A stretch of DNA of 64,000 nt from Alphaproteobacteria bacterium (GTDB lineage Bacteria > Pseudomonadota > Alphaproteobacteria > UBA8366): the NCBI GenBank assembly GCA_021774335.1, contig JAJFJD010000046.1:278109-342108 (forward strand), in the 5' to 3' direction. The position numbers were made by a program, and so were the translations under genes. Under the pieces are notes generated by a model. The model was not told where the DNA came from. It saw only the letters and a list, made by a program, of their open reading frames with translations, and made no database searches. Shown here piece after piece: positions 1 to 64,000 of the stretch. Positions within the stretch are counted from its first letter, which is position 1. The number at the start of each line of letters is the position of its first letter.

Positions 1-268
1 AAGCCGGGTCCAGTCCTTGCGCGCCGCGATATTTGCTGGTCACGGCATTGTCGCCGACACTTTGACCCTGCCGTTGGCCACTGCTGACTTCGGAGCCTTC
101 GTTGCCCGTGATTCGCGCGGTTGCATCGACTGCCGTGCCTTGTATCTCGGCAAGCACCCGCTCGACGGGACCGCCCGGCGCGAGTTGAATCACGATGAAG
201 TTGACGATCATGATGCCGAGCAACGTCGGCACGATCAAAAACAGACGCCGGATAATATAACTCAGCAT
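1..268 (-). CDS. yejB: Peptide/microcin C-type ABC transporter permease YejB (N-terminal part, runs off window)
   Basis: Reverse strand reads MLSYIIRRLFLIVPTLLGIMIVNFIVIQLAPGGPVE..., typical oligopeptide permease N-terminus, directly downstream of a yejA-like gene. Confidence 0.85.
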   Translation of the reverse strand, partial: MLSYIIRRLFLIVPTLLGIMIVNFIVIQLAPGGPVERVLAEIQGTAVDATARITGNEGSEVSSGQRQGQSVGDNAVTSKYRGAQGLDPA

Positions 269-291
269 CGCGCCTTATCCGGTCCGCACGG

Positions 292-2163
292 TCACTTGGC
301 CTTCGGCGGCGATTTGCGCCGCTGCAATCCGTCGGCCTTGGCACGATCGACCCACCAACTCATGAACTGCACGCCGCTTTTTGGCGTGACGGCGGGGCGT
401 CCGAACTTGTTCCAGTGAACCACCCGGTCGTAGGGAATGTGCCAGTGTGGAATCACGATATGCTGCGACAGCAACACGCGGTCGAGTGCCCGCGTGTATG
501 TCACCAAGCTCTTGCGGTCGGGCGCGGCGATCAGTTTCTCGATGATATCGTCCGCGACCGCATTCTTGAGACCGGCATAATTGCGGCTGCCGACACGATC
601 GGCCGCCGTCGTGCCCCAGAAATCGCGCTGCTCGTTACCGGGCGAGTCCGACTGCCCCCACGACATCACGATCATATCGAAGTCGAAATTCTGGACGCGC
701 TGTTGATACTGAGCGGTATCCACCGTCCGAACCCGCAGGTCGATGCCGAGCCGTTTCAGGTTTTTCTTGAACGGCAGGGCAATACGTTCGAACAGCGGAC
801 TCACGAGGAGGACCTCGAAGCTCATTTGCTTCTTGGTTTTTTCATGCGTCAGGATTCGCGTCTTCGGGTCGACGCGCCATCCGGCCTCGCGAAGTATCTT
901 GTTGGCGATACGAAGGTTGGCGCGAATGTTGCCGCTGCCATCGCTCTTTGGATTGCTGTATGCCTTGCTGAAGACATCCGGCGGCAATCGATCTTGGTAT
1001 TCCTGTAGTACCGCCAACTCGTCGCCCTTCGGCAACCCGGTGGACGCCAACTCCGAGTTCTCAAAATAACTGCCGGTCCGCGAATACTGGCCATAGAAAA
1101 GCGTCTTGTTGGACCATTCGAAATCGAAGGCGTAATCGAGCGCGCGGCGCACCCGCGGGTCCTTGAACAGATCCCGCCGCAGGTTATATGCGAAACCCTG
1201 CATACCGGTGGACCGGTTGTGATCCAGCTGGACCTTCTGGATCATGCCGTCGCGCACCGCCGACGTGTCATAGGCGGTCGCCCAGTTCTTCGACGAACTC
1301 TCACGCCGAAAGTCGTAACTGCCTGCCTTGAAGGCCTCCAGCGCCACGGTTGTGTCGCGGTAATACTCGTAACGCAACGTGTCGAAGTTGTACTGACCGA
1401 TGTGGGTCGGATGGCGGGCAGCCCAGTAATCCTTGACCCGCTCATATTCGACGGCCCGGTTCGCCTCGAAAGATTTCACACGATAGGCACCGTTACCGAG
1501 TGGCGGTTCCAGCGTCGTTTTGGTGAAGTCCCGGTCTTTCCAGTAGTGTTTCGGCAGGACGGAAAGCTGGCCGATGATCAACGGCAGTTCGCGATTTACT
1601 TTGCCCGGCTTGAACGAAAACTTGACGCTGCGCGTTCCAACTTTCTCGACCTTGGCGACATTGCCATAATAGAACCGGTAGAACGGAGCGCCTTTCGCGA
1701 CCAGCGTTTCGAAAGTCCAAATCACGTCCTCCACTGAAATCGGCTTGCCGTCGTGCCAGCGCGCATCCGGGTTCAAATGAAAGGTGATCCAGGAGCGATC
1801 GGTCGGCATTTCCACCGACTTGGCGATCAACCCGTACATGGAAAAAGGTTCGTCTGCCGACGACACCATCAAGGTGTCATAGATCAGCCCGATACCCGAC
1901 GCCGAACGGCCTTTGACGATGAAATTATTGAAACTATCGAATCCGCCGATCGCGCTGAGCTTGACGTCACCGCCCTTCGGCGCGTTCGGATTCACATAGT
2001 CGAAATTCTTGAAATCGGCGGGATATTTCAAATCGCCGTGCATCGCGATGCCGTGGCCGCGATACATGTCGGCGGCCGATGCGGCGCCCAAACCCGCCAC
2101 TACTCCCGCCATCATCCACAGTGTGGCGATCAGGAATACGGCGGCAGCGTTCCTATGTCTCAT
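292..2163 (-). CDS. yejA: Extracellular solute-binding protein family 5 (YejA-like peptide/microcin C ABC transporter)
   Basis: Signal peptide from MRHRN...; YRGHGIAMHGDLKYPADFKNFDYVNPNAPKGGDVKL and SBP_bac_5-like body; adjacent yejB. Confidence 0.88.
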   Translation of the reverse strand: MRHRNAAAVFLIATLWMMAGVVAGLGAASAADMYRGHGIAMHGDLKYPADFKNFDYVNPNAPKGGDVKLSAIGGFDSFNNFIVKGRSASGIGLIYDTLMVSSADEPFSMYGLIAKSVEMPTDRSWITFHLNPDARWHDGKPISVEDVIWTFETLVAKGAPFYRFYYGNVAKVEKVGTRSVKFSFKPGKVNRELPLIIGQLSVLPKHYWKDRDFTKTTLEPPLGNGAYRVKSFEANRAVEYERVKDYWAARHPTHIGQYNFDTLRYEYYRDTTVALEAFKAGSYDFRRESSSKNWATAYDTSAVRDGMIQKVQLDHNRSTGMQGFAYNLRRDLFKDPRVRRALDYAFDFEWSNKTLFYGQYSRTGSYFENSELASTGLPKGDELAVLQEYQDRLPPDVFSKAYSNPKSDGSGNIRANLRIANKILREAGWRVDPKTRILTHEKTKKQMSFEVLLVSPLFERIALPFKKNLKRLGIDLRVRTVDTAQYQQRVQNFDFDMIVMSWGQSDSPGNEQRDFWGTTAADRVGSRNYAGLKNAVADDIIEKLIAAPDRKSLVTYTRALDRVLLSQHIVIPHWHIPYDRVVHWNKFGRPAVTPKSGVQFMSWWVDRAKADGLQRRKSPPKAK

Positions 2164-2308
2164 CGAAGGCGCCTCCCAGTTGCGGTTATTATAGTGCCCC
2201 TCGACCAATCCGAGTACCGCATCCTCGCGAATCGCCCTTCGATGTCAAATTAGAATATTGTAAGATTTTCGTTATTTGACAGGCAATTTATCGCGGATTC
2301 CAGCGCTG

Positions 2309-3097
2309 TCACGCGTCTTTGAGATAGGCCATCGCTTCACGGTGGCAAGTTTCGTTGGCCGCCGCCAGCACATGACCATCCGAGTGCCGGTCCAGTGGCG
2401 CGCCGGACCAATCCGTCATGATGCCGCCCGCCCCTTCGACCACCGGCACCAGCGCCATGAAATCGTAAATCTTCAGGCAGGCTTCAGTTACCAAATCGAC
2501 ATAGCCCGTCGCCAGCAGTCCGTAAGCGTAACAATCCCCGCCGTAGCGTGACAGCGCGACCTGCGCCGCCATGGCATCCACGCGCGTGCGCTCGTCATCG
2601 GTCTTGAACATGTCCGGGTGGGTTGTGTAATTCGTCGCCGTCGCCAGGGTCGAATCCTTGCGGGTCTCGATCGGCGCGCCGTTCAATGTTGTCGGCGTGC
2701 CCGCCGCCCCGACCCATCGTTCGCCGGAAATTGGCTGGTCGATGATCCCGAGGATCGGTTTCCCATTCCGCATCAACGCAATCAGGGTGCCGAAAATCGG
2801 CATGCCGCTAATGAAGGCCTTGGTACCGTCGATCGGATCGAGCACCCAGGCGAATTCCGCCTCGGTCCGGACAAAGCCGTGCTCTTCGCCGAAAATACCG
2901 TGATCCGGGTGCGCGTCTTCGATGATCGTCCGCAACGCCGTTTCAGCCTCGCGGTCGGCGATCGTCACCGGGCTGTCATCGGCTTTGGTGTCGACGGGGA
3001 TCGGCGTCCGGAAGTATCGCCGGATGATCGCGCCGCTTGCATCGGCAAGCTGCCCGGCCAGTGCAATGAACTCGTCGGGGCAGCGTTCTGCCGTCAT
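2309..3097 (-). CDS. hisN: Inositol monophosphatase family / histidinol-phosphatase
   Basis: Motifs FGEEHG and WVLDPIDGTKAFISG characteristic of IMPase-fold HisN. Confidence 0.85.
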   Translation of the reverse strand: MTAERCPDEFIALAGQLADASGAIIRRYFRTPIPVDTKADDSPVTIADREAETALRTIIEDAHPDHGIFGEEHGFVRTEAEFAWVLDPIDGTKAFISGMPIFGTLIALMRNGKPILGIIDQPISGERWVGAAGTPTTLNGAPIETRKDSTLATATNYTTHPDMFKTDDERTRVDAMAAQVALSRYGGDCYAYGLLATGYVDLVTEACLKIYDFMALVPVVEGAGGIMTDWSGAPLDRHSDGHVLAAANETCHREAMAYLKDA

Positions 3098-3149
3098 GGA
3101 TAATTCCCGCAGCGGTTACCGGGGCGTTGACCGTCCTGACGGACGGCGG

Positions 3150-3695
3150 TTAGGGCATCGGCTTCGGGCTATCGCTCAACGACCGCAGATAGGCGATGAG
3201 ATCCGCCCGATCCTTGTCTTTCTTGAGACCAGCATACGTCATCTTGGTGCCCTTGGCGTAAACCTTGGGCTTGTAGAGGAACTTGCTGAGTTCCTCATAT
3301 TCCCAATTTTTGCCCATCCCCTTCAACACGTTGGAATAACCGAACCCGGAGACCGCGGCCTGTTTGGCACCAACGACATTCCACAGATTGGGGCCGATCT
3401 TGTTCTTACCGCCCTTTTCGAAGGTGTGACAGGACGCACATTTCTTGGCGACCTTCTTGCCATTTTCGACGTTCGCGGCGGCGAGCATCGGCCCGACCAT
3501 GGCGGGGCCAGCCGGCGCGGCGGCAGTCTGCGTGGGCGCGCTTCCACCGGCGCCCGCGGCGATCGCAAAGGCGGGCTTCGCCAGCGGCATGGGGTGATAG
3601 ATTTGATCGGCAATGAAACCCGCCATCAAGGCAAGCAGTCCTGCGCTGAGCACGGCGCCAGCGACCTTATTCACGAAGAGCGGATCTTTCCCCAT
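3150..3695 (-). CDS. Membrane-anchored class I cytochrome c (c552/CycM-like)
   Basis: N-terminal TM, A/P-rich linker, haem motif CASCH, distal Met ligand region GTKMTYAGLKK. Confidence 0.88.
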   Translation of the reverse strand: MGKDPLFVNKVAGAVLSAGLLALMAGFIADQIYHPMPLAKPAFAIAAGAGGSAPTQTAAAPAGPAMVGPMLAAANVENGKKVAKKCASCHTFEKGGKNKIGPNLWNVVGAKQAAVSGFGYSNVLKGMGKNWEYEELSKFLYKPKVYAKGTKMTYAGLKKDKDRADLIAYLRSLSDSPKPMP

Positions 3696-3893
3696 AGCCT
3701 CAACCTGTAATTTTTGAACCTTGCGCACCAAATAAAGTGCGCCTCAGGAATATCACCCGAAGCGCATCGCCAACAAGCTGGCGTAACCTATACCAATGGG
3801 CTGTAATGCCGAAAGTCGGGGCGGCACTGCGCGGCAAAATGACGCAGACCGGCCTCATTCGAATCAAACCAGCAATCGTCATAATCCATTCCG

Positions 3894-4637
3894 ATGTCCG
3901 CACCGCAAAACCCCATCGTGATCATCCCCGCCCGCATGGCGTCGATCCGGTTCCCCGATAAGCCATTGGCGGCTATCGATGGAATCCCGATGATCGTCCA
4001 TGTCATGCGCCGCGCCGAAGAGGCCAATGTCGGTCCCGTCCTGGTCGCGGCCGCCGAACAGGAGATTGCCGACGCGATCGACGCAGCCGGCGGCACGGCC
4101 ATCCTGACCGATCCGGACCTGCCCTCCGGTTCGGACCGGATCCACCAGGCGCTCGTGCGATTCGATCCTGACGGCAACCATGATGCGGTCGTCAACGTGC
4201 AGGGTGACCTGCCGACGATCGAACCCACGGCCATTAACACGGCGCTTCACGCCCTATCGGGCGATGGCGTCGACATCGCCACCCTCGCCGCGGTCATCAC
4301 CCGGGACGCGGAACGCGACGACCCCAATGTGGTGAAGGCGGTGGTGCCCTTGGCCGACGGTGCGCGGCAGGGCCGGGCGCTCTATTTCACCCGCGCGACC
4401 GCACCGGCAGGGGACGGCCCCTTGTTGCACCATATCGGCCTCTACGCCTACCGGCGGGCCGCGCTGGAGCGGTTCATCGAATTGCCGCCCGGCGTCCTGG
4501 AAATACGAGAGAAACTCGAACAGTTACGGGCGCTTGAGGCCGGCATGCATATCGAAGTGGCGCTCGTTGACACGGTTCCGCTCGGCGTCGATACTCCGGC
4601 CGACCTTGAACGCGCGGCACAAATTCTCGCGCGATAA
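3894..4637 (+). CDS. kdsB: 3-deoxy-manno-octulosonate cytidylyltransferase
   Basis: [30 protein letters not shown] and [13 protein letters not shown] motifs. Confidence 0.93.
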
Positions 4638-4652
4638 GATGGATTCCCAGCC

Positions 4653-5513
4653 ATGACGGCAAAATCGGACAACCTGATCGCGTTTCAGGGTCTCCCTGGT
4701 GCTTATTCGGACCTCGCCTGCAGGACCGCCTATCCCGACATGGAGACCCTGCCCTGCTGGACCTTCGAGGACGTCTTCGCGGCGATCCATGACGGTAAGG
4801 CGCGGCTCGCGATGATTCCGATCGAGAATTCAGTGGCCGGGCGGGTCGCGGACATTCACCACCTGCTGCCGGATTCGGGCCTGCACATCATCGGCGAACG
4901 TTTCGAGCGGGTGAACCACCAGCTCCTGGCGTGCAAGGGCGTGAAGATCGAGGACCTGGAGACCGTGCACAGCCATGTGCATGCGCTTTCGCAATGCCGC
5001 AACATCATCCGCGAGCTTGGCGTCCAGGCCGTCGTTCATGTGGATACCGCCGGGTCGGCGAAGGAACTATCCGAGACCGGTGACCGCACGATGGGCGCGA
5101 TTGCATCGACCCTGGCGGCCGAGACCTACGGCCTCGACATTCTGCGGACCGATATCGAGGACGAAGACCACAACACCACGCGGTTCATCGTGATGGCGAT
5201 GGAACCGATCGACCCCGACCCCAAGGACGGCATGGTCGTCACCTCCTTCGTGTTCCGCGTGCGCAACGTGCCGGCGGCCCTGTACAAGGCGATGGGCGGT
5301 TTCGCGACCAACGGCGTGAACATGACGAAGCTGGAATCCTACATGGTGCGCGGGCAGTTCACCGCGACCCAGTTCTATGCCGATATCGAAGGGCATCCGG
5401 ATAACACATCGGTCCGGCTCGCGCTGGAGGAATTGGGCTTCTTCAGCCGCGAAGTGAAGATTCTAGGCGTCTATCCGGCGTCGCCGCACCGCGCGCACGT
5501 CAACAACGTCTGA
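4653..5513 (+). CDS. pheA: Prephenate dehydratase
   Basis: FQGLPGAYSDLA, PIENSVAGRVADIHHLL, ESYMVRGQFTATQFYADIEGH ACT domain. Confidence 0.93.
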   Translation: MTAKSDNLIAFQGLPGAYSDLACRTAYPDMETLPCWTFEDVFAAIHDGKARLAMIPIENSVAGRVADIHHLLPDSGLHIIGERFERVNHQLLACKGVKIEDLETVHSHVHALSQCRNIIRELGVQAVVHVDTAGSAKELSETGDRTMGAIASTLAAETYGLDILRTDIEDEDHNTTRFIVMAMEPIDPDPKDGMVVTSFVFRVRNVPAALYKAMGGFATNGVNMTKLESYMVRGQFTATQFYADIEGHPDNTSVRLALEELGFFSREVKILGVYPASPHRAHVNNV

Positions 5514-5528
5514 CGCGCGCTACAGTCC

Positions 5529-6428
5529 CTATAGTCCCAGCCATTCGTTGATCAACCGCCGCGAAATCGAATCCTTGCGGGGCAGGCGGAACGTCGCGTC
5601 CTCCGGTGAATTCAACAGAAAATCGCGCGAGAACCACTGCGCGCCGTCTTCCAGCTCGTTATAGTCCACCGTCAGGTCGAAGGTTGTCGCCCGCGCGGTA
5701 TAACCGAGCATGATGTTGGCCGGAAACGGCCAGGGCTGCGACGAATGGTAGGTCGTGTCGGTGATCTCGAGGCCGACCTCTTCAAAAACTTCACGCGCGA
5801 CCGCATCCTCCAGGCTTTCGCCGGGCTCGACGTAGCCGGCCAGGATCGAATGCTGCCCCGGCAACATGCTCGACTTGCGGCCGAGGACCACGCGATCCCC
5901 ACCGTCATGAATCAGCATGATCACCGCCGGGTCGGTGCGCGGGAAACAGAGGTTCCGGCAGTCCGCGTTGCTGCATTGGCGCACGTGACCGGCTTCCTTG
6001 ACCTCGGTCGCGCTGCCGCAGAGGCCGCAGAACCGGTGCCGCTTGTGCCAGGTCATCATTGCCCGGGCATAGGCCAGCAGGCCGCCTTCGTTGGCCGTCA
6101 TGCGCGGACCGACGCGCCGCAAGTCCTGAAACGTGCCGTAGTCCCGTAACGGCGGTTCATCGTGATGCGAGACATCGATGGCAAAATGCGCGGTTTCCTC
6201 GACGAGACCCAGGAAAACGATCGCTTCGGCATTGTCGAGCGGTACGTGTCCCGTGGGCAACGTCACCGGCTGCGGAAAATCGCCCTCGATCACCAGGCTC
6301 CGCGACCGCCAGACGGGGACGATCCGCGAGGCCGGATCGGTCAGTTGCGAGTCGAGCCACCCGGCATCCTTGCGCAGATGGCCGGCACGGTCGATTTCGA
6401 TGCTTGCATAGGTATTTGCACTTTTCAT
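5529..6428 (-). CDS. nudC: NAD(+) diphosphatase / Nudix hydrolase with zinc ribbon
   Basis: Zn ribbon FCGLCG...C..C and Nudix box GYVEPGESLEDAVAREVFEEVGLE; start at MKSANTYASIE chosen over the longer ORF that overlaps ffs. Confidence 0.9.
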   Translation of the reverse strand: MKSANTYASIEIDRAGHLRKDAGWLDSQLTDPASRIVPVWRSRSLVIEGDFPQPVTLPTGHVPLDNAEAIVFLGLVEETAHFAIDVSHHDEPPLRDYGTFQDLRRVGPRMTANEGGLLAYARAMMTWHKRHRFCGLCGSATEVKEAGHVRQCSNADCRNLCFPRTDPAVIMLIHDGGDRVVLGRKSSMLPGQHSILAGYVEPGESLEDAVAREVFEEVGLEITDTTYHSSQPWPFPANIMLGYTARATTFDLTVDYNELEDGAQWFSRDFLLNSPEDATFRLPRKDSISRRLINEWLGL

Positions 6429-6532
6429 AAAGCGAATTTCGCACGGTTGCCGCAGGCCACGCAACTGGCACCGGGCGGTGGCGGCCCGACTCCCCTTGCC
6501 TTCTCGACACCGGTAGCTGATATAGTGAAATT

Positions 6533-6630
6533 GGAAGGTTGGTCTGCGGACGGATCCCTCGCCAACCCGGTCAGATCCGGAAGGAAGCAGCCGTAACGAG
6601 TCAGGTTCGGGTCGCCCGGCCGGCCTTCCA
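6533..6630 (+). ncRNA. ffs: Small (4.5S-type) signal recognition particle RNA
   Basis: Conserved apical core GGTCAGATCCGGAAGGAAGCAGCC; terminal arms GGAAGG...CCTTCC pair; directly upstream of dnaX as in many Proteobacteria. Confidence 0.93.
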
Positions 6631-6669
6631 CTCGACAATGGGAGCCGAAGGTAAGAACAGTCCCGCCGC

Positions 6670-8466
6670 ATGGCAAAGGGCACAGAATCAACGGCATATC
6701 GCGTCCTCGCTCGCAAGTACCGGCCGAGCAATTTCGAGGAACTGGTTGGCCAGGACGCGCTAGTCCGCACATTATCGAACGCGATCGACAGCGGTCGGAT
6801 TGCGCATGCCTACATGCTTACGGGCGTTCGCGGCGTCGGCAAGACGACGACCGCGCGGATCATTGCGCGTGCGCTGAATTGCGTCGGCGAGGACGGCCAA
6901 GGCGACATCACCATCACGCCCTGCGGTAAATGCGATCAATGCATTTCCATCGCCGAAGACCGGCATATCGACGTTATGGAAATGGACGCCGCCAGCCGCA
7001 CCGGCGTAGACGATATCCGCGAATTGATCGAAGGCGTCCGCTACAAACCGGTTTCCGCGCGCTTCAAGGTCTACATCATCGACGAAGTGCACATGCTGTC
7101 GAAGAACGCCTTCAACGCGTTGCTGAAGACGCTGGAGGAGCCGCCCGAGCACGTCCGCTTCATCTTCGCGACGACCGAAATCCGCAAGGTCCCGGTCACC
7201 GTGCTGTCGCGCTGTCAGCGCTTCGACCTGCGCCGCCTCGACATGGCGCAACTGGCGGAGCATTTCGGCAATGTCGCGAAACAGGAAGAGGTGACGATTG
7301 AGGACGACGCGGTCCGGCTGATCTCCCGCGCGGCGGACGGATCGGTGCGCGACGGACTATCGCTGCTCGACCAGGCAATCGCGCTCGGCGACGGCGCCGT
7401 GACCGGCGAGCAGGTGCAGAACATGCTGGGCCTCGCCGACCGGGCCGCGGTCTTTGACCTGTTCGACCGGCTTATGGGCGGCGACATCAAGAGCGCGCTC
7501 GACCAGATGCAGACCATGTATCGAGACGGCGCGGATCCGGTCGCCGTGCTGCAGGACCTGCTGGACGCGACCTACTGGATCACCCGCATCAAGATCGCGC
7601 CGGAAGTGGCTGACGCCGCCTATACGCCGGAGATCGAAAAAACCCGTGGCGGCGACCTTGCCAAGAAGCTGGGCATGCCGGTGCTGACCCGGACCTGGCA
7701 GCTCCTGTTGAAGGGGCTGGAAGAGACCCAACGTGCGGAAGCACAGCTTCAGGCGGCTGAAATGGTCCTGGTTCGGCTCGCCTACGCGGCGGACCTGCCG
7801 TCGCCGGCCGACCTTGCGAAGCAGTTGACCGAAAAACCGGCCGCTCCGAACGACGGCGGCACAGCGGCGCAGGCTCCTTCCAGCGGCGCAGCCCCCAGCG
7901 GCGGACCCTCCGGTTCCGCGATGGCCGCCGTGGCCATGCCGGACCCGGTCCCCGAAGCGGCGCCGGACGCGGCTCCTGCGCCAATACCGGACGCCATTCC
8001 GGAAACCAGCGCGGCGCAGATAAAGTCACCGGAAAGCTTTGCCGAGGTCTTGGCGTTGTTCGACGAGCAGCGCGAGGTCGGCATTCGCGTGCAGCTTTTC
8101 AACAATGTCCATCTCGTCCAATTCGAGAAGGGCCGCGTCGAGTTCCGGCCGACCGAACACGCGCAACGCGACCTCGCCAACAAGACGGCGTCGATGCTGA
8201 CTCAGTGGACCGGCGAACGATGGGTCGTCAGCATCTCACAGGACGCCGGCGATCCGACGATGGCGGAACAGGATGCCGCGGCGCAGCAGCGCTTGCTCGA
8301 TGCGGCCGAAGAACTACCATTGGTACAGGCGGTCAAGACAGCCTTTCCGGGTTCGGTCATCCGGAAGGTAACGCCGCGCGGCGACACATCGGAACTCGAC
8401 TATCCCGATATGGCCAGCGATGACGCCGGGCTCGGCTATGACGACGAAGACGAAGAAGAGGATTAA
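6670..8466 (+). CDS. dnaX: DNA polymerase III subunit gamma/tau
   Basis: YRVLARKYRPSNFEELVGQDALVRTL, GVRGVGKTTTARI, zinc module, P-rich tau tail. Confidence 0.96.
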   Translation: MAKGTESTAYRVLARKYRPSNFEELVGQDALVRTLSNAIDSGRIAHAYMLTGVRGVGKTTTARIIARALNCVGEDGQGDITITPCGKCDQCISIAEDRHIDVMEMDAASRTGVDDIRELIEGVRYKPVSARFKVYIIDEVHMLSKNAFNALLKTLEEPPEHVRFIFATTEIRKVPVTVLSRCQRFDLRRLDMAQLAEHFGNVAKQEEVTIEDDAVRLISRAADGSVRDGLSLLDQAIALGDGAVTGEQVQNMLGLADRAAVFDLFDRLMGGDIKSALDQMQTMYRDGADPVAVLQDLLDATYWITRIKIAPEVADAAYTPEIEKTRGGDLAKKLGMPVLTRTWQLLLKGLEETQRAEAQLQAAEMVLVRLAYAADLPSPADLAKQLTEKPAAPNDGGTAAQAPSSGAAPSGGPSGSAMAAVAMPDPVPEAAPDAAPAPIPDAIPETSAAQIKSPESFAEVLALFDEQREVGIRVQLFNNVHLVQFEKGRVEFRPTEHAQRDLANKTASMLTQWTGERWVVSISQDAGDPTMAEQDAAAQQRLLDAAEELPLVQAVKTAFPGSVIRKVTPRGDTSELDYPDMASDDAGLGYDDEDEEED

Positions 8467-8469
8467 GCG

Positions 8470-8793
8470 ATGAAAAATCTCGGGCAACTGATGAAGCAAG
8501 CCCAGGAAATGCAGACTAAAATGGGCGAAATGCAGGAAAAGCTCGAGACGCTGGAAATCAGCGGCAGCGCCGCGGCCGGCATGGTGACCGTTATCCTGAA
8601 CGGCAAGGGCGCGATGCGATCAGTCAAGATCGACCCATCGTTGATCAAACCCGAAGACGCTGAAATCCTCGAAGACCTGATCACGGCGGCGCATAACGAC
8701 GCAAAGTCCCGTCTCGAAGAGAAGGTGCAGGAAGAGACGTCGTCGATGATGGGCGGCCTGCAGCTTCCGCCCGGCTTCAAGCTCCCTTTTTAA
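8470..8793 (+). CDS. YbaB/EbfC family nucleoid-associated protein
   Basis: [25 protein letters not shown]..., between dnaX and recR. Confidence 0.95.
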
Positions 8794-8805
8794 GACGGGG
8801 GCATC

Positions 8806-9399
8806 ATGAATGACGTCGAACGGCTGACGCAATTGCTGGCACGGTTGCCAGGCCTGGGGCCACGATCGGCGCGCCGGGCCGTTCTTCATCTCCTTAAGAA
8901 GCGGGAGACGCTAATGCAGCCGCTGGGCCAGGCGCTCGATGCGGTGGCGGAAACCGTCAAGACCTGCCCGACCTGCGGCAACATCGATACGGATACGCCC
9001 TGCAGCATCTGCCGCGACGAAGAGCGCGACCCCGCCATCATCTGCGTCCTCGAGGAAGTCGGCGATCTATGGGCGCTCGAACGCACGGGGTCCTTCAAGG
9101 GCCGCTATCACGTTCTGGGAGGGCATCTGTCCGCGCTGGACGGGATCGGACCCGAAGACCTGAATATCGGCGGCTTGATAGACCGCGCCGGCCGTGACGA
9201 GGTGCGCGAGATCATCCTTGCGACGAACCTGACGGTCGACGGGCAGACCACCGCGCACTACATCGCCGAACGCCTGGCGGAGACGGATGTCCGCGTCACA
9301 CGACTGGCGCACGGTGTGCCGGTCGGCGGCGAACTCGACTATCTCGACGACGGAACGCTTACCGCCGCATTGCGCTCGCGCCAATCACTGCAAATATAG
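8806..9399 (+). CDS. recR: Recombination mediator protein RecR
   Basis: [21 protein letters not shown]4 zinc finger, Toprim [19 protein letters not shown]. Confidence 0.96.
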
Positions 9400-9464
9400 A
9401 TACGAACGACCAAACTGGGCCGCTTCCGGAAAATCAATAAGAACCAACTGAAAAGCAGGACACC

Positions 9465-10934
9465 ATGTCGACGACGACACGAGCCCCTAAATCCGGCCCT
9501 TGGATGGCCATCCTCCGGCGCGCCGGCCTGACCGCCGCGGCCGTCGCCCTCCTTACCAGCACGGCGCACGCCGAGCCGAACGAGGTCGTCGTCACGCCGG
9601 AAGCCCGCACCACCATCGCCGTCACGATCTACAACGGCAATATTGCCTTCGTGCATGAGCAACGGCGCATCGACCTGAAACCCGGCCGCAACGTGTTGGC
9701 GCTGTCAGGCGTCAGCCCATCGATGCAACCGGCGACAGCCTCGGTTCTGGCGGATGCACCCAAAAACGCGACGCTGGTCGACCAGACCTTCGCCTTCGAC
9801 CTGCTGACCCCGGCCTCATTGTTGAAACATTCGGTCGGCCGCACGGTGCGAGTCATCAAGACGCACCCGACCACAGGCGAAGAAACCGTCGAAATCGCCA
9901 AAGTGCTGAGCACGCGCAACGGCATCATCCTGCAGATCGGCAATCGGATCGAAACAAAAATTCCCGGCCGCATCGCCTATGATGCGCTGCCGTCCACTCT
10001 GCGGGAAAGTCCGACTCTCCTGGCTACGTTCGATGTGAAGCAACCGGCGGCCACAACACTGGACCTGCACTATCTGACCGGCGGTCTCACCTGGCAGGCC
10101 GACTATGTCGCCAAGCTGGATGCATCGGAAACCAAGCTGTCGCTACAGGCGGTAGCCACGATCACGAATAACAGCGGCGCCGCCTTCGGGGATGCCGTGT
10201 TGCGGCTCGTGGCCGGGTCGATCAATCAAGGACCTCAGCGCAGTTCGCCGCCTGGGCGCGCCCTGTCTGCCCGAAAACAGACTGCGCAGCTTGCGGCGCC
10301 GGTTCCGCCCCAGCCCGCTGGGGATATGCACATCTATCCAATTGCGGACAAGACATCACTCGAAGACAGGGCGACCAAGCAGATCGTCCTGTTCCGCGCC
10401 GCGACCGTACCCGTGACCAAGGAATACCGGATCGAAGGAAACGGCAGCTTCTATACCCGCCGGTTCGGCAACCCACTCACGCTGAACGCCGAACGTCTGC
10501 TGCGCTTCAACAACAAGGATAAGGAAGGACTTGGCCTACCCATGCCCGCCGGTACGATCCGGGTATACGGCCAAGCCGACGGATCGGGAGGCACCTTCTT
10601 CGGCGCGGACCGGATCGGGCACACTCCCGACGGCGCCGAGGTTCGCCTGCGCCTGGGCCGTGCCTTCGATATCACGGCGAAGCGCAAGCAGACGGATTTC
10701 CGCAAGCAAGGCTTGCCGAAGAACACCTATGAGTCGGCCCATGAGATCAAGATCGGCAACGCGACCGGCAAGGCGGTTACCGTGAAGATCGTCGAGCGCA
10801 TGCCGGGAGACTGGAAAATCCTGGAGTCTTCGGCCAAGCACCAAAAGGCCGCGTCGGACCGCGCCGAATGGTCGATCACCATCCCGTCCAAGGGCGAGAC
10901 GAAGCTAACCTACAAGGCTCGAATCCAGCTCTAG
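9465..10934 (+). CDS. DUF4139-type secreted protein
   Basis: Signal peptide (ALLTSTAHA); YLTGGLTWQADYVAKLD...LQAVATITNNSGAAFGDAVLRLVAG typical of DUF4139. Confidence 0.75.
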   Translation: MSTTTRAPKSGPWMAILRRAGLTAAAVALLTSTAHAEPNEVVVTPEARTTIAVTIYNGNIAFVHEQRRIDLKPGRNVLALSGVSPSMQPATASVLADAPKNATLVDQTFAFDLLTPASLLKHSVGRTVRVIKTHPTTGEETVEIAKVLSTRNGIILQIGNRIETKIPGRIAYDALPSTLRESPTLLATFDVKQPAATTLDLHYLTGGLTWQADYVAKLDASETKLSLQAVATITNNSGAAFGDAVLRLVAGSINQGPQRSSPPGRALSARKQTAQLAAPVPPQPAGDMHIYPIADKTSLEDRATKQIVLFRAATVPVTKEYRIEGNGSFYTRRFGNPLTLNAERLLRFNNKDKEGLGLPMPAGTIRVYGQADGSGGTFFGADRIGHTPDGAEVRLRLGRAFDITAKRKQTDFRKQGLPKNTYESAHEIKIGNATGKAVTVKIVERMPGDWKILESSAKHQKAASDRAEWSITIPSKGETKLTYKARIQL

Positions 10935-12148
10935 GCCCCGTCCGACCCACCCGATAAATCCGACTGACCCAACGCGGCATTCCGCAGCGGCAATTCCGGC
11001 ACATCGGGGGCTTCAGGCCCATCGATTTCAACGATTTCATCGAGTTCCAGTTCCTGGATCCGGGTCGCGCGCTTTTGCACCTTCTCGGTCGAAATCCGGA
11101 TCTGGCGAATGTCTTCCTCAGCCTGCCCGAAATGCTTTTGCAGATTCGCAACCCGAGAGTCGAGACGACCCACATCGTCGGTAATTGCGGTCACCTCTTT
11201 CAGGATCAGCCCCGCCTGCTCCCGCATCTGGGCGTCTTTCAACACCGCCCGGATGGTGTTCAGGGTCGCCATCAACGTGGTCGGCGACACGATATAGACG
11301 CGCGCACGATGCGATTTCTCGACGACCTCGGGCAGCTCGGCGTGCAATTCCGCGTAAACCGCTTCCGACGGCAGGAACATGAGCGCGGATTCGGCGGTCT
11401 CCCCCGGCAAGATGTACTTCGCGGCAATATCGTTGACATGCTTCATCACGTCCGCCGCGAAAGCGCGTTTCGCCAAAATACGGTCGCGCTCCTCCCGCGC
11501 AGCGCGAAGTAAATGGTAGCTCTCGAGCGGAAACTTGGAATCGATGCAGATCGCCCCCGGCGGGTTAGGCAAGGTCAGCAGGCAATCGACCCTTGAGCCG
11601 GTGCTGAGCGTGACCTGAAACGCATAGGCCGACGGCGGCAGGGCGTTCCGGACCTGATCGGCCAATTGGGTCTCGCCGAATGCGCCGCGCGACTGCTTGT
11701 TGGACAACACTTCCTGCAAGTTGACGACATCCTTCGACAGCTTGGTGATGTTCTCCTGGGCCTTGCCGATGATCGCGAGCCGTTCCTTCAGGTCGCCCAT
11801 GGTCGTCGCCGAATCGACGGCCTGTTTGTGCAGCGAATCGTTGACGCGCTGACTGACCTGGCCCAGGCGCTCCTCCAGCGTGCGCGTCACCGCGCGCTCT
11901 TGGTTGTGGATGCGTTCCCCCAACGCGTTCTGGGCAGCGATCTGATGTTCGGCGAACTGGCTCAACCGGCTGGCCAAGTCGACCTGCGCGGCCGCGAGGC
12001 GGTCGGCCGCGTCGCGGCCGTCGTTGCGGTTACGCAAAAGCAGAATTACGACCAGCATCGCCACCGAAATGGCGGCGATCGATATCACGACGGGCAGGTC
12101 GAGGCCCGCCAGCCAATTCAGGATGTCTTGCAGTTTCTGCCCTTCCAT
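10931..12148 (-). CDS. rmuC: DNA recombination protein RmuC
   Basis: N-terminal TM, coiled coil, LPNPPGAICIDSKFPLESYHLL, VSPTTLMATLNTIRAVLKDAQMREQA. Confidence 0.92.
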   Translation of the reverse strand: MEGQKLQDILNWLAGLDLPVVISIAAISVAMLVVILLLRNRNDGRDAADRLAAAQVDLASRLSQFAEHQIAAQNALGERIHNQERAVTRTLEERLGQVSQRVNDSLHKQAVDSATTMGDLKERLAIIGKAQENITKLSKDVVNLQEVLSNKQSRGAFGETQLADQVRNALPPSAYAFQVTLSTGSRVDCLLTLPNPPGAICIDSKFPLESYHLLRAAREERDRILAKRAFAADVMKHVNDIAAKYILPGETAESALMFLPSEAVYAELHAELPEVVEKSHRARVYIVSPTTLMATLNTIRAVLKDAQMREQAGLILKEVTAITDDVGRLDSRVANLQKHFGQAEEDIRQIRISTEKVQKRATRIQELELDEIVEIDGPEAPDVPELPLRNAALGQSDLSGGSDGA

Positions 12149-12282
12149 CAGCGTTTCATTCCGAAATGGGAGCTGCCGGAGTCTAGCATGGCGTGGTTCC
12201 GTATCGCATCAATGGCCTTGACGTAGGCCGTTCCGCCCCATACCTAGCTGAGAGTCGACAATAATTCCATGGACCCGCGTAA

Positions 12283-12807
12283 ATGGCTGTATTGCCTATC
12301 ATCACAGCACCCGACCCCCGGCTGAAAGTTCAGTGCGAGCCGGTCGAGTCGGTTGATGCGGCGATCGCGAAGATGATGGACGATATGCTCGAGACCATGT
12401 ACCTCGCGCCCGGCATCGGCCTGGCCGCGCCGCAGGTCGGCATCACGAAACGCATTCTCGTGGTCGATCTATCGCCGAAGGACGGTCCGCGAGAGCCACT
12501 TCGCATGGCAAATCCGGAGATTCTCTGGCACTCGGACGAATTGGCGACCTACGAGGAAGGCTGCCTGTCGCTGCCTGAACAATACGCCGATGTGGAACGG
12601 CCCGCGCACATCAAGGTGCGCTACCTGGATCAGGACAATACGGTACAGGAACTGGAAGCGGACGGCCTGCTCGCCACCTGCATTCAGCACGAAATGGATC
12701 ATCTGGACGGCGTCATCTTCGTCGACCATGTCTCGTCGCTAAAACGCCGCATGATCCTGCGCAAACTAACCAAACTGAAAAAACAGGAGGCGCTGGCCGG
12801 GGACTGA
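12283..12807 (+). CDS. def: Peptide deformylase
   Basis: GIGLAAPQVG, EGCLSLPEQYADV, CIQHEMDHLDGVIFVD. Confidence 0.97.
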   Translation: MAVLPIITAPDPRLKVQCEPVESVDAAIAKMMDDMLETMYLAPGIGLAAPQVGITKRILVVDLSPKDGPREPLRMANPEILWHSDELATYEEGCLSLPEQYADVERPAHIKVRYLDQDNTVQELEADGLLATCIQHEMDHLDGVIFVDHVSSLKRRMILRKLTKLKKQEALAGD

Positions 12808-12834
12808 CGCCAGCCTCCCACGCCATCCATCACC

Positions 12835-13755
12835 ATGCCCTTGCGTCTTGCCTTTATGGGAACACCTGATTTCGCCGTCCCCGCGTTGCAAGCGCTGCAC
12901 GCGGCCGGACATGATATCGCCTGCGTCTACAGTCAGCCGGCGCGCCCCGCGGGCCGGGGACAGAAGGAACGGCCAAGCCCAGTTCAGGCCGCCGCCGAGA
13001 AGCTTGGTTGTCCCGTGCGCACGCCGTCGTCGCTCAAGAACGAGGCGGCGCAGCAAGCCTTCCGTGATCTTGGTCTCGACATCGCCGTGGTGGTCGCCTA
13101 CGGCCTGATCCTGCCGCAAGCCATTTTGGATGCGCCGCGGCATGGTTGCCTCAACATCCATGCGTCACTGCTGCCGCGCTGGCGCGGGGCGGCGCCGATC
13201 CAACGCGCGATCCTCGCGGGCGACACCGAATCCGGCGTCACCATCATGCAGATGGACGCGGGTCTCGACACCGGCCCAACGTTGCTGATGGAGACGACAC
13301 CGATCACGGATGCCACGACCGGCGAATCACTGCACGATGCCCTTTCCGAGATGGGAAGCCGAATGATCGCCGAGGCTCTCGAGCGGATCGCGGCGGGATC
13401 ATTGCCGCCGACCCCGCAGCCGGAAGACGGCGTTACCTACGCCAAGAAACTGTCGCGCGACGAAGCCCGGATCGACTGGCGCGACCCGGCCGATGATTTG
13501 GAGCGCAAGTTGCGCGCCTTTACGCCCTGGCCGGGCACCTGGTTCGACCTCGACGGACAGCGGGTCAAGCTGCTGGAAGCCGAGGTAACCGACGGCAAAG
13601 GCAAACCGGGGACAGTCCTGGACGATGACCTCACAGTCGCCTGCGGCAACCGGGCGCTGCGCCTCAAACGCCTACAACGGCAAGGCAAGAGCCCCATGGA
13701 TGCGGCCGATTTCCTGCGTGGTTTGGCCGTGCCGGCAGGCCGCGTCCTGTCATGA
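12835..13755 (+). CDS. fmt: Methionyl-tRNA formyltransferase
   Basis: [43 protein letters not shown]. Confidence 0.97.
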
Positions 13756-14501
13756 CCCGATGGAAACTGACGCTGGAGTATGACGGCGGCCCGTTCGTCG
13801 GCTGGCAGCGGCAAGATAACGGACCCTCGGTTCAGGAAGCGGTCGAGAAAGCCGTTCGCGCGTTCAGCGGCGAAACCGTGACGCTGCATGCCGCCGGGCG
13901 GACCGACGCCGGGGTACACGCCATGGGACAAGTCGCGCATGTAGACCTGACGAAATCCGCCGACGCCGACACGGTGCAGAATGCCATCAACTTCCATCTC
14001 AAACCCGCGCCCGTCGCGGTCGTCGATGTCGTGGCAGTCGACGAGGACTTCCACGCCCGTTTCTCGGCGACGCACCGGGCTTATCGCTACCGCATCCTTA
14101 ACCGCCGCGCGCCGCTGACCCTGTTGGCGGGCCGCGTGTGGCACGTTGCCACCCCGCTCGACGCCGCAGCGATGCAGGACGCAGCGGACGCTCTAATCGG
14201 CAATCATGATTTCACCAGTTTCCGCGCGGCTGCCTGTCAGGCCAAATCGCCGGTCAAGACATTGGACACCTTGCGGGTCGATCGCGACGGCGAGGAAATC
14301 GCGATTACCGTGGAGGCCCGGTCCTTCCTGCATCATCAGGTCCGTAACATCGCCGGCACGCTCAAGCTGGTCGGTGAAGGAAAATGGACCCGCGCCGATG
14401 TCGAAGCCGCGCTCGCGGCCCACGACCGCAGCCGGGCGGGTCCGACCGCACCGGCCGATGGTCTCTATCTGATGCGGGTTACCTACGATCCCTCGCCCTA
14501 G
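13752..14501 (+). CDS. truA: tRNA pseudouridine(38-40) synthase
   Basis: [33 protein letters not shown]; overlaps fmt stop by 4 nt. Confidence 0.97.
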
Positions 14502-14510
14502 GCGGGCCGA

Positions 14511-15080
14511 TCAAATCAGCATGCCGTTCCGGGCAACGATGATGAACTGGCTCAGCATGAATTCACCGACCACCAAGGCGACCGCCAAATAGGGTGAAAC
14601 TTCAAGCGCGGTGCGCAAAATGAACAGGTGATAGAGCAGCACGATTGCCAGCGCCGCCAAGTTGACCAGCACCAGGACATCCCGAGAGACGATGCCGCTG
14701 GCGGACAGCAGCATGACCGCGAGCAGGATCAATATCTGCGGCCCCGCAGACCAGTTATAGGCCACGATATAGCGGCAATAGTTCGCGTCCTTACCGAGCG
14801 CCCGCGCCACCGGCGCCATCAACAAGGGCCAAGCAGTCCAACTGATCACATAGGCGATGGCCTCTACGGTGACGAGGCGGAACCCACTTACCTCGTCGGG
14901 GATCGGGCCGGGCCCTAGCGCCAGGATAATGATGTAGCCGGGCAGGACGACGGCGGCGCAGAAAAAGGATTTGATGACGCCGGGCACGGAATCGTCAAAC
15001 AGCGCGACGGCACGGCTGTCCCGCAGAAACATCCGCCAGGCCGCAAATAGCCCAGTCCACACTTCCGAAATGGTAATCAT
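14511..15080 (-). CDS. Integral membrane protein, YIP1-like
   Basis: Multiple hydrophobic helices; length and topology fit YIP1/DUF1282-like proteins; order next to dapE. Confidence 0.5.
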   Translation of the reverse strand: MITISEVWTGLFAAWRMFLRDSRAVALFDDSVPGVIKSFFCAAVVLPGYIIILALGPGPIPDEVSGFRLVTVEAIAYVISWTAWPLLMAPVARALGKDANYCRYIVAYNWSAGPQILILLAVMLLSASGIVSRDVLVLVNLAALAIVLLYHLFILRTALEVSPYLAVALVVGEFMLSQFIIVARNGMLI

Positions 15081-15091
15081 AGGCGCTCCGG

Positions 15092-16240
15092 CTATCGCGC
15101 TTCGAAAAACCGCATCAAGACGTTCTGGTAAATATCGGTCAAGGCGCGGATATCGTCCAGGCTACAGCGTTCGTCGACCTTATGCATGGTTTGGCTGACC
15201 AACCCGAATTCCGCGACCGGGCAATGATCCTTGATGAACCGTGCGTCCGACGTACCGCCGGTCGTGCTGAGTTCCGGACGCCGCCCGGTGACCGTTTCGA
15301 TACTGCCGCTGATCAGGTCGCTTAACATGCCCGGTGGGAAAATGAAGGATTCGCCGCTGACCCTATAGGTCAGGTCGTAGCCATCGGGTCCGGCGGTCTT
15401 GTCCAATGTCTCGCGGACCCACCGCACCAGCGTTTCCGAGCTGTGCATGTCGTTGAAGCGAATGTTGAACCGGCCCTCCGCCGTGCCGGGAATGACATTC
15501 TCCGTCGGGTTGCCGATGTCGATGCTGGTAATCTGCAGGCTGGACGGCTGGAAATGCTCGTTACCATCGTCCAGCGGATCGCGGATCAACGCCTCAAGCA
15601 TCCGCGTCAGGGTATGCGCCGCATTATCCGCGAGATGCGGATAGGCGACATGGCCCTGCGTGCCCTTCGCGGTCACGATAAAATTCACGCTGCCGCGGCG
15701 GCCAATTTTCATCATCTCGCCGATTTCGGACGGGTTGGTCGGTTCCCCGACGACACAGGCATCGATGCGTTCGCCCTGCTCCTCGAGCCAGTCGAGCATC
15801 TTGCGCGTACCGTTGATCGCGGGGCCTTCCTCATCGCCGGTGATCAACAGGCTGATCGAGCCGGGCACCGTTCCATCGACCGTCACGCGCGCGGTCGCGG
15901 CAACGAAGGCGGCGATGGCGCTTTTCATGTCGACCGCACCACGGCCATATAAAAATCCATCGCGAATTTCAGCCGAGAAAGGATCGACCGACCAGTCGTC
16001 AGCCGGACCGGTCGGCACCACGTCGGTATGACCGGCGAAGCAGAAATTCGGCTGCTCGGTCCCGAGCCGGGCGTAGAGGTTGTCCACGTCCGGCGTGTCG
16101 GCATCGGAAAAGTTGAGGCGGTGGCAGGTGAAGCCGAGCCCTTCCAGCACACCCTGCAACTCCTCAAGCGCGCCGCCCTCCTTCGGCGTCACGCTGGGAC
16201 AGCGGATCAGGTCGCGCGCAAGGTCGACCGCGTCAATCAA
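15092..16240 (-). CDS. dapE: Succinyl-diaminopimelate desuccinylase
   Basis: [45 protein letters not shown]. Confidence 0.96.
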
Positions 16241-16245
16241 ACCGG

Positions 16246-17088
16246 TCAGTCCCGCAGCAAGTCGTTGATCGAGGTCTTGGCACGGGTACCTTCATCGACG
16301 GTCTTGATGATGACCGCACAGTAAAGGCTGGGCGCGATATTCTGCCCCGGCAGCGGATCGGTCGGCAGTGTCCCCGGCACGACGACCGAATAGGCCGGCA
16401 CCCGGCCGCGGATGATTTCACCGGACATCTTGTTGACGATCTTGGTCGACTGTCCGATGAAGACGCCCATGGACAGCACCGCGCCCTCCTCGACGATCAC
16501 GCCCTCAACCACTTCGCTGCGGGCGCCGATGAAGCAGTTGTCCTCGATGATCACGGGGTCAGCCTGCAACGGCTCCAGCACGCCGCCGATGCCGACGCCG
16601 CCCGACAGATGGCAGTTGTCGCCGATCTGCGCGCAGGAGCCGACCGTGGCCCAGGTATCGACCATCGTGTTCCTGCCGACATAGGCGCCGAGGTTGACGA
16701 AACTCGGCATCAGGACCGCGCCGGGCGCAACGAAGGCCGAGCGCCGGACAACGCAGTTGGGCACGCTGCGGAAGCCCGCCTCGGCAAACTGCGCGTCGGT
16801 CCAACCTTTGGTCTTGGCAGGCACCTTGTCCCACCAGGATGACCCGTCCGGTCCACCGCCTTGCGCCCACATGTCGTAAATGCGGAAGGACAGCAGCACC
16901 GCCTTCTTGAGCCATTGGTTGACAGTCCAGCCGTCCGGGCCTTTCTCGGCGACGCGCGCCTTGCCGGAATCGAGCAGGTCGAGCGCGGATTCAATGGCGT
17001 CGCGAACCTCCCCCTTGGTTGCGGAGGAAATCGCGTCGCGATCCTCCCAGGCAGCGTCGATGGCAGTTTGCAGATCTGCGTGGCTCAT
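16246..17088 (-). CDS. dapD: 2,3,4,5-tetrahydropyridine-2,6-dicarboxylate N-succinyltransferase
   Basis: Left-handed beta-helix hexapeptide repeats; [48 protein letters not shown]. Confidence 0.97.
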
Positions 17089-17153
17089 GGATCAATCTCT
17101 TGTTGGTACAACCCTGAAAAGAGCGCCGACTTTGGGCAACAAGGCCCGGAGTG

Positions 17154-17834
17154 TCAAGGCGAGGGCGCGATACGATCCGCTACCGCCACCAGCCAGTCCG
17201 ACAAATCGTCGATCACGTGGTGGATATGCGGATCGCCCTCGTTGCCACCCGACCAATGATGGTCGTTGCGGATCCAGACGGTGGTCATGCCCCGTTCATG
17301 GGCCGGTTTCAGATTGCGGGCGAGATCCTCGACCATCACCGCGCGGGACGGGTCGATATCGAACTGCTCGATCAGGGTATCGTAGGGCGCCGGTTCCGGT
17401 TTCGGCACGTATTCCGCCGCGACGATGTCGAAAACACCATCGAAGTGATGCGACACGCCAAGCCGGTCGGTCACGCGCTGGGCATGCGGCACCGACCCGT
17501 TGGTGTAGATCACCTTGCGCCCCGGCAGCTTCGCGAGGGCGGCATCCAAGGCCGCATTCGGTGGAACCGGGCTGACGTCGATGTCGTGGACATATTCGAG
17601 GAATTCTTCCGGCTCGATCCCATGCTTGGCCATCAGGCCGTTCAGCGTGGTGCCGTGCTCGTGGAAATAGGATTTCTGCAGTTTGCGCGCTTCGTCCGGC
17701 GGCAAATCGAACAAATCCATAATAAATTGCTGAATGTTTCGGTCGACTTGCAGGAACAGGTTGCATTCCGCCGGGTACAGCGTGTTGTCGAGATCGAAAA
17801 CCCAGTGGGTGATATCGGAAAAGTGGTCGCTCAT
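17154..17834 (-). CDS. HAD family pyrimidine 5'-nucleotidase (SDT1-like)
   Basis: WVFDLDNTLYPAECNLF, YTNGSVPHAQRV, VMVEDLARNLKPAHERGMTTV. Confidence 0.88.
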   Translation of the reverse strand: MSDHFSDITHWVFDLDNTLYPAECNLFLQVDRNIQQFIMDLFDLPPDEARKLQKSYFHEHGTTLNGLMAKHGIEPEEFLEYVHDIDVSPVPPNAALDAALAKLPGRKVIYTNGSVPHAQRVTDRLGVSHHFDGVFDIVAAEYVPKPEPAPYDTLIEQFDIDPSRAVMVEDLARNLKPAHERGMTTVWIRNDHHWSGGNEGDPHIHHVIDDLSDWLVAVADRIAPSP

Positions 17835-17980
17835 GGCAGCAGAGAGTGTCGCAAGCGCCGTCATCCGGCAACCTTTTAATCAAAGGCAATCGTCCGCTAA
17901 CAATTAATAAACCCTTACCCGATACCGTTCCTCAACCCTGCGGTTCGGGTGGCTTTTCGCCGTTGGGAGGGAGAGATTTC

Positions 17981-19681
17981 ATGCCATCGATGATCCGGGG
18001 ACGCCGCGCTGATAGCGCCCGCGAAGACTGGGCGGACATACCGGCAACGCTATCCGGCTATCCGGGTCCCGTACTTCAGATTACAGCGTCGGGCGAGTTG
18101 CAGGCGCTCAATGACGACGGCCGCTGGCTGATCGACGCTCTCGACCGCCCGGCGGCGCGCGAGGCCGCCTCTCGCCTGCTCGACCTGATCAAACAGGCCA
18201 TCGACCAGAAGTGCACCACCCGGGACACATTGGCGTTGCCGGCGGACGGCGGTGAGCGGGTTATCGACACGACCGTACTGCCGCGCGGCGATCGCCGCGC
18301 CCTGGTGGTTGGGCTCGACACGACCGAGGCACAGGCAACCATCCGCGCCGACGAGAACCGTTACCGGCAACTGGTCGACATCGCCGCAGACTTCTCGTGG
18401 GAGACCGACAAAAACGGCGTTTTCACTTTCGTCTCGCCAGCGACCGCACTCGGCCATTCGCGGAATGCGCTGGTCGGCAAGCGGGCCCGCGACATACTGC
18501 TCCGCGAGCCGAGCAAGGCGGCAGTGCTGCCGTTCAATGCCATCGCCGCCGTGCGCCAGGAGGAGATTTGGGTGCGCAACGCGGATGGCCATCCCGTCTG
18601 TCTCGCAGTATCTGCCCTGCCGATTTTGGACGAAAAAGGTCTTCGCTGCGGCGCGCGGGGTGTCTGCCACGACGTTACCAGCAGCCGCCTGGTCGACAGC
18701 ACCGATGCCCGCCGCCGGGTGCGCGACCGGGTCGTCAATCACATCCTGGATTCCATTCGTGGCCAGCCAAACTCTCAAGCGATGTTGGACACGGCCGCGC
18801 GCGCAATTTGTAAGGCTGCCGAAGGCGACGCATGCGAAGCCTTCCTCTTCGGCGACGATGGCCGCGCCACGCGTGTAGCGGCCTTCGGCGACACCGGCAT
18901 GGCCGAGCGGTATTCCTACGAGCTGGTCAAACGGATCGACGTCTCCGACCTGCATCGCGCCACCGTGGCGGGACGGCCGGCGATCGGCATGCTGACCGTT
19001 TCGGCCGGCGTGCCCACAGGCGCCTTCCTGATCTGGCGCGTCGAACCGGGCGCCGAGTGGACCGACGACAATGAACTGCTGCTGGTTGCGCTGCGCGAGC
19101 AAATCGGCGTCGTGGTATCGCAGATCGTCGAACAGCGGAAACTGGAAACCATCTCGCGCTTCGACGAGCTGACCGGGCTGATCAACCGGCGCTTCTTCTA
19201 CGAGGAGTTGGACCGGAGACTATCGAAATCGGTCGAGCGTGGGCGACGTGGCGCGTTGATCTATGTGGATCTGGACAACTTCAAGGCGGTCAATGACAAG
19301 CTCGGCCACGACAAGGGCGATGCCGTGCTGCGCAAGCTCGCCGATATCCTGCGCGCCAACACCCGCGAATACGATCTGATCGGCCGGATCGGCGGCGACG
19401 AATTCGCGATCTGGCTCGACGACACGGACGCGAACGTGGCGGCCAAGCGCGGCGAAAATATGTTGATCGCGTCGCAGGCCATGAGCGGCATGAGCGCATC
19501 GCGCGAGAAACCGCTGGCGATCTCCATCGGGATCGCGATCTACGATCCGCGGAGCGAGGAAACCCGCGATACGTTGATCGCACGATCCGACGGCGCCATG
19601 TATGAGGCCAAGCAAAAGGGCAAGGGCCGCCTCGCACTCGCCCCGCCGGTCGAGCGCTTCACCGCTCGCCAAGCCAACTGA
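17981..19681 (+). CDS. PAS-domain diguanylate cyclase (GGDEF)
   Basis: PAS-like DENRYRQLVDIAADFSWETDKNGVFTFVS; GGDEF motif IGRIGGDEFAIWL with upstream REYD I-site; RBS GGGAGGGAG before ATG 17981. Confidence 0.9.
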   Translation: MPSMIRGRRADSAREDWADIPATLSGYPGPVLQITASGELQALNDDGRWLIDALDRPAAREAASRLLDLIKQAIDQKCTTRDTLALPADGGERVIDTTVLPRGDRRALVVGLDTTEAQATIRADENRYRQLVDIAADFSWETDKNGVFTFVSPATALGHSRNALVGKRARDILLREPSKAAVLPFNAIAAVRQEEIWVRNADGHPVCLAVSALPILDEKGLRCGARGVCHDVTSSRLVDSTDARRRVRDRVVNHILDSIRGQPNSQAMLDTAARAICKAAEGDACEAFLFGDDGRATRVAAFGDTGMAERYSYELVKRIDVSDLHRATVAGRPAIGMLTVSAGVPTGAFLIWRVEPGAEWTDDNELLLVALREQIGVVVSQIVEQRKLETISRFDELTGLINRRFFYEELDRRLSKSVERGRRGALIYVDLDNFKAVNDKLGHDKGDAVLRKLADILRANTREYDLIGRIGGDEFAIWLDDTDANVAAKRGENMLIASQAMSGMSASREKPLAISIGIAIYDPRSEETRDTLIARSDGAMYEAKQKGKGRLALAPPVERFTARQAN

Positions 19682-19707
19682 ATTTCAGAGATTTTCCGTA
19701 CGCGGCG

Positions 19708-20616
19708 TCAGCCGTTCCGGATCAGCGTTCCGGATCCATGTTCCGTGAAAATTTCGAGCAGGATGCCGTGCGGCACCCGGCCGTCGATGATCACGGAGGC
19801 GTCGACGCCGGCCTGTACCGCTTCGACGCAGGTCTCGACCTTCGGGATCATGCCGCCGGTCAGCGTGCCGTCCTTGCGGAAGGCTGTCGCATCGGCAATC
19901 GTCATCTCGGGGATCAATCGCTTGTCCTTATCCAGGACTCCCTCCACGTCGGTCAGCAGCAGCAGGCGCGTGGCCTTCATCGCACCGGCGATGGCGCCGG
20001 CGACCGTATCGGCGTTGATGTTGAAGGTCTGGCCGTCCTCGTCCAGCCCCAGGGGCGCGATCACCGGAATGATATCGGTCTCCCGCAGCACGTTCAGGAC
20101 ATGCACATCGATATGCTTCGGATCGCCGACGAATCCCAGGTCGAGCACCTTTTCGATATTGGAATCCGGATCACGCGCCGTGCGCTTCAGCTTCTCGACC
20201 GTGATCAACTGCGCATCCTTGCCGGACAGGCCGACCGCCCGGCCGCCCGCCACGCCGATGCTGGCGACGATCTCCTTGTTGATCTGACCCGAAAGGACCA
20301 TTTCGACGACGCCAACGGTCGCACCGTCCGTCACCCGCAAGCCATCGACAAATTCACTTTGGATCTTGAGCCGTTCCAGCATGGCGCCGATCTGCGGCCC
20401 GCCGCCATGCACGATGACCGGATTGATACCGACCTGCTTGAGCAACACCACGTCGCGGGCAAAGACGCCGGCGAGGCTTTCGTCGCCCATGGCATGGCCG
20501 CCGTATTTGATGACGAAGGTATGCCCGGCATAGCGGCGCATGAAGGGCAGCGCCTCGGTCAGAATCCCGGCTTGTTCCAGCCACTTCGCCCGTACATTCG
20601 TTTTGTCGTCACTCAT
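19708..20616 (-). CDS. argB: Acetylglutamate kinase
   Basis: [43 protein letters not shown]. Confidence 0.97.
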
Positions 20617-20677
20617 CGGCCGTCGCTTTCAGTCGTCGTCAGTCCAACACCAACCGGACGCCGTTTTAGACCATTCC

Positions 20678-21382
20678 TTAGCCGCCCGCCAGTTCGGCCA
20701 GGTCGGCGCGCAGTTCGGCGATGCCGCGTTTCTTGATCGCACTGGTCGGCAGCACCTGCGGCAGCGCGGCGGTTCGTTTGCGCAGCGCATTCTCCACCTC
20801 CGCGACACGGGCGGCCAGCGCCGCGCTTTTCAGCTTGTCGCATTTGGTCAGCACGATCCGGTAAGGCACCGCCGCATTCTCCAGAAGGTCCATCAATTCC
20901 TCGTCGCTCGGCTTGAGGCCGTGGCGACCATCGACCAGCAAACACAGCCGCCGCAACCCGACCCGGCCCTTGAGGTAGTTCTGGATCAGTCGCGTCCATG
21001 CGGCCACTTCGGTCTTGGCGGCGCGGGCATAGCCGTATCCGGGCAGATCGACCAGCATCAGCCGGCCGCCGAGATCGAAGAAATTGATCTGCCGCGTGCG
21101 GCCAGGCGTGTTGGAGGTGCGGGCCAGCGTCTTGCGCCCGGTCAGCGCGTTGACCAGGCTCGACTTGCCGACATTCGATCGTCCCGCAAAAGCGATTTCC
21201 GGAAACTTGTCCTCAGGCAGGCCGCCAAGATCGGCAGCGCCGGTGACGAACTGGCATTCCTGCGCGAACAGCTTGCGCGCGGATTCCAGTGCCTCGGCGT
21301 CGGGTCCGGACTCGTTGGTCGTGGACTCGTCCGGCACGGACCCGTCCGTCAGATCGTGCCCATGCGTTTCATGATCACCCAT
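20678..21382 (-). CDS. engB: Ribosome biogenesis GTP-binding protein YihA/YsxC (EngB)
   Basis: PEIAFAGRSNVGKSSLVNAL, NTPGRTRQINFF, LVDLPGYGYA; start at MGDHETHG inferred, overlapping the yidC end. Confidence 0.93.
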   Translation of the reverse strand: MGDHETHGHDLTDGSVPDESTTNESGPDAEALESARKLFAQECQFVTGAADLGGLPEDKFPEIAFAGRSNVGKSSLVNALTGRKTLARTSNTPGRTRQINFFDLGGRLMLVDLPGYGYARAAKTEVAAWTRLIQNYLKGRVGLRRLCLLVDGRHGLKPSDEELMDLLENAAVPYRIVLTKCDKLKSAALAARVAEVENALRKRTAALPQVLPTSAIKKRGIAELRADLAELAGG

Positions 21383-23157
21383 TGCTGCCCCATCGACAAA
21401 ATGTTGTTCCAGGCCCAGTAGATGACCAGCCCCGCCGGGAACGGCGCGAGGATGAAAGTGAAGATCAACGGCATGAAGAGAAAAATCTTGGCCTGGATCG
21501 GGTCGGTCGGCTGCGGATTGAGTTTCTGCTGCAGGAACATGGTCACGCCCATGATGATCGGCCATAGGCCGATGTTGACCATGTCGAGCGCCAGCGGCAC
21601 GTTCCAATCGATCAAACCGAACCCGGTCAACAGACCCAGCGGGTCGCGTGCCGACAGGTCGTTGACCCAACCATAGAACGGCGCCTGCCGCATCTCGATC
21701 GTGACGAACAGCACCTTATACAGCGCGAAAAACACCGGAATCTGAACCACCATCGGCAGACAACCGGCCGCCGGGTTGACGCCTTCCTTCTTGTACAGCG
21801 CCATCAGTTCCTGGTTCATGCGCTGTTTGTCGTCGCCGAACCGCTCCTTCATCGACTGCATCTTGGGCTGCAGCCCCTTCATCTTGCTCATCGCCCGATA
21901 CGACTTGTTCGCCAGCGGGAAGAACAACAGCTTGATGCCGACGGTCAGCGCCAGGATCGCCAGTCCGAAATTACCGAGATAATTGTTCAGCCAGATCAGG
22001 GCGTAGAAGATCGGCTTGGTCAGGAAATAGAACCAGCCGAAATCGACGGCGAGATCAAAGCGCGGAATGCCGATCTTTTCTTCGTAACTGTCGAGCAGCG
22101 GAACCTGCTTCGCCCCGGCGAACAGATGGTTCGTCACCTCGACGGTCGCCCCCTTAGGCACAGACATGGCGTCCATCAGGTAGTCGGACTGATATTTTCG
22201 CGTGGTCCCGACCGCACCGCTATTGAAGCTCATGTTGAGCGCTGCGCCCTGGTCCGGGATCATCGCCACCAGCCAATACTTGTCGGTGATGCCGAGCCAG
22301 CCACCCTTGGTCTTGAACCGCTTTGGCCCTTCCTCGACCAGATCGTCGTAATCGATTTCCTGCAGCGCATCGTTGATGACGCCGAGCAGGCCCTCATGAA
22401 GGATGTAGAAGTCTAGGATTTCCGGCTTGCCGGTGCGCGAGATAAGCCCATACGGCGCAACACTGACCGTGTTGGCGCCGTTGTTCCGGACCCGCTGCAC
22501 CACGGTGAACATGTAGTTGTCGTCTACCGAAATCTGCTGTTCGAAGACCAACCCTTCGCCGTTATCCCATCGCAGGTTGACCGGCGATCCGGGCGCCAAT
22601 TCCCTACTGGTGGTGTTCCATTCGGTATTTCGGTTGGGCACCTTGGTGCCGTTGAGCGGAATCCAGCCGAATTCCGAATAATAGGGCTGCGGCGTACCGG
22701 CCGGATGCAGCAGTTCGACCAGCGGACTTTCCTTGTCGAGAGTCTCCCGATAGTCCTTCAGGAAAAGATCGTCGATCCGCGCACCCTTGAGCGAGATCGA
22801 CCCTTCGAGCCGAGGATTGGTGATCTTGATGCGGGGCGTGGTTGCCAGGGCGGCTTTGCGCTGCGAAATCGGATCCGACGTGGCTCCGACGACACCAGAT
22901 GTGTCGACGCCCAGATTCGGCGTGTCGGCGATGCCCGGAACTCCCGGGGCCGAACCTACTGGGCTGCCGGTGGCGGGCGCGCCCTCGGCGGACTGGGCTT
23001 GCGACTGCGCCGCAGGCTGCTGCTTCGTTTGTTTCTGGATCGCCTGCTCTTGGGCTACTTCCTGTTCACGGCGCGGCATTTCGAAAAACACCTGATAGAC
23101 CAGCAAAATCACAACCGACATTACGATTGCAATAACCAGATTCTTTTGATCAGCCAT
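21349..23157 (-). CDS. yidC: Membrane protein insertase YidC
   Basis: [74 protein letters not shown]. Confidence 0.97.
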   Translation of the reverse strand: MADQKNLVIAIVMSVVILLVYQVFFEMPRREQEVAQEQAIQKQTKQQPAAQSQAQSAEGAPATGSPVGSAPGVPGIADTPNLGVDTSGVVGATSDPISQRKAALATTPRIKITNPRLEGSISLKGARIDDLFLKDYRETLDKESPLVELLHPAGTPQPYYSEFGWIPLNGTKVPNRNTEWNTTSRELAPGSPVNLRWDNGEGLVFEQQISVDDNYMFTVVQRVRNNGANTVSVAPYGLISRTGKPEILDFYILHEGLLGVINDALQEIDYDDLVEEGPKRFKTKGGWLGITDKYWLVAMIPDQGAALNMSFNSGAVGTTRKYQSDYLMDAMSVPKGATVEVTNHLFAGAKQVPLLDSYEEKIGIPRFDLAVDFGWFYFLTKPIFYALIWLNNYLGNFGLAILALTVGIKLLFFPLANKSYRAMSKMKGLQPKMQSMKERFGDDKQRMNQELMALYKKEGVNPAAGCLPMVVQIPVFFALYKVLFVTIEMRQAPFYGWVNDLSARDPLGLLTGFGLIDWNVPLALDMVNIGLWPIIMGVTMFLQQKLNPQPTDPIQAKIFLFMPLIFTFILAPFPAGLVIYWAWNNILSMGQQWVIMKRMGTI

Positions 23158-23429
23158 TACCGTGTCACCACTTCTGAACGCGCGGCCGCCCGATGTTCGC
23201 GGCAACAGGCATCGGGGACCGGGTCATACCCGCTGCCGCCCCACGGATGACACCGTGCAATTCGGCGAAGCGCCAGCCAGCTTCCGCGAAGCGGCCCATG
23301 AACCGTCACCGCCTCGATGGCATAGTCCGAACAGCCCGGCAGATAGCGGCAGGATCCCGTGAAGAACAAGGACAGGAAAAGCTGATATCCGCGGATTAGT
23401 ACGCGCAGGAATGAGGCAACTAAGCCCAT
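23157..23429 (-). CDS. yidD: Membrane protein insertion efficiency factor YidD
   Basis: [61 protein letters not shown]. Confidence 0.96.
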
Positions 23430-23454
23430 CGGTGTTCGGTCCTCCCGATCCGTA

Positions 23455-23805
23455 TTAACGGCTGCGCCATAGGTCGAGACGCTTTAGAGCTTTTTCAAGA
23501 TCGCCGGTCAACGCCGCAAAATCCCGGCGCAGCGTTTCCTTGCGGGCGATCAGGACATAGTCATGGCCGGGTTCGGCATGCTGAGGCATAACCGCCCAAA
23601 CGGCAGCGCGCAAGCGCCGCCGGGCACGATTTCGCTCAACGGCACCGCCGACCCGCCGGCTTGCGGTGAAGCCCACACGAACCGGTGCGCCGGAGTCACG
23701 CTGTCGACAAGATTGAAGGACAAGCCCGGGAGCCACCGATTTCCGGCCTTTCGCAGCACGTAGGAACTCGGGCCGCCGCGTCAGTCCGCCGACCGGCGAC
23801 CGCAT
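23455..23805 (-). CDS. rnpA: Ribonuclease P protein component
   Basis: [29 protein letters not shown] motif; between rpmH and yidD. Confidence 0.93.
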
Positions 23806-23809
23806 AGCG

Positions 23810-23944
23810 TCAGGCTGAGAGCCGCTTGCGGCCCTTTTTACGGCGCCGGGCCAAGACCTGACGGCCGGCCTTCGTCGCCATGCGGGAGCGGAATCCATGC
23901 CGCCGCTTACGGACAAGGTTGCCCGGCTGAAAGGTACGTTTCAC
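23810..23944 (-). CDS. rpmH: 50S ribosomal protein L34 (GTG start)
   Basis: (V/M)[43 protein letters not shown]. Confidence 0.96.
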
Positions 23945-24201
23945 GATTATCTCTCCAAAGCGCCTAAGGATAGAGGCCCGGTGTATAAAAGGTCGGTAAA
24001 CGGGTGTCAATCAGCGGTTTACGGCGGCGTCGATAGCGATGACCAGGATACGGCCCGCGGCCCGACCCAGCCGGCCCGCGAGGGTCGCGATTTTCCGGTA
24101 ACCCGAACCTCACAGTAAGGTGAATCGCGAGTGAAACCAGCCCGGTGTAGATACGCACTACAATACCGTTGGGGGCGGCGATCGGTTGTGAGGAGTTAAC
24201 G

Positions 24202-24939
24202 ATGGACGTGCAGGATAATCCGGGCGAAAGCAAAAGCGGCGGCTTCTCGTGGAAGCGGCTGATCCCGTTATTCGTGCTGGCCGCCGGCCTTGTCGCCTTT
24301 TTCACCCTCGGCCTGGACCAATACCTGACCTTCGACGCGCTCAAGGAAAACCGCGCGTGGCTCCTGGACCAGGTTGAACAATCGCCCGTCTTCGCCGCGC
24401 TCGTCTATATGGGCATCTATATCGCGGTGGTCGCCTTTTCGCTGCCCGGCGGCGCCGTCATGACGATTACCGGCGGATTTCTGTTCGGCCAATGGCTTGG
24501 CTCAATTTATGTCGTCTTTGCGGCGACTGTCGGCGCCGTAATCCTGTTCATCGCCGCCAAAACCGCGCTGGGCGACCTGCTGCGCGCCAAGGCCGGTCCA
24601 TTCCTGCAGAAGATGGAGGCTGGGTTTCGCGAGGACGCCTTGAGTTATCTCCTGGTCCTCCGCCTGATCCCGGTGTTTCCCTTCTTCATCGTTAATCTCG
24701 TGCCGGCCTTCCTCGGCGTGTCGCTGCGGGTCTTCTTCATTGCGACCTTCGCCGGCATCATCCCGGGCAGCTTCGTCTATGCCACCGTGGGCGCCGGGCT
24801 CGGCAGCATATTTGACGCCGGCGGCGATTTCTCCGCCCGTGGCATCCTCACGCCGGAGATCATCACCGCGCTGGTTGGGCTCGCCGTACTGGCCCTGCTT
24901 CCGGTAGTCTACAAGCGCTACAAGGCGAAACGCGGCTGA
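24202..24939 (+). CDS. TVP38/TMEM64 family (DedA/VTT-like) membrane protein
   Basis: FSLPGGAVMTITGGFLFGQWLGSIYVVFAATVGAVILFIAAKTALGDLL; RLIPVFPFFIVNLVPAFLGVSLRVFFIATFAGIIPGSFVYATVGAGL. Confidence 0.9.
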   Translation: MDVQDNPGESKSGGFSWKRLIPLFVLAAGLVAFFTLGLDQYLTFDALKENRAWLLDQVEQSPVFAALVYMGIYIAVVAFSLPGGAVMTITGGFLFGQWLGSIYVVFAATVGAVILFIAAKTALGDLLRAKAGPFLQKMEAGFREDALSYLLVLRLIPVFPFFIVNLVPAFLGVSLRVFFIATFAGIIPGSFVYATVGAGLGSIFDAGGDFSARGILTPEIITALVGLAVLALLPVVYKRYKAKRG

Positions 24940-25044
24940 CCGTCGCAAAACGGCACGGTGTTGGGTAAACTCGCTCCTCGTTAACTGGATGGGCGGCTTT
25001 TTCGGCCAACCCCGCCGGGACTACTGAGATTGGGCCGCACGGAA

Positions 25045-26400
25045 ATGCGAAGTCTGTCTTCACGTTTACTGCTGTTGACCGTCATTTTCGTCATGCTGGC
25101 GGAAGTGTTCATCTTCGTGCCGTCCGTCTCCCGGTTCCGCCAAAGCTGGATCGACCAACGCCTGGGCCTGGGCCATTTGGCGATCCTCGCCCTGGACGCA
25201 ACGCCGGACCGGATGGTCAGCGAGATGCTGCGCCGGGAACTGCTCGAACATGTCGGCGCCTACGCTCTGTTTGTCCGCCGCGGCGGCGCGCGGCTGGTGC
25301 TGAGTAACGAAATGCCGCCACCGGTTGCCGCGAGCTTCGATTTGGGCAAGGCCTCGATGATGGAGCTTGTGGCCGACGCCTTCATGACTTTGCTGCGAAC
25401 CGAAGAGCGCGTCATCCGCGTGGTCGGCCCGTCGCCGAAGGACCAATCGGTCATCATCGAGGTCGTGCTCGACGAAGCGCCCTTGCAGAATGCCCTCGCC
25501 GAATTCAGTTGGCGCATCTTCGGGCTGTCCCTGGTCATTTCCTTGACCACCGCAACGCTGGTCTTCCTGACACTGCAATGGCTGATGGTGCGCCCGATGC
25601 GCCGAATTACCGAAAACATGATCACGTTCCGCGAAGACCCGGAAGATGCGAGCCGGGTGATCCAGCCATCGGGACGGCGGGACGAGATCGGCACAGCGCA
25701 ACACGAACTGGCCGGCATGCAGAAACGCCTGCGCGCGACATTGAACCAACGCGCCCATCTCGCGGCGCTCGGCACGGCGGTCGCCAAGATCAATCATGAC
25801 CTGCGTGGTATCCTGGCCTCCGCCCTGCTGTTGTCCGACCGGCTGAGCATGATCGACGACCCTGACGTTCGGCGGGTGACCCCGACTCTTTTCGCATCGA
25901 TCGAGCGCGCGGTCGCACTCTGCAGCAAAACGCTCGATTTCGTCGGCCAGGACCAGCCGGAATTCGACCGCAGCCGCTTCGCGCTGCACGGCATAGTCGC
26001 CGAGGTCGAAGCAGGGATCGTCGTGCCCGACGACCGGGTCACCAGCTTCAGCAACTCGGTTGCGCCCACGATCGAGGTCGAAGCCGACCGCGAGCAGCTC
26101 TTCCGGGTCCTCAACAACCTGATGCGGAACGCGATGGAGGCGGGCGCCGAGCAGATCGACGTCGCCGCCACGGCGAACGGCCGCTGGGTCGAGATCGACA
26201 TTTCGGACAACGGGCCCGGCTTGGCGCCCCGGGCACAGGACAAACTGTTCCGACCCTTCGAGGGGTCTGCGCGGGCAGGCGGGACCGGCCTTGGCCTTGC
26301 GATCGCCCGCGAACTGGCCCGGAACCATGGCGGCGATCTACATCTGGTAGAAACCGGTTCCGACGGCACCACATTCCGCATCTCATTGCCGCAGCCGTAA
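25045..26400 (+). CDS. Two-TM sensor histidine kinase
   Basis: N-terminal TM, second TM then HAMP-like region, H-box KINHDLRGIL, N-box NNLMRNAMEAG, DNGPGL, GGTGLGLAIA. Confidence 0.9.
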   Translation: MRSLSSRLLLLTVIFVMLAEVFIFVPSVSRFRQSWIDQRLGLGHLAILALDATPDRMVSEMLRRELLEHVGAYALFVRRGGARLVLSNEMPPPVAASFDLGKASMMELVADAFMTLLRTEERVIRVVGPSPKDQSVIIEVVLDEAPLQNALAEFSWRIFGLSLVISLTTATLVFLTLQWLMVRPMRRITENMITFREDPEDASRVIQPSGRRDEIGTAQHELAGMQKRLRATLNQRAHLAALGTAVAKINHDLRGILASALLLSDRLSMIDDPDVRRVTPTLFASIERAVALCSKTLDFVGQDQPEFDRSRFALHGIVAEVEAGIVVPDDRVTSFSNSVAPTIEVEADREQLFRVLNNLMRNAMEAGAEQIDVAATANGRWVEIDISDNGPGLAPRAQDKLFRPFEGSARAGGTGLGLAIARELARNHGGDLHLVETGSDGTTFRISLPQP

Positions 26401-26520
26401 TTTTTTGCACCGCAGCAATTGTCCCCGGCAGAACTCTGCGCTATAACCGGTTTGTGGCCGTAAGACATGACCTTGCATGGCATGCTGCGACGCAATCAAG
26501 ACATCCAGGGACCTATCGAT

Positions 26521-27357
26521 ATGACATCGACTAAGCGTCAGGGACGTATCTCCGTTCCCGAGCTTCGCGCCCGTAAGGGCGGCGAACCGATTGTCTCTTT
26601 GACTGCCTATTCGGCCCCGGTCGCCGAATTACTGGACCCCCATATGGATTTCCTGCTCGTCGGCGATTCCGTCGCGATGGTGATCTATGGGATGGACAGC
26701 ACCCTCGGGGTAACCGTCGACATGATGATTGCGCACGGCAAGGCCGTGGTGCGGGCAACCAAACAAAGCTGCGTTATCGTCGATCTACCCTTCGGCAGCT
26801 ATCAGGAATCGCCGGAGCAGGCGTTCCGGACATCCGCGCGGATCATGGCGGAAACCGGATGCCAGGCGGTCAAGCTGGAAGGCGGCGTCGAGATGGCCGA
26901 CACGGTGCGGTTCCTGACCGAGCGCGGCGTTCCGGTGCTGGCCCATATCGGGCTGATGCCGCAAAGCGTGAACACGGCCGGCGGGTTTCGCGCGCAAGGC
27001 CGGAATGCCGACGAATCGGCGCGCATCGTCGCCGACGCCTGTGCGATCGAAGAAGCGGGTGCATTCGGCATGGTGATCGAAGGCACGATGGAGGACGTCG
27101 CGCGCGCGGTCACCGAAAAGGTGACGGTGCCGACGATCGGTATCGGCGCTTCGCCCGAATGCGACGGTCAGATCCTGGTGACCGACGACCTAGTCGGGAT
27201 GTTCTCGACCTTTAAACCGAAATTCGTCAAGCGCTACGCCGAGTTGGGCGAGGAGTTGCAGAAAGCGGCCGCCGCCTATGCCGCAGACGTCCGTGCGCGG
27301 CGCTTCCCCGGGCCGGAACAGTGTTTCCACCCCAAGGCGCCGCAGGCCGCTGAGTAG
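26521..27357 (+). CDS. panB: 3-methyl-2-oxobutanoate hydroxymethyltransferase
   Basis: [64 protein letters not shown]. Confidence 0.97.
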
Positions 27358-27362
27358 CCGGG

Positions 27363-28232
27363 ATGCCGTCCACGCCCGAGATCGTCCGGACGGTCGGCGG
27401 GCTCCGTGACCGGGTCGCCGCGTGGCGCAGGAACGGAGAACGCGTTGGGCTCGTGCCGACCATGGGCGCATTGCACGACGGCCATTTGGCGCTTGTCCGC
27501 CGATCGCTCGACGATTGCGACCGGACCGTCGTCAGCATTTTCGTCAATCCCACCCAGTTTGCGCCGCACGAAGATTTCGAAACCTATCCGCGCGACGAGG
27601 CCCGCGACCTTGGTGCAATCGGCGCGATCGGCACCGACGTCGCCTATATGCCGAACGCCGGCGAAATGTACGCCGAAGGGTTCACCACCACGGTATCGGT
27701 GGCCGATCCGAGCAATGGCCTGTGCGGCGCGGTACGACCGCATTTCTTCCAAGGCGTCGCCACGGTCGTGTCCAAGCTGCTACTGCAATGTCTGCCGGAC
27801 CGGGCATATTTCGGCGAGAAGGATTATCAGCAGCTTCTGGTCATCAAGCGGCTGGTCCGCGACCTGAACATTCCGGCCGAAATCGTCGGCGTGTCGACCA
27901 TCCGCGAACCCGACGGCCTCGCGCTGTCATCCCGCAACGCCTATCTGTCGGACGCGGACCGGAAGACGGCGCCGCTGCTGAACGCAATCATGCGGCAGGT
28001 TGCCGAAAAGGTGGCCGGCGGCGTCGCGGTGGCCGAGGCCGAAACATGGGGTCGCGCCCAATTACAGGAAAACGGATTCGACCCCGTCGATTATCTGGAA
28101 GTGCGCGACGGCGAAACGCTGGCACCCATCACCGACACGCTGGCACCCGGCCATCCTGCTCGTGTCTTCGCGGCCGCTTATCTCGGCAAGACCCGGCTGA
28201 TCGACAATATTCCCGTCGCCCGGATTCTATAA
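27363..28232 (+). CDS. panC: Pantoate--beta-alanine ligase
   Basis: GLVPTMGALHDGHLALVRRS, SIFVNPTQFAPHEDFETYPR, FFQGVATVVSKLL. Confidence 0.97.
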   Translation: MPSTPEIVRTVGGLRDRVAAWRRNGERVGLVPTMGALHDGHLALVRRSLDDCDRTVVSIFVNPTQFAPHEDFETYPRDEARDLGAIGAIGTDVAYMPNAGEMYAEGFTTTVSVADPSNGLCGAVRPHFFQGVATVVSKLLLQCLPDRAYFGEKDYQQLLVIKRLVRDLNIPAEIVGVSTIREPDGLALSSRNAYLSDADRKTAPLLNAIMRQVAEKVAGGVAVAEAETWGRAQLQENGFDPVDYLEVRDGETLAPITDTLAPGHPARVFAAAYLGKTRLIDNIPVARIL

Positions 28233-28240
28233 ACCCGGCT

Positions 28241-28735
28241 CTATGATGCGCCACCGCCTTTGCTGCCGATGGGTTCGCTGTAGGACGGCGCGATATCCCA
28301 GGGAAACAGAATCCAAGTATCCTGACTGACTTCGGTGATGAAGGTATCGACCAACGGCCGGCCCGCCGGTTTGGCGTAGATCGTCGCGAAATGCGCGCCC
28401 GGCAGCATATCCCGCACCACTTTCGCCGTGCTGCCGGTATCGACCAGGTCGTCGACGATCAGCCAATCGCTGCCGTCGCCCGCCCCGGCTTCCTTGAGCA
28501 CAGTCAGGCTTCCATGGTCCTTATGGTCGTAGCTGGCGATGCAAACCGTATCGATCAGCCGGACCTCCAGCTCGCGCGCCACAATGGCGGCGGGCACCAA
28601 TCCGCCCCGGGTAATCGCGACGATCCCCGCGAACGGCCCCAACGGCAGCAAACGCCACGCCAGCGCCCGGGCGTGCCGATGCAGTTCCTCCCAGGAAACA
28701 GGGAATTCCTTGCTTTCTCGATCACTGTTGGACAT
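28241..28735 (-). CDS. gpt: Xanthine phosphoribosyltransferase
   Basis: [67 protein letters not shown]. Confidence 0.92.
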
Positions 28736-28776
28736 GGCCGGCCGGCTATCCAAAGTATGCCGCGCCGTTTCCGGCG

Positions 28777-29976
28777 TTAGCGGACGAAGACGCGGACCTC
28801 GTTGGCCTGAACCGTAGCACTCGACATGGAGTTCATGCCGACACGGCTGGTCGGCAAGCCCTGCTCGGCGAGCGTGCGCATCACGTTTTCCGCATTACGG
28901 CGCGCCGCCGTGCTGTTCAGCACGATCTGTGCCGGCGACCCCGTCTTCGGATGCACCGCGACGAGATCGAATGCGGCATTCGGCTTACGCTCGAGCGCCT
29001 TGCTGACCGCGTTGTACAACGCCAGTTGATACTCGACATTGGGCCGGTCGAAGCGGATCACCACCAGCGGCCGCGCGTTCCGCGACAGCGGCGCACGGGC
29101 GGCCCGGCTCGCCTTGACTTCGGCTTGCACGAAGGCCCGGTTCACGAGGCTCATGCCGTAGCGCTCGCCATTCTTGATCGCGATCGACATGGCGGTGAGG
29201 TTGCGGCGCTCGCTGCCGAGATACCCGGTCTGGCGATTGAGATCGTCGCTCAATTCATTGAGCAAACGGTCGATGCCGACGACAGTCTGATTCACGCCGT
29301 CTTCGAGCCCGCGCAGTTGGACATGATCTTCGTCGACCGCACCACTCAAGGTGAAGGTGGCGCGCACGCTGTCCAACAGATAACCGGCGACGCTGGCTTC
29401 GGCGCCGGCGTCGTTCGACAGGCTGTTCATTTTCGAGATATTGCCTTCGATACGCTTGAGCTGTTTCTGCGCTTCGTTCCATTGCTGGACGAGCAGCGGA
29501 TTGCCGGGCGTCGTCCCGACCTGCAGCTTGGAATTCATCGCCGCGACGGTGCCAAGATAACGTTGCGTCGCATCCGTGTTGTCGCCGCGAATCTGCACCA
29601 TGCGACTATCGAGCCGGTTGACCGCCGAACGCAGCTTGTTCAGGTCCTGACGCATTGCGCCGACCTTCTTGCCGACGAAGGTTCCGGTCGGTTTCCCTGT
29701 CGCCTGCGGCTGCGTCGCCAAAGGCCTGGGCTGGATCGCGGGCTGCGTCGCCAAGGGCGCCACTGCCGAACGTGCCGCAGCAGCGCCTTGCTGCGCCTGC
29801 TGCTGCGCAGCGCGTTCCGCCTGCGAAGCGGGAATTTCAAGACGTTCCCGGCTCTGTGATCCTGCCGCCGGGTCATCGCCGGTCAGCGATGGCCACAGGC
29901 TCGAGCCGCAGCCGGCAAGAAGAATGCCCCCTGCGACGATTGCACCAAAATTGCGCGTTGATCTCATTGATCTCAT
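28777..29976 (-). CDS. Lipoprotein with coiled-coil region and OmpA-like C-terminus, function unknown
   Basis: Lipobox GILLAGC; C-terminal [46 protein letters not shown] resembles a divergent OmpA C-terminal domain. Confidence 0.6.
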
Positions 29977-30263
29977 TGCGAAGCAGACACCCTGCTTTGT
30001 ATCTTGGGACACGTCCCAAGGCCCCCACGACCCGCCAGCCGTTTTCTCGAATCTTTTACGGGGTATGAGCATTCCAGCGTCACCCCCGTTACGACTGGCG
30101 AAAGCTCAACCAGATACTACTTTAGCACCCGACAGGTCACAAGCCGCATTTGCCGTCGCCCTGCATTGCATTTCAGGGTGACGCATATTTGCAAACATGC
30201 TTGTCATTGGGGGCGGCTTTCTTTAGTGTCCGCGCCGCTTGCAGGCTGTAACGCTTGCACAGC

Positions 30264-30340
30264 GCGCCCGTAGCTCAATTGGATAGAGTGCCTGACTACG
30301 GATCAGGAGGTTGGGGGTTCGAGTCCTCCCGGGCGCGCCA
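30264..30340 (+). tRNA. tRNA-Arg (anticodon ACG), CCA encoded
   Basis: GCGCCCG acceptor pairs with CGGGCGC; anticodon loop CTACGGA; GGTTCGAGTCC T-arm; terminal CCA. Confidence 0.96.
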
Positions 30341-30431
30341 TTCCTTTTTCGGCATTTCCATTCCTAAATAGAAATCCCTTTCGGTTGCCGGTTCGGCATG
30401 CCGTAATAAACAGATGCCCGATTCGCACGGA

Positions 30432-30465
30432 AAAGGCCGGCGGGATGCGTTTCCCGCCGGCCTTT
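30432..30465. terminator. GC-rich inverted repeat, likely bidirectional terminator between tRNA-Arg and the convergent MCP gene
   Basis: AAAGGCCGGCGGGA-N-TCCCGCCGGCCTTT. Confidence 0.75.
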
Positions 30466-30490
30466 CCGATTCGGCCGTCTCCTGGAGTGT

Positions 30491-32560
30491 CTAGGCAGCC
30501 TTCACTTCCGAAATGAACTCGTCGACCGCCGACCGCAGCATCTCGGACTGCTGCGACAGCTCGCCGGCCGCGCCCAACACTTCCTGCGCGGCCGAGCCGG
30601 TCTCGGACGCGGCCTGGGTTACGCCGGTCACATTGCTGCTGACTTCCTGCGTGCCCATGGCGGCCTGCTGGGTGTTCTCCGCGATTTCACGCGTCGCGAC
30701 CCCTTGCTCGGAAACGGCATTGGCGATGGTGTCAGAAATCGCGTTGATTTCGGCGATCGTGGTCCCAATGCTCTCGATCGCGCCGACGGCCTCGCCGGTG
30801 ACCGATTGCATCCCGGATACTTGATCGGTGATCTCCTCGGTCGCCTTCGCCGTCTGAGTGGCCAGATTTTTGACCTCCGACGCCACGACGGCGAAGCCTT
30901 TGCCGGCCTCGCCTGCGCGCGCCGCTTCGATCGTGGCATTCAACGCCAGCAGATTGGTCTTTTCCGCAATCTCATTGATAAGACCGACCACCTCGCCGAT
31001 CTTCTGACCGGCATCGGCCAAGGTCCGCACCGTCTCGTTCGTGCGTTCCGCTTCGGAATTGGCCTTGGCGGCGATCTCCGCCGACTGTGACACTTGGCGA
31101 TTGATCTCGTTGATCGACGCCGACATCTCCTCGGACGCCGAGGCGACCGTCTGCACATTGGTCGTCGCCTGTTCGGAGGCCGCGGCGACCGCCGTGGCCT
31201 GCCGGCTCGTCTCTTCCGCGGTCGCCGACATCGATTCGGCGGTCGCGCGCATTTCCGTGGACGATGCCGACACTGTCTCGACGATACCGCCGACACGGTT
31301 CTGAAAATCGTCGGCAAGCGCATGCATGGCTTGGCGTTTCTCTTCTTCCGCCTTGCGTTGCTGCTCGATGCGGTCGGCCTCCATCTTCTTCATCTGCAGG
31401 GCATTGTCCTTGAAGACCTGCATCGCGGCCGCCATCGAACCGATTTCGTCTTTTCGGTCCCGCGCCGGGATACCGACCTCTAGTTCGCCATCGGCGAGCT
31501 TTTCCATCGCGCCAGTCATGGCGACGATCGGCCGCGACGTCGCCCGGCCGAGGAACCACGCCATGGCCAGACCGACGGCCAACCCCATTATGCTGACGAC
31601 CAGAATGACCAACTCGCTATTGAGAATGATCTCCTCGGTTTCGGCGCGGAGCCGCGCTTCCTCCTTCTCGGCAGCGTGCTGCATCCACTCGGCGTCCGCG
31701 ACGATGATCTTGGCCTTGGTCACGAGATCCGTCTCCAGCAGCTTCTGTAGCTTCAACTCGTCCTTGTGTACCGTCTCGTAGGTCTTTTTGTAGCCATTAA
31801 ACAACTCCACGACTTCGGCGAAGAGTGCCTTTTCCTTGTCCGTGTTCAAAATTCCTTTCAGCGCCTTCAGCGTCTTGTCGAAGATCACGAATTCCGCCTC
31901 GGTCTTCTCGGCGAAGCTCTCGTCGCGCTGGCCGATCAGGATGTTGGTGTAGAGCCGGATCAGCAGCGCGTGTTCGAGCGCGCTGTTCGCCAGCTTCACC
32001 GCCGGCGCGTTGCCCTCGCGCTCCGCTTCCTCGATCACCATTTCCAGATCCTTGACGATCTTCTCGCCATCCGGAAACAACCGGTCGCGCACCAGCGTAT
32101 CGTGTTCGATCTTGAGCAGTTTCGTCTCGCCAAAGAACGCCATATAACCGGCGAAAGCCTCGCCGATTTCCTCGACCTTGGCGCGGTGCGCCGGGTCCTT
32201 GATGACCTGAAGGCCTTGATCGATTTCCTTCTGAACCTCGACCGACAATTTCCCGACGGCTTCAGCGTCCGCGTTGGCGCCGGTAAATCCGTATTCCCGG
32301 GCATGGGCGCGCAGCTTGAGAAATCCAACTTCAATCTTCGCGGCAATCGTGGCTTCTTCGACGGCTTCAGCGAATTTCTCCACATCGACGCCGACATTCA
32401 CGAAACTGCGATACGCGTTGCCGGACACCAAGGAAAACAGCAACAGCACGGCAAGGAATCCGAGAAGGATCTTGGTCCCGATCTTCCAGCCGTTCAAAAG
32501 CCCGCCGATACCGTTAAGACTTCGCGGCATCCCAGATTTCAATTTTGCGCTCGTCGTCAT
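30491..32560 (-). CDS. Methyl-accepting chemotaxis protein
   Basis: Two TMs, HAMP, signalling tip [38 protein letters not shown]. Confidence 0.96.
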
Positions 32561-33199
32561 AATTCATTCCCCGATCCAAACAAAATTCAACATTTCCACA
32601 ACCGCCCGGCCTTGCCTGTGCGGATGCCCCCAAACTCGTCTCCGACCGACCCGGATCAGTCCAGCCCCCGAAATTCAGTCTATGAGTGTTCCTACGATCA
32701 GCCTTGATGTTTGGATCATCTAACATGCTGATTATTTTATATTTTTCTCGGTTTATTTTATTAAAATCCCGACCATTTGAATGTTAACGGAGCCTTAATC
32801 ACTACCCATTTCTTAAGGCCCCATCAGCGTGCCGCGGAACAGATTGGCATTCGCGATGTCGCGCTTCCGGCCATGGAAATTTGGATTGTATTGCGGCGTC
32901 GGTTATTCGACTTTATTCCGAAATCGGAATGTCACCTCATCATCTTCCCAACGAGAAAATCGGGCCGGTCATTGTCGAAATATCTGCCGAGCCGGACGAC
33001 GAAGATGGCCGGCGCGCCGCCGCCGCTACAGCGGCGGCGTCTCGGCACGCGAAAACGGTGTGGGGTCCCGACGGAGCGATATCGAAGAATTTTCGAAAGA
33101 GACCATGGAAATCTTCATAAACCGCAGCAGATAGAATGCGACACCCAATTGCCGCGACCCATCCGACGCTGCCCCGCAGCGCCACGCAGGAGACGGACC

Positions 33200-34060
33200 A
33201 TGACCCTTCGCCTCGCATTCTGCCTCTTGGCAGGTTTGATCACCGCTGGCGCCGCCTCGGCCCAGACGACTGCGACCTTCATCGCGGCAAGCACGGTCGA
33301 CCTTGAGAACCCGCATGACCTGAAGCTGTCGCCCGACGGCAAGTACCTGTTCGTCTCGGATGTGGGGAACAATCGGGTCGCGATCCTTGATCCCGAGACA
33401 TTGGCGTTGATCGATCAATTCGGGGCCGATCACCAATCGGGCACCCACGATGTCGACTTCGATGCGGAGGGCCGCGCCTATGTGGCGGACACGCACAATG
33501 GCCGCGTCACGATCTACGCCATGACCGGGACCAAGGCGAAGCTCGTCGGCGAGTTGAAGGAACGGCTGAGCGGCCCCGAGGGTGTGCTCGTCCATCCGAA
33601 CGGCCGGGTCTATGTCGCGGGCGCCTGGTCGGGCAATGTAGTCGCCTACAAGGACGGCAAGATCGTCAAGGAGCTGAAGGGCCTGTCATCGCCGCACGAC
33701 CTGGAGCGTACGCCCGGCGGCGACATCTGGCTGTCGGACGCCGGCAACGACCGCATGCTTTTGCTGTCGCCGGATTTGGAGATCAAACGCGAATGGAAGG
33801 GCGCGCCCTACGACTTCGACGGCGTACGCTACCAGGACGTCCTGCCCGACGGCACGGTCATTGCCGCTGACAAGAACAACCATCAGGTAAAGTTCATCGC
33901 TGGCGACGGCCGCGTACTCTTGGTGCTCGGCAGCGGTTCCGCGGGCAAGGGGCCGGGACTGTTCACGACGCCGGAAGGGATCGAGGTGCGCGGCAACACA
34001 TTGTGGGTTTCCGATTCCGGCAACGATCGGATCGTGAAATACACTTTCACCGTCGAGTAA
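33200..34060 (+). CDS. Secreted NHL/SMP-30-like beta-propeller protein
   Basis: Signal peptide MTLRLAFCLLAGLITAGAASAQ with RBS GGAGACGG; repeated LSPDGKYLFVSDVGNNRVAILDP / GDIWLSDAGNDRMLLLSPDL / GNTLWVSDSGNDRIVKYTF blades. Confidence 0.85.
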   Translation: MTLRLAFCLLAGLITAGAASAQTTATFIAASTVDLENPHDLKLSPDGKYLFVSDVGNNRVAILDPETLALIDQFGADHQSGTHDVDFDAEGRAYVADTHNGRVTIYAMTGTKAKLVGELKERLSGPEGVLVHPNGRVYVAGAWSGNVVAYKDGKIVKELKGLSSPHDLERTPGGDIWLSDAGNDRMLLLSPDLEIKREWKGAPYDFDGVRYQDVLPDGTVIAADKNNHQVKFIAGDGRVLLVLGSGSAGKGPGLFTTPEGIEVRGNTLWVSDSGNDRIVKYTFTVE

Positions 34061-34091
34061 CACCCAAGACACAACACGGCCCAAATGAAAC

Positions 34092-34125
34092 GCGGCCGGC
34101 GGGGACGTACCCACCAGCCGCGTCT
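34092..34125 (-). terminator. Putative terminator downstream of second MCP gene
   Basis: Imperfect GC-rich inverted repeat AACGCGGC...GCCGCGTCTT in the convergent NHL/MCP intergenic gap. Confidence 0.5.
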
Positions 34126-34145
34126 TTGGTCAAGCCGACTGGTTC

Positions 34146-36212
34146 TTAGGCCGCCTTGACGTCGGTAATGAATTGTTCGACGACGCTCCGCAGCATATCC
34201 GATTGCTGCGACAACTCGCCGGAAGCCGCCAACACTTGCTGCGCCGCAGCACCGGTTTCCGATGCCGCCTGCGTGACGCCGGCGATGTTGCTGCTGACTT
34301 CCTGCGTGCCGGTCGCCGCCTGCTGGGTGTTTTCGGCGATCTCCCGTGTCGCGGCGCCTTGTTCACCAACCGCGGCGGAGATCGTTTCGGCGATCGCGTT
34401 GATCTCTGCAATGGTCTCGCCGATGCCTTTGATCGCGCCGACCGCATCGCCGGTCACCGACTGCATGCCGTTGACCTGCTCGCTGATCTCCTCGGTCGCC
34501 TTGGCCGTCTGGGTCGCCAGATTCTTGACCTCCGACGCCACGACGGCGAAGCCCTTGCCGGCCTCACCGGCGCGCGCCGCCTCGATCGTCGCATTCAGCG
34601 CCAACAGGTTCGTCTGTTCCGCGATTTCGCTAATCAATGCGACGACATCGCCGATTTTCTGTGCGGCGTCGGCCAACGACCGCACCGTTTCATTCGTACG
34701 CTCGGCCTCGGCATTCGCCTTGGTCGCAATCTCCGCCGATTGCGAGACTTGGCGGTTGATCTCGTTGATCGAGGCCGACATCTCCTCGGAGGCGGACGCC
34801 ACCGTCTGCACATTGGCGGTGGCCTGCTCAGACGCAGCGGCAACCGCCGTGGTCTGACTACTGGTCTGGTCGGCCGTCGCGGACATGGCCTCGGCGGTCG
34901 ACCGCATCTCGGCAGACGCTCCCGCGACCGTATTCACGATTTCCGTGGCCTGCGCATCGAAGGTCTCGGTGAGTTCGACCACAAGTTTCGCGCGTTTCTC
35001 GCGCTGTTCCTGGGCCTTACGCTCCTCTTCCTCGAGACGCTTCTGCTCGATTGCGCTGTCCTTGAAGACCTGCATGGCTTCCGCCATGTTCCCGACTTCA
35101 TCGGCGCGGTCCTGCGCCGGGATTTCGACATCGAGATCGCCGGCCGATAGGTCCTTCATCGCACCGGTCATGGCGACCACCGGCTTGGAGATCATGTTGC
35201 CCAGGCCCCAAGCCAGACCTATGCCTATGATGAGTCCCAGAGCACTGATTGCCGCGATGGATATCTCGCCGTTGACGATGATTTCCTCGGTCTCGGCGCG
35301 CAGCCGCGTCTCTTCCTTCTCGGCGGCATGCTGCAGCCATTCTGTGTCCGCGACGATGATCTTCGCGTTGCCGGCAAGGTCGGTGTCTAGCAGCTTTTGC
35401 AGCTTCAACTCGTCCTTGTGCACGATTTCATAAGTCTTTTCGTAGTCGTGGAACAGTTCCACCACTTCGGCGAACAGAACCCGTTCCTTCTCCGTATTCA
35501 GGGTGGCCTTCAACGCCTTCAGCGTCTTATCGAAGATCACGAATTCCGCCTCGGCCTTCTCGGCGAAGGCCTCGTCGCGCTGGCCGATCAGGATGTTGGT
35601 GTAGAGCCGGATCAGCAGCGCGTGTTCGAGCGCGCTGTTCGCCAACTTCATCGCCGGGGCGTTGCCCTCGTGCTCCGCTTCCTCGATGATCAATTCCAGG
35701 TCCTTGACGATCTTCTCGCCTTCCGGAAACAACCGGTCGCGCACCAGCGTATCGTGTTCGATCTTGATCGCCTTCATCGTCTTGAACTGGGCCATGAAGC
35801 TTGTTAAGGCCTTGCCGATTTCTTCGACCTTGGCCCGGTGTTTCGGGTCTTGGATCACCACAAGTCCGTGCTCGATATTCTTGGTGATCTTCACCGCGAG
35901 TTTTTTCACGGCGGCGGCATCGGAGTCGCGACCGGTATACCCATATTCCCGGGCATGCGCGCGAAGCTTCAGGAAATTCGCCTCGGTCTTCGCCGCGATC
36001 GAGGCCTCTTCGACCGCTTCGGAGAATTTCTCCACATCCGTGCCCACGGCTACGAAGCTGAAATACGCGTTACCGGCAACAAGGACGAGGATCGCCAGAA
36101 CGACCGCCACGCCGCTCATGATCTTGGACCTGATCTTCAGTTTATTGAAAATGCTGATGATGCCGAGCGGGCCGGAGCCCACCGTTTTACCGTTCGCAAC
36201 CATTGTTTTCAC
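34146..36212 (-). CDS. Methyl-accepting chemotaxis protein, close paralogue of 30491..32560
   Basis: Same architecture; [48 protein letters not shown]; near-identical sensor segment. Confidence 0.96.
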
Positions 36213-36648
36213 CTATCCAATTTTTGGCGATCTTCCCTCACAGGAACCGCCGTTTACACGCCGATGCCCAACATGTGCGCCAACACGGGGTCATCGGTCC
36301 GAACCGTCGTGCGAGAAACCGTTTTGCCACTCGTCATGGTTTAGCGGACCACGCTTCGATGAACAGTTCGCAAAACTTTTCATTGCGTTGCCGAAATAAC
36401 AGGCAATATCCGCACCATACTTGGTGCTAGTTAAAGAACTGTACACGCATGGGAATTCCTCTTTTAGTTGAATCGGTCCAGACAAATTACCACGCTGGAA
36501 AATTGCTATTCCCGATACAATTTACGCAACTATAGAGTGTGTCTTCGCCATACTTTTGGCTTAACGCTTAAAATGACGGCAGCCCATCCGCCGCGAAAAT
36601 CTGCGTCGCCCCCTCCACTTTCCCCGGAACGCCGTGTACGATGAGTTG

Positions 36649-37392
36649 ATGACCGACCCCGCCACACTCATCATCATCTTCGTCACATTTCTGATCGCCG
36701 GCGGCGTGAAAGGCGTGATCGGCCTCGGCTTGCCGAGCGTCAGCTTGGCCCTACTGACCGCGACGCTGGGCCTGCCTCAGGCGATGGCGCTGCTGCTGGT
36801 GCCGTCCTTCATCACCAACCTCTGGCAGGCGGTGGTCGGCGGGAACGGGCTGCCGGTGCTGAAACGGCTCTGGCCCTTCCTGATCATGGCGACCGTCACC
36901 GTATGGATTGGCGCGACCGCGCTGACCCGCGTGGACCTGGCGCTGTTATCGGGCCTGCTTGGGGTTCTGCTCGTCTCCTATTCGGCGCTCAGCCTGCTGA
37001 AAGTCCGCATCGCCATCACCCCCCGCTACGAAGCTTGGGCCGGGCCGATGTTCGGCACGATGAATGGCGTGCTGACGGGCATGACCGGTTCGTTCGTCGT
37101 GCCCGGCGTCATGTTCTTGCAGGCGATCGGTTTGCCGCGCGACATGTTCATCCAGGCGATGGGGATGCTGTTCACCGTTTCGACCGTCGCACTGGCGGTC
37201 GCGCTCAAGGGCAACGATCTGTTGTCGGCGGATTTGGGCATACTGTCCGCAGCCGGCGTCGTCCCAGCGGTGACCGGCATGGTCGTCGGCCAGCGCGTGC
37301 GCCAGCGGCTGTCGGAAGAGCGATTCCGGCAGGTCTTCTTCATCGCCCTGCTCGCGATGGGTCTCTACATCATTGCCCGCGCCGCACTCTAG
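36649..37392 (+). CDS. TauE/SafE family (sulfite exporter-type) membrane protein
   Basis: GGVKGVIGLGLPSVSLALLTATLGLPQAMALLLVPSFITNLWQA; internal repeat topology. Confidence 0.9.
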   Translation: MTDPATLIIIFVTFLIAGGVKGVIGLGLPSVSLALLTATLGLPQAMALLLVPSFITNLWQAVVGGNGLPVLKRLWPFLIMATVTVWIGATALTRVDLALLSGLLGVLLVSYSALSLLKVRIAITPRYEAWAGPMFGTMNGVLTGMTGSFVVPGVMFLQAIGLPRDMFIQAMGMLFTVSTVALAVALKGNDLLSADLGILSAAGVVPAVTGMVVGQRVRQRLSEERFRQVFFIALLAMGLYIIARAAL

Positions 37393-37463
37393 TTTGGGCC
37401 GCGGCCGCCGAAATGGCATAATCGGTTAATGCCAGTCGTACCGACACGGGGAAGGAAACATCC

Positions 37464-38255
37464 ATGAGCGACACCGCCAAGACCGCCCACAAGCCCAAGT
37501 CCCACTTTCACGCCCGCGTGTCGGCGGAGATGGAGCAGCATCTGGAGAAACCCGAATGGGGCCTCCGGGAGAAACTGGCGCTGACCGCGCGCATGCTCGC
37601 GCGCGACGGCCACGGATCCGGGCTTGCCGGGCAGATCACGGCGCGCGGCGACGATGCCGGCACCATGTGGACCGGCCGCTTCGGCCTCGGCCTCGAGGAA
37701 CTGCGCGCGTCCGACTTCATGCTGGTCGATGACGACCTCAACGTCCTGGACGGCGAGGGCATGCCCAATCCGGCCAACCGGTTCCATCTCTGGGTCTACA
37801 AGGCGCGGCCGGACGTACAGAGCATCGTGCATACGCATCCGCCGTATGTGTCGGCGCTGTCGATGATCGGCGTGCCGTTGATCGCCTCGCACATGGATAC
37901 GTCGATGTTCTATGACGACTGCGCCTGGCTCAGCGAATGGCCGGGACCGCCGATCGGCGACGACGAAGGCGAACTGATCGCCACCGCGCTCGGCGACAAA
38001 CGCTCGATCCTGCTGGCGCATCACGGCCAGTTGTCGGCGGGAGGGTCGGTCGAGGAGGCCGCGGTGCTCGCGTTTCATTTCGAGCGGGCGGCGCAGCTCC
38101 AGCTCCTGGCGATGGCGGCGGGCGAAATCGAGCCGCTCGACCCGCAGTGCGGCCGCGACGCCCACGACTACCGCCTGAAGCCTGCGGTGGTCGATGCCAC
38201 TTTCCTGTATCAGGCAAGGCTGGTTCTGCGGACCGAGGCCGACTGCCTGGACTAG
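37464..38255 (+). CDS. Class II aldolase/adducin family protein
   Basis: VHTHPPYVSALSMIG and LLAHHGQLSAGGSVEEA metal-binding motifs. Confidence 0.9.
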   Translation: MSDTAKTAHKPKSHFHARVSAEMEQHLEKPEWGLREKLALTARMLARDGHGSGLAGQITARGDDAGTMWTGRFGLGLEELRASDFMLVDDDLNVLDGEGMPNPANRFHLWVYKARPDVQSIVHTHPPYVSALSMIGVPLIASHMDTSMFYDDCAWLSEWPGPPIGDDEGELIATALGDKRSILLAHHGQLSAGGSVEEAAVLAFHFERAAQLQLLAMAAGEIEPLDPQCGRDAHDYRLKPAVVDATFLYQARLVLRTEADCLD

Positions 38256-38266
38256 CTATCTGCCGC

Positions 38267-39214
38267 TCAACCAAACCGCCGGGCCAGTGGTTTCAGCAGG
38301 TGCGGCGACAGGTAGATCGGAAACTGGCACATCGCGAAATAGAGCCACGCCATGTCCGGCAGCACGCCGCCGGTCGCCGCCAGCATCAGCCCCATATTGC
38401 GCTGCGACGCCATGAAGGCGAGCGCGAAGGCGCGGTCCCGGCCGGCCCACAGGAACGCCAAAAGCGTGACACCCAGCACCGCGAAGGTGATGACGAAGGC
38501 CAGCAAGCCGATGGCCGTCGCCAAGAGCGGCGCGGCGAGGAAGCTATCCGCCACACCGCCCATCACGGCGGCGACGAAGACGAACAGCACCAGCACGTTG
38601 AGGCCGTCGATCTCATTCTTGCGCCGGGCCACGGCGTCGCCCCCGGCAATTCGCCGGACGACCGCGGCGACCAATGCCGACCCGGCGAGGATGGCCAGCA
38701 GCTTGACCCCCAGCGCGATCGGCGACAGCGACAATGTTCCATCGAGAAACAGATAGGCGTAGAAGGTCGCGGTCAGCGGCGTCAGCGCCGTGCTCGCGAC
38801 CAGCGTGAGCAGAATGAGCGTCGCGTCGAAGCCCATCAGCGCAGCGAAGGCCGGGGCCGCCATCATCGGCGACGCGACCGCCTGCAGCATGATCGCCAGA
38901 TACAGGTCGGGGAACCGCCCTTCCAGGTCGAACGCCAAGCAGACGCCCACGAAGAGCAGCGGCATCACGACCATCGTCCAGCCCGTCGCCGCCAAAAGGA
39001 CACCGGGACGCCGCAAGGTGCCGCGCAATGCCGCCGCATCGACCCGCAGAAAGGCGATGCAGAGCAGCGCGAAGATCGCTTCGGCGACATACGGCTTGAG
39101 CACCGCGCCGACCGCCGGCACCGCGATGCCGATGAAAACCAGCACCGCAATCGCACCCGTCCCTTGCCGGCCGAGCCACGCCAACCCGGCCAGTGGCGAA
39201 TGAAGAACGGACAT
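38267..39214 (-). CDS. Bile acid:Na+ symporter (BASS)-like membrane transporter
   Basis: ~10 TM segments; ASPMMAAPAFAALMGFDATLILLTLVASTALTPLT and ALAFMASQRNMGLMLAA resemble the BASS/SBF family. Confidence 0.6.
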   Translation of the reverse strand: MSVLHSPLAGLAWLGRQGTGAIAVLVFIGIAVPAVGAVLKPYVAEAIFALLCIAFLRVDAAALRGTLRRPGVLLAATGWTMVVMPLLFVGVCLAFDLEGRFPDLYLAIMLQAVASPMMAAPAFAALMGFDATLILLTLVASTALTPLTATFYAYLFLDGTLSLSPIALGVKLLAILAGSALVAAVVRRIAGGDAVARRKNEIDGLNVLVLFVFVAAVMGGVADSFLAAPLLATAIGLLAFVITFAVLGVTLLAFLWAGRDRAFALAFMASQRNMGLMLAATGGVLPDMAWLYFAMCQFPIYLSPHLLKPLARRFG

Positions 39215-39308
39215 TGATCCGCCGTTCAGTGCGTTGTGGATGGGAAATTTTGTGCCGTCATCATACCGCGCGGCGGCACCGGCAAAAGAACCAGTTCGGC
39301 GGATACCG

Positions 39309-39662
39309 CTAGTCCATTACCTTTTGCAAGGTATGGCGCCGGTTGCTTGTATAGGGGCGGACCTGTTCGGGCCAACGGCCCTGCTCGATCGCGTCGGCCC
39401 ATTCCTTGCTGGTCAGCACATCGGGGCTTTCGATCTCATAGATCGCGCTGTAGGTCGGCTCGGCGCTGGTATCGACGGCTTTTTCCTCGCCGCCGATGCT
39501 GAGCTTCAGCGGCGCCTGCTTCAATCGCGTCACCGAGATGACACCCGGCACCTTCAGCAGCATCGGTACATGTTCTTCGTCGTAAACTTCGTTGAACAGG
39601 TCTTCCTTGTCCGCGTCCACATCCATGCTGGCGGTGAAGATATATCGCGCCGTGATCGGCAT
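39309..39662 (-). CDS. Small DUF4286/EthD-like dimeric alpha-beta barrel protein
   Basis: ASMDVDADKEDLFNEVYDEEHVPMLLKVPGVISVTRL pattern. Confidence 0.6.
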   Translation of the reverse strand: MPITARYIFTASMDVDADKEDLFNEVYDEEHVPMLLKVPGVISVTRLKQAPLKLSIGGEEKAVDTSAEPTYSAIYEIESPDVLTSKEWADAIEQGRWPEQVRPYTSNRRHTLQKVMD

Positions 39663-39707
39663 GCCGTTTCCTTCCTTATTGTCGATGCCTGACGTGGCCG
39701 AACGCGC

Positions 39708-40583
39708 TTAATCGCGAATCCAACCCGGCCCCCACAGGTTGAGGCTGCGTTCCTCGAGCGGCCAGACCCTCGGGGCCATTTCGCGCGGCATGATTTCCAG
39801 TTCGGCGGAAATCTCCACTTGATTGCCGTGCGGATCCTGGATCATGAAGAACAGATTGTTGCCCGGCCCGTGCCGGCCCGGCCCCCACCACAACTTGATA
39901 TGCCGGGAAGACATGTGATCAGCCCAATCGCGGATATCGTTCCAGGACGATGCCTCATAGGCATGATGATCCGAGCCGACCTCCGATGCGCTGAACACCG
40001 CGAAGCTGTGATGTTCCGGATCGGAACGGTAGAAGGCGACCTTGCGCGTCGCGGGGTCGTCGACATCGGCGCTGCAATAGTCGGAGGGCACGTAGCCGAG
40101 CACGTCCTCGTAGAACGACATCATGCGCGCAAGATTGTCGGTCGCCACGACGACATGCTGCAACCGCCCGGACAGTTTGACCGCCGACGGCGTGTTGACC
40201 GCCTTGTGCGACGGCAGGTCCCGGCGCGGCATGCCGAAAACATTGAGCCAGCCATCCGGATCGCGCACCGCCACCGCGTCCCCTTCGAAGATCGCCGAAG
40301 GCGACGGTTCGGTGTTGACGCCCTGCCCCTGCACGAAATCGCGGATATCCTGAAGCTGCTGGCGATCCTGTACGCAGAACCCGTGATACGGCCGCTCGCC
40401 CGGTTTGCCAGGGCCGACCACCAACCGCCGGTCGGGTCCTTGCAGCAGGACGGTTCCGTCCGGCATCGGCGACGCCTGATAGCCAAAAGTATCGGCGTAG
40501 AAATCCGCCAGCATGGCCGGATCATCGGAATTCAGCCGCAGATGATCCAGTTTGGAGGGCCAGATCGGGGACTCGATGCTCAT
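39708..40583 (-). CDS. VOC superfamily, extradiol (catechol 2,3-dioxygenase-like) dioxygenase
   Basis: Two VOC modules; second carries LQHVVVATDN, DHHAYEASSW, NQVEISAELE consistent with a 2-His-1-Glu metal site. Confidence 0.82.
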   Translation of the reverse strand: MSIESPIWPSKLDHLRLNSDDPAMLADFYADTFGYQASPMPDGTVLLQGPDRRLVVGPGKPGERPYHGFCVQDRQQLQDIRDFVQGQGVNTEPSPSAIFEGDAVAVRDPDGWLNVFGMPRRDLPSHKAVNTPSAVKLSGRLQHVVVATDNLARMMSFYEDVLGYVPSDYCSADVDDPATRKVAFYRSDPEHHSFAVFSASEVGSDHHAYEASSWNDIRDWADHMSSRHIKLWWGPGRHGPGNNLFFMIQDPHGNQVEISAELEIMPREMAPRVWPLEERSLNLWGPGWIRD

Positions 40584-40743
40584 GGATTCGCTCGCTCTGA
40601 GAAAGGCCGGCATATTCTATGCGTTTCGCGGCAGACCGCAACGCCCAGTGCGGCGTTTTAACCGCCGAGACCGTATTGTCGGGCGGTCCTCCCGATCGCT
40701 ATAATCCCCTATAAATAAAGACGATAGCGGGAAGGAAACGACC

Positions 40744-42111
40744 ATGGTCGGCAATGGCCCTCGCCGGTATACCGGCGACCTGGTCAACATCGATGCCGGA
40801 CGGATCAGCCGGGATATCTTCACCGATCAGGCCATCTACGAGGACGAGTTGGAGCGAGTTTTTCCGCGCTCCTGGATGTTCATCGGCCATGAGAGCCAGA
40901 TCCCCGAGCAGGGCGATTTCATCCTCAGCCGCATGGCCGAAGAATCGGTGATCTTCAACCGCGACCGCCACGGCAAGCTGCATGTGTTCCTGAACAACTG
41001 CCGCCACCGCGGCATGCGCGTCTGCCGATACGACACCGGCAACACCCGCAAGTTCATGTGCCCTTTCCACGCGTGGGTGTTTTCCGACGAGGGCGAGCTG
41101 GTCGGCGTGCCGAAGATGGAGACCGGCTACCACAACGAACTCGACAAATCGGAGTGGGGCCTGATCGAGGCGCGCGTCGCCAGTTACCACGGTTACGTCT
41201 TCGCCTGCTGGGACGAGGAAACCCCCGACTTCGAGACTTATCTCGGCGATCTGCGCTTTTATTTCGACGACTATTGCGAACTGCCCGACGGCACGCATGG
41301 CGACTGGGAAGCGTTCGGCGGCGTGTTCAAATGGCGGGTGCCGTGCAATTGGAAATACGGCGCGGAAAATTTCGGCGGCGACTATTACCACAACCCGAGC
41401 CACGCCTCGGTCGACGCCGTCGTGTTGTCGCCCGCCGGCGTGAAGGGCCGCCACACCTACGACGCGGTCACCAAGACGCGTGAACTCTATAAGCTCAACG
41501 TCTGCGTGACGCCCGAAGGCCACACCGCGCGCGGCGAATTGTTCAAGGACGACTACGAGTATCTGCCGACCTATCAGGAAATGGCGGTCGTCGAGGACTA
41601 CTTCCGCGATTGCTACAAGCGGCGCCAGTCCCGTCTCGGCGAGAAAGCGCGCTGGTACGGGCACGGCGGCACGATTTTTCCCAACGTCTCCTACTCCAAC
41701 GGCGTGCAGAGCATGGGCACCTGGAACCCGTGCGGCCCGCACGAAACCGAAATCTGGCGCATCTTCCTGGCACCAAAGGCGGCGCCCGACGAGGTCAAGA
41801 ACGTGCTGCGCCACTACGTCATCCGCTACCAGGGGCCGTCGGGTCTGACCGAACAGGACGACATGGAGAATTGGGCCTCGGCACATGAAGGCGCCCGCGG
41901 CACGATCGCACGACGCCATGATTTCCACTACGGCATGGGCATGGGCTACGAGCGCAAAGGCTGGCCGGTCGAATGGCTCGGCGGCGACGTCTACGCGACC
42001 GAGGATGTATCGGAACAGAACCAGCGCGCCTACTACGCCCGCTGGGCCGAGGTCATGGACGACCCGCCGACCGCAAACCGCCGGCCGAAACCGGCCGAAG
42101 CGGCGGAGTAG
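40744..42111 (+). CDS. Aromatic ring-hydroxylating dioxygenase, alpha subunit (Rieske)
   Basis: Rieske motif CRHRGMRVCRYDTGNTRKFMCPFHAW; non-haem Fe motif NWKYGAENFGGDYYHNPSHAS. Confidence 0.94.
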   Translation: MVGNGPRRYTGDLVNIDAGRISRDIFTDQAIYEDELERVFPRSWMFIGHESQIPEQGDFILSRMAEESVIFNRDRHGKLHVFLNNCRHRGMRVCRYDTGNTRKFMCPFHAWVFSDEGELVGVPKMETGYHNELDKSEWGLIEARVASYHGYVFACWDEETPDFETYLGDLRFYFDDYCELPDGTHGDWEAFGGVFKWRVPCNWKYGAENFGGDYYHNPSHASVDAVVLSPAGVKGRHTYDAVTKTRELYKLNVCVTPEGHTARGELFKDDYEYLPTYQEMAVVEDYFRDCYKRRQSRLGEKARWYGHGGTIFPNVSYSNGVQSMGTWNPCGPHETEIWRIFLAPKAAPDEVKNVLRHYVIRYQGPSGLTEQDDMENWASAHEGARGTIARRHDFHYGMGMGYERKGWPVEWLGGDVYATEDVSEQNQRAYYARWAEVMDDPPTANRRPKPAEAAE

Positions 42112-42120
42112 GAAACGGTC

Positions 42121-42657
42121 ATGGTCGGATCGCCGAAGAACGCCCTGATCGACGAACTGTTGGTGCGCTATCGCGTCGAACAATTCTATATCCAGGAAGC
42201 CGAACTGCTGGACACGCGGCAGTTCGAAGCATGGCTCGATCTGCTGGCCGACGATATCCGCTACTGGATGCCGGTCATGCGCAACAAGGGCCATGGCGAG
42301 TGGGACGACGAATACACCCGCGAGGGGACCGACCTGAATTGGTTCGACGAAGGCAAGTTCGAACTGGAACAGCGGGTCAAGCAGATCGCCACCGGCCTGC
42401 ACTGGGCGGAGGAGCCTATCTCGCGGACCTGCCACATGTTCTCGAACCTGCAGGTCACAGACGACAGCGACGATGAGTTGACCGCCCGGTGTCGCTTCAT
42501 CGTGTACCGTAACCGCACCGAGACCGAGACCGATTTCTTCGTCGGCAAACGCCAGGATACGCTGCGCGAAACCGACGATGGCTTCGTCGTCGCGGCACGC
42601 GAAATTTATCTGGACCAAAGCGTGTTGCTGGCGAAAAACCTGACCGTGTTCTTTTGA
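42121..42657 (+). CDS. Aromatic ring-hydroxylating dioxygenase, beta subunit
   Basis: EQFYIQEAELLDTRQFEAWLDLLADDIRYWMPV; RQDTLRETDDGFVVAAREIYLDQSVLLAKNLTVFF. Confidence 0.93.
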   Translation: MVGSPKNALIDELLVRYRVEQFYIQEAELLDTRQFEAWLDLLADDIRYWMPVMRNKGHGEWDDEYTREGTDLNWFDEGKFELEQRVKQIATGLHWAEEPISRTCHMFSNLQVTDDSDDELTARCRFIVYRNRTETETDFFVGKRQDTLRETDDGFVVAAREIYLDQSVLLAKNLTVFF

Positions 42658-42692
42658 TCCACCGAGCTTGAACCGCAGGACGGAGGCGCATC

Positions 42693-43481
42693 ATGGCCGA
42701 CCCCAAAACCGTCATCGTATCCGGCGGCACTTATGGCATCGGCCGCGGCATCGTGCTCGATCTCGCACGGCGCGGATGGAATGTCGTGGGCTTCGGGTTG
42801 GACGGCAAACAAGCCGGCAGCGCCGCCGACAACGGCATCGACGGAACGCGCGCGGCGCTGGCCGCCGAAAGCCTCAAGGCCGACGTGATCGAAGCCGATG
42901 TCGCGGAGGCCGGCGCGGTGGCCGGGGTGGTAGAACATGCGCTGTCACTGCACGGCCGCATCGACGGCGCGGTCAACAACGCGGCGCTGCGGCCGAGCGG
43001 CACGATCCTGGAAACCGACGAAGCCACCTTCGACCGCGTCGTCGCGGTGAACCTGAAAGGGCAATTCCTGCTGTGCAAGGCCGTGATCCCGCATATGCGC
43101 GATGCCGGAGGCGGATCGATCGTGAATATCGGTTCCGGCGCGGGCTGGGGTAAACCCGGGATCGCCGCCTACTGCGCCAGCAAGGGTGGCGTCTTCGCGT
43201 TCAGCACCGCGCTCGCCTATGACCACCTGCAGGATCGCGTGCGCGTCAACGTGGTGGTACCGGGGCCACAAACCGCATCCGGCATGGTCGAGGCGATGGC
43301 GAGCAGCGGCAGCAGCAGTGGGTCGCAACCGGTCACGGCGAGCGGCCGGCAAACGCAGCCGCAGGATATCGCCAACGCCGTCGCGTTCTTGTTGTCGGAC
43401 GAAGCGGCCCAAATTTCAGGGACCGTCGTCGACGTCGGCGCCTTCGCGCATCAAGGCGGCGTCGGCCAGCCACGCGTGTAA
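42693..43481 (+). CDS. Short-chain dehydrogenase/reductase
   Basis: VIVSGGTYGIGRGIVLDLARRG; VNNAALRP; YCASKGGV; VNVVVPGP. Confidence 0.9.
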   Translation: MADPKTVIVSGGTYGIGRGIVLDLARRGWNVVGFGLDGKQAGSAADNGIDGTRAALAAESLKADVIEADVAEAGAVAGVVEHALSLHGRIDGAVNNAALRPSGTILETDEATFDRVVAVNLKGQFLLCKAVIPHMRDAGGGSIVNIGSGAGWGKPGIAAYCASKGGVFAFSTALAYDHLQDRVRVNVVVPGPQTASGMVEAMASSGSSSGSQPVTASGRQTQPQDIANAVAFLLSDEAAQISGTVVDVGAFAHQGGVGQPRV

Positions 43482-43596
43482 GCGCGAAAACTATTTCGCG
43501 GCAGGCCCTACCTTCATCGTAATAAATTGGTACAATTGTCACACACCGGTAACGTCGTACTTGCATAATCCGGACGTCAGAACAGGGGACAATTCA

Positions 43597-44643
43597 ATGA
43601 AACCGAAATTAACGTCGAAATTCGGCGTGGGTATCGCGGCGACCATGGCAGCAGTCATGCTGAGCGCTGGTGTCGCCCAGGCCAAATCCGATCTGCTCGT
43701 CTACACGGCGGTGGAAGCGGACGAACTGAAGAAATTCAAGAAAGCGTTCGAGTCCGACTACCCCGATGTGAACATTAAGTGGGTGCGCGACTCCACGGGC
43801 ATCATCACGTCGAAGTTGCTCGCGGAAAAGGACAACCCGAAAGCGGACATCGTCTGGGGCGTCGCCGCGACGAGCCTGTTGCTGCTCAGCAAACACAACT
43901 ATTTCCAAGGCTATGCGCCGAAGGGCGTCGACAAGCTCGACCAAAAATATGTCGATACCAAGAACAACCCACCCCTTTGGGTCGGTCAACGGGCCTGGAT
44001 CGCCTCGATCTGCTACAACACGGTCGAAGGCAAGAAGCACAAGCTGCCCGTGCCCAACACTTGGGACGACCTGACAAAGCCCGTCTACAAGGGCCACGTG
44101 ATCATGCCGAACCCGAACTCGTCGGGCACCGGCTTTCTGGACGTGTCGTCCTGGATCCAGTTGAAGGGCGAGAAGAAAGCGTGGGGTTACATGGACGCGC
44201 TGCACACCAACATCGCGCGCTACACGCATTCCGGCTCCAAGCCGTGCAAGCTCGCCGCCAAGGGTGAAATCCCCATCGGCGTTTCCTTCGCCTATCGCGG
44301 CGCCAAATCCAAGAACCAGGGCGCGCCGCTCGAGGTCGTGGCCCCGGCAGAAGGCGTCGGCTGGGACCTGGAAGCCTTCGGTATCGTGCACAACACAAAG
44401 AACCTGAAAGCCGCAAAGGCGTTGGCCGACTGGTCGGTGACCAAGAAGGCGAACAAGATCTACAACGAGGAATACGCCGTGGTCGCCATGCCGGGCGTTG
44501 CCAAGCCGGTGAAGAATTTCCCGCCGGGCATCGAAGGCAAGATGATCAAGAACGACTTCCAGTGGGCGGCCGCCAACCGGATCCGCATCCTAGACGAATG
44601 GCGTAAGCGCTACGACGGCAAGTCCGAACCGAAGAAGAAGTAG
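43597..44643 (+). CDS. aepX: 2-aminoethylphosphonate-type ABC transporter substrate-binding protein (AepX/PhnS2-like)
   Basis: Signal peptide; LLVYTAVEADELKKFKKAFESDYPDVNIKWVRDSTGIITSKLLAEKDNPKADIVWGVAATSLLLL; C-terminal RILDEWRKRYDGKSEPK resembles the PhnS2 family from memory. Confidence 0.8.
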   Translation: MKPKLTSKFGVGIAATMAAVMLSAGVAQAKSDLLVYTAVEADELKKFKKAFESDYPDVNIKWVRDSTGIITSKLLAEKDNPKADIVWGVAATSLLLLSKHNYFQGYAPKGVDKLDQKYVDTKNNPPLWVGQRAWIASICYNTVEGKKHKLPVPNTWDDLTKPVYKGHVIMPNPNSSGTGFLDVSSWIQLKGEKKAWGYMDALHTNIARYTHSGSKPCKLAAKGEIPIGVSFAYRGAKSKNQGAPLEVVAPAEGVGWDLEAFGIVHNTKNLKAAKALADWSVTKKANKIYNEEYAVVAMPGVAKPVKNFPPGIEGKMIKNDFQWAAANRIRILDEWRKRYDGKSEPKKK

Positions 44644-44666
44644 GACTGGCGTTTCGACAAGATTTG

Positions 44667-44705
44667 GCCGCCCCGGTTTCCGCATGGAGCCGGGGCGGCT
44701 TCTTT
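44667..44705 (+). terminator. Intra-operon rho-independent terminator/attenuator after the binding-protein gene
   Basis: Perfect 10-bp arms GCCGCCCCGG ... CCGGGGCGGC followed by TTCTTT. Confidence 0.78.
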
Positions 44706-44756
44706 AGGCCGATGCTATCGTGTTTCTGATACGATAGTGCTGGGAGGATCGGGCGC

Positions 44757-45857
44757 ATGGACGGCTCAGGCGGCGGCGCGTATCTGCGTATTCGGCATCT
44801 GACGAAGAAATTCGGCGACTTCGTCGCCCTGCAGGATGTCTCCCTCGAAGTCCACGAAGGCGAATTCGTCTGCTTCCTCGGGCCATCGGGCTGCGGCAAG
44901 ACCACGCTGCTGCGGGCGATCGCAGGGCTCGACATCCAAACCTCCGGCACCATCCATCAAGCCGGGGTCGATATCTCCTCCCTGCCGCCCGGCGAACGCG
45001 ACTTCGGGATCGTCTTCCAATCCTACGCCTTGTTCCCGAACCTCACGGTGACGCGCAACATCGCCTACGGCCTGGAAAACAAGAAAAAGTCCCGTGCGGA
45101 GATCGATGAACGTGTCTCTGAACTGATCGACCTCGTCGGGCTCGACGAGCATCGCGACAAATACCCGGCGCAGCTCTCGGGTGGACAACAACAGCGTGTC
45201 GCCCTGGCACGGGCGCTCGCCACGTCGCCGGGTCTCCTGCTGCTGGACGAACCACTGTCGGCGCTGGATGCGAAAGTTCGCGTGCATTTGCGTCACGAGA
45301 TCAAGCAACTGCAGGACAAGATCGGCGTCACCACGATCATGGTGACGCATGACCAGGAAGAAGCCCTGGCAATGGCCGACCGAATCGTCGTGATGAACCA
45401 AGGCTTCATCGAACAGATCAGCACCCCGACCGACGTCTACGCCAAGCCTGTATCGCCTTTCGTCGCGGACTTTATCGGCACCACAAATTTCATCGACGGC
45501 GTGATGACCGCCGACGGCCGAATCTCGGTCGCCGGCGTCACGATCGACGCGAGCGACGACAGCAGCGCCTTTGCCGCCGGCGATAAGGTCACGATCTGCG
45601 TCCGGCCCGAGGACGTGCAGGTAACCGAATCGGCCGACGGCCAAAACGGCAGCTTCGAGGTCACCGTCTCCGACATCGAGTTCCTGGGATCGTTCTATCG
45701 CTGCCATGTCATACCGAAGGGCGGGAACGGAAGCGGCTTCAAGGCGGATCTTTCGGCGAACCACGCGCGCAATTTGCGTCTCGAGGAAGGGCGGATGTTG
45801 TACGCCCTGTTGCCGGCGGAATTCGTGCGCGTCTATGCGTCGGGCGAGACCGAGTAA
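44757..45857 (+). CDS. aepV: ABC transporter ATP-binding protein (AepV/PhnT2-like)
   Basis: Walker A GPSGCGKTTLLRAIAG, LSGGQQQRVALARAL, Walker B LLLLDEPLSALD, C-terminal TOBE-like domain. Confidence 0.85.
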   Translation: MDGSGGGAYLRIRHLTKKFGDFVALQDVSLEVHEGEFVCFLGPSGCGKTTLLRAIAGLDIQTSGTIHQAGVDISSLPPGERDFGIVFQSYALFPNLTVTRNIAYGLENKKKSRAEIDERVSELIDLVGLDEHRDKYPAQLSGGQQQRVALARALATSPGLLLLDEPLSALDAKVRVHLRHEIKQLQDKIGVTTIMVTHDQEEALAMADRIVVMNQGFIEQISTPTDVYAKPVSPFVADFIGTTNFIDGVMTADGRISVAGVTIDASDDSSAFAAGDKVTICVRPEDVQVTESADGQNGSFEVTVSDIEFLGSFYRCHVIPKGGNGSGFKADLSANHARNLRLEEGRMLYALLPAEFVRVYASGETE

Positions 45858-45864
45858 CCGCGGC

Positions 45865-47550
45865 ATGACCGACATCGCCGCCATCAAGCCGAAAGTCAGC
45901 AGCGAAGATTGGATCATGCGCGCAGTTCTGGTCGGGATCGCGCTCTATCTGTTCGTCTCGATCCTGCTACCGCTCTACACGATCCTGTCCAAGAGCTTCA
46001 AAGACGCCGATGGAGCGTTCATCGGTCTGTCGAACTACGCCAATTTCTTTTCGACGCCTTCCTTGTTCTGGTCGATCCAAAACAGCCTGACGGTGACACT
46101 GCTCTGCTGTTTCATCGTCGTGCCGGTCGCCTTCACCTACGCCTATGCCCTGACCCGCACCTGCATGCCGTTTAAAAGCATCTTCAAGGGCGTGGCGCTG
46201 ATCCCGATCCTGATGCCCTCTTTGCTGCCAGCGATCGCACTCGTCTATTTCTTTGGCAATCAGGGGATTATCAAGTCCTGGCTTTTCGGCTACGACATCT
46301 ACGGCCCGATTGGGATTGTGATGGGTGAGTGTTTCTACGTCTTCCCGCATGTCCTGACGATCATGCTGATCGCGATGGCGAATTCCGACGCCAGGCTCTA
46401 CGAGGCCTCGAATGCGCTCGGCGCCAGTAGGATCAAGACCTTCTTCACGGTCACGCTGCCGAGCGTCCGCTACGGCGTCGTGTCCGCCTTCTTCGTCTGT
46501 TTCACGCTGGTGATTACCGATTTCGGCGTGCCGAAGGTCGTCGGCGGCAAGTACAACGTGCTGGCCACCGACATCTATAAACAGGTCGTCGGCCGGCAGG
46601 ACTTCGAAATGGGTGCCGTGGTCAGCATGATCCTGTTGCTGCCCGCCGTGTTGGCTTTCGTCGCAGACCGGATGGTCCAGCGTAAGCAGGTCGCGCTGTT
46701 GTCAGCCCGGGCGGTCCCGTTCCAGCCCAAGCCGAGCCGCACGGGCGATATGGCGATGCTCACCTTCTGCGCCGCGATCGGTTTCATCCTCATATCGGTC
46801 TTGGCGATGGCGGCCTTCGCCTCCTTCGCCAAGTTCTGGCCCTATGACCTGTCGCTGGTCCTGAACCACTACGATTTCGACCTGATGGACGGCGGAAGCT
46901 GGGACGCCTATTTCAACTCCATCGAGTTGGCAGCCTGGACGGCGGTGATCGGCACCGCACTGGTCTTCACCGGCGCCTATCTGGTGGAGAAGAGCAACGG
47001 GTTTCTGGCCGGTCGCGCGGGCATGCAACTCCTCTGCATGGTGCCAATGGCCGTGCCGGGGCTGGTGCTGGGTCTTGCCTATGTCTTCTTCTTCAACGCG
47101 CCGGGTAATCCGCTCGGCTTCCTATATCACACGATGCCGATCCTGGTGATCTGCACGGTGACGCATTTCTACACCGTCTCGCACATGACCGCGATCACCG
47201 CGCTGAAGCAGATGGACGCCGAGTTCGAAAGCGTATCCGCCTCGCTCAAGGTGCCGTTCTACCGCACCTTCATCCGCATCACGGTGCCGGTCTGCCTGCC
47301 CGCGATTCTGGATATCTCGATGTATCTGTTCGTCAATGCGATGACGACGGTGTCGGCGGTCGTGTTCCTGTACTCACCGGACACGGCGCTCGCCTCGGTC
47401 GCGATCCTGAACATGGACGATGCCGGCGACGTCGCCCCGGCAGCGGCAATGGGCATGATGATTGTCGCGACGGCGGCGGCGGTGCGGTTGCTGCACGCGA
47501 TCCTGACCCGCGGCATCCTCGCCCGCACGCAGGCGTGGCGACGGCGCTAG
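45865..47550 (+). CDS. aepW: Fused two-domain ABC transporter permease (AepW/PhnU2-like)
   Basis: About 561 aa, ~12 TM, two permease halves each with an EAA-like loop (YEASNALGASRIKTFFTVTLPSV; FESVSASLKVPFYRTFIRITVPV). Confidence 0.85.
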   Translation: MTDIAAIKPKVSSEDWIMRAVLVGIALYLFVSILLPLYTILSKSFKDADGAFIGLSNYANFFSTPSLFWSIQNSLTVTLLCCFIVVPVAFTYAYALTRTCMPFKSIFKGVALIPILMPSLLPAIALVYFFGNQGIIKSWLFGYDIYGPIGIVMGECFYVFPHVLTIMLIAMANSDARLYEASNALGASRIKTFFTVTLPSVRYGVVSAFFVCFTLVITDFGVPKVVGGKYNVLATDIYKQVVGRQDFEMGAVVSMILLLPAVLAFVADRMVQRKQVALLSARAVPFQPKPSRTGDMAMLTFCAAIGFILISVLAMAAFASFAKFWPYDLSLVLNHYDFDLMDGGSWDAYFNSIELAAWTAVIGTALVFTGAYLVEKSNGFLAGRAGMQLLCMVPMAVPGLVLGLAYVFFFNAPGNPLGFLYHTMPILVICTVTHFYTVSHMTAITALKQMDAEFESVSASLKVPFYRTFIRITVPVCLPAILDISMYLFVNAMTTVSAVVFLYSPDTALASVAILNMDDAGDVAPAAAMGMMIVATAAAVRLLHAILTRGILARTQAWRRR

Positions 47551-47564
47551 GACACGCCGGCCGT

Positions 47565-49451
47565 CTATTTGCGGAGTTGCGGCAAGATGGCGACCGCGGC
47601 CACGCCAAGCGCGATCGGACCCGTCACCGGCGTCGGCGCCAGCAGGGCGATACCCGCACCCGCAGCGAGAACGCGACTCCATGCCGGCATCGTTCGCTTG
47701 AGATATCCCTCGACCGCAATCGACAACAGCACAAGACCGGTCGCAGCACTGATGCAGATCAGTATGATCGGTCCGGTCTCGCCGATCAGCAGAATCTCGT
47801 TCGCGTAGACAAAGGCGAAGGGCAGGATGAAGGCGCCGAGCGAGAGCCGGACGGCAGTGACGGCAATCTTCATCGGATTATCCAGGGCGATGGCCGACGC
47901 CGCATAGGCCGCGACCGCCACCGGCGGCGTCATCGCCGACAGCACCGCGAAATAGAGCAGGAACATATGGCCTGCCATCATGTTGACCTTCAGGTCTTCC
48001 ACCAGCAGCGGCCCGACTAGGACCGCCGCCAGGATGTAGGCGCTCGGCGTCGGCATGCCGAGGCCGAGCACGATGGTGAGTGCTGCCGCGATGACTAAGG
48101 AGAAAAAGAGATCGGCATCCGCGATGAAAAAGATCAGATGCGAGAACTTCGCGGCGAGCCCGGTCATCGTGATGCCGCCGATCACCAATCCCGCGGCCGC
48201 GCAGGCACCGGTCACCGGCACCATGCGCATCGCCGTTTCCGCCAGCGCTTCATAGATCGCGCGCGGCCCCATCCGCGTATCGGCGCGGAACAAGGACACC
48301 AGCACGATCGTGACCGCGCCGAAGGCCGCGACATAGGTCGGCGAATAACCTTCGATGAGGGCCACGACAATGACGATGAGAGGCACCAGGAACAGGCCGC
48401 CGCGTTTCATCGTGTCCCTGAGTTTCGGGATGTCCGACTCCGCAAGCGGCGCCAATCCCATCTTGAGCGATCGCAAATGCACCTGGGTATAGATGCAGAG
48501 GTAGTAAAGCGCTGCCGGCACCAAGCCCGCGATGACGATATCCAAATAATCCAGGTCGGTGAAATCCGCCATGATGAAGGCGGCGGAGCCCATCACCGGC
48601 GGCAGGATGCTGCCGCCGGTCGACGCCGCGACTTCCACGCCGCCCGCCAACCTGCCGGAATAACCGAGCCGTTTCATGATCGGAATGGTGACCGCGCCCG
48701 TCGTCACCACGTCGGATGTCGGGCTGCCGGAAATCGTGCCGTATAGTCCGGACGATACGACGGCGATTTTGGCCGGCCCTCCCGGTGACCGGCCGCTGAT
48801 CGCCGCCGACAGATCGAAAAAGAAATCGCTGCCGCCAGCGCGCGACAGGAAGGTCCCGAACAGCACGAACAGAAACACATAGGTTCCCGCCACCCGTAGC
48901 GGCACGCCGAAAATGCCGTCCGTGGTGAAGACCATAATGTCGATGAAATGCTCGTAGGTGATCAGGCCGTGATTGAGCGGCCCTTCAAACCAGTCGCCAA
49001 ACAGGTTATAGGCGATGAACAGTCCGACCAGCAGCGTCAGCCCCAATCCCACCGTGCGCCGCGTCGCTTCCAACGTCAGCACCCAGACAATGGTCGCGAA
49101 CACCATGTCCCATAGGCTCAGCGGGTCGAGCAGGGTGATCCGGCCCGCGATATCACCGGCATTCACCGCGAAGTAGACACCGGCAACGCCGCTGGCCAGC
49201 GCCATCACGATGTCATAGGCCGGCGGCGCGCGATCCTCATCGACCGCCGTCGCGTTGACCGTCAGGAACACCAACACCAGCATCAGCGTCAGGAAGATGA
49301 TGGTCAAAGCCAGCGCGTCGATCAAAGCGACCGTCGCGGCATAGAGCACCCACACGGTCACGCAGGCCGCATAGGCGGCAATGACGGCCTTCAGCCACCC
49401 GGTCGGTTGCCGGCGTCCTCCGGTCGAAAACGCCACCGTCAGCAATTTCAT
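47565..49451 (-). CDS. TRAP transporter permease, 4TM/12TM (DctQM) fusion protein
   Basis: GSPTSDVVTTGAVTIPIMKRLGYSGRLAGGVEVAASTGGSILPPVMGSAAFIMAD typical of TAXI-associated TRAP fusions. Confidence 0.92.
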   Translation of the reverse strand: MKLLTVAFSTGGRRQPTGWLKAVIAAYAACVTVWVLYAATVALIDALALTIIFLTLMLVLVFLTVNATAVDEDRAPPAYDIVMALASGVAGVYFAVNAGDIAGRITLLDPLSLWDMVFATIVWVLTLEATRRTVGLGLTLLVGLFIAYNLFGDWFEGPLNHGLITYEHFIDIMVFTTDGIFGVPLRVAGTYVFLFVLFGTFLSRAGGSDFFFDLSAAISGRSPGGPAKIAVVSSGLYGTISGSPTSDVVTTGAVTIPIMKRLGYSGRLAGGVEVAASTGGSILPPVMGSAAFIMADFTDLDYLDIVIAGLVPAALYYLCIYTQVHLRSLKMGLAPLAESDIPKLRDTMKRGGLFLVPLIVIVVALIEGYSPTYVAAFGAVTIVLVSLFRADTRMGPRAIYEALAETAMRMVPVTGACAAAGLVIGGITMTGLAAKFSHLIFFIADADLFFSLVIAAALTIVLGLGMPTPSAYILAAVLVGPLLVEDLKVNMMAGHMFLLYFAVLSAMTPPVAVAAYAASAIALDNPMKIAVTAVRLSLGAFILPFAFVYANEILLIGETGPIILICISAATGLVLLSIAVEGYLKRTMPAWSRVLAAGAGIALLAPTPVTGPIALGVAAVAILPQLRK

Positions 49452-49530
49452 CGCACGTAGCCCCGATAGGGTCTCGGCGCCACCGAGGCCGCCGAGATTT
49501 TCAGTTCCGACTAACCCGCGCTCTAAAGGG

Positions 49531-50517
49531 CTATTGGAGGCCAGCCGCCTTGTACGCCTCTGCGGCGCCGGCATGGTAGGGAGTCGACTTGGAACTGGCC
49601 ATCAACTTGGTGTCCAGTTTCTTCATCGCCTTGTGAACGCCCGACAGCTTCTTGGAGTTATCGATCAACGCCTTGGTGAGGTTGAAGGCGTCCTTTTTCG
49701 GCATCGTGTCCAGCGTCACGAGCTGGGCGGACAACGCCACGGTCTTCACGTCGTTGGGCGCCCATTTGTAGGACCCGCCCTTGACCGTGAACCGGCCGAT
49801 CTGCAACTTCTTCGAGACTTTTTCGATCGTTGCATCGGAGACGTTCAGCAGTTTCAACGGCACCGCCTCGCCCGGTTGGCGGATCGAACGATGGCGCACG
49901 AAGATGCCGTTCCCGAAGGAATCGATACGGCGGTCCTTGATCAGGTTGCTCATTTCCTTGGATGCGGCGAACACGACCTGTCCGCCCCAGCCCTCGATAT
50001 CCTTGTAGGAGGCGCCCGCCGCCTTGAACATCTCCTCAATCACCTGCGAGACGACATTGCCGCGCTTGTTCACCGCGATCCGGACCGGCGCCTTTTTCTT
50101 GACGATGTCCTCGATGGAATTGATGCCGTGCTTGTCGGCGAATTCCTTGGTCATCACGAATTGCATCGGCGCCCAATTGTAAAGTACCGCCACGGCGCGC
50201 AGATCATTCGCAGCCTGCTTGAAGGGGCGCTTTCCTTCGAGGGCGAGTTTCGCTTCCACATCATGGACGATAGCGAGTTGGCACTTCTTCGCGCGCAGCA
50301 GCCCAACGTTGGCGAAGCCGCCGCCGGATGTCTGGTAGGTTATGGTCGAGCCCGGATACGCGGCCTTCATTGCGGAATCGACACCGGCACCCAGCAGCGA
50401 CCACAGGCCGCCCGGACTAGCACCGCACAGCGTCAACGTATAATCCTTGGCCTTCGCCGGGGCGCTGATCGCCGCCGCCAGCGCAGCAATCGCCATGAAT
50501 GAGAACAATTTTCTCAT
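49531..50517 (-). CDS. TAXI family TRAP transporter solute-binding subunit
   Basis: Signal peptide MRKLFSFMAIAALAAAISAPAKA then YTLTLCGASPGGLWSLLGAGVDSAMKAAYPGSTITYQTSGGGFANVGLL. Confidence 0.92.
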   Translation of the reverse strand: MRKLFSFMAIAALAAAISAPAKAKDYTLTLCGASPGGLWSLLGAGVDSAMKAAYPGSTITYQTSGGGFANVGLLRAKKCQLAIVHDVEAKLALEGKRPFKQAANDLRAVAVLYNWAPMQFVMTKEFADKHGINSIEDIVKKKAPVRIAVNKRGNVVSQVIEEMFKAAGASYKDIEGWGGQVVFAASKEMSNLIKDRRIDSFGNGIFVRHRSIRQPGEAVPLKLLNVSDATIEKVSKKLQIGRFTVKGGSYKWAPNDVKTVALSAQLVTLDTMPKKDAFNLTKALIDNSKKLSGVHKAMKKLDTKLMASSKSTPYHAGAAEAYKAAGLQ

Positions 50518-50658
50518 CGGAAACTCCCTAGATTTGCGTAATTTATGAAGACTTGTAGGGACAATTAGTACCGTGATCGCAACGGCCGTGCCAACCCCGC
50601 ACTCGACCACGTCGCGCCGCGATAAAACGGCTTTCTTCTCTACTTGTGAGGTACAGCC

Positions 50659-51897
50659 TTGGGACCTAGGCTGAGCGATAACAAGAACACGGACAGCATG
50701 AGGGAACGCAGACGCATGCAACGATCTAGGCTCCCCGCCGGCGGCGCGAATGTCTTTCAGAAAATACGGCAGAAGCGAACCGACGCCCTGGCGCAAGGGT
50801 TGTCGCTGCTCGACCTGTCGATCGGCGAACCGAAGGGTGCGGCGCTGCTCAGCGCGCGGCAGGCCGCCCAAGCCGCGGTGATGAGCGAGGACGAGGCGAT
50901 GCACGCCTACCAATACAACGAAAGCCCGGCGGTGCCCGATTTCTCCCGCCGGTTCGTCACCGCTCACCTTCGCCGCGACCTGTCGGATGCCGCGGTCGAC
51001 TACGTGCCTATCCCGGGCATCAAACCGATCCTCGGCCTGTTGCCGCTGGCCTGCGGCTGCGCGCAGCAGCCGGTGACCGTCGCCACGACGACCAAACCCG
51101 GCTATCCAATCCCCGCGAATTGGTGCGATTACCACGTACATGCGACGCATTACGCCCTGCCGCTGAGTTCGGAGAACGGCTTCCGGTTCTCGACGGCGGA
51201 CATCCAGCCCGGCACCGACCTGATCATGGTCAACTACCCACACAACCCATCCGGCCAGGTCGCTTCCGTGGACTGGCTGCGCGACCTGTGCCAGCACTGC
51301 AGTGATCACGACATCCGGCTATTCAACGATGCGGCCTATTTCGCGCTCAGCCACGACAACGACAGCGCCACCTTGGCGGAGATCGCCATAGACTTTCCCG
51401 ACCTCTCGTGGTGCGAGGCCTATACCGCCGCGAAACTGATCGGCAACGGCACCGGATGGCATGTCGGCGCCATGATCGGATCGCCGGATTTCATCGCGGA
51501 CGTGAAAGAGGTCAAAGGCAAGACCGACGCCGGCTTCGTCGCCCCCATGGCGGCCGGCGTGATCACCGCACTTGAGACCGACCAAGTGAACATCGACGCC
51601 ATGCGCGAGACCTACCGGTCCCGGCTGACACTGCTGATGGACCTGATGAAGGATTGCGGCATGCGGTTGGCGATCGAGCCCAAGGCGGGTTTCTACACCC
51701 TGTGGGAAACCCCGACGCACGCCTTCGGCAAACCAATGCCGGATGCGGAGGCATTCAACTTCGCGATGATTGAAACCGTCGGCGTGGTCGGCGTTCATTT
51801 CCCAGGTTACGTGCGCTACGCGGTTTGCGCCGACGTCGCCGCAATGGCCGATGATCTCCGCGCCGCCTTCGCAAAGGCCAAGGTGACTTACGGCTAG
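50659..51897 (+). CDS. Class I/II PLP-dependent aminotransferase (start uncertain)
   Basis: LDLSIGEP, VNYPHNPSGQV, FNDAAYFALS, TAAKLIGNGTGWHVGAMIG, PGYVRYAVCAD. Confidence 0.88.
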   Translation: MGPRLSDNKNTDSMRERRRMQRSRLPAGGANVFQKIRQKRTDALAQGLSLLDLSIGEPKGAALLSARQAAQAAVMSEDEAMHAYQYNESPAVPDFSRRFVTAHLRRDLSDAAVDYVPIPGIKPILGLLPLACGCAQQPVTVATTTKPGYPIPANWCDYHVHATHYALPLSSENGFRFSTADIQPGTDLIMVNYPHNPSGQVASVDWLRDLCQHCSDHDIRLFNDAAYFALSHDNDSATLAEIAIDFPDLSWCEAYTAAKLIGNGTGWHVGAMIGSPDFIADVKEVKGKTDAGFVAPMAAGVITALETDQVNIDAMRETYRSRLTLLMDLMKDCGMRLAIEPKAGFYTLWETPTHAFGKPMPDAEAFNFAMIETVGVVGVHFPGYVRYAVCADVAAMADDLRAAFAKAKVTYG

Positions 51898-51917
51898 GGC
51901 CGCGATATCACCACAGC

Positions 51918-53396
51918 CTACGGCGTTGGTAGGACGATCACGCCCAGCCGCAAGCGGTGCCGTTCCGCGTGCAGCATGACCGCGCTGACATATTTCGGCG
52001 CTTGACTGCCAACCGGCTTGCCAGAAAATTTCTTATAGAGCGCCACCAGTTTGCCCGGTATGGGATCGCCCCGCGTCGCGTCCCAAACCAGCAGCGATTT
52101 GCCGGACGCCGGCAGCTTGAAATTCGGATATTCCGGCGAGATGACCACGGAGTCAGGGAATTGCAGCCGAATGTTGCCGCCCAGCAGATTGAATGCGGCA
52201 AATACTCGCCCGTTGTGGAAACCCGCGTCGCGAATTTGCTGAGACAACGCGCCATACGGACCGTTGAGCGGATTCGGCCGGTCGAAGGATGGACCGGCAA
52301 CCGTCCGCAACACCAGGAGTGCGATTACCATTGCCGCGCATAGCCCGGTGACAGTGAAGATCGCCGCTACCCGCCACGCCGCCAGCCGGGGATAAGCCCA
52401 GAGCGCGGCGATGATCGGCCCCAAATACAAAAGTGGCTGCAGCCAGCGGTCCTTAATCTGCGTCACTTCAAACGCGATGATCAGGATAACGCATAGCGCC
52501 AGGGCGATGCCGACGGATCGCATCAACACGCCGGCGAACCGCGCCGCCGACGCATCCAAGGACCGGCCCGGCGCTGACCGTACAAGCGCCACACCATATA
52601 CCGCGGCGAGCAAAGCCAGGAAAATACCGACGCCCCAGGTTAATCCCCACACGCCCGAAACATAATTCATGATCAGGCTATCGGTCTGCGTCATGGTGAG
52701 TTTATGCGCACGCGACAGGGTGGCGTCGCGGTTCGAGATGAGCCATACCGCCGGCTGCCACAACAGGACCGCCGATACCGCCGGCGCAATTAGGAAGCGC
52801 GGTGTCGCGATCGCCGCCCGGAATCCAGGCATCGTCAACGCCGCAAAAAGCATGGCAATGGCAACGATCGGAAAATTGAACTTCGCCAGGCAGCCGACCG
52901 CGAACCCAAGTCCCAACAGAGCATAATCGACCGCCCGGCCCTGCTGCAGAACGCGCACGAAGGCATAGGTAAACAGGGCGGACCCGAAGACGACGAGGAT
53001 CGAATGGGTCAAGGCGCGCTGCGATTCCCACGCGAGTTCCGGCAGCAGCAGCAACGACGCGGCAGCCAGCGCCGCGACCACATTATTTTGCGCCATCCGC
53101 CGCACGGCGGCGTAGGTCAGCAGATAGCTGCCCGCGAGCAAGAGGTTCTTGAGCAGCGCCAGGGCAAGGACGCCTTCCCCGAACACCCGAAACAACAGGA
53201 TCGCCATCCAGGTATAGAGTGGTGGCTGAGATCCGTATCCCCAGGCCCATTCCTGGGCCAGCAAGACCTGTTCCGCTTCGTCCTTTCCCAAACTTGGCGA
53301 AATGAACACGCGAACGGCAACCTGCACCGCGAAATAAACGCCTATGATGAGCGGCATGGCCGTGGCGAGCCGATCTAGGGAACTGGGTCGCGTCAT
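51918..53396 (-). CDS. Glycosyltransferase family 39 / PMT-like (ArnT-type) membrane protein
   Basis: Multi-TM; RVFISPSLGKDEAEQVLLAQEWAWGYGSQPPLYTWMAILLFRVFG resembles the DE-containing first loop of GT39 proteins. Confidence 0.82.
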   Translation of the reverse strand: MTRPSSLDRLATAMPLIIGVYFAVQVAVRVFISPSLGKDEAEQVLLAQEWAWGYGSQPPLYTWMAILLFRVFGEGVLALALLKNLLLAGSYLLTYAAVRRMAQNNVVAALAAASLLLLPELAWESQRALTHSILVVFGSALFTYAFVRVLQQGRAVDYALLGLGFAVGCLAKFNFPIVAIAMLFAALTMPGFRAAIATPRFLIAPAVSAVLLWQPAVWLISNRDATLSRAHKLTMTQTDSLIMNYVSGVWGLTWGVGIFLALLAAVYGVALVRSAPGRSLDASAARFAGVLMRSVGIALALCVILIIAFEVTQIKDRWLQPLLYLGPIIAALWAYPRLAAWRVAAIFTVTGLCAAMVIALLVLRTVAGPSFDRPNPLNGPYGALSQQIRDAGFHNGRVFAAFNLLGGNIRLQFPDSVVISPEYPNFKLPASGKSLLVWDATRGDPIPGKLVALYKKFSGKPVGSQAPKYVSAVMLHAERHRLRLGVIVLPTP

Positions 53397-53552
53397 GGCC
53401 GCTATCCTAGGATGGACTATCCGGGCGAATGGCCGTACGCGCAGCGCCGCCTCAAATCCAATGCCCGTGGGCCCTTTGAATGCCAATGCATCGCGATCCG
53501 GTCAAGCCGAGATCGCCTTGGGAGGCAGCCGTCAATACTGTCCATCCCGCCG

Positions 53553-54143
53553 CTAGCGTTTTCTGCGCTTCTTCTTTTTGGATTTAGCGCTTTTCGCCCA
53601 CAGCCCGCGCTTCGATTCACGGGCATCGGTTTCGTCCACCTGATACCGGTCGGTCTGCGACAACACCGTCTTGGCCCAGCCGGACCGAACAAGCGCTTCA
53701 TTGAGGTCCGTCTCGCCAATGTAGCATGTCGCATATTTCATCGCCGGGCCGGACGTCGTCGCGGGATCGCCCGCGCTCGCGTTCACCGGCTTTTCCTCCG
53801 GCTTGGGCGCTTCGGCCGCAACGGGTTTATCCGGCGGCATCTTTTCGATATCGCAGGATAGATACTGGCCGTCCGCCAGCTTGATGAGTTCGGACCATGC
53901 GACGATACCGCAACGCATCTTAACGTCGCCCATAGTGCAGATGTCCTCAAGACCAGGTGCCGCAATGCCGAATAGTCGAACCGTCCGCTTGCCGACAATG
54001 ATCTGATTGCCGGAAATAACCTTGGCGTTGCCCCGAATTTCCTGCGCGACACTCGGCACCGGAAGCGTCAGGCAAAGGACCATGAACCCGGCAACAACGA
54101 ACGAGCGCGGACGACGCGTCGGACGTGGCCTTTGTGGCAACAC
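53553..54143 (-). CDS. Staphylococcal nuclease (SNase)-like protein, apparently degenerate active site
   Basis: Secretory leader; KVISGNQIIVGKRTVRLFGIAAPGLEDIC and TCYIGETDLNEALVRSGWAKTV...DETDARESKRGLWA; GTG start preceded by AAAGGGGG. Confidence 0.72.
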   Translation of the reverse strand: MLPQRPRPTRRPRSFVVAGFMVLCLTLPVPSVAQEIRGNAKVISGNQIIVGKRTVRLFGIAAPGLEDICTMGDVKMRCGIVAWSELIKLADGQYLSCDIEKMPPDKPVAAEAPKPEEKPVNASAGDPATTSGPAMKYATCYIGETDLNEALVRSGWAKTVLSQTDRYQVDETDARESKRGLWAKSAKSKKKKRRKR

Positions 54144-54514
54144 GGCAACCCCCTTTCCCTGCACGGAACACTTCCGCCCAGCATAACGGTGCTCGGCTCT
54201 ACTCCATGCCCATCGTCGCATCATATCATCGCCGAGACGGTATCTGGGGCACGGAGCGACCAACCGCTGACAAATGACCATTTCTTCCTACGGCTAATGC
54301 GTTAAGGAATGGTAGCCATCGGCTCCCGCAGATCGAATTCGCCGGACCCTACAGTACCGGGCCGTAACCGCAAATGTAGTTGTCACGGTCCCGGTTCAAC
54401 CCCAATTCATGGGAAAAACCCCTCTGTCTCGATCCGCATCGTTACCGTTTCAATATCCAATTGAATGAGCTAACATCCGCACCGATCTAATGAATTTAAC
54501 TTCGGGGGGGTCAT

Positions 54515-54931
54515 ATGAGACACCAAATCATCGTTTTGGGCGCGGCTTTGGCGCTGGTACTTGCTGGATGCGAATCCGCGGGCGGCGGCGGCGACAAGAT
54601 GGCCGCAATGGGCACGCCGCTTGATGCCGCGGGGCTGGCCAAAGAGTTCAAAAAGGGCAGCAAGAACTGCAAGTGGACAAAGCCGGACGGCAGCAAGGGT
54701 GAAGATTTCTACTTCAAGACGTCCGGGCCGTACTCCGGCGATGCCGACCGCAACATCGGCAACAAGACGATACAGGGCCGCTGGAAAATCGTTGGTCAAG
54801 GCTTCTACACCAACTTCGGCAAGGGCAAGAAGGCGCTCGGCGATTGGCATAAGGTCTACAAGGTCAAGAAGAATACCTACGACCTTCACAAGAGCGACGG
54901 CTCCAAGGCCATGACGATGAAGTGCTCGTAA
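54515..54931 (+). CDS. Small lipoprotein of unknown function
   Basis: Lipobox LVLAGC; GGGGGG purine-rich RBS; 138 aa. Confidence 0.72.
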   Translation: MRHQIIVLGAALALVLAGCESAGGGGDKMAAMGTPLDAAGLAKEFKKGSKNCKWTKPDGSKGEDFYFKTSGPYSGDADRNIGNKTIQGRWKIVGQGFYTNFGKGKKALGDWHKVYKVKKNTYDLHKSDGSKAMTMKCS

Positions 54932-55005
54932 CGGTCGACCGCCGTACGACTGTACGCGAACACTAAGACCGGCCGTACCGTTCCGCGGCTTCGGCACGAA
55001 ACGAA

Positions 55006-55034
55006 AGAGGCGGACCCAGGGTCCGCCTCTCTTG
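55006..55034 (+). terminator. Rho-independent terminator after small lipoprotein gene
   Basis: AGAGGCGGACCCAGGGTCCGCCTCT followed by CTTGTTT. Confidence 0.75.
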
Positions 55035-55091
55035 TTTGGCGACAATTCGACAATGTGCGGCAGGATCGGCCGCGAAAATATTGGTCCCGTG

Positions 55092-56189
55092 TCAGCCGAT
55101 CAACTTGCCGACCCGCGACAGGCTCGCCGGCTGTGCCGCGCCGTATTTCTCGCAGAACGGCGCCACGAGTGCCGTAACCGCGGATTTCCCTAAGGAATCC
55201 ATCAACGCACAGGGCGGCTTGCCGAATTTCAGCGCCGCCTCGGCACCCATGTCTATGGCATCGGGCTCGGCAACTTCCTCGTCCAATTGCTGCAGGACAG
55301 GAAGGAAAGCCGCCCCCAGCAAGCGGTCGCCGATCGCCTTGTCCCGAGCCGCGTCCGACGCGGACGGATCGCCGATTTCCCAGGACCCTCCCTCGGACCC
55401 AACGCGGACCACCGACTCCGCCGGTTTGTAGAAATCGCCGAGCGGCATAAGGTTTTCCTGCGCGTGTAACAGGACCTGCGATCCGACGAGATTGCTCACC
55501 ACGAACGGGCCGGCCGCGGCGCCGAAGACATCGCTGGCGACACGATCGATCTCAAACGGGCTTCCCATGCCGTCGTCATACAGCCGCATCGCCTCGTTCA
55601 CGTAGGGGCAGAAAAACCGATTGAGCGCAAAGCCGTAACTGTCGCGGCAAGCCACGGTCTTCTTGCCGGTCGCTTCGCAGAAGGCAAGCGCCGTCGCGAG
55701 GACCGCAGGGTTTGTCTTCTCGCCCCGAACGACTTCGACGATGGGATTGACCGCCGGCGGATTGAAATAATGCATGCCGAGGAAACGCCCGGGACTGTCG
55801 ACTTCCTTGGCCAGTTCGGTGACCCGGAGGCAACTCGTGTTGGTCGCCAACAGCGTATCTTTCGACAGGATGGGCATTAAGCGCTTGTAAAGATCGACTT
55901 TCACATCGAACCGCTCGAAAATCGCTTCGATCACCAAATCGCACTCGGCCAGGTCGGCAATATCGGTGCTGCCTTTCATGCGCGCCCGGGCGGATTTCGC
56001 ATCCGGCGACTGCATCCGGCCCCGTTCCACCTTGCGGTCGAAATAGGCGGCCGCCTTGCCAAGCGCCGTGTCGACCTGTTCCCGCGTCGTATCGACTAGA
56101 CGCACATCGAACGCGTTTTCCGCGACATTCATCGCGATTCCCGAGCCCATGGTCCCGGCCCCCACAATGCCGACGGTCTTCAAACTCAT
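55092..56189 (-). CDS. 3-hydroxyacyl-CoA dehydrogenase family protein
   Basis: VGIVGAGTMGSGIAMNVAENAFDVRLVD; LATNTSCLRVTELAKEVDSPGRFLGMHYFNPPAVNPIVEVVRG. Confidence 0.92.
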   Translation of the reverse strand: MSLKTVGIVGAGTMGSGIAMNVAENAFDVRLVDTTREQVDTALGKAAAYFDRKVERGRMQSPDAKSARARMKGSTDIADLAECDLVIEAIFERFDVKVDLYKRLMPILSKDTLLATNTSCLRVTELAKEVDSPGRFLGMHYFNPPAVNPIVEVVRGEKTNPAVLATALAFCEATGKKTVACRDSYGFALNRFFCPYVNEAMRLYDDGMGSPFEIDRVASDVFGAAAGPFVVSNLVGSQVLLHAQENLMPLGDFYKPAESVVRVGSEGGSWEIGDPSASDAARDKAIGDRLLGAAFLPVLQQLDEEVAEPDAIDMGAEAALKFGKPPCALMDSLGKSAVTALVAPFCEKYGAAQPASLSRVGKLIG

Positions 56190-56524
56190 TCGATGGCCCT
56201 GTTCTGCTTGTTTCGAAGCGGCGCATGCTAGCCTTCTGGACCTCCCGCTTCAATGGTGGTCGTCGCGACATTTTCGCCCATGCGACGAAAACATAAACGG
56301 AATGGGATACCGTCCCGATCACCAGTGAGACCGAATTTAAGCACCTCACACGGATAACAGAGTGCGACAAGAGCATGCCATCCGAGGACGATGGGCTTTG
56401 CACATGGCCGAAAATCGGCTAACCCTCTTGCAACGAATTAAAGAATTTCTTAAATCGTAGCGCGTTACCGGCGAACCGGGCCGTTGCCCGGCGTGATCGC
56501 ACGCAATAGTTACGAGGCAGCAAT

Positions 56525-57454
56525 ATGATCGAAATCGATCACCTAACGAAGGCATTCGGGGCGATCAAGGCGGTCGACGATGTCAGTTTCAAGGTAGCCA
56601 AGGGCGAAGTCCTCGGATTCCTGGGGCCCAATGGCGCCGGCAAATCGACGACCATGAAAATGATTACCGGCTTCCTGCCCCCCAGCAGCGGGACGGCCAT
56701 CGTCGCGGGTTTCGACGTGCGGCGCAATCCGATCGAAGTGAAGAAGCGGGTCGGGTATCTGCCGGAAGGCGTTCCCCTCTGGCCCGATATGACGCCCCGT
56801 GCTTTTTTCGAGTTCATCGCCCGGGTGCGCGCCTTTGCCGGCGCGGAAGCGGCCAAGCGCATCGGCGTCGCCGTCGAGAAGACGCAGCTCGCCGATGTCC
56901 TGGATCAACCGATCGAAACGTTATCCAAGGGCTTCAAACGGCGGGTCGGCCTGGCCCAAGCACTGCTGCATGATCCGGAGGTCCTCATCCTGGACGAGCC
57001 GACCGACGGGCTGGACCCGAACCAGAAACACGAAGTGCGCGAACTGATCCTCGATATGGCAGGCGAGAAAGCGATCGTCATCTCGACCCATATCCTGGAG
57101 GAAGTCGAAGCCGTGTGCAGCCGGGCCATCATTATCGCGCGCGGCAAGATCGTCGCGGACGACACGCCTGCCGCGCTCGCCGCTCGATCGGACCGGCATA
57201 ACGGCGTGACCCTTGCCACCAGCGCGCCGGCGGCGGTACGGCCGGCCCTCGAAGCGCTACCGGACGTCGCGGCCGTGCTCGACGCGCCGGACGGATTGCT
57301 CTTCGCGCGCGCCCGGGACGGCAAGTCCATCATCTCTCAGGTCAGCGCCGCGCTCCGCGGGATCGACGCCGAGATCAATCAGATCAGCGTCGAACGCGGG
57401 CGGCTTGACGAAGTCTTTAGGCAAATCACCAACACGCCATCCAGCCATGCATAA
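56525..57454 (+). CDS. ABC transporter ATP-binding protein (GldA-like)
   Basis: GPNGAGKSTTMKMITGFLPPSSGTAIVAGFDV, LSKGFKRRVGLAQALLHDPEVLILDEPTDGLDPNQ. Confidence 0.92.
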   Translation: MIEIDHLTKAFGAIKAVDDVSFKVAKGEVLGFLGPNGAGKSTTMKMITGFLPPSSGTAIVAGFDVRRNPIEVKKRVGYLPEGVPLWPDMTPRAFFEFIARVRAFAGAEAAKRIGVAVEKTQLADVLDQPIETLSKGFKRRVGLAQALLHDPEVLILDEPTDGLDPNQKHEVRELILDMAGEKAIVISTHILEEVEAVCSRAIIIARGKIVADDTPAALAARSDRHNGVTLATSAPAAVRPALEALPDVAAVLDAPDGLLFARARDGKSIISQVSAALRGIDAEINQISVERGRLDEVFRQITNTPSSHA

Positions 57455-58181
57455 TATCATCACGATTTTCCGCCGCGAGATGTCGAGCTATTTTGCGACA
57501 CCCGTGGCCTATGTCTTCATCATCATATATTTGGTGCTCACCGGCCTGCTGACTTTCCATATCGGCAACATGCTAGACCGCAATCAGGCCGACCTGACCG
57601 CCTTCTTCACCTTCCATCCCTGGCTCTATCTGTTCCTGATCCCGGCGCTGTCGATGCGGCTTTGGGCGGAAGAACGGCGCACCGGCACCATCGAACTGTC
57701 GATGACACTGCCGATTTCGCAGGGCGAGGCCGTGGTCGGCAAGTTCCTTGCCGCCTGGTGCTTCACCGGGATCGCACTGGCCCTGACATTCCCAGTCTGG
57801 CTTACGGTCAATTATCTGGGCGAGCCGGATAATGGCGCCCTCTTGGCAGGCTATGTCGGCAGTTGGTTGCTGGCGGGCAGTTTCCTGGCCATCGGATCGT
57901 TTATTTCCGCGCTGACCAAGAACCAGGTGATCGCCTTTGTCGTAGCGGCGGCGATCTGTTTCGTGCTCGTCGCGATGGGTTCGACCATCTTCCTGGATTT
58001 CCTGAGTGACTGGTTTGGCGGCGGGGTCGTCGAATTCTTCCGCTCGCTCAGCGTGGTCATCCACTTTAACGAGATCTCGAAGGGCGTCGTGGATATCCGC
58101 GACATCGTCTACTTCGGCAGCTTGATCGTGCTGTTTCTGTTTCTCAACGTCGTCGCAATCGACCGCCTGAAGGCGTCGTGA
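57447..58181 (+). CDS. ABC-2 type permease (GldF-like)
   Basis: IITIFRREMSSYFATPVAYVFIIIYLVLTGLLTF...RLWAEERRTGTIELSMTLPISQGEAVVGKFLAAW. Confidence 0.9.
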   Translation: MHNIITIFRREMSSYFATPVAYVFIIIYLVLTGLLTFHIGNMLDRNQADLTAFFTFHPWLYLFLIPALSMRLWAEERRTGTIELSMTLPISQGEAVVGKFLAAWCFTGIALALTFPVWLTVNYLGEPDNGALLAGYVGSWLLAGSFLAIGSFISALTKNQVIAFVVAAAICFVLVAMGSTIFLDFLSDWFGGGVVEFFRSLSVVIHFNEISKGVVDIRDIVYFGSLIVLFLFLNVVAIDRLKAS

Positions 58182-58195
58182 GGAAGGGTTAGAAA

Positions 58196-60445
58196 ATGTT
58201 TCGATGGATCATGGATCGTAAGGGCGGCTGGATTGCGCTCGCCGTTATCGCCGTCGTGCTTTTCTTCGCGGCCAACGCCTCGGTGACCAACGTCGCCGGC
58301 ATGCGGGTCGATCTGACCGAAGACAAGCTCTACACGCTGTCGCCGGGCACGCGCAGCATCCTCGGCAAACTGGAGAAACCGGTTTCGCTGACGCTTTATT
58401 ACTCCGACAAGCTGGGGCTGACCTCACCGGTATACGGTAATTACGCCAGCCGCTTAAAAGACATGCTCCGCGTGTTCGAGAGCGCCGGCGCCGGCAAAGT
58501 GACGCTTGAAATCAAGGAGCCCAAACCTTTCTCCGAGATCGAGGACAAGGCCGTCGAACTCGGCATGCAGGGCGTGCCACTCGATCAAACCGGCGAGAAG
58601 GTCTATTTCGGCCTCGTCGCCGAAGCCGACGGCAAGCAACGCAACATTCCGTTCATGCAGATCGAGCGCGAGAACTTTCTCGAATACGACGTGGCCAGCC
58701 TGATTTACCGGCTGGGCAGTGGCGGCAAGACGGTCGTCGCGGTCTACACCGATCGGCCGTTGTTTGGCGATCTGCAAATGCAGATGCGCGGCATTCCGAC
58801 CCGGCCCTATGCCGTGATCCAGCAGATGCAGGATCAGTTCGACGTGCGTCACATTTTCTCGCTGGAGGATGTCTGGAAAGAAAAACCCGACGTCCTGATG
58901 CTGGTCCATCCGGGCGACCTGAACGATGAGGACTACTACAACCTCGACCAGTACATGCTGCGCGGGGGCAAGGCGATCGTCTTCGTCGATCCATTCAACG
59001 AATCCGCGGCGGCGCGCCAACGCGGGATTCCGCAGAGCATTAAGTCCGACTTGAAACGGATGCTGGATCACTGGGGCGTCGAGATCGTCAAGGATCGCGT
59101 CGCGGGAGACCGGCGCTTCGCCCCCATGGTCAATGCCGGGAACCAACAACAGGTCATTCCAGCACCGTTCCTGACGTGGATGAACGTCAAGCGGGAGGGC
59201 TTGTCCGCCACCGACGCGGTGACATCTAACATCAATCAACTCAACATCCGAAGCGCCGGGATCCTACGCAGTAAAAAGGACGCCGCGCTGAGCTTCGAAC
59301 CCTTGGTCACGACCACGCAGGAAAGCCAGGCAGTAGACCTCGATATGTTGCGCGGCTCCCGCCCGAAAATTCTCAAAATTATCGAGGCCTTCAAGCCGTC
59401 GGGTGAAAATCTGGTGGTCGCCGCACGCTTGAACGGCAAGACAAAAACCATGTTCCCGGATGGCCCGCCCAAGAAAAAGGAAGCGGAGAAATCCAAATCC
59501 GACGCGGGGCCGGCCGACAAGAAAGCGGAAACGGGCACGCCGGCAAAGACACCCGAGAAACCCAAGGGTGATGCCGGTAAAACAAGCGGCGACGCGGTGA
59601 AGCCGGAAACAGTACCGACCAAACCGGCCGTAAAGGCCGACCGGGCGGAGCGCGACGTGGCACAGGCAGCGCCAAGCGCCGAACAGCCGGCGAAGGCCGA
59701 TCCAGCGCCTGAAAAACCGGCCGAAAAACCAGCGACCGCCGAAAAACCAGCGACTGCCGAAAAACCTGCCGCCGAAAAACCCGCAGAGCCCGGAAAGGCC
59801 GTCGCCAAGGAAGGCGAAAAGAAAGCGGAAGAGACGCCAAAAGCGCCGCCTTTTATCGCGGAATCGACCGGGCCGATGAACGTCATTCTGGTCTCGGATG
59901 CGGACTTGCTGGAAGACCGATTCTGGGTACAGAACCGCGAATTCTTCGGACAGCGCGTCCGGCTTCCTTTCGCCAACAACGCCGATTTCGTGGTCAACGC
60001 GATTGAAAACCTGGCGGGCGGCGACGATCTAATCAGCCTCCGCAGCCGGGGCACGGCGCAACGCCCCTTCACCAAGATCCAGGAATTGCAGCTCACCGCG
60101 GAACAGAAGTTCCGCGCCGAGGAACGCGTGCTGCAGAAAAATCTCGAGGAGGCGGAAAAGAAGCTGGCTGAGCTTCAGAAGAAGAAGGCCGAGGGCGTGT
60201 CGGAAGCCACCGTCGATAAGGCGGTCGAAGCCACCGCCGAAAAATTCACGCAGGAAATTCTGGCGACCCGCAAGCAACTGCGGCGCGTCCAATTGGCCTT
60301 GCGGGAAGATATCGAGTCCTTGGAAACATGGCTGCGATTCATCAATATCGGCCTGATCCCGATCCTGGTGGGTGTCGTCGCGATGGGACTGGGAGCGGCA
60401 CGGCATCGCCGGCGACGGCGCGGAATGCAAGCGCCCGAAGGCTAG
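58196..60445 (+). CDS. GldG-like ABC-type auxiliary protein with A/K/P/E-rich low-complexity insert
   Basis: VDLTEDKLYTLSPGTRSILGKLEKPVSLTLYYSDKL; N- and C-terminal TM; follows ABC ATPase and permease. Confidence 0.88.
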   Translation: MFRWIMDRKGGWIALAVIAVVLFFAANASVTNVAGMRVDLTEDKLYTLSPGTRSILGKLEKPVSLTLYYSDKLGLTSPVYGNYASRLKDMLRVFESAGAGKVTLEIKEPKPFSEIEDKAVELGMQGVPLDQTGEKVYFGLVAEADGKQRNIPFMQIERENFLEYDVASLIYRLGSGGKTVVAVYTDRPLFGDLQMQMRGIPTRPYAVIQQMQDQFDVRHIFSLEDVWKEKPDVLMLVHPGDLNDEDYYNLDQYMLRGGKAIVFVDPFNESAAARQRGIPQSIKSDLKRMLDHWGVEIVKDRVAGDRRFAPMVNAGNQQQVIPAPFLTWMNVKREGLSATDAVTSNINQLNIRSAGILRSKKDAALSFEPLVTTTQESQAVDLDMLRGSRPKILKIIEAFKPSGENLVVAARLNGKTKTMFPDGPPKKKEAEKSKSDAGPADKKAETGTPAKTPEKPKGDAGKTSGDAVKPETVPTKPAVKADRAERDVAQAAPSAEQPAKADPAPEKPAEKPATAEKPATAEKPAAEKPAEPGKAVAKEGEKKAEETPKAPPFIAESTGPMNVILVSDADLLEDRFWVQNREFFGQRVRLPFANNADFVVNAIENLAGGDDLISLRSRGTAQRPFTKIQELQLTAEQKFRAEERVLQKNLEEAEKKLAELQKKKAEGVSEATVDKAVEATAEKFTQEILATRKQLRRVQLALREDIESLETWLRFINIGLIPILVGVVAMGLGAARHRRRRRGMQAPEG

Positions 60446-60515
60446 CGTAGCGCCCCCGAACCGGCGGCGCTAAGATGCGGCACGATACTGAGCCGCCAGC
60501 ACGGAGACCGGATCG

Positions 60516-61427
60516 ATGCGAATCGTCACCCTCTTGGCCAGCGCCACCGAGATCGTCTCGGCGCTCGGCTTCAAGGACTCGCTCGTCGCACGAAGTCACG
60601 AATGCGACTTTCCGGCCGACGTCAGCGGTCTGCCTTTCTGCACCGAACCGAAAATCGACGTCAGCGGCAGTTCCCATGACATCGACCAACGGGTGAAAGC
60701 GGTCGTCCGCGACGGCCTGTCGGTCTATCGTGTGGACAGCGACGCCCTCAAAAGCTACGAGCCCGACGTCATCGTCACGCAATCGCAGTGCGAGGTCTGC
60801 GCCGTCAGTGAAAAAGACGTGCTGGAGGCGACCTGCGATTGGCTGGAAAACCGCCCGCGCATCGTCACCTTGAAGCCCGACGCCCTGGCCGACATCTGGT
60901 CGGACATCGCCCGGGTCGCCGACGCGCTCGACGCCCCGGACCGGGGCAATGACTTGATCCGACGCCTCAAAGCCCGCATGGAATCGGTCGAGGAAGAAGC
61001 GCGCGCGCAGATCGTCAAACCGACCGTCGCCTGTATCGAGTGGATTGACCCTCTGATGGCGGGCGGCAACTGGATGCCGGAACTGGTCGCGATGGCCGGC
61101 GGGGAGAACCTGTTCGGCGTGGCCGGCGCACATTCGCCATGGATGGAATGGGCCGATCTTAAACGCGCCAACCCGGACGTGATCGTGATTCTACCCTGCG
61201 GGTTCGATATCGCCCGCGCCCGAAAGGACATGCCGGCGCTGACCGGGCAGCCGGGATGGAACGACCTGCGCGCCGTCCATAACGGCCGGGTCTGCGTCGC
61301 CGACGGCAATCAATATTTCAACCGCCCCGGCCCGCGCATCGCGGATTCGCTGGAGATTCTGGCGGAGATGCTGCACCCGGATCATTTCGACTACGGCCAT
61401 AAGGGGACAGGCTGGGAGTCATTGTGA
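60516..61427 (+). CDS. BtuF-like (COG0614-type) cobalamin-binding-like protein without evident signal peptide
   Basis: MRIVTLLASATEIVSALGFKDSLVARSHECDFP; PDVIVTQSQCEVCAVS; WMPELVAMAGGENLFGVAGAHSPWMEWADLKRANPDVIVILPCGF. Confidence 0.85.
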   Translation: MRIVTLLASATEIVSALGFKDSLVARSHECDFPADVSGLPFCTEPKIDVSGSSHDIDQRVKAVVRDGLSVYRVDSDALKSYEPDVIVTQSQCEVCAVSEKDVLEATCDWLENRPRIVTLKPDALADIWSDIARVADALDAPDRGNDLIRRLKARMESVEEEARAQIVKPTVACIEWIDPLMAGGNWMPELVAMAGGENLFGVAGAHSPWMEWADLKRANPDVIVILPCGFDIARARKDMPALTGQPGWNDLRAVHNGRVCVADGNQYFNRPGPRIADSLEILAEMLHPDHFDYGHKGTGWESL

Positions 61428-61498
61428 AACCCGGAATCGCCCGTTACAGTTCGACGCTTCAAGGCCGATCCACCAAACCTACACACGCGCCGAGTCCC

Positions 61499-63778
61499 AT
61501 GATCGCTCTCCTCCAACGTCTTCTCGTCATCTTCCTGCTCGCGTTCATCGCGCTGCCGGCAACCGCCGCAGAACCGGGTAAGGCACCGGCCAAGACCGAG
61601 ACGAAAGACCTGGAACGCCTCGTCAACACGCTGGAAGATCCGGCCAAGCGCGATGCCTTCGTCACCGACCTGAAAACCCTGATCTCCGCGCAAAAAGGCG
61701 CGAAAGAAACGGTGGAGAAACCGGTCGGCTCACAATTGCTGGAGGCCGTTTCCGACAAAGTGGAGTCCGCTGGCAAAGAATTGGCGGACGCGGCCGCCAC
61801 GCTGATCGACCTGCCACAACTTGCAACCATTCTGCGGCAGGCGATGTCCAACCCGGAGACCCGGTCGCTGTGGCTTATGGTCTTACTAAAGCTTGCCGCG
61901 ATTCTAGCGGCCGGGCTCGGCGGCGAATGGCTGGCGCTGCTGGCCATGCGCCGTCCGCGCGCGGCAATTGAGACGCAAACGACCGACGGATACTGGGTTC
62001 ACCTCGTCTTCGTTATTCTGCGCACGGCGCTTGAGCTTGTTGCTGTCGCGGCTTTCGCGGCTGCCGCCTATGGGATGATGACACTGACCGCGCCCGCCCA
62101 CCAAGGGCAGGTCATCGCAATCGCGCTTATCAATGCCAGCGTTATCGCGCGCGCGGTCACGGCGGTCGCCCGCATGCTGCTGGCGCCGCGTGTCGCGTCA
62201 ATGCGGCTGATCCCGATGACCGACGAGACGGCCAATTACAGTTTCGTCTGGATTCGCCGCCTGACGAATCTCTGTGCTTATGGATTCCTGCTGCTCAACG
62301 CGGGCTTGGCGCTCGGCCTTGCACAAGCGGCCTATCAATTGCTGTTGAAGCTGCTTGGCCTGCTGGTCGGGCTGCTGCTTGTCATGCTGGTGCTGCAGAA
62401 CCGGCAGCATGTCGCCGCCCGAATTCGGGGCGACGGCAACGGCGCCCTCCGTCAGGTGCGCGGCCGGCTGGCTGATATCTGGCACATCCTGCTGATCATC
62501 TATCTCGTCGTGACCTATGGCGTCTGGGTACTGGACCTGCCGGGTGGATTTGAATACGTCCTGCGTGCGACGGCCCTCACCGTCGTCATCTTCGCAGTCG
62601 CGCGTGGATTGATCGAAGTGATCCAACGCGGTGTGAAGCGAGCCTTTGCGCTCAAAGACGAACAGAAACGCCGGTTTCCCGGCCTGGAGATGCGCGCCAA
62701 CCGCTATCTGCCGATGCTCATGACGGCGTTGAAGGTCGTCATCTCCATCGTCGCGGCAGTTGCCTTGCTGGAGGTCTGGGGCCTCGACATCTTCGAATGG
62801 CTGAGCGGCCCCGTCGGACGGGCCGTCCTAGAACGTGTGGTGACCATCGCCCTAATTATCGCCGTCGCCCTGTTGGTCTGGGAAATCATCAGCGCCGCCA
62901 TCGAGCAGTATCTCGTCGGCAAGGATCGCGAGGGCAACGCCGTCACCCGCAGTCAGCGGGCGCAGACCTTGCTGCCGCTGGTCCGAAACGTCGTGCTCGT
63001 TGTGCTGGCCGTCATGGTCGTTCTGACGGTGCTGTCCGAACTCGGCATCAACATCGGTCCGTTGATCGCCGGCGCAGGCATCGTCGGTCTCGCGGTCGGC
63101 TTCGGTGCACAGACGATGGTGAAGGACTTCATCACCGGCTTCTTCATCCTCATCGAGGATACCGTCGCGGTCGGCGATATCGTCGAACTGGGTGGTCATT
63201 CGGGCAAGGTCGAAGCGATGTCAATCCGGTCGATCCAACTGCGCGACTACTCGGGACAGGTTCACCGCATCCCGTTCAGCGAGGTCACCACCACGGTCAA
63301 CAAGAGCAAGGATTTCTCCTTCGCCACGTTCGATATCGGCGTCGGCTACAGCGAGGATATCGACCGTTGCATCGAGGTGATTCGCGACGTCGGCACCGAA
63401 ATGGTGGCGGACGAGGAATATGCAGCGGTTATCGACGGCGATATGAACATCATGGGCGTGCAGGCCTTGGGCGATTCCGCGGTCGTGATCCGCGCCCGCA
63501 TCCGCGTCAAGCCAGGCAAACAGTTCGGCCTGCAGCGCGCCTTCAACCGATTGATCAAAATGCGCTTCGATGCGGAAGGAATCGAAATTCCCTTCCCGCA
63601 TCGCACCCTGTATTTCGGCGAAGACAGCAGCGGCAACGCCCCGGACGCCCGGGTCCGGTTGATCGACGCGCGAACGAAAAAACCGGACACCTCCGCCTCG
63701 AGCACACCCGCCAAACGCCCTGAGGGCGAGGCGCGAAGCGCCGATGACAGCGCGGGCGATGCCCCCACGGACGGCTAA
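61499..63778 (+). CDS. MscS-family mechanosensitive ion channel, large form
   Basis: LSELGINIGPLIAGAGIVGLAVGFGAQTMVKDFITGFFILIEDTVAVGDIVELGGHSGKVEAMSIRSIQLRDYSGQVHRIPFSEV. Confidence 0.95.
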   Translation: MIALLQRLLVIFLLAFIALPATAAEPGKAPAKTETKDLERLVNTLEDPAKRDAFVTDLKTLISAQKGAKETVEKPVGSQLLEAVSDKVESAGKELADAAATLIDLPQLATILRQAMSNPETRSLWLMVLLKLAAILAAGLGGEWLALLAMRRPRAAIETQTTDGYWVHLVFVILRTALELVAVAAFAAAAYGMMTLTAPAHQGQVIAIALINASVIARAVTAVARMLLAPRVASMRLIPMTDETANYSFVWIRRLTNLCAYGFLLLNAGLALGLAQAAYQLLLKLLGLLVGLLLVMLVLQNRQHVAARIRGDGNGALRQVRGRLADIWHILLIIYLVVTYGVWVLDLPGGFEYVLRATALTVVIFAVARGLIEVIQRGVKRAFALKDEQKRRFPGLEMRANRYLPMLMTALKVVISIVAAVALLEVWGLDIFEWLSGPVGRAVLERVVTIALIIAVALLVWEIISAAIEQYLVGKDREGNAVTRSQRAQTLLPLVRNVVLVVLAVMVVLTVLSELGINIGPLIAGAGIVGLAVGFGAQTMVKDFITGFFILIEDTVAVGDIVELGGHSGKVEAMSIRSIQLRDYSGQVHRIPFSEVTTTVNKSKDFSFATFDIGVGYSEDIDRCIEVIRDVGTEMVADEEYAAVIDGDMNIMGVQALGDSAVVIRARIRVKPGKQFGLQRAFNRLIKMRFDAEGIEIPFPHRTLYFGEDSSGNAPDARVRLIDARTKKPDTSASSTPAKRPEGEARSADDSAGDAPTDG

Positions 63779-63799
63779 CCGTTTCGGTCAACCGAATCC

Positions 63800-64000
63800 T
63801 TAGTGATTGCGCAGGTGGAAAACCGCTTGTGCGGCCATCAAGTTAGCGCAGCTGCCCGTGGCAGAGAACCGCACCGGATTACCGCTCGAATCCAAGGCAA
63901 TGGCCCGTTCCACGGCAATACCGAGATTGCCGCACAGGGCGAGGAAATCACGGATCGTGCAGAGATGGATGTTGGGCGTCTCGTACCAGTGATCCGGCAG
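63800..64000 (-). CDS. metW: Methionine biosynthesis protein MetW (C-terminal part, runs off window)
   Basis: Reverse strand reads ...LPDHWYETPNIHLCTIRDFLALCGNLGIAVERAIALDSSGNPVRF... Confidence 0.85.
   Translation of the reverse strand: MPDHWYETPNIHLCTIRDFLALCGNLGIAVERAIALDSSGNPVRFSATGSCANLMAAQAVFHLRNH

Follow-up and report, generated by a model that had tools for sequence, protein, structure and literature searches.

The hca (3-phenylpropionate/cinnamate) and bph (biphenyl) operons each cluster an alpha-beta ring-hydroxylating oxygenase with a short-chain dehydrogenase/reductase (SDR), and bph also includes a VOC-family ring-cleavage enzyme. We examined a similar cluster in a 64,000-nucleotide stretch of DNA (the window). 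In contrast to hca and bph, it has no local ferredoxin, reductase, or regulator, its SDR and VOC proteins come from other subfamilies, an aminotransferase is added, and its alpha subunit carries H-x3-H where theirs have H-x4/5-H. A further parallel comes from multi-oxygenase systems of sphingomonads (PMC4048848, PMC2358900), in which several oxygenase pairs lack reductases of their own nearby and a single Rieske-ferredoxin/GR-type reductase set is encoded elsewhere; unlike in sphingomonads, only three such oxygenases were found here, and we infer the sharing. The closest nonorthologous relatives of the window alpha subunit (47 to 50% identity) include SAR202/Dehalococcoidia proteins with H-x3-H, from the oxygenase expansions of SAR202 Chloroflexi (PMC6946804, PMC6123686). 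Those oxygenases, in contrast, mostly have different partners and occur in large paralogue sets, and no VOC orthologue of the window type was seen with them. The VOC proteins of Aminobacter pBAM2, Caballeronia, and Phaeobacter plasmids (38 to 40% identity) share the metal triad of the window protein and also have its active-site Tyr replaced; their neighbors are fumarylacetoacetate hydrolase (FAH)-family genes and other hydroxylases, unlike those of the window. With moderate confidence, we read the cluster from its sequence as encoding the upper steps of a pathway for aromatic-ring catabolism with a shared, unlinked electron donor and an aminotransferase.

Gene content and the oxygenase subunits

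Gene calling placed six genes at 38267 to 43481, all with intact reading frames, and Pfam and NCBIfam searches bore out the identities given in the preliminary description. The plus strand encodes a 455-residue Rieske oxygenase alpha subunit (40744 to 42111; Pfam Rieske and Ring_hydroxyl_A), followed after a 9-bp gap by a 178-residue beta subunit (42121 to 42657; Ring_hydroxyl_B, 137 bits) and by an SDR that is a probable cis-dihydrodiol dehydrogenase (42693 to 43481; adh_short_C2, 154 bits). Divergently, the minus strand encodes a two-domain VOC protein, a probable extradiol-type ring-cleavage dioxygenase (39708 to 40583; two Pfam Glyoxalase stretches), a small DUF4286-like protein of 117 residues (39309 to 39662), and a BASS/SBF-like membrane protein (38267 to 39214). 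For the last, the gene stands, and the family match behind its earlier "BASS-like" label is a weak one, with SBF at 21.5 bits against a cutoff of 24.3. The small protein itself matches DUF4286 only at E = 0.026, the annotated DUF4286 proteins being its 57 to 59% identical relatives; a low-confidence model resembles ABM/EthD/LsrG folds, and the protein is perhaps of the dimeric alpha/beta-barrel type. Of the loci fetched, only the sister locus L036 also has the BASS-like and DUF4286-like genes (88% and 89% copies, respectively), so their earlier inclusion as general cluster members does not hold.

The set reaches beyond these six genes. A class I/II pyridoxal phosphate (PLP) aminotransferase gene (50716 to 51897, plus strand; Aminotran_1_2) belongs to it, and a class II aldolase/adducin-family gene (37464 to 38255, plus strand; NF005484 "aldolase," 385 bits versus a cutoff of 261) may do so as a possible pathway member. 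The aldolase gene was not found in L036, and the class II aldolases near the oxygenase in L048 to L050 and in Variovorax are only distantly similar (27 to 32%). The preliminary description had overlooked both genes, as well as the replacement of Tyr by Met at the VOC active site. Between the SDR and aminotransferase genes lie two transporters. The first is a phnS2-type ABC importer (43606 to 47550, plus strand; TIGR03261, 498.7 bits), with the binding protein ending at 44643, the ATPase at 44757 to 45857, and the permease ending at 47550; it is kept beside the oxygenase only in L036. The second is a TRAP-TAXI transporter (47565 to 50463, minus strand; TIGR02123, 589 bits; NMT1_3), comprising a fused permease (47565 to 49574) and a TAXI/NMT1_3 binding protein (49531 to 50463); a TRAP permease also adjoins alpha-beta-SDR in L043. 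A Pfam scan of 75 further neighbors returned no recurrent extra enzyme except scattered TauD proteins, and neither a ring-cleavage-product hydrolase nor an FAH-family gene was recognized in the window cluster.

Alpha-beta Rieske oxygenases are defined by the motifs C-x-H-xn-C-x2-H and D-x2-H-x3,4-H-xn-D (PMC5209329). Both motifs occur throughout the clade of the window protein; in the window protein itself, the Rieske site reads C-x-H-x17-C-x2-H and the iron site D213-x2-H216-x3-H220, with EQDD also present; the intact iron-sulfur and nonheme-iron motifs reported earlier are thus borne out, and the beta gene is adjacent, as is typical of the class. We rejected the H-x3-H spacing as a novelty because the published definition permits it as a variant within the family. 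No H-x3-H enzyme was found among the oxygenase alignments listed in a 46-residue motif search against solved structures. Alpha is 37 to 38% identical to BphA1 and HcaE, and beta is 43% identical to BphA2; on the HcaE equivalog NF042946, alpha scores 351 bits, well under the cutoff of 830. In a tree with HcaE, BphA1, NdoB, and BenA as references, alpha falls within a 30-row clade, uniformly H-x3-H, beside Hca/Bph/Nah, the exact root being unsure owing to long branches. None of the references used is a characterized enzyme from within this clade. When 84,980 species genomes were scanned for alpha homologues, ~20 loci came up at 75 to 95% identity, in alphaproteobacterial metagenome-assembled genomes (MAGs), many of them marine, and all with beta after alpha. 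Below this group, identity drops to ~50%, in SAR202/Dehalococcoidia, Rokubacteria, and other Proteobacteria.

The VOC protein and the SDR

The VOC protein has the two-domain fold and 2-His-1-Glu site of type I extradiol dioxygenases. Its metal triad (H153, H216, and E267), described earlier as apparently intact, is invariant in 14 homologues, as are the acid-base His and an Arg, and the leading fold matches of its model (pLDDT 73) are the extradiol dioxygenases BphC, HsaC, C23O, and HPCD. The 38 to 40% identical relatives, moreover, adjoin aromatic hydroxylase genes in addition to those of the FAH family. Sequence and model together point to a probable ring-cleavage enzyme. Of the second-shell residues H200 and Y257 of HPCD, the His is retained; the Tyr position, which aligns with Tyr250 of BphC and Tyr257 of HPCD, holds Met in each of the 12 orthologues and Phe in the pBAM2 and Phaeobacter relatives. 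The plain extradiol assignment is weakened because this residue is Met. Calculations on HPCD give Tyr257 a dominant part in extradiol selectivity (PMC6308299). Structures of HPCD Y257F with bound 4-nitrocatechol exist, so loss of the Tyr alone may not abolish function.

The same substitution, together with the low identity to BphC (22%) and scores far under the cutoffs of the NCBIfam extradiol equivalogs (HpaD, 90 versus 321), would also suit a different Fe- or Mn-dependent VOC enzyme, such as an isomerase, a lyase, or an enzyme of noncatechol ring cleavage, in a module that would hydroxylate and alter the ring without classic meta-cleavage. Against this stand the invariant metal and acid-base residues, the extradiol fold matches, and the aromatic-catabolic neighbors of the relatives, and we regard it as doubtful, though deserving of weight. 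The possibility raised in the preliminary description that the protein groups with nonoxygenase VOC families mostly fails for the same fold matches, the Tyr-to-Met exchange being the feature that does not fit an ordinary extradiol enzyme.

The SDR is a recurrent neighbor of this oxygenase clade, in line with its earlier reading as an oxygenase partner. Window-type SDR genes accompany alpha-beta in L036, L037, L043, and L048 to L050. Linkage extends to three further, separate lineages, namely, Variovorax L139 (54% identity, with the SDR between alpha and beta), L160 (55%), and the group of L072, L080, L085, L103, and L104 (~40%, after beta). Because alpha, beta, and SDR are linked in distant relatives too, this core is, judged by gene order, one functional unit. 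At 23 to 26% identity to the HcaB, BphB, and Nah dehydrogenases and with generic SDR scores, the protein falls outside the HcaB/BphB-type cis-dihydrodiol dehydrogenase group by sequence; it may nevertheless have the same function, and the pathway would presumably need a diol dehydrogenase. The oxygenase might instead be a monooxygenase, a demethylase, or a deaminating or decarboxylating dioxygenase with a product that calls for no diol dehydrogenase, the SDR serving another step, for example, supplying the aminotransferase with a ketone by oxidation of an alcohol. Such a role would accommodate the loss or replacement of the SDR in many orthologous loci: of the 15 genomes of the order that have the oxygenase, only 3 yielded the window SDR, L039, L040, L046, and L055 instead have a 30% identical SDR after the aminotransferase, and in genomes G039 and G040 a window-type SDR is paired with the aminotransferase, away from the oxygenase. 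It accords poorly with the recurrence of alpha-beta-SDR in distant lineages and with the placement of alpha beside dihydroxylating enzymes, and we consider it unlikely.

Co-occurrence across the order and the aminotransferase

To gauge how consistently these genes travel together, we counted them in 44 genomes of the order. Alpha and VOC occur together in 15, mostly as neighbors, and are both absent from 29. The initial counts were 14 for alpha and 15 for VOC; in the 15th genome (G016), the alpha N terminus is cut at a contig end (L152:1-327). The association is strong across the order (Fisher p = 1.3e-10, on the uncorrected count of 14) and within the two carrying families (VOC in 14/14 versus 1/9, p = 1.8e-5), with p values that are indicative only, the genomes being nonindependent and clustered in those families. 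The VOC gene is divergent from the oxygenase and adjacent to it or within ~3 kb in 11 loci (L036 to L039, L041, L042, L044, L046, L047, L055, and L115). Arrangements vary, with genes in between, a different SDR, or separate contigs, and membership is kept. Scattering of the genes in relatives, named at the outset as evidence against a single pathway, is thus mostly not seen, and the one-pathway claim stands for alpha, beta, and VOC as a conserved unit with a recurrent SDR; it does not extend to the BASS-like and DUF4286-like genes.

The aminotransferase gene directly follows beta or the SDR in seven loci (L037, L038, L039, L040, L042, L046, and L055) and is present in at least 11 of the 15 alpha-positive genomes of the order (p = 5e-7, to be read as above), as well as in G040. 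G040, G229, and G322 carry it in spite of having no close alpha orthologue; in G322, which belongs to another order, it lies ~7 kb from an orphan beta gene and beside a different Rieske-like oxygenase gene. By these distributions, the aminotransferase is linked to the oxygenase set and not strictly bound to it. The linkage hints at a nitrogen-bearing substrate, and an amino-bearing one would suit the RidA-family, amino-acid-ABC, and DAO genes present close to some loci, which are no more than suggestive. That co-occurrence reflects shared ancestry with joint gain and loss of neighbors, the aminotransferase and transporters being passengers outside any common pathway, would fit the clustering of the sample in two families and the genomes with the aminotransferase alone but is improbable given that the association persists inside those families and that membership is kept while arrangement varies.

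Candidate electron donor, promoter-like sites, and proposed pathway

A Type IV system comprises an oxygenase, a [2Fe-2S] ferredoxin, and a GR-type reductase (PMC2358900). In a Cys-motif scan of 36 to 52 kb, the alpha Rieske site was the only credible iron-sulfur motif; no ferredoxin or reductase was recognized in this interval, nor could a transcription factor be recognized among the genes flanking the cluster, in agreement with the preliminary description. Nor was a BphA3/A4-type pair present in the fetched flanks of any of ~80 alpha relatives. A protein of ~62 residues beside relatives was considered as a ferredoxin and rejected, as it lacks Cys. Shared, unlinked electron-transfer partners are established in sphingomonads and actinobacteria (PMC4048848, PMC2358900), by analogy with which the missing local genes are not unusual. 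The expectation that the donor comes from elsewhere is matched by one Type IV-like partner operon in the genome, on another contig (G000:C52:90434-92063). It encodes a Rieske ferredoxin (48% identical to BphA3) directly followed by the only Reductase_C protein in the genome (90842 to 92059; 38% identical to BphA4). A second, NdoR-like reductase is encoded at G000:C12, and no reductase is recognizable near the other two oxygenases of the genome (L119 and L120). The C52 operon is probably the best candidate donor for the window oxygenase, a pairing made from sequence. Its reductase type is common across the order, being present in 31 of 44 genomes, for which reason we rejected it as cluster specific; in three MAGs with the oxygenase, none was found.

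A divergent promoter-like pair (40614 to 40705) lies between the VOC and alpha genes. The VOC-ward site, TTGCGG-16-TAGAAT, occupies 40641 to 40614 on the minus strand, and the alpha-ward site, TTGTCG-18-TATAAT, occupies 40676 to 40705 on the plus strand. Across nine orthologous intergenic regions, each compared with 200 shuffles, the alpha-ward site was found in 9/9 (TTGYCN-17/18-TATAAT-like) and the VOC-ward site in 8/9 (TTGCNN-16-TAGAAT/TAAAAT; absent in L115). Shuffles rarely score as high in most loci; the comparison is weaker for the alpha-ward site in L041, L042, and L115 and for the VOC-ward site in L036. Transcription probably proceeds from two back-to-back sigma-70-type promoters. The longest VOC reading frame starts at 40613; the start is probably at 40583 instead, since orthologues begin at the equivalent position and the -10 element TAGAAT (40614 to 40619) lies just upstream.

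We infer the following steps, in this order. The alpha-beta oxygenase would dihydroxylate an aromatic ring with O2, yielding a cis-dihydrodiol. From this the SDR would regenerate the aromatic ring as a catechol, which the divergent VOC enzyme would then cleave. The shared Rieske ferredoxin and GR-type reductase would feed the oxygenase and may serve the other two as well. The aminotransferase would act in the same pathway, most simply by taking the amino group off an aromatic amino acid or off an intermediate that contains nitrogen. A bolder version, in which the H-x3-H oxygenase, a dedicated aminotransferase, and a Tyr-less VOC enzyme with altered cleavage chemistry constitute an undescribed marine pathway for an amino-bearing aromatic, such as an aromatic amino acid, seems to us rather speculative and unlikely. 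The module is of an ordinary kind, real, and conserved; the aminotransferase link is unusual.

Taken together, these findings replace a loosely described "aromatic cluster" with a clearly delimited, conserved unit of alpha, beta, VOC, mostly aminotransferase, and SDR genes in uncultivated marine Alphaproteobacteria, with a named candidate electron donor that is testable. The oxygenase clade reaches SAR202 and Rokubacteria, and a single substrate assignment would aid the reading of many marine genomes.

Chemotaxis genes near the cluster

Two similar methyl-accepting chemotaxis proteins (MCPs) are encoded upstream of the cluster (window 30491-32560 and 34146-36212). At the sister-genome locus L036, MCP genes, apparently frame-split, sit between the BASS-like and DUF4286-like genes.

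Aminotransferase and beta-subunit neighborhoods in other genomes

In G322, a genome of another order, the beta subunit is retained (61%; L159:3452-3991), with Sel1, PrpD, and Fic genes as neighbors. Neither the retrieved stretch of G322 nor a search of its whole genome yielded a close alpha orthologue. The divergent partner of the G322 aminotransferase is a different, Rieske-like oxygenase gene (region L159:9429-11998). The aminotransferase is paired with a window-type SDR in G040, close to genes for a metallo-beta-lactamase, two TauD proteins, a PEP-mutase-like protein, and an HpaI aldolase (pair and neighbors, L150:5365-12367; also L149); G039 likewise holds close copies of the G040 metallo-beta-lactamase, TauD, and HpaI genes.

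Relatives of the oxygenase and VOC genes

An oxygenase of the same clade as the window alpha subunit (41%) is borne by L113, a contig titled as a Klebsiella pneumoniae metagenome-assembled genome, possibly through an error of binning or labeling. A Cys-free protein of ~62 amino acids is kept close to the more distant oxygenase genes of SAR202, Rokubacteria, and Variovorax (L139:9789-9983 in Variovorax; further loci L060, L061, L065, L067, L069, L075, L082, L088, and L100); none was seen in the window clade. In a related lineage, the place of the divergent VOC gene is taken by a different VOC gene of the extradiol type, this one Tyr-bearing; a class II aldolase gene is coupled to it, and the two lie upstream of alpha-beta-SDR (L048:8315-9870, L049:3907-5471, and L050:4396-5948).
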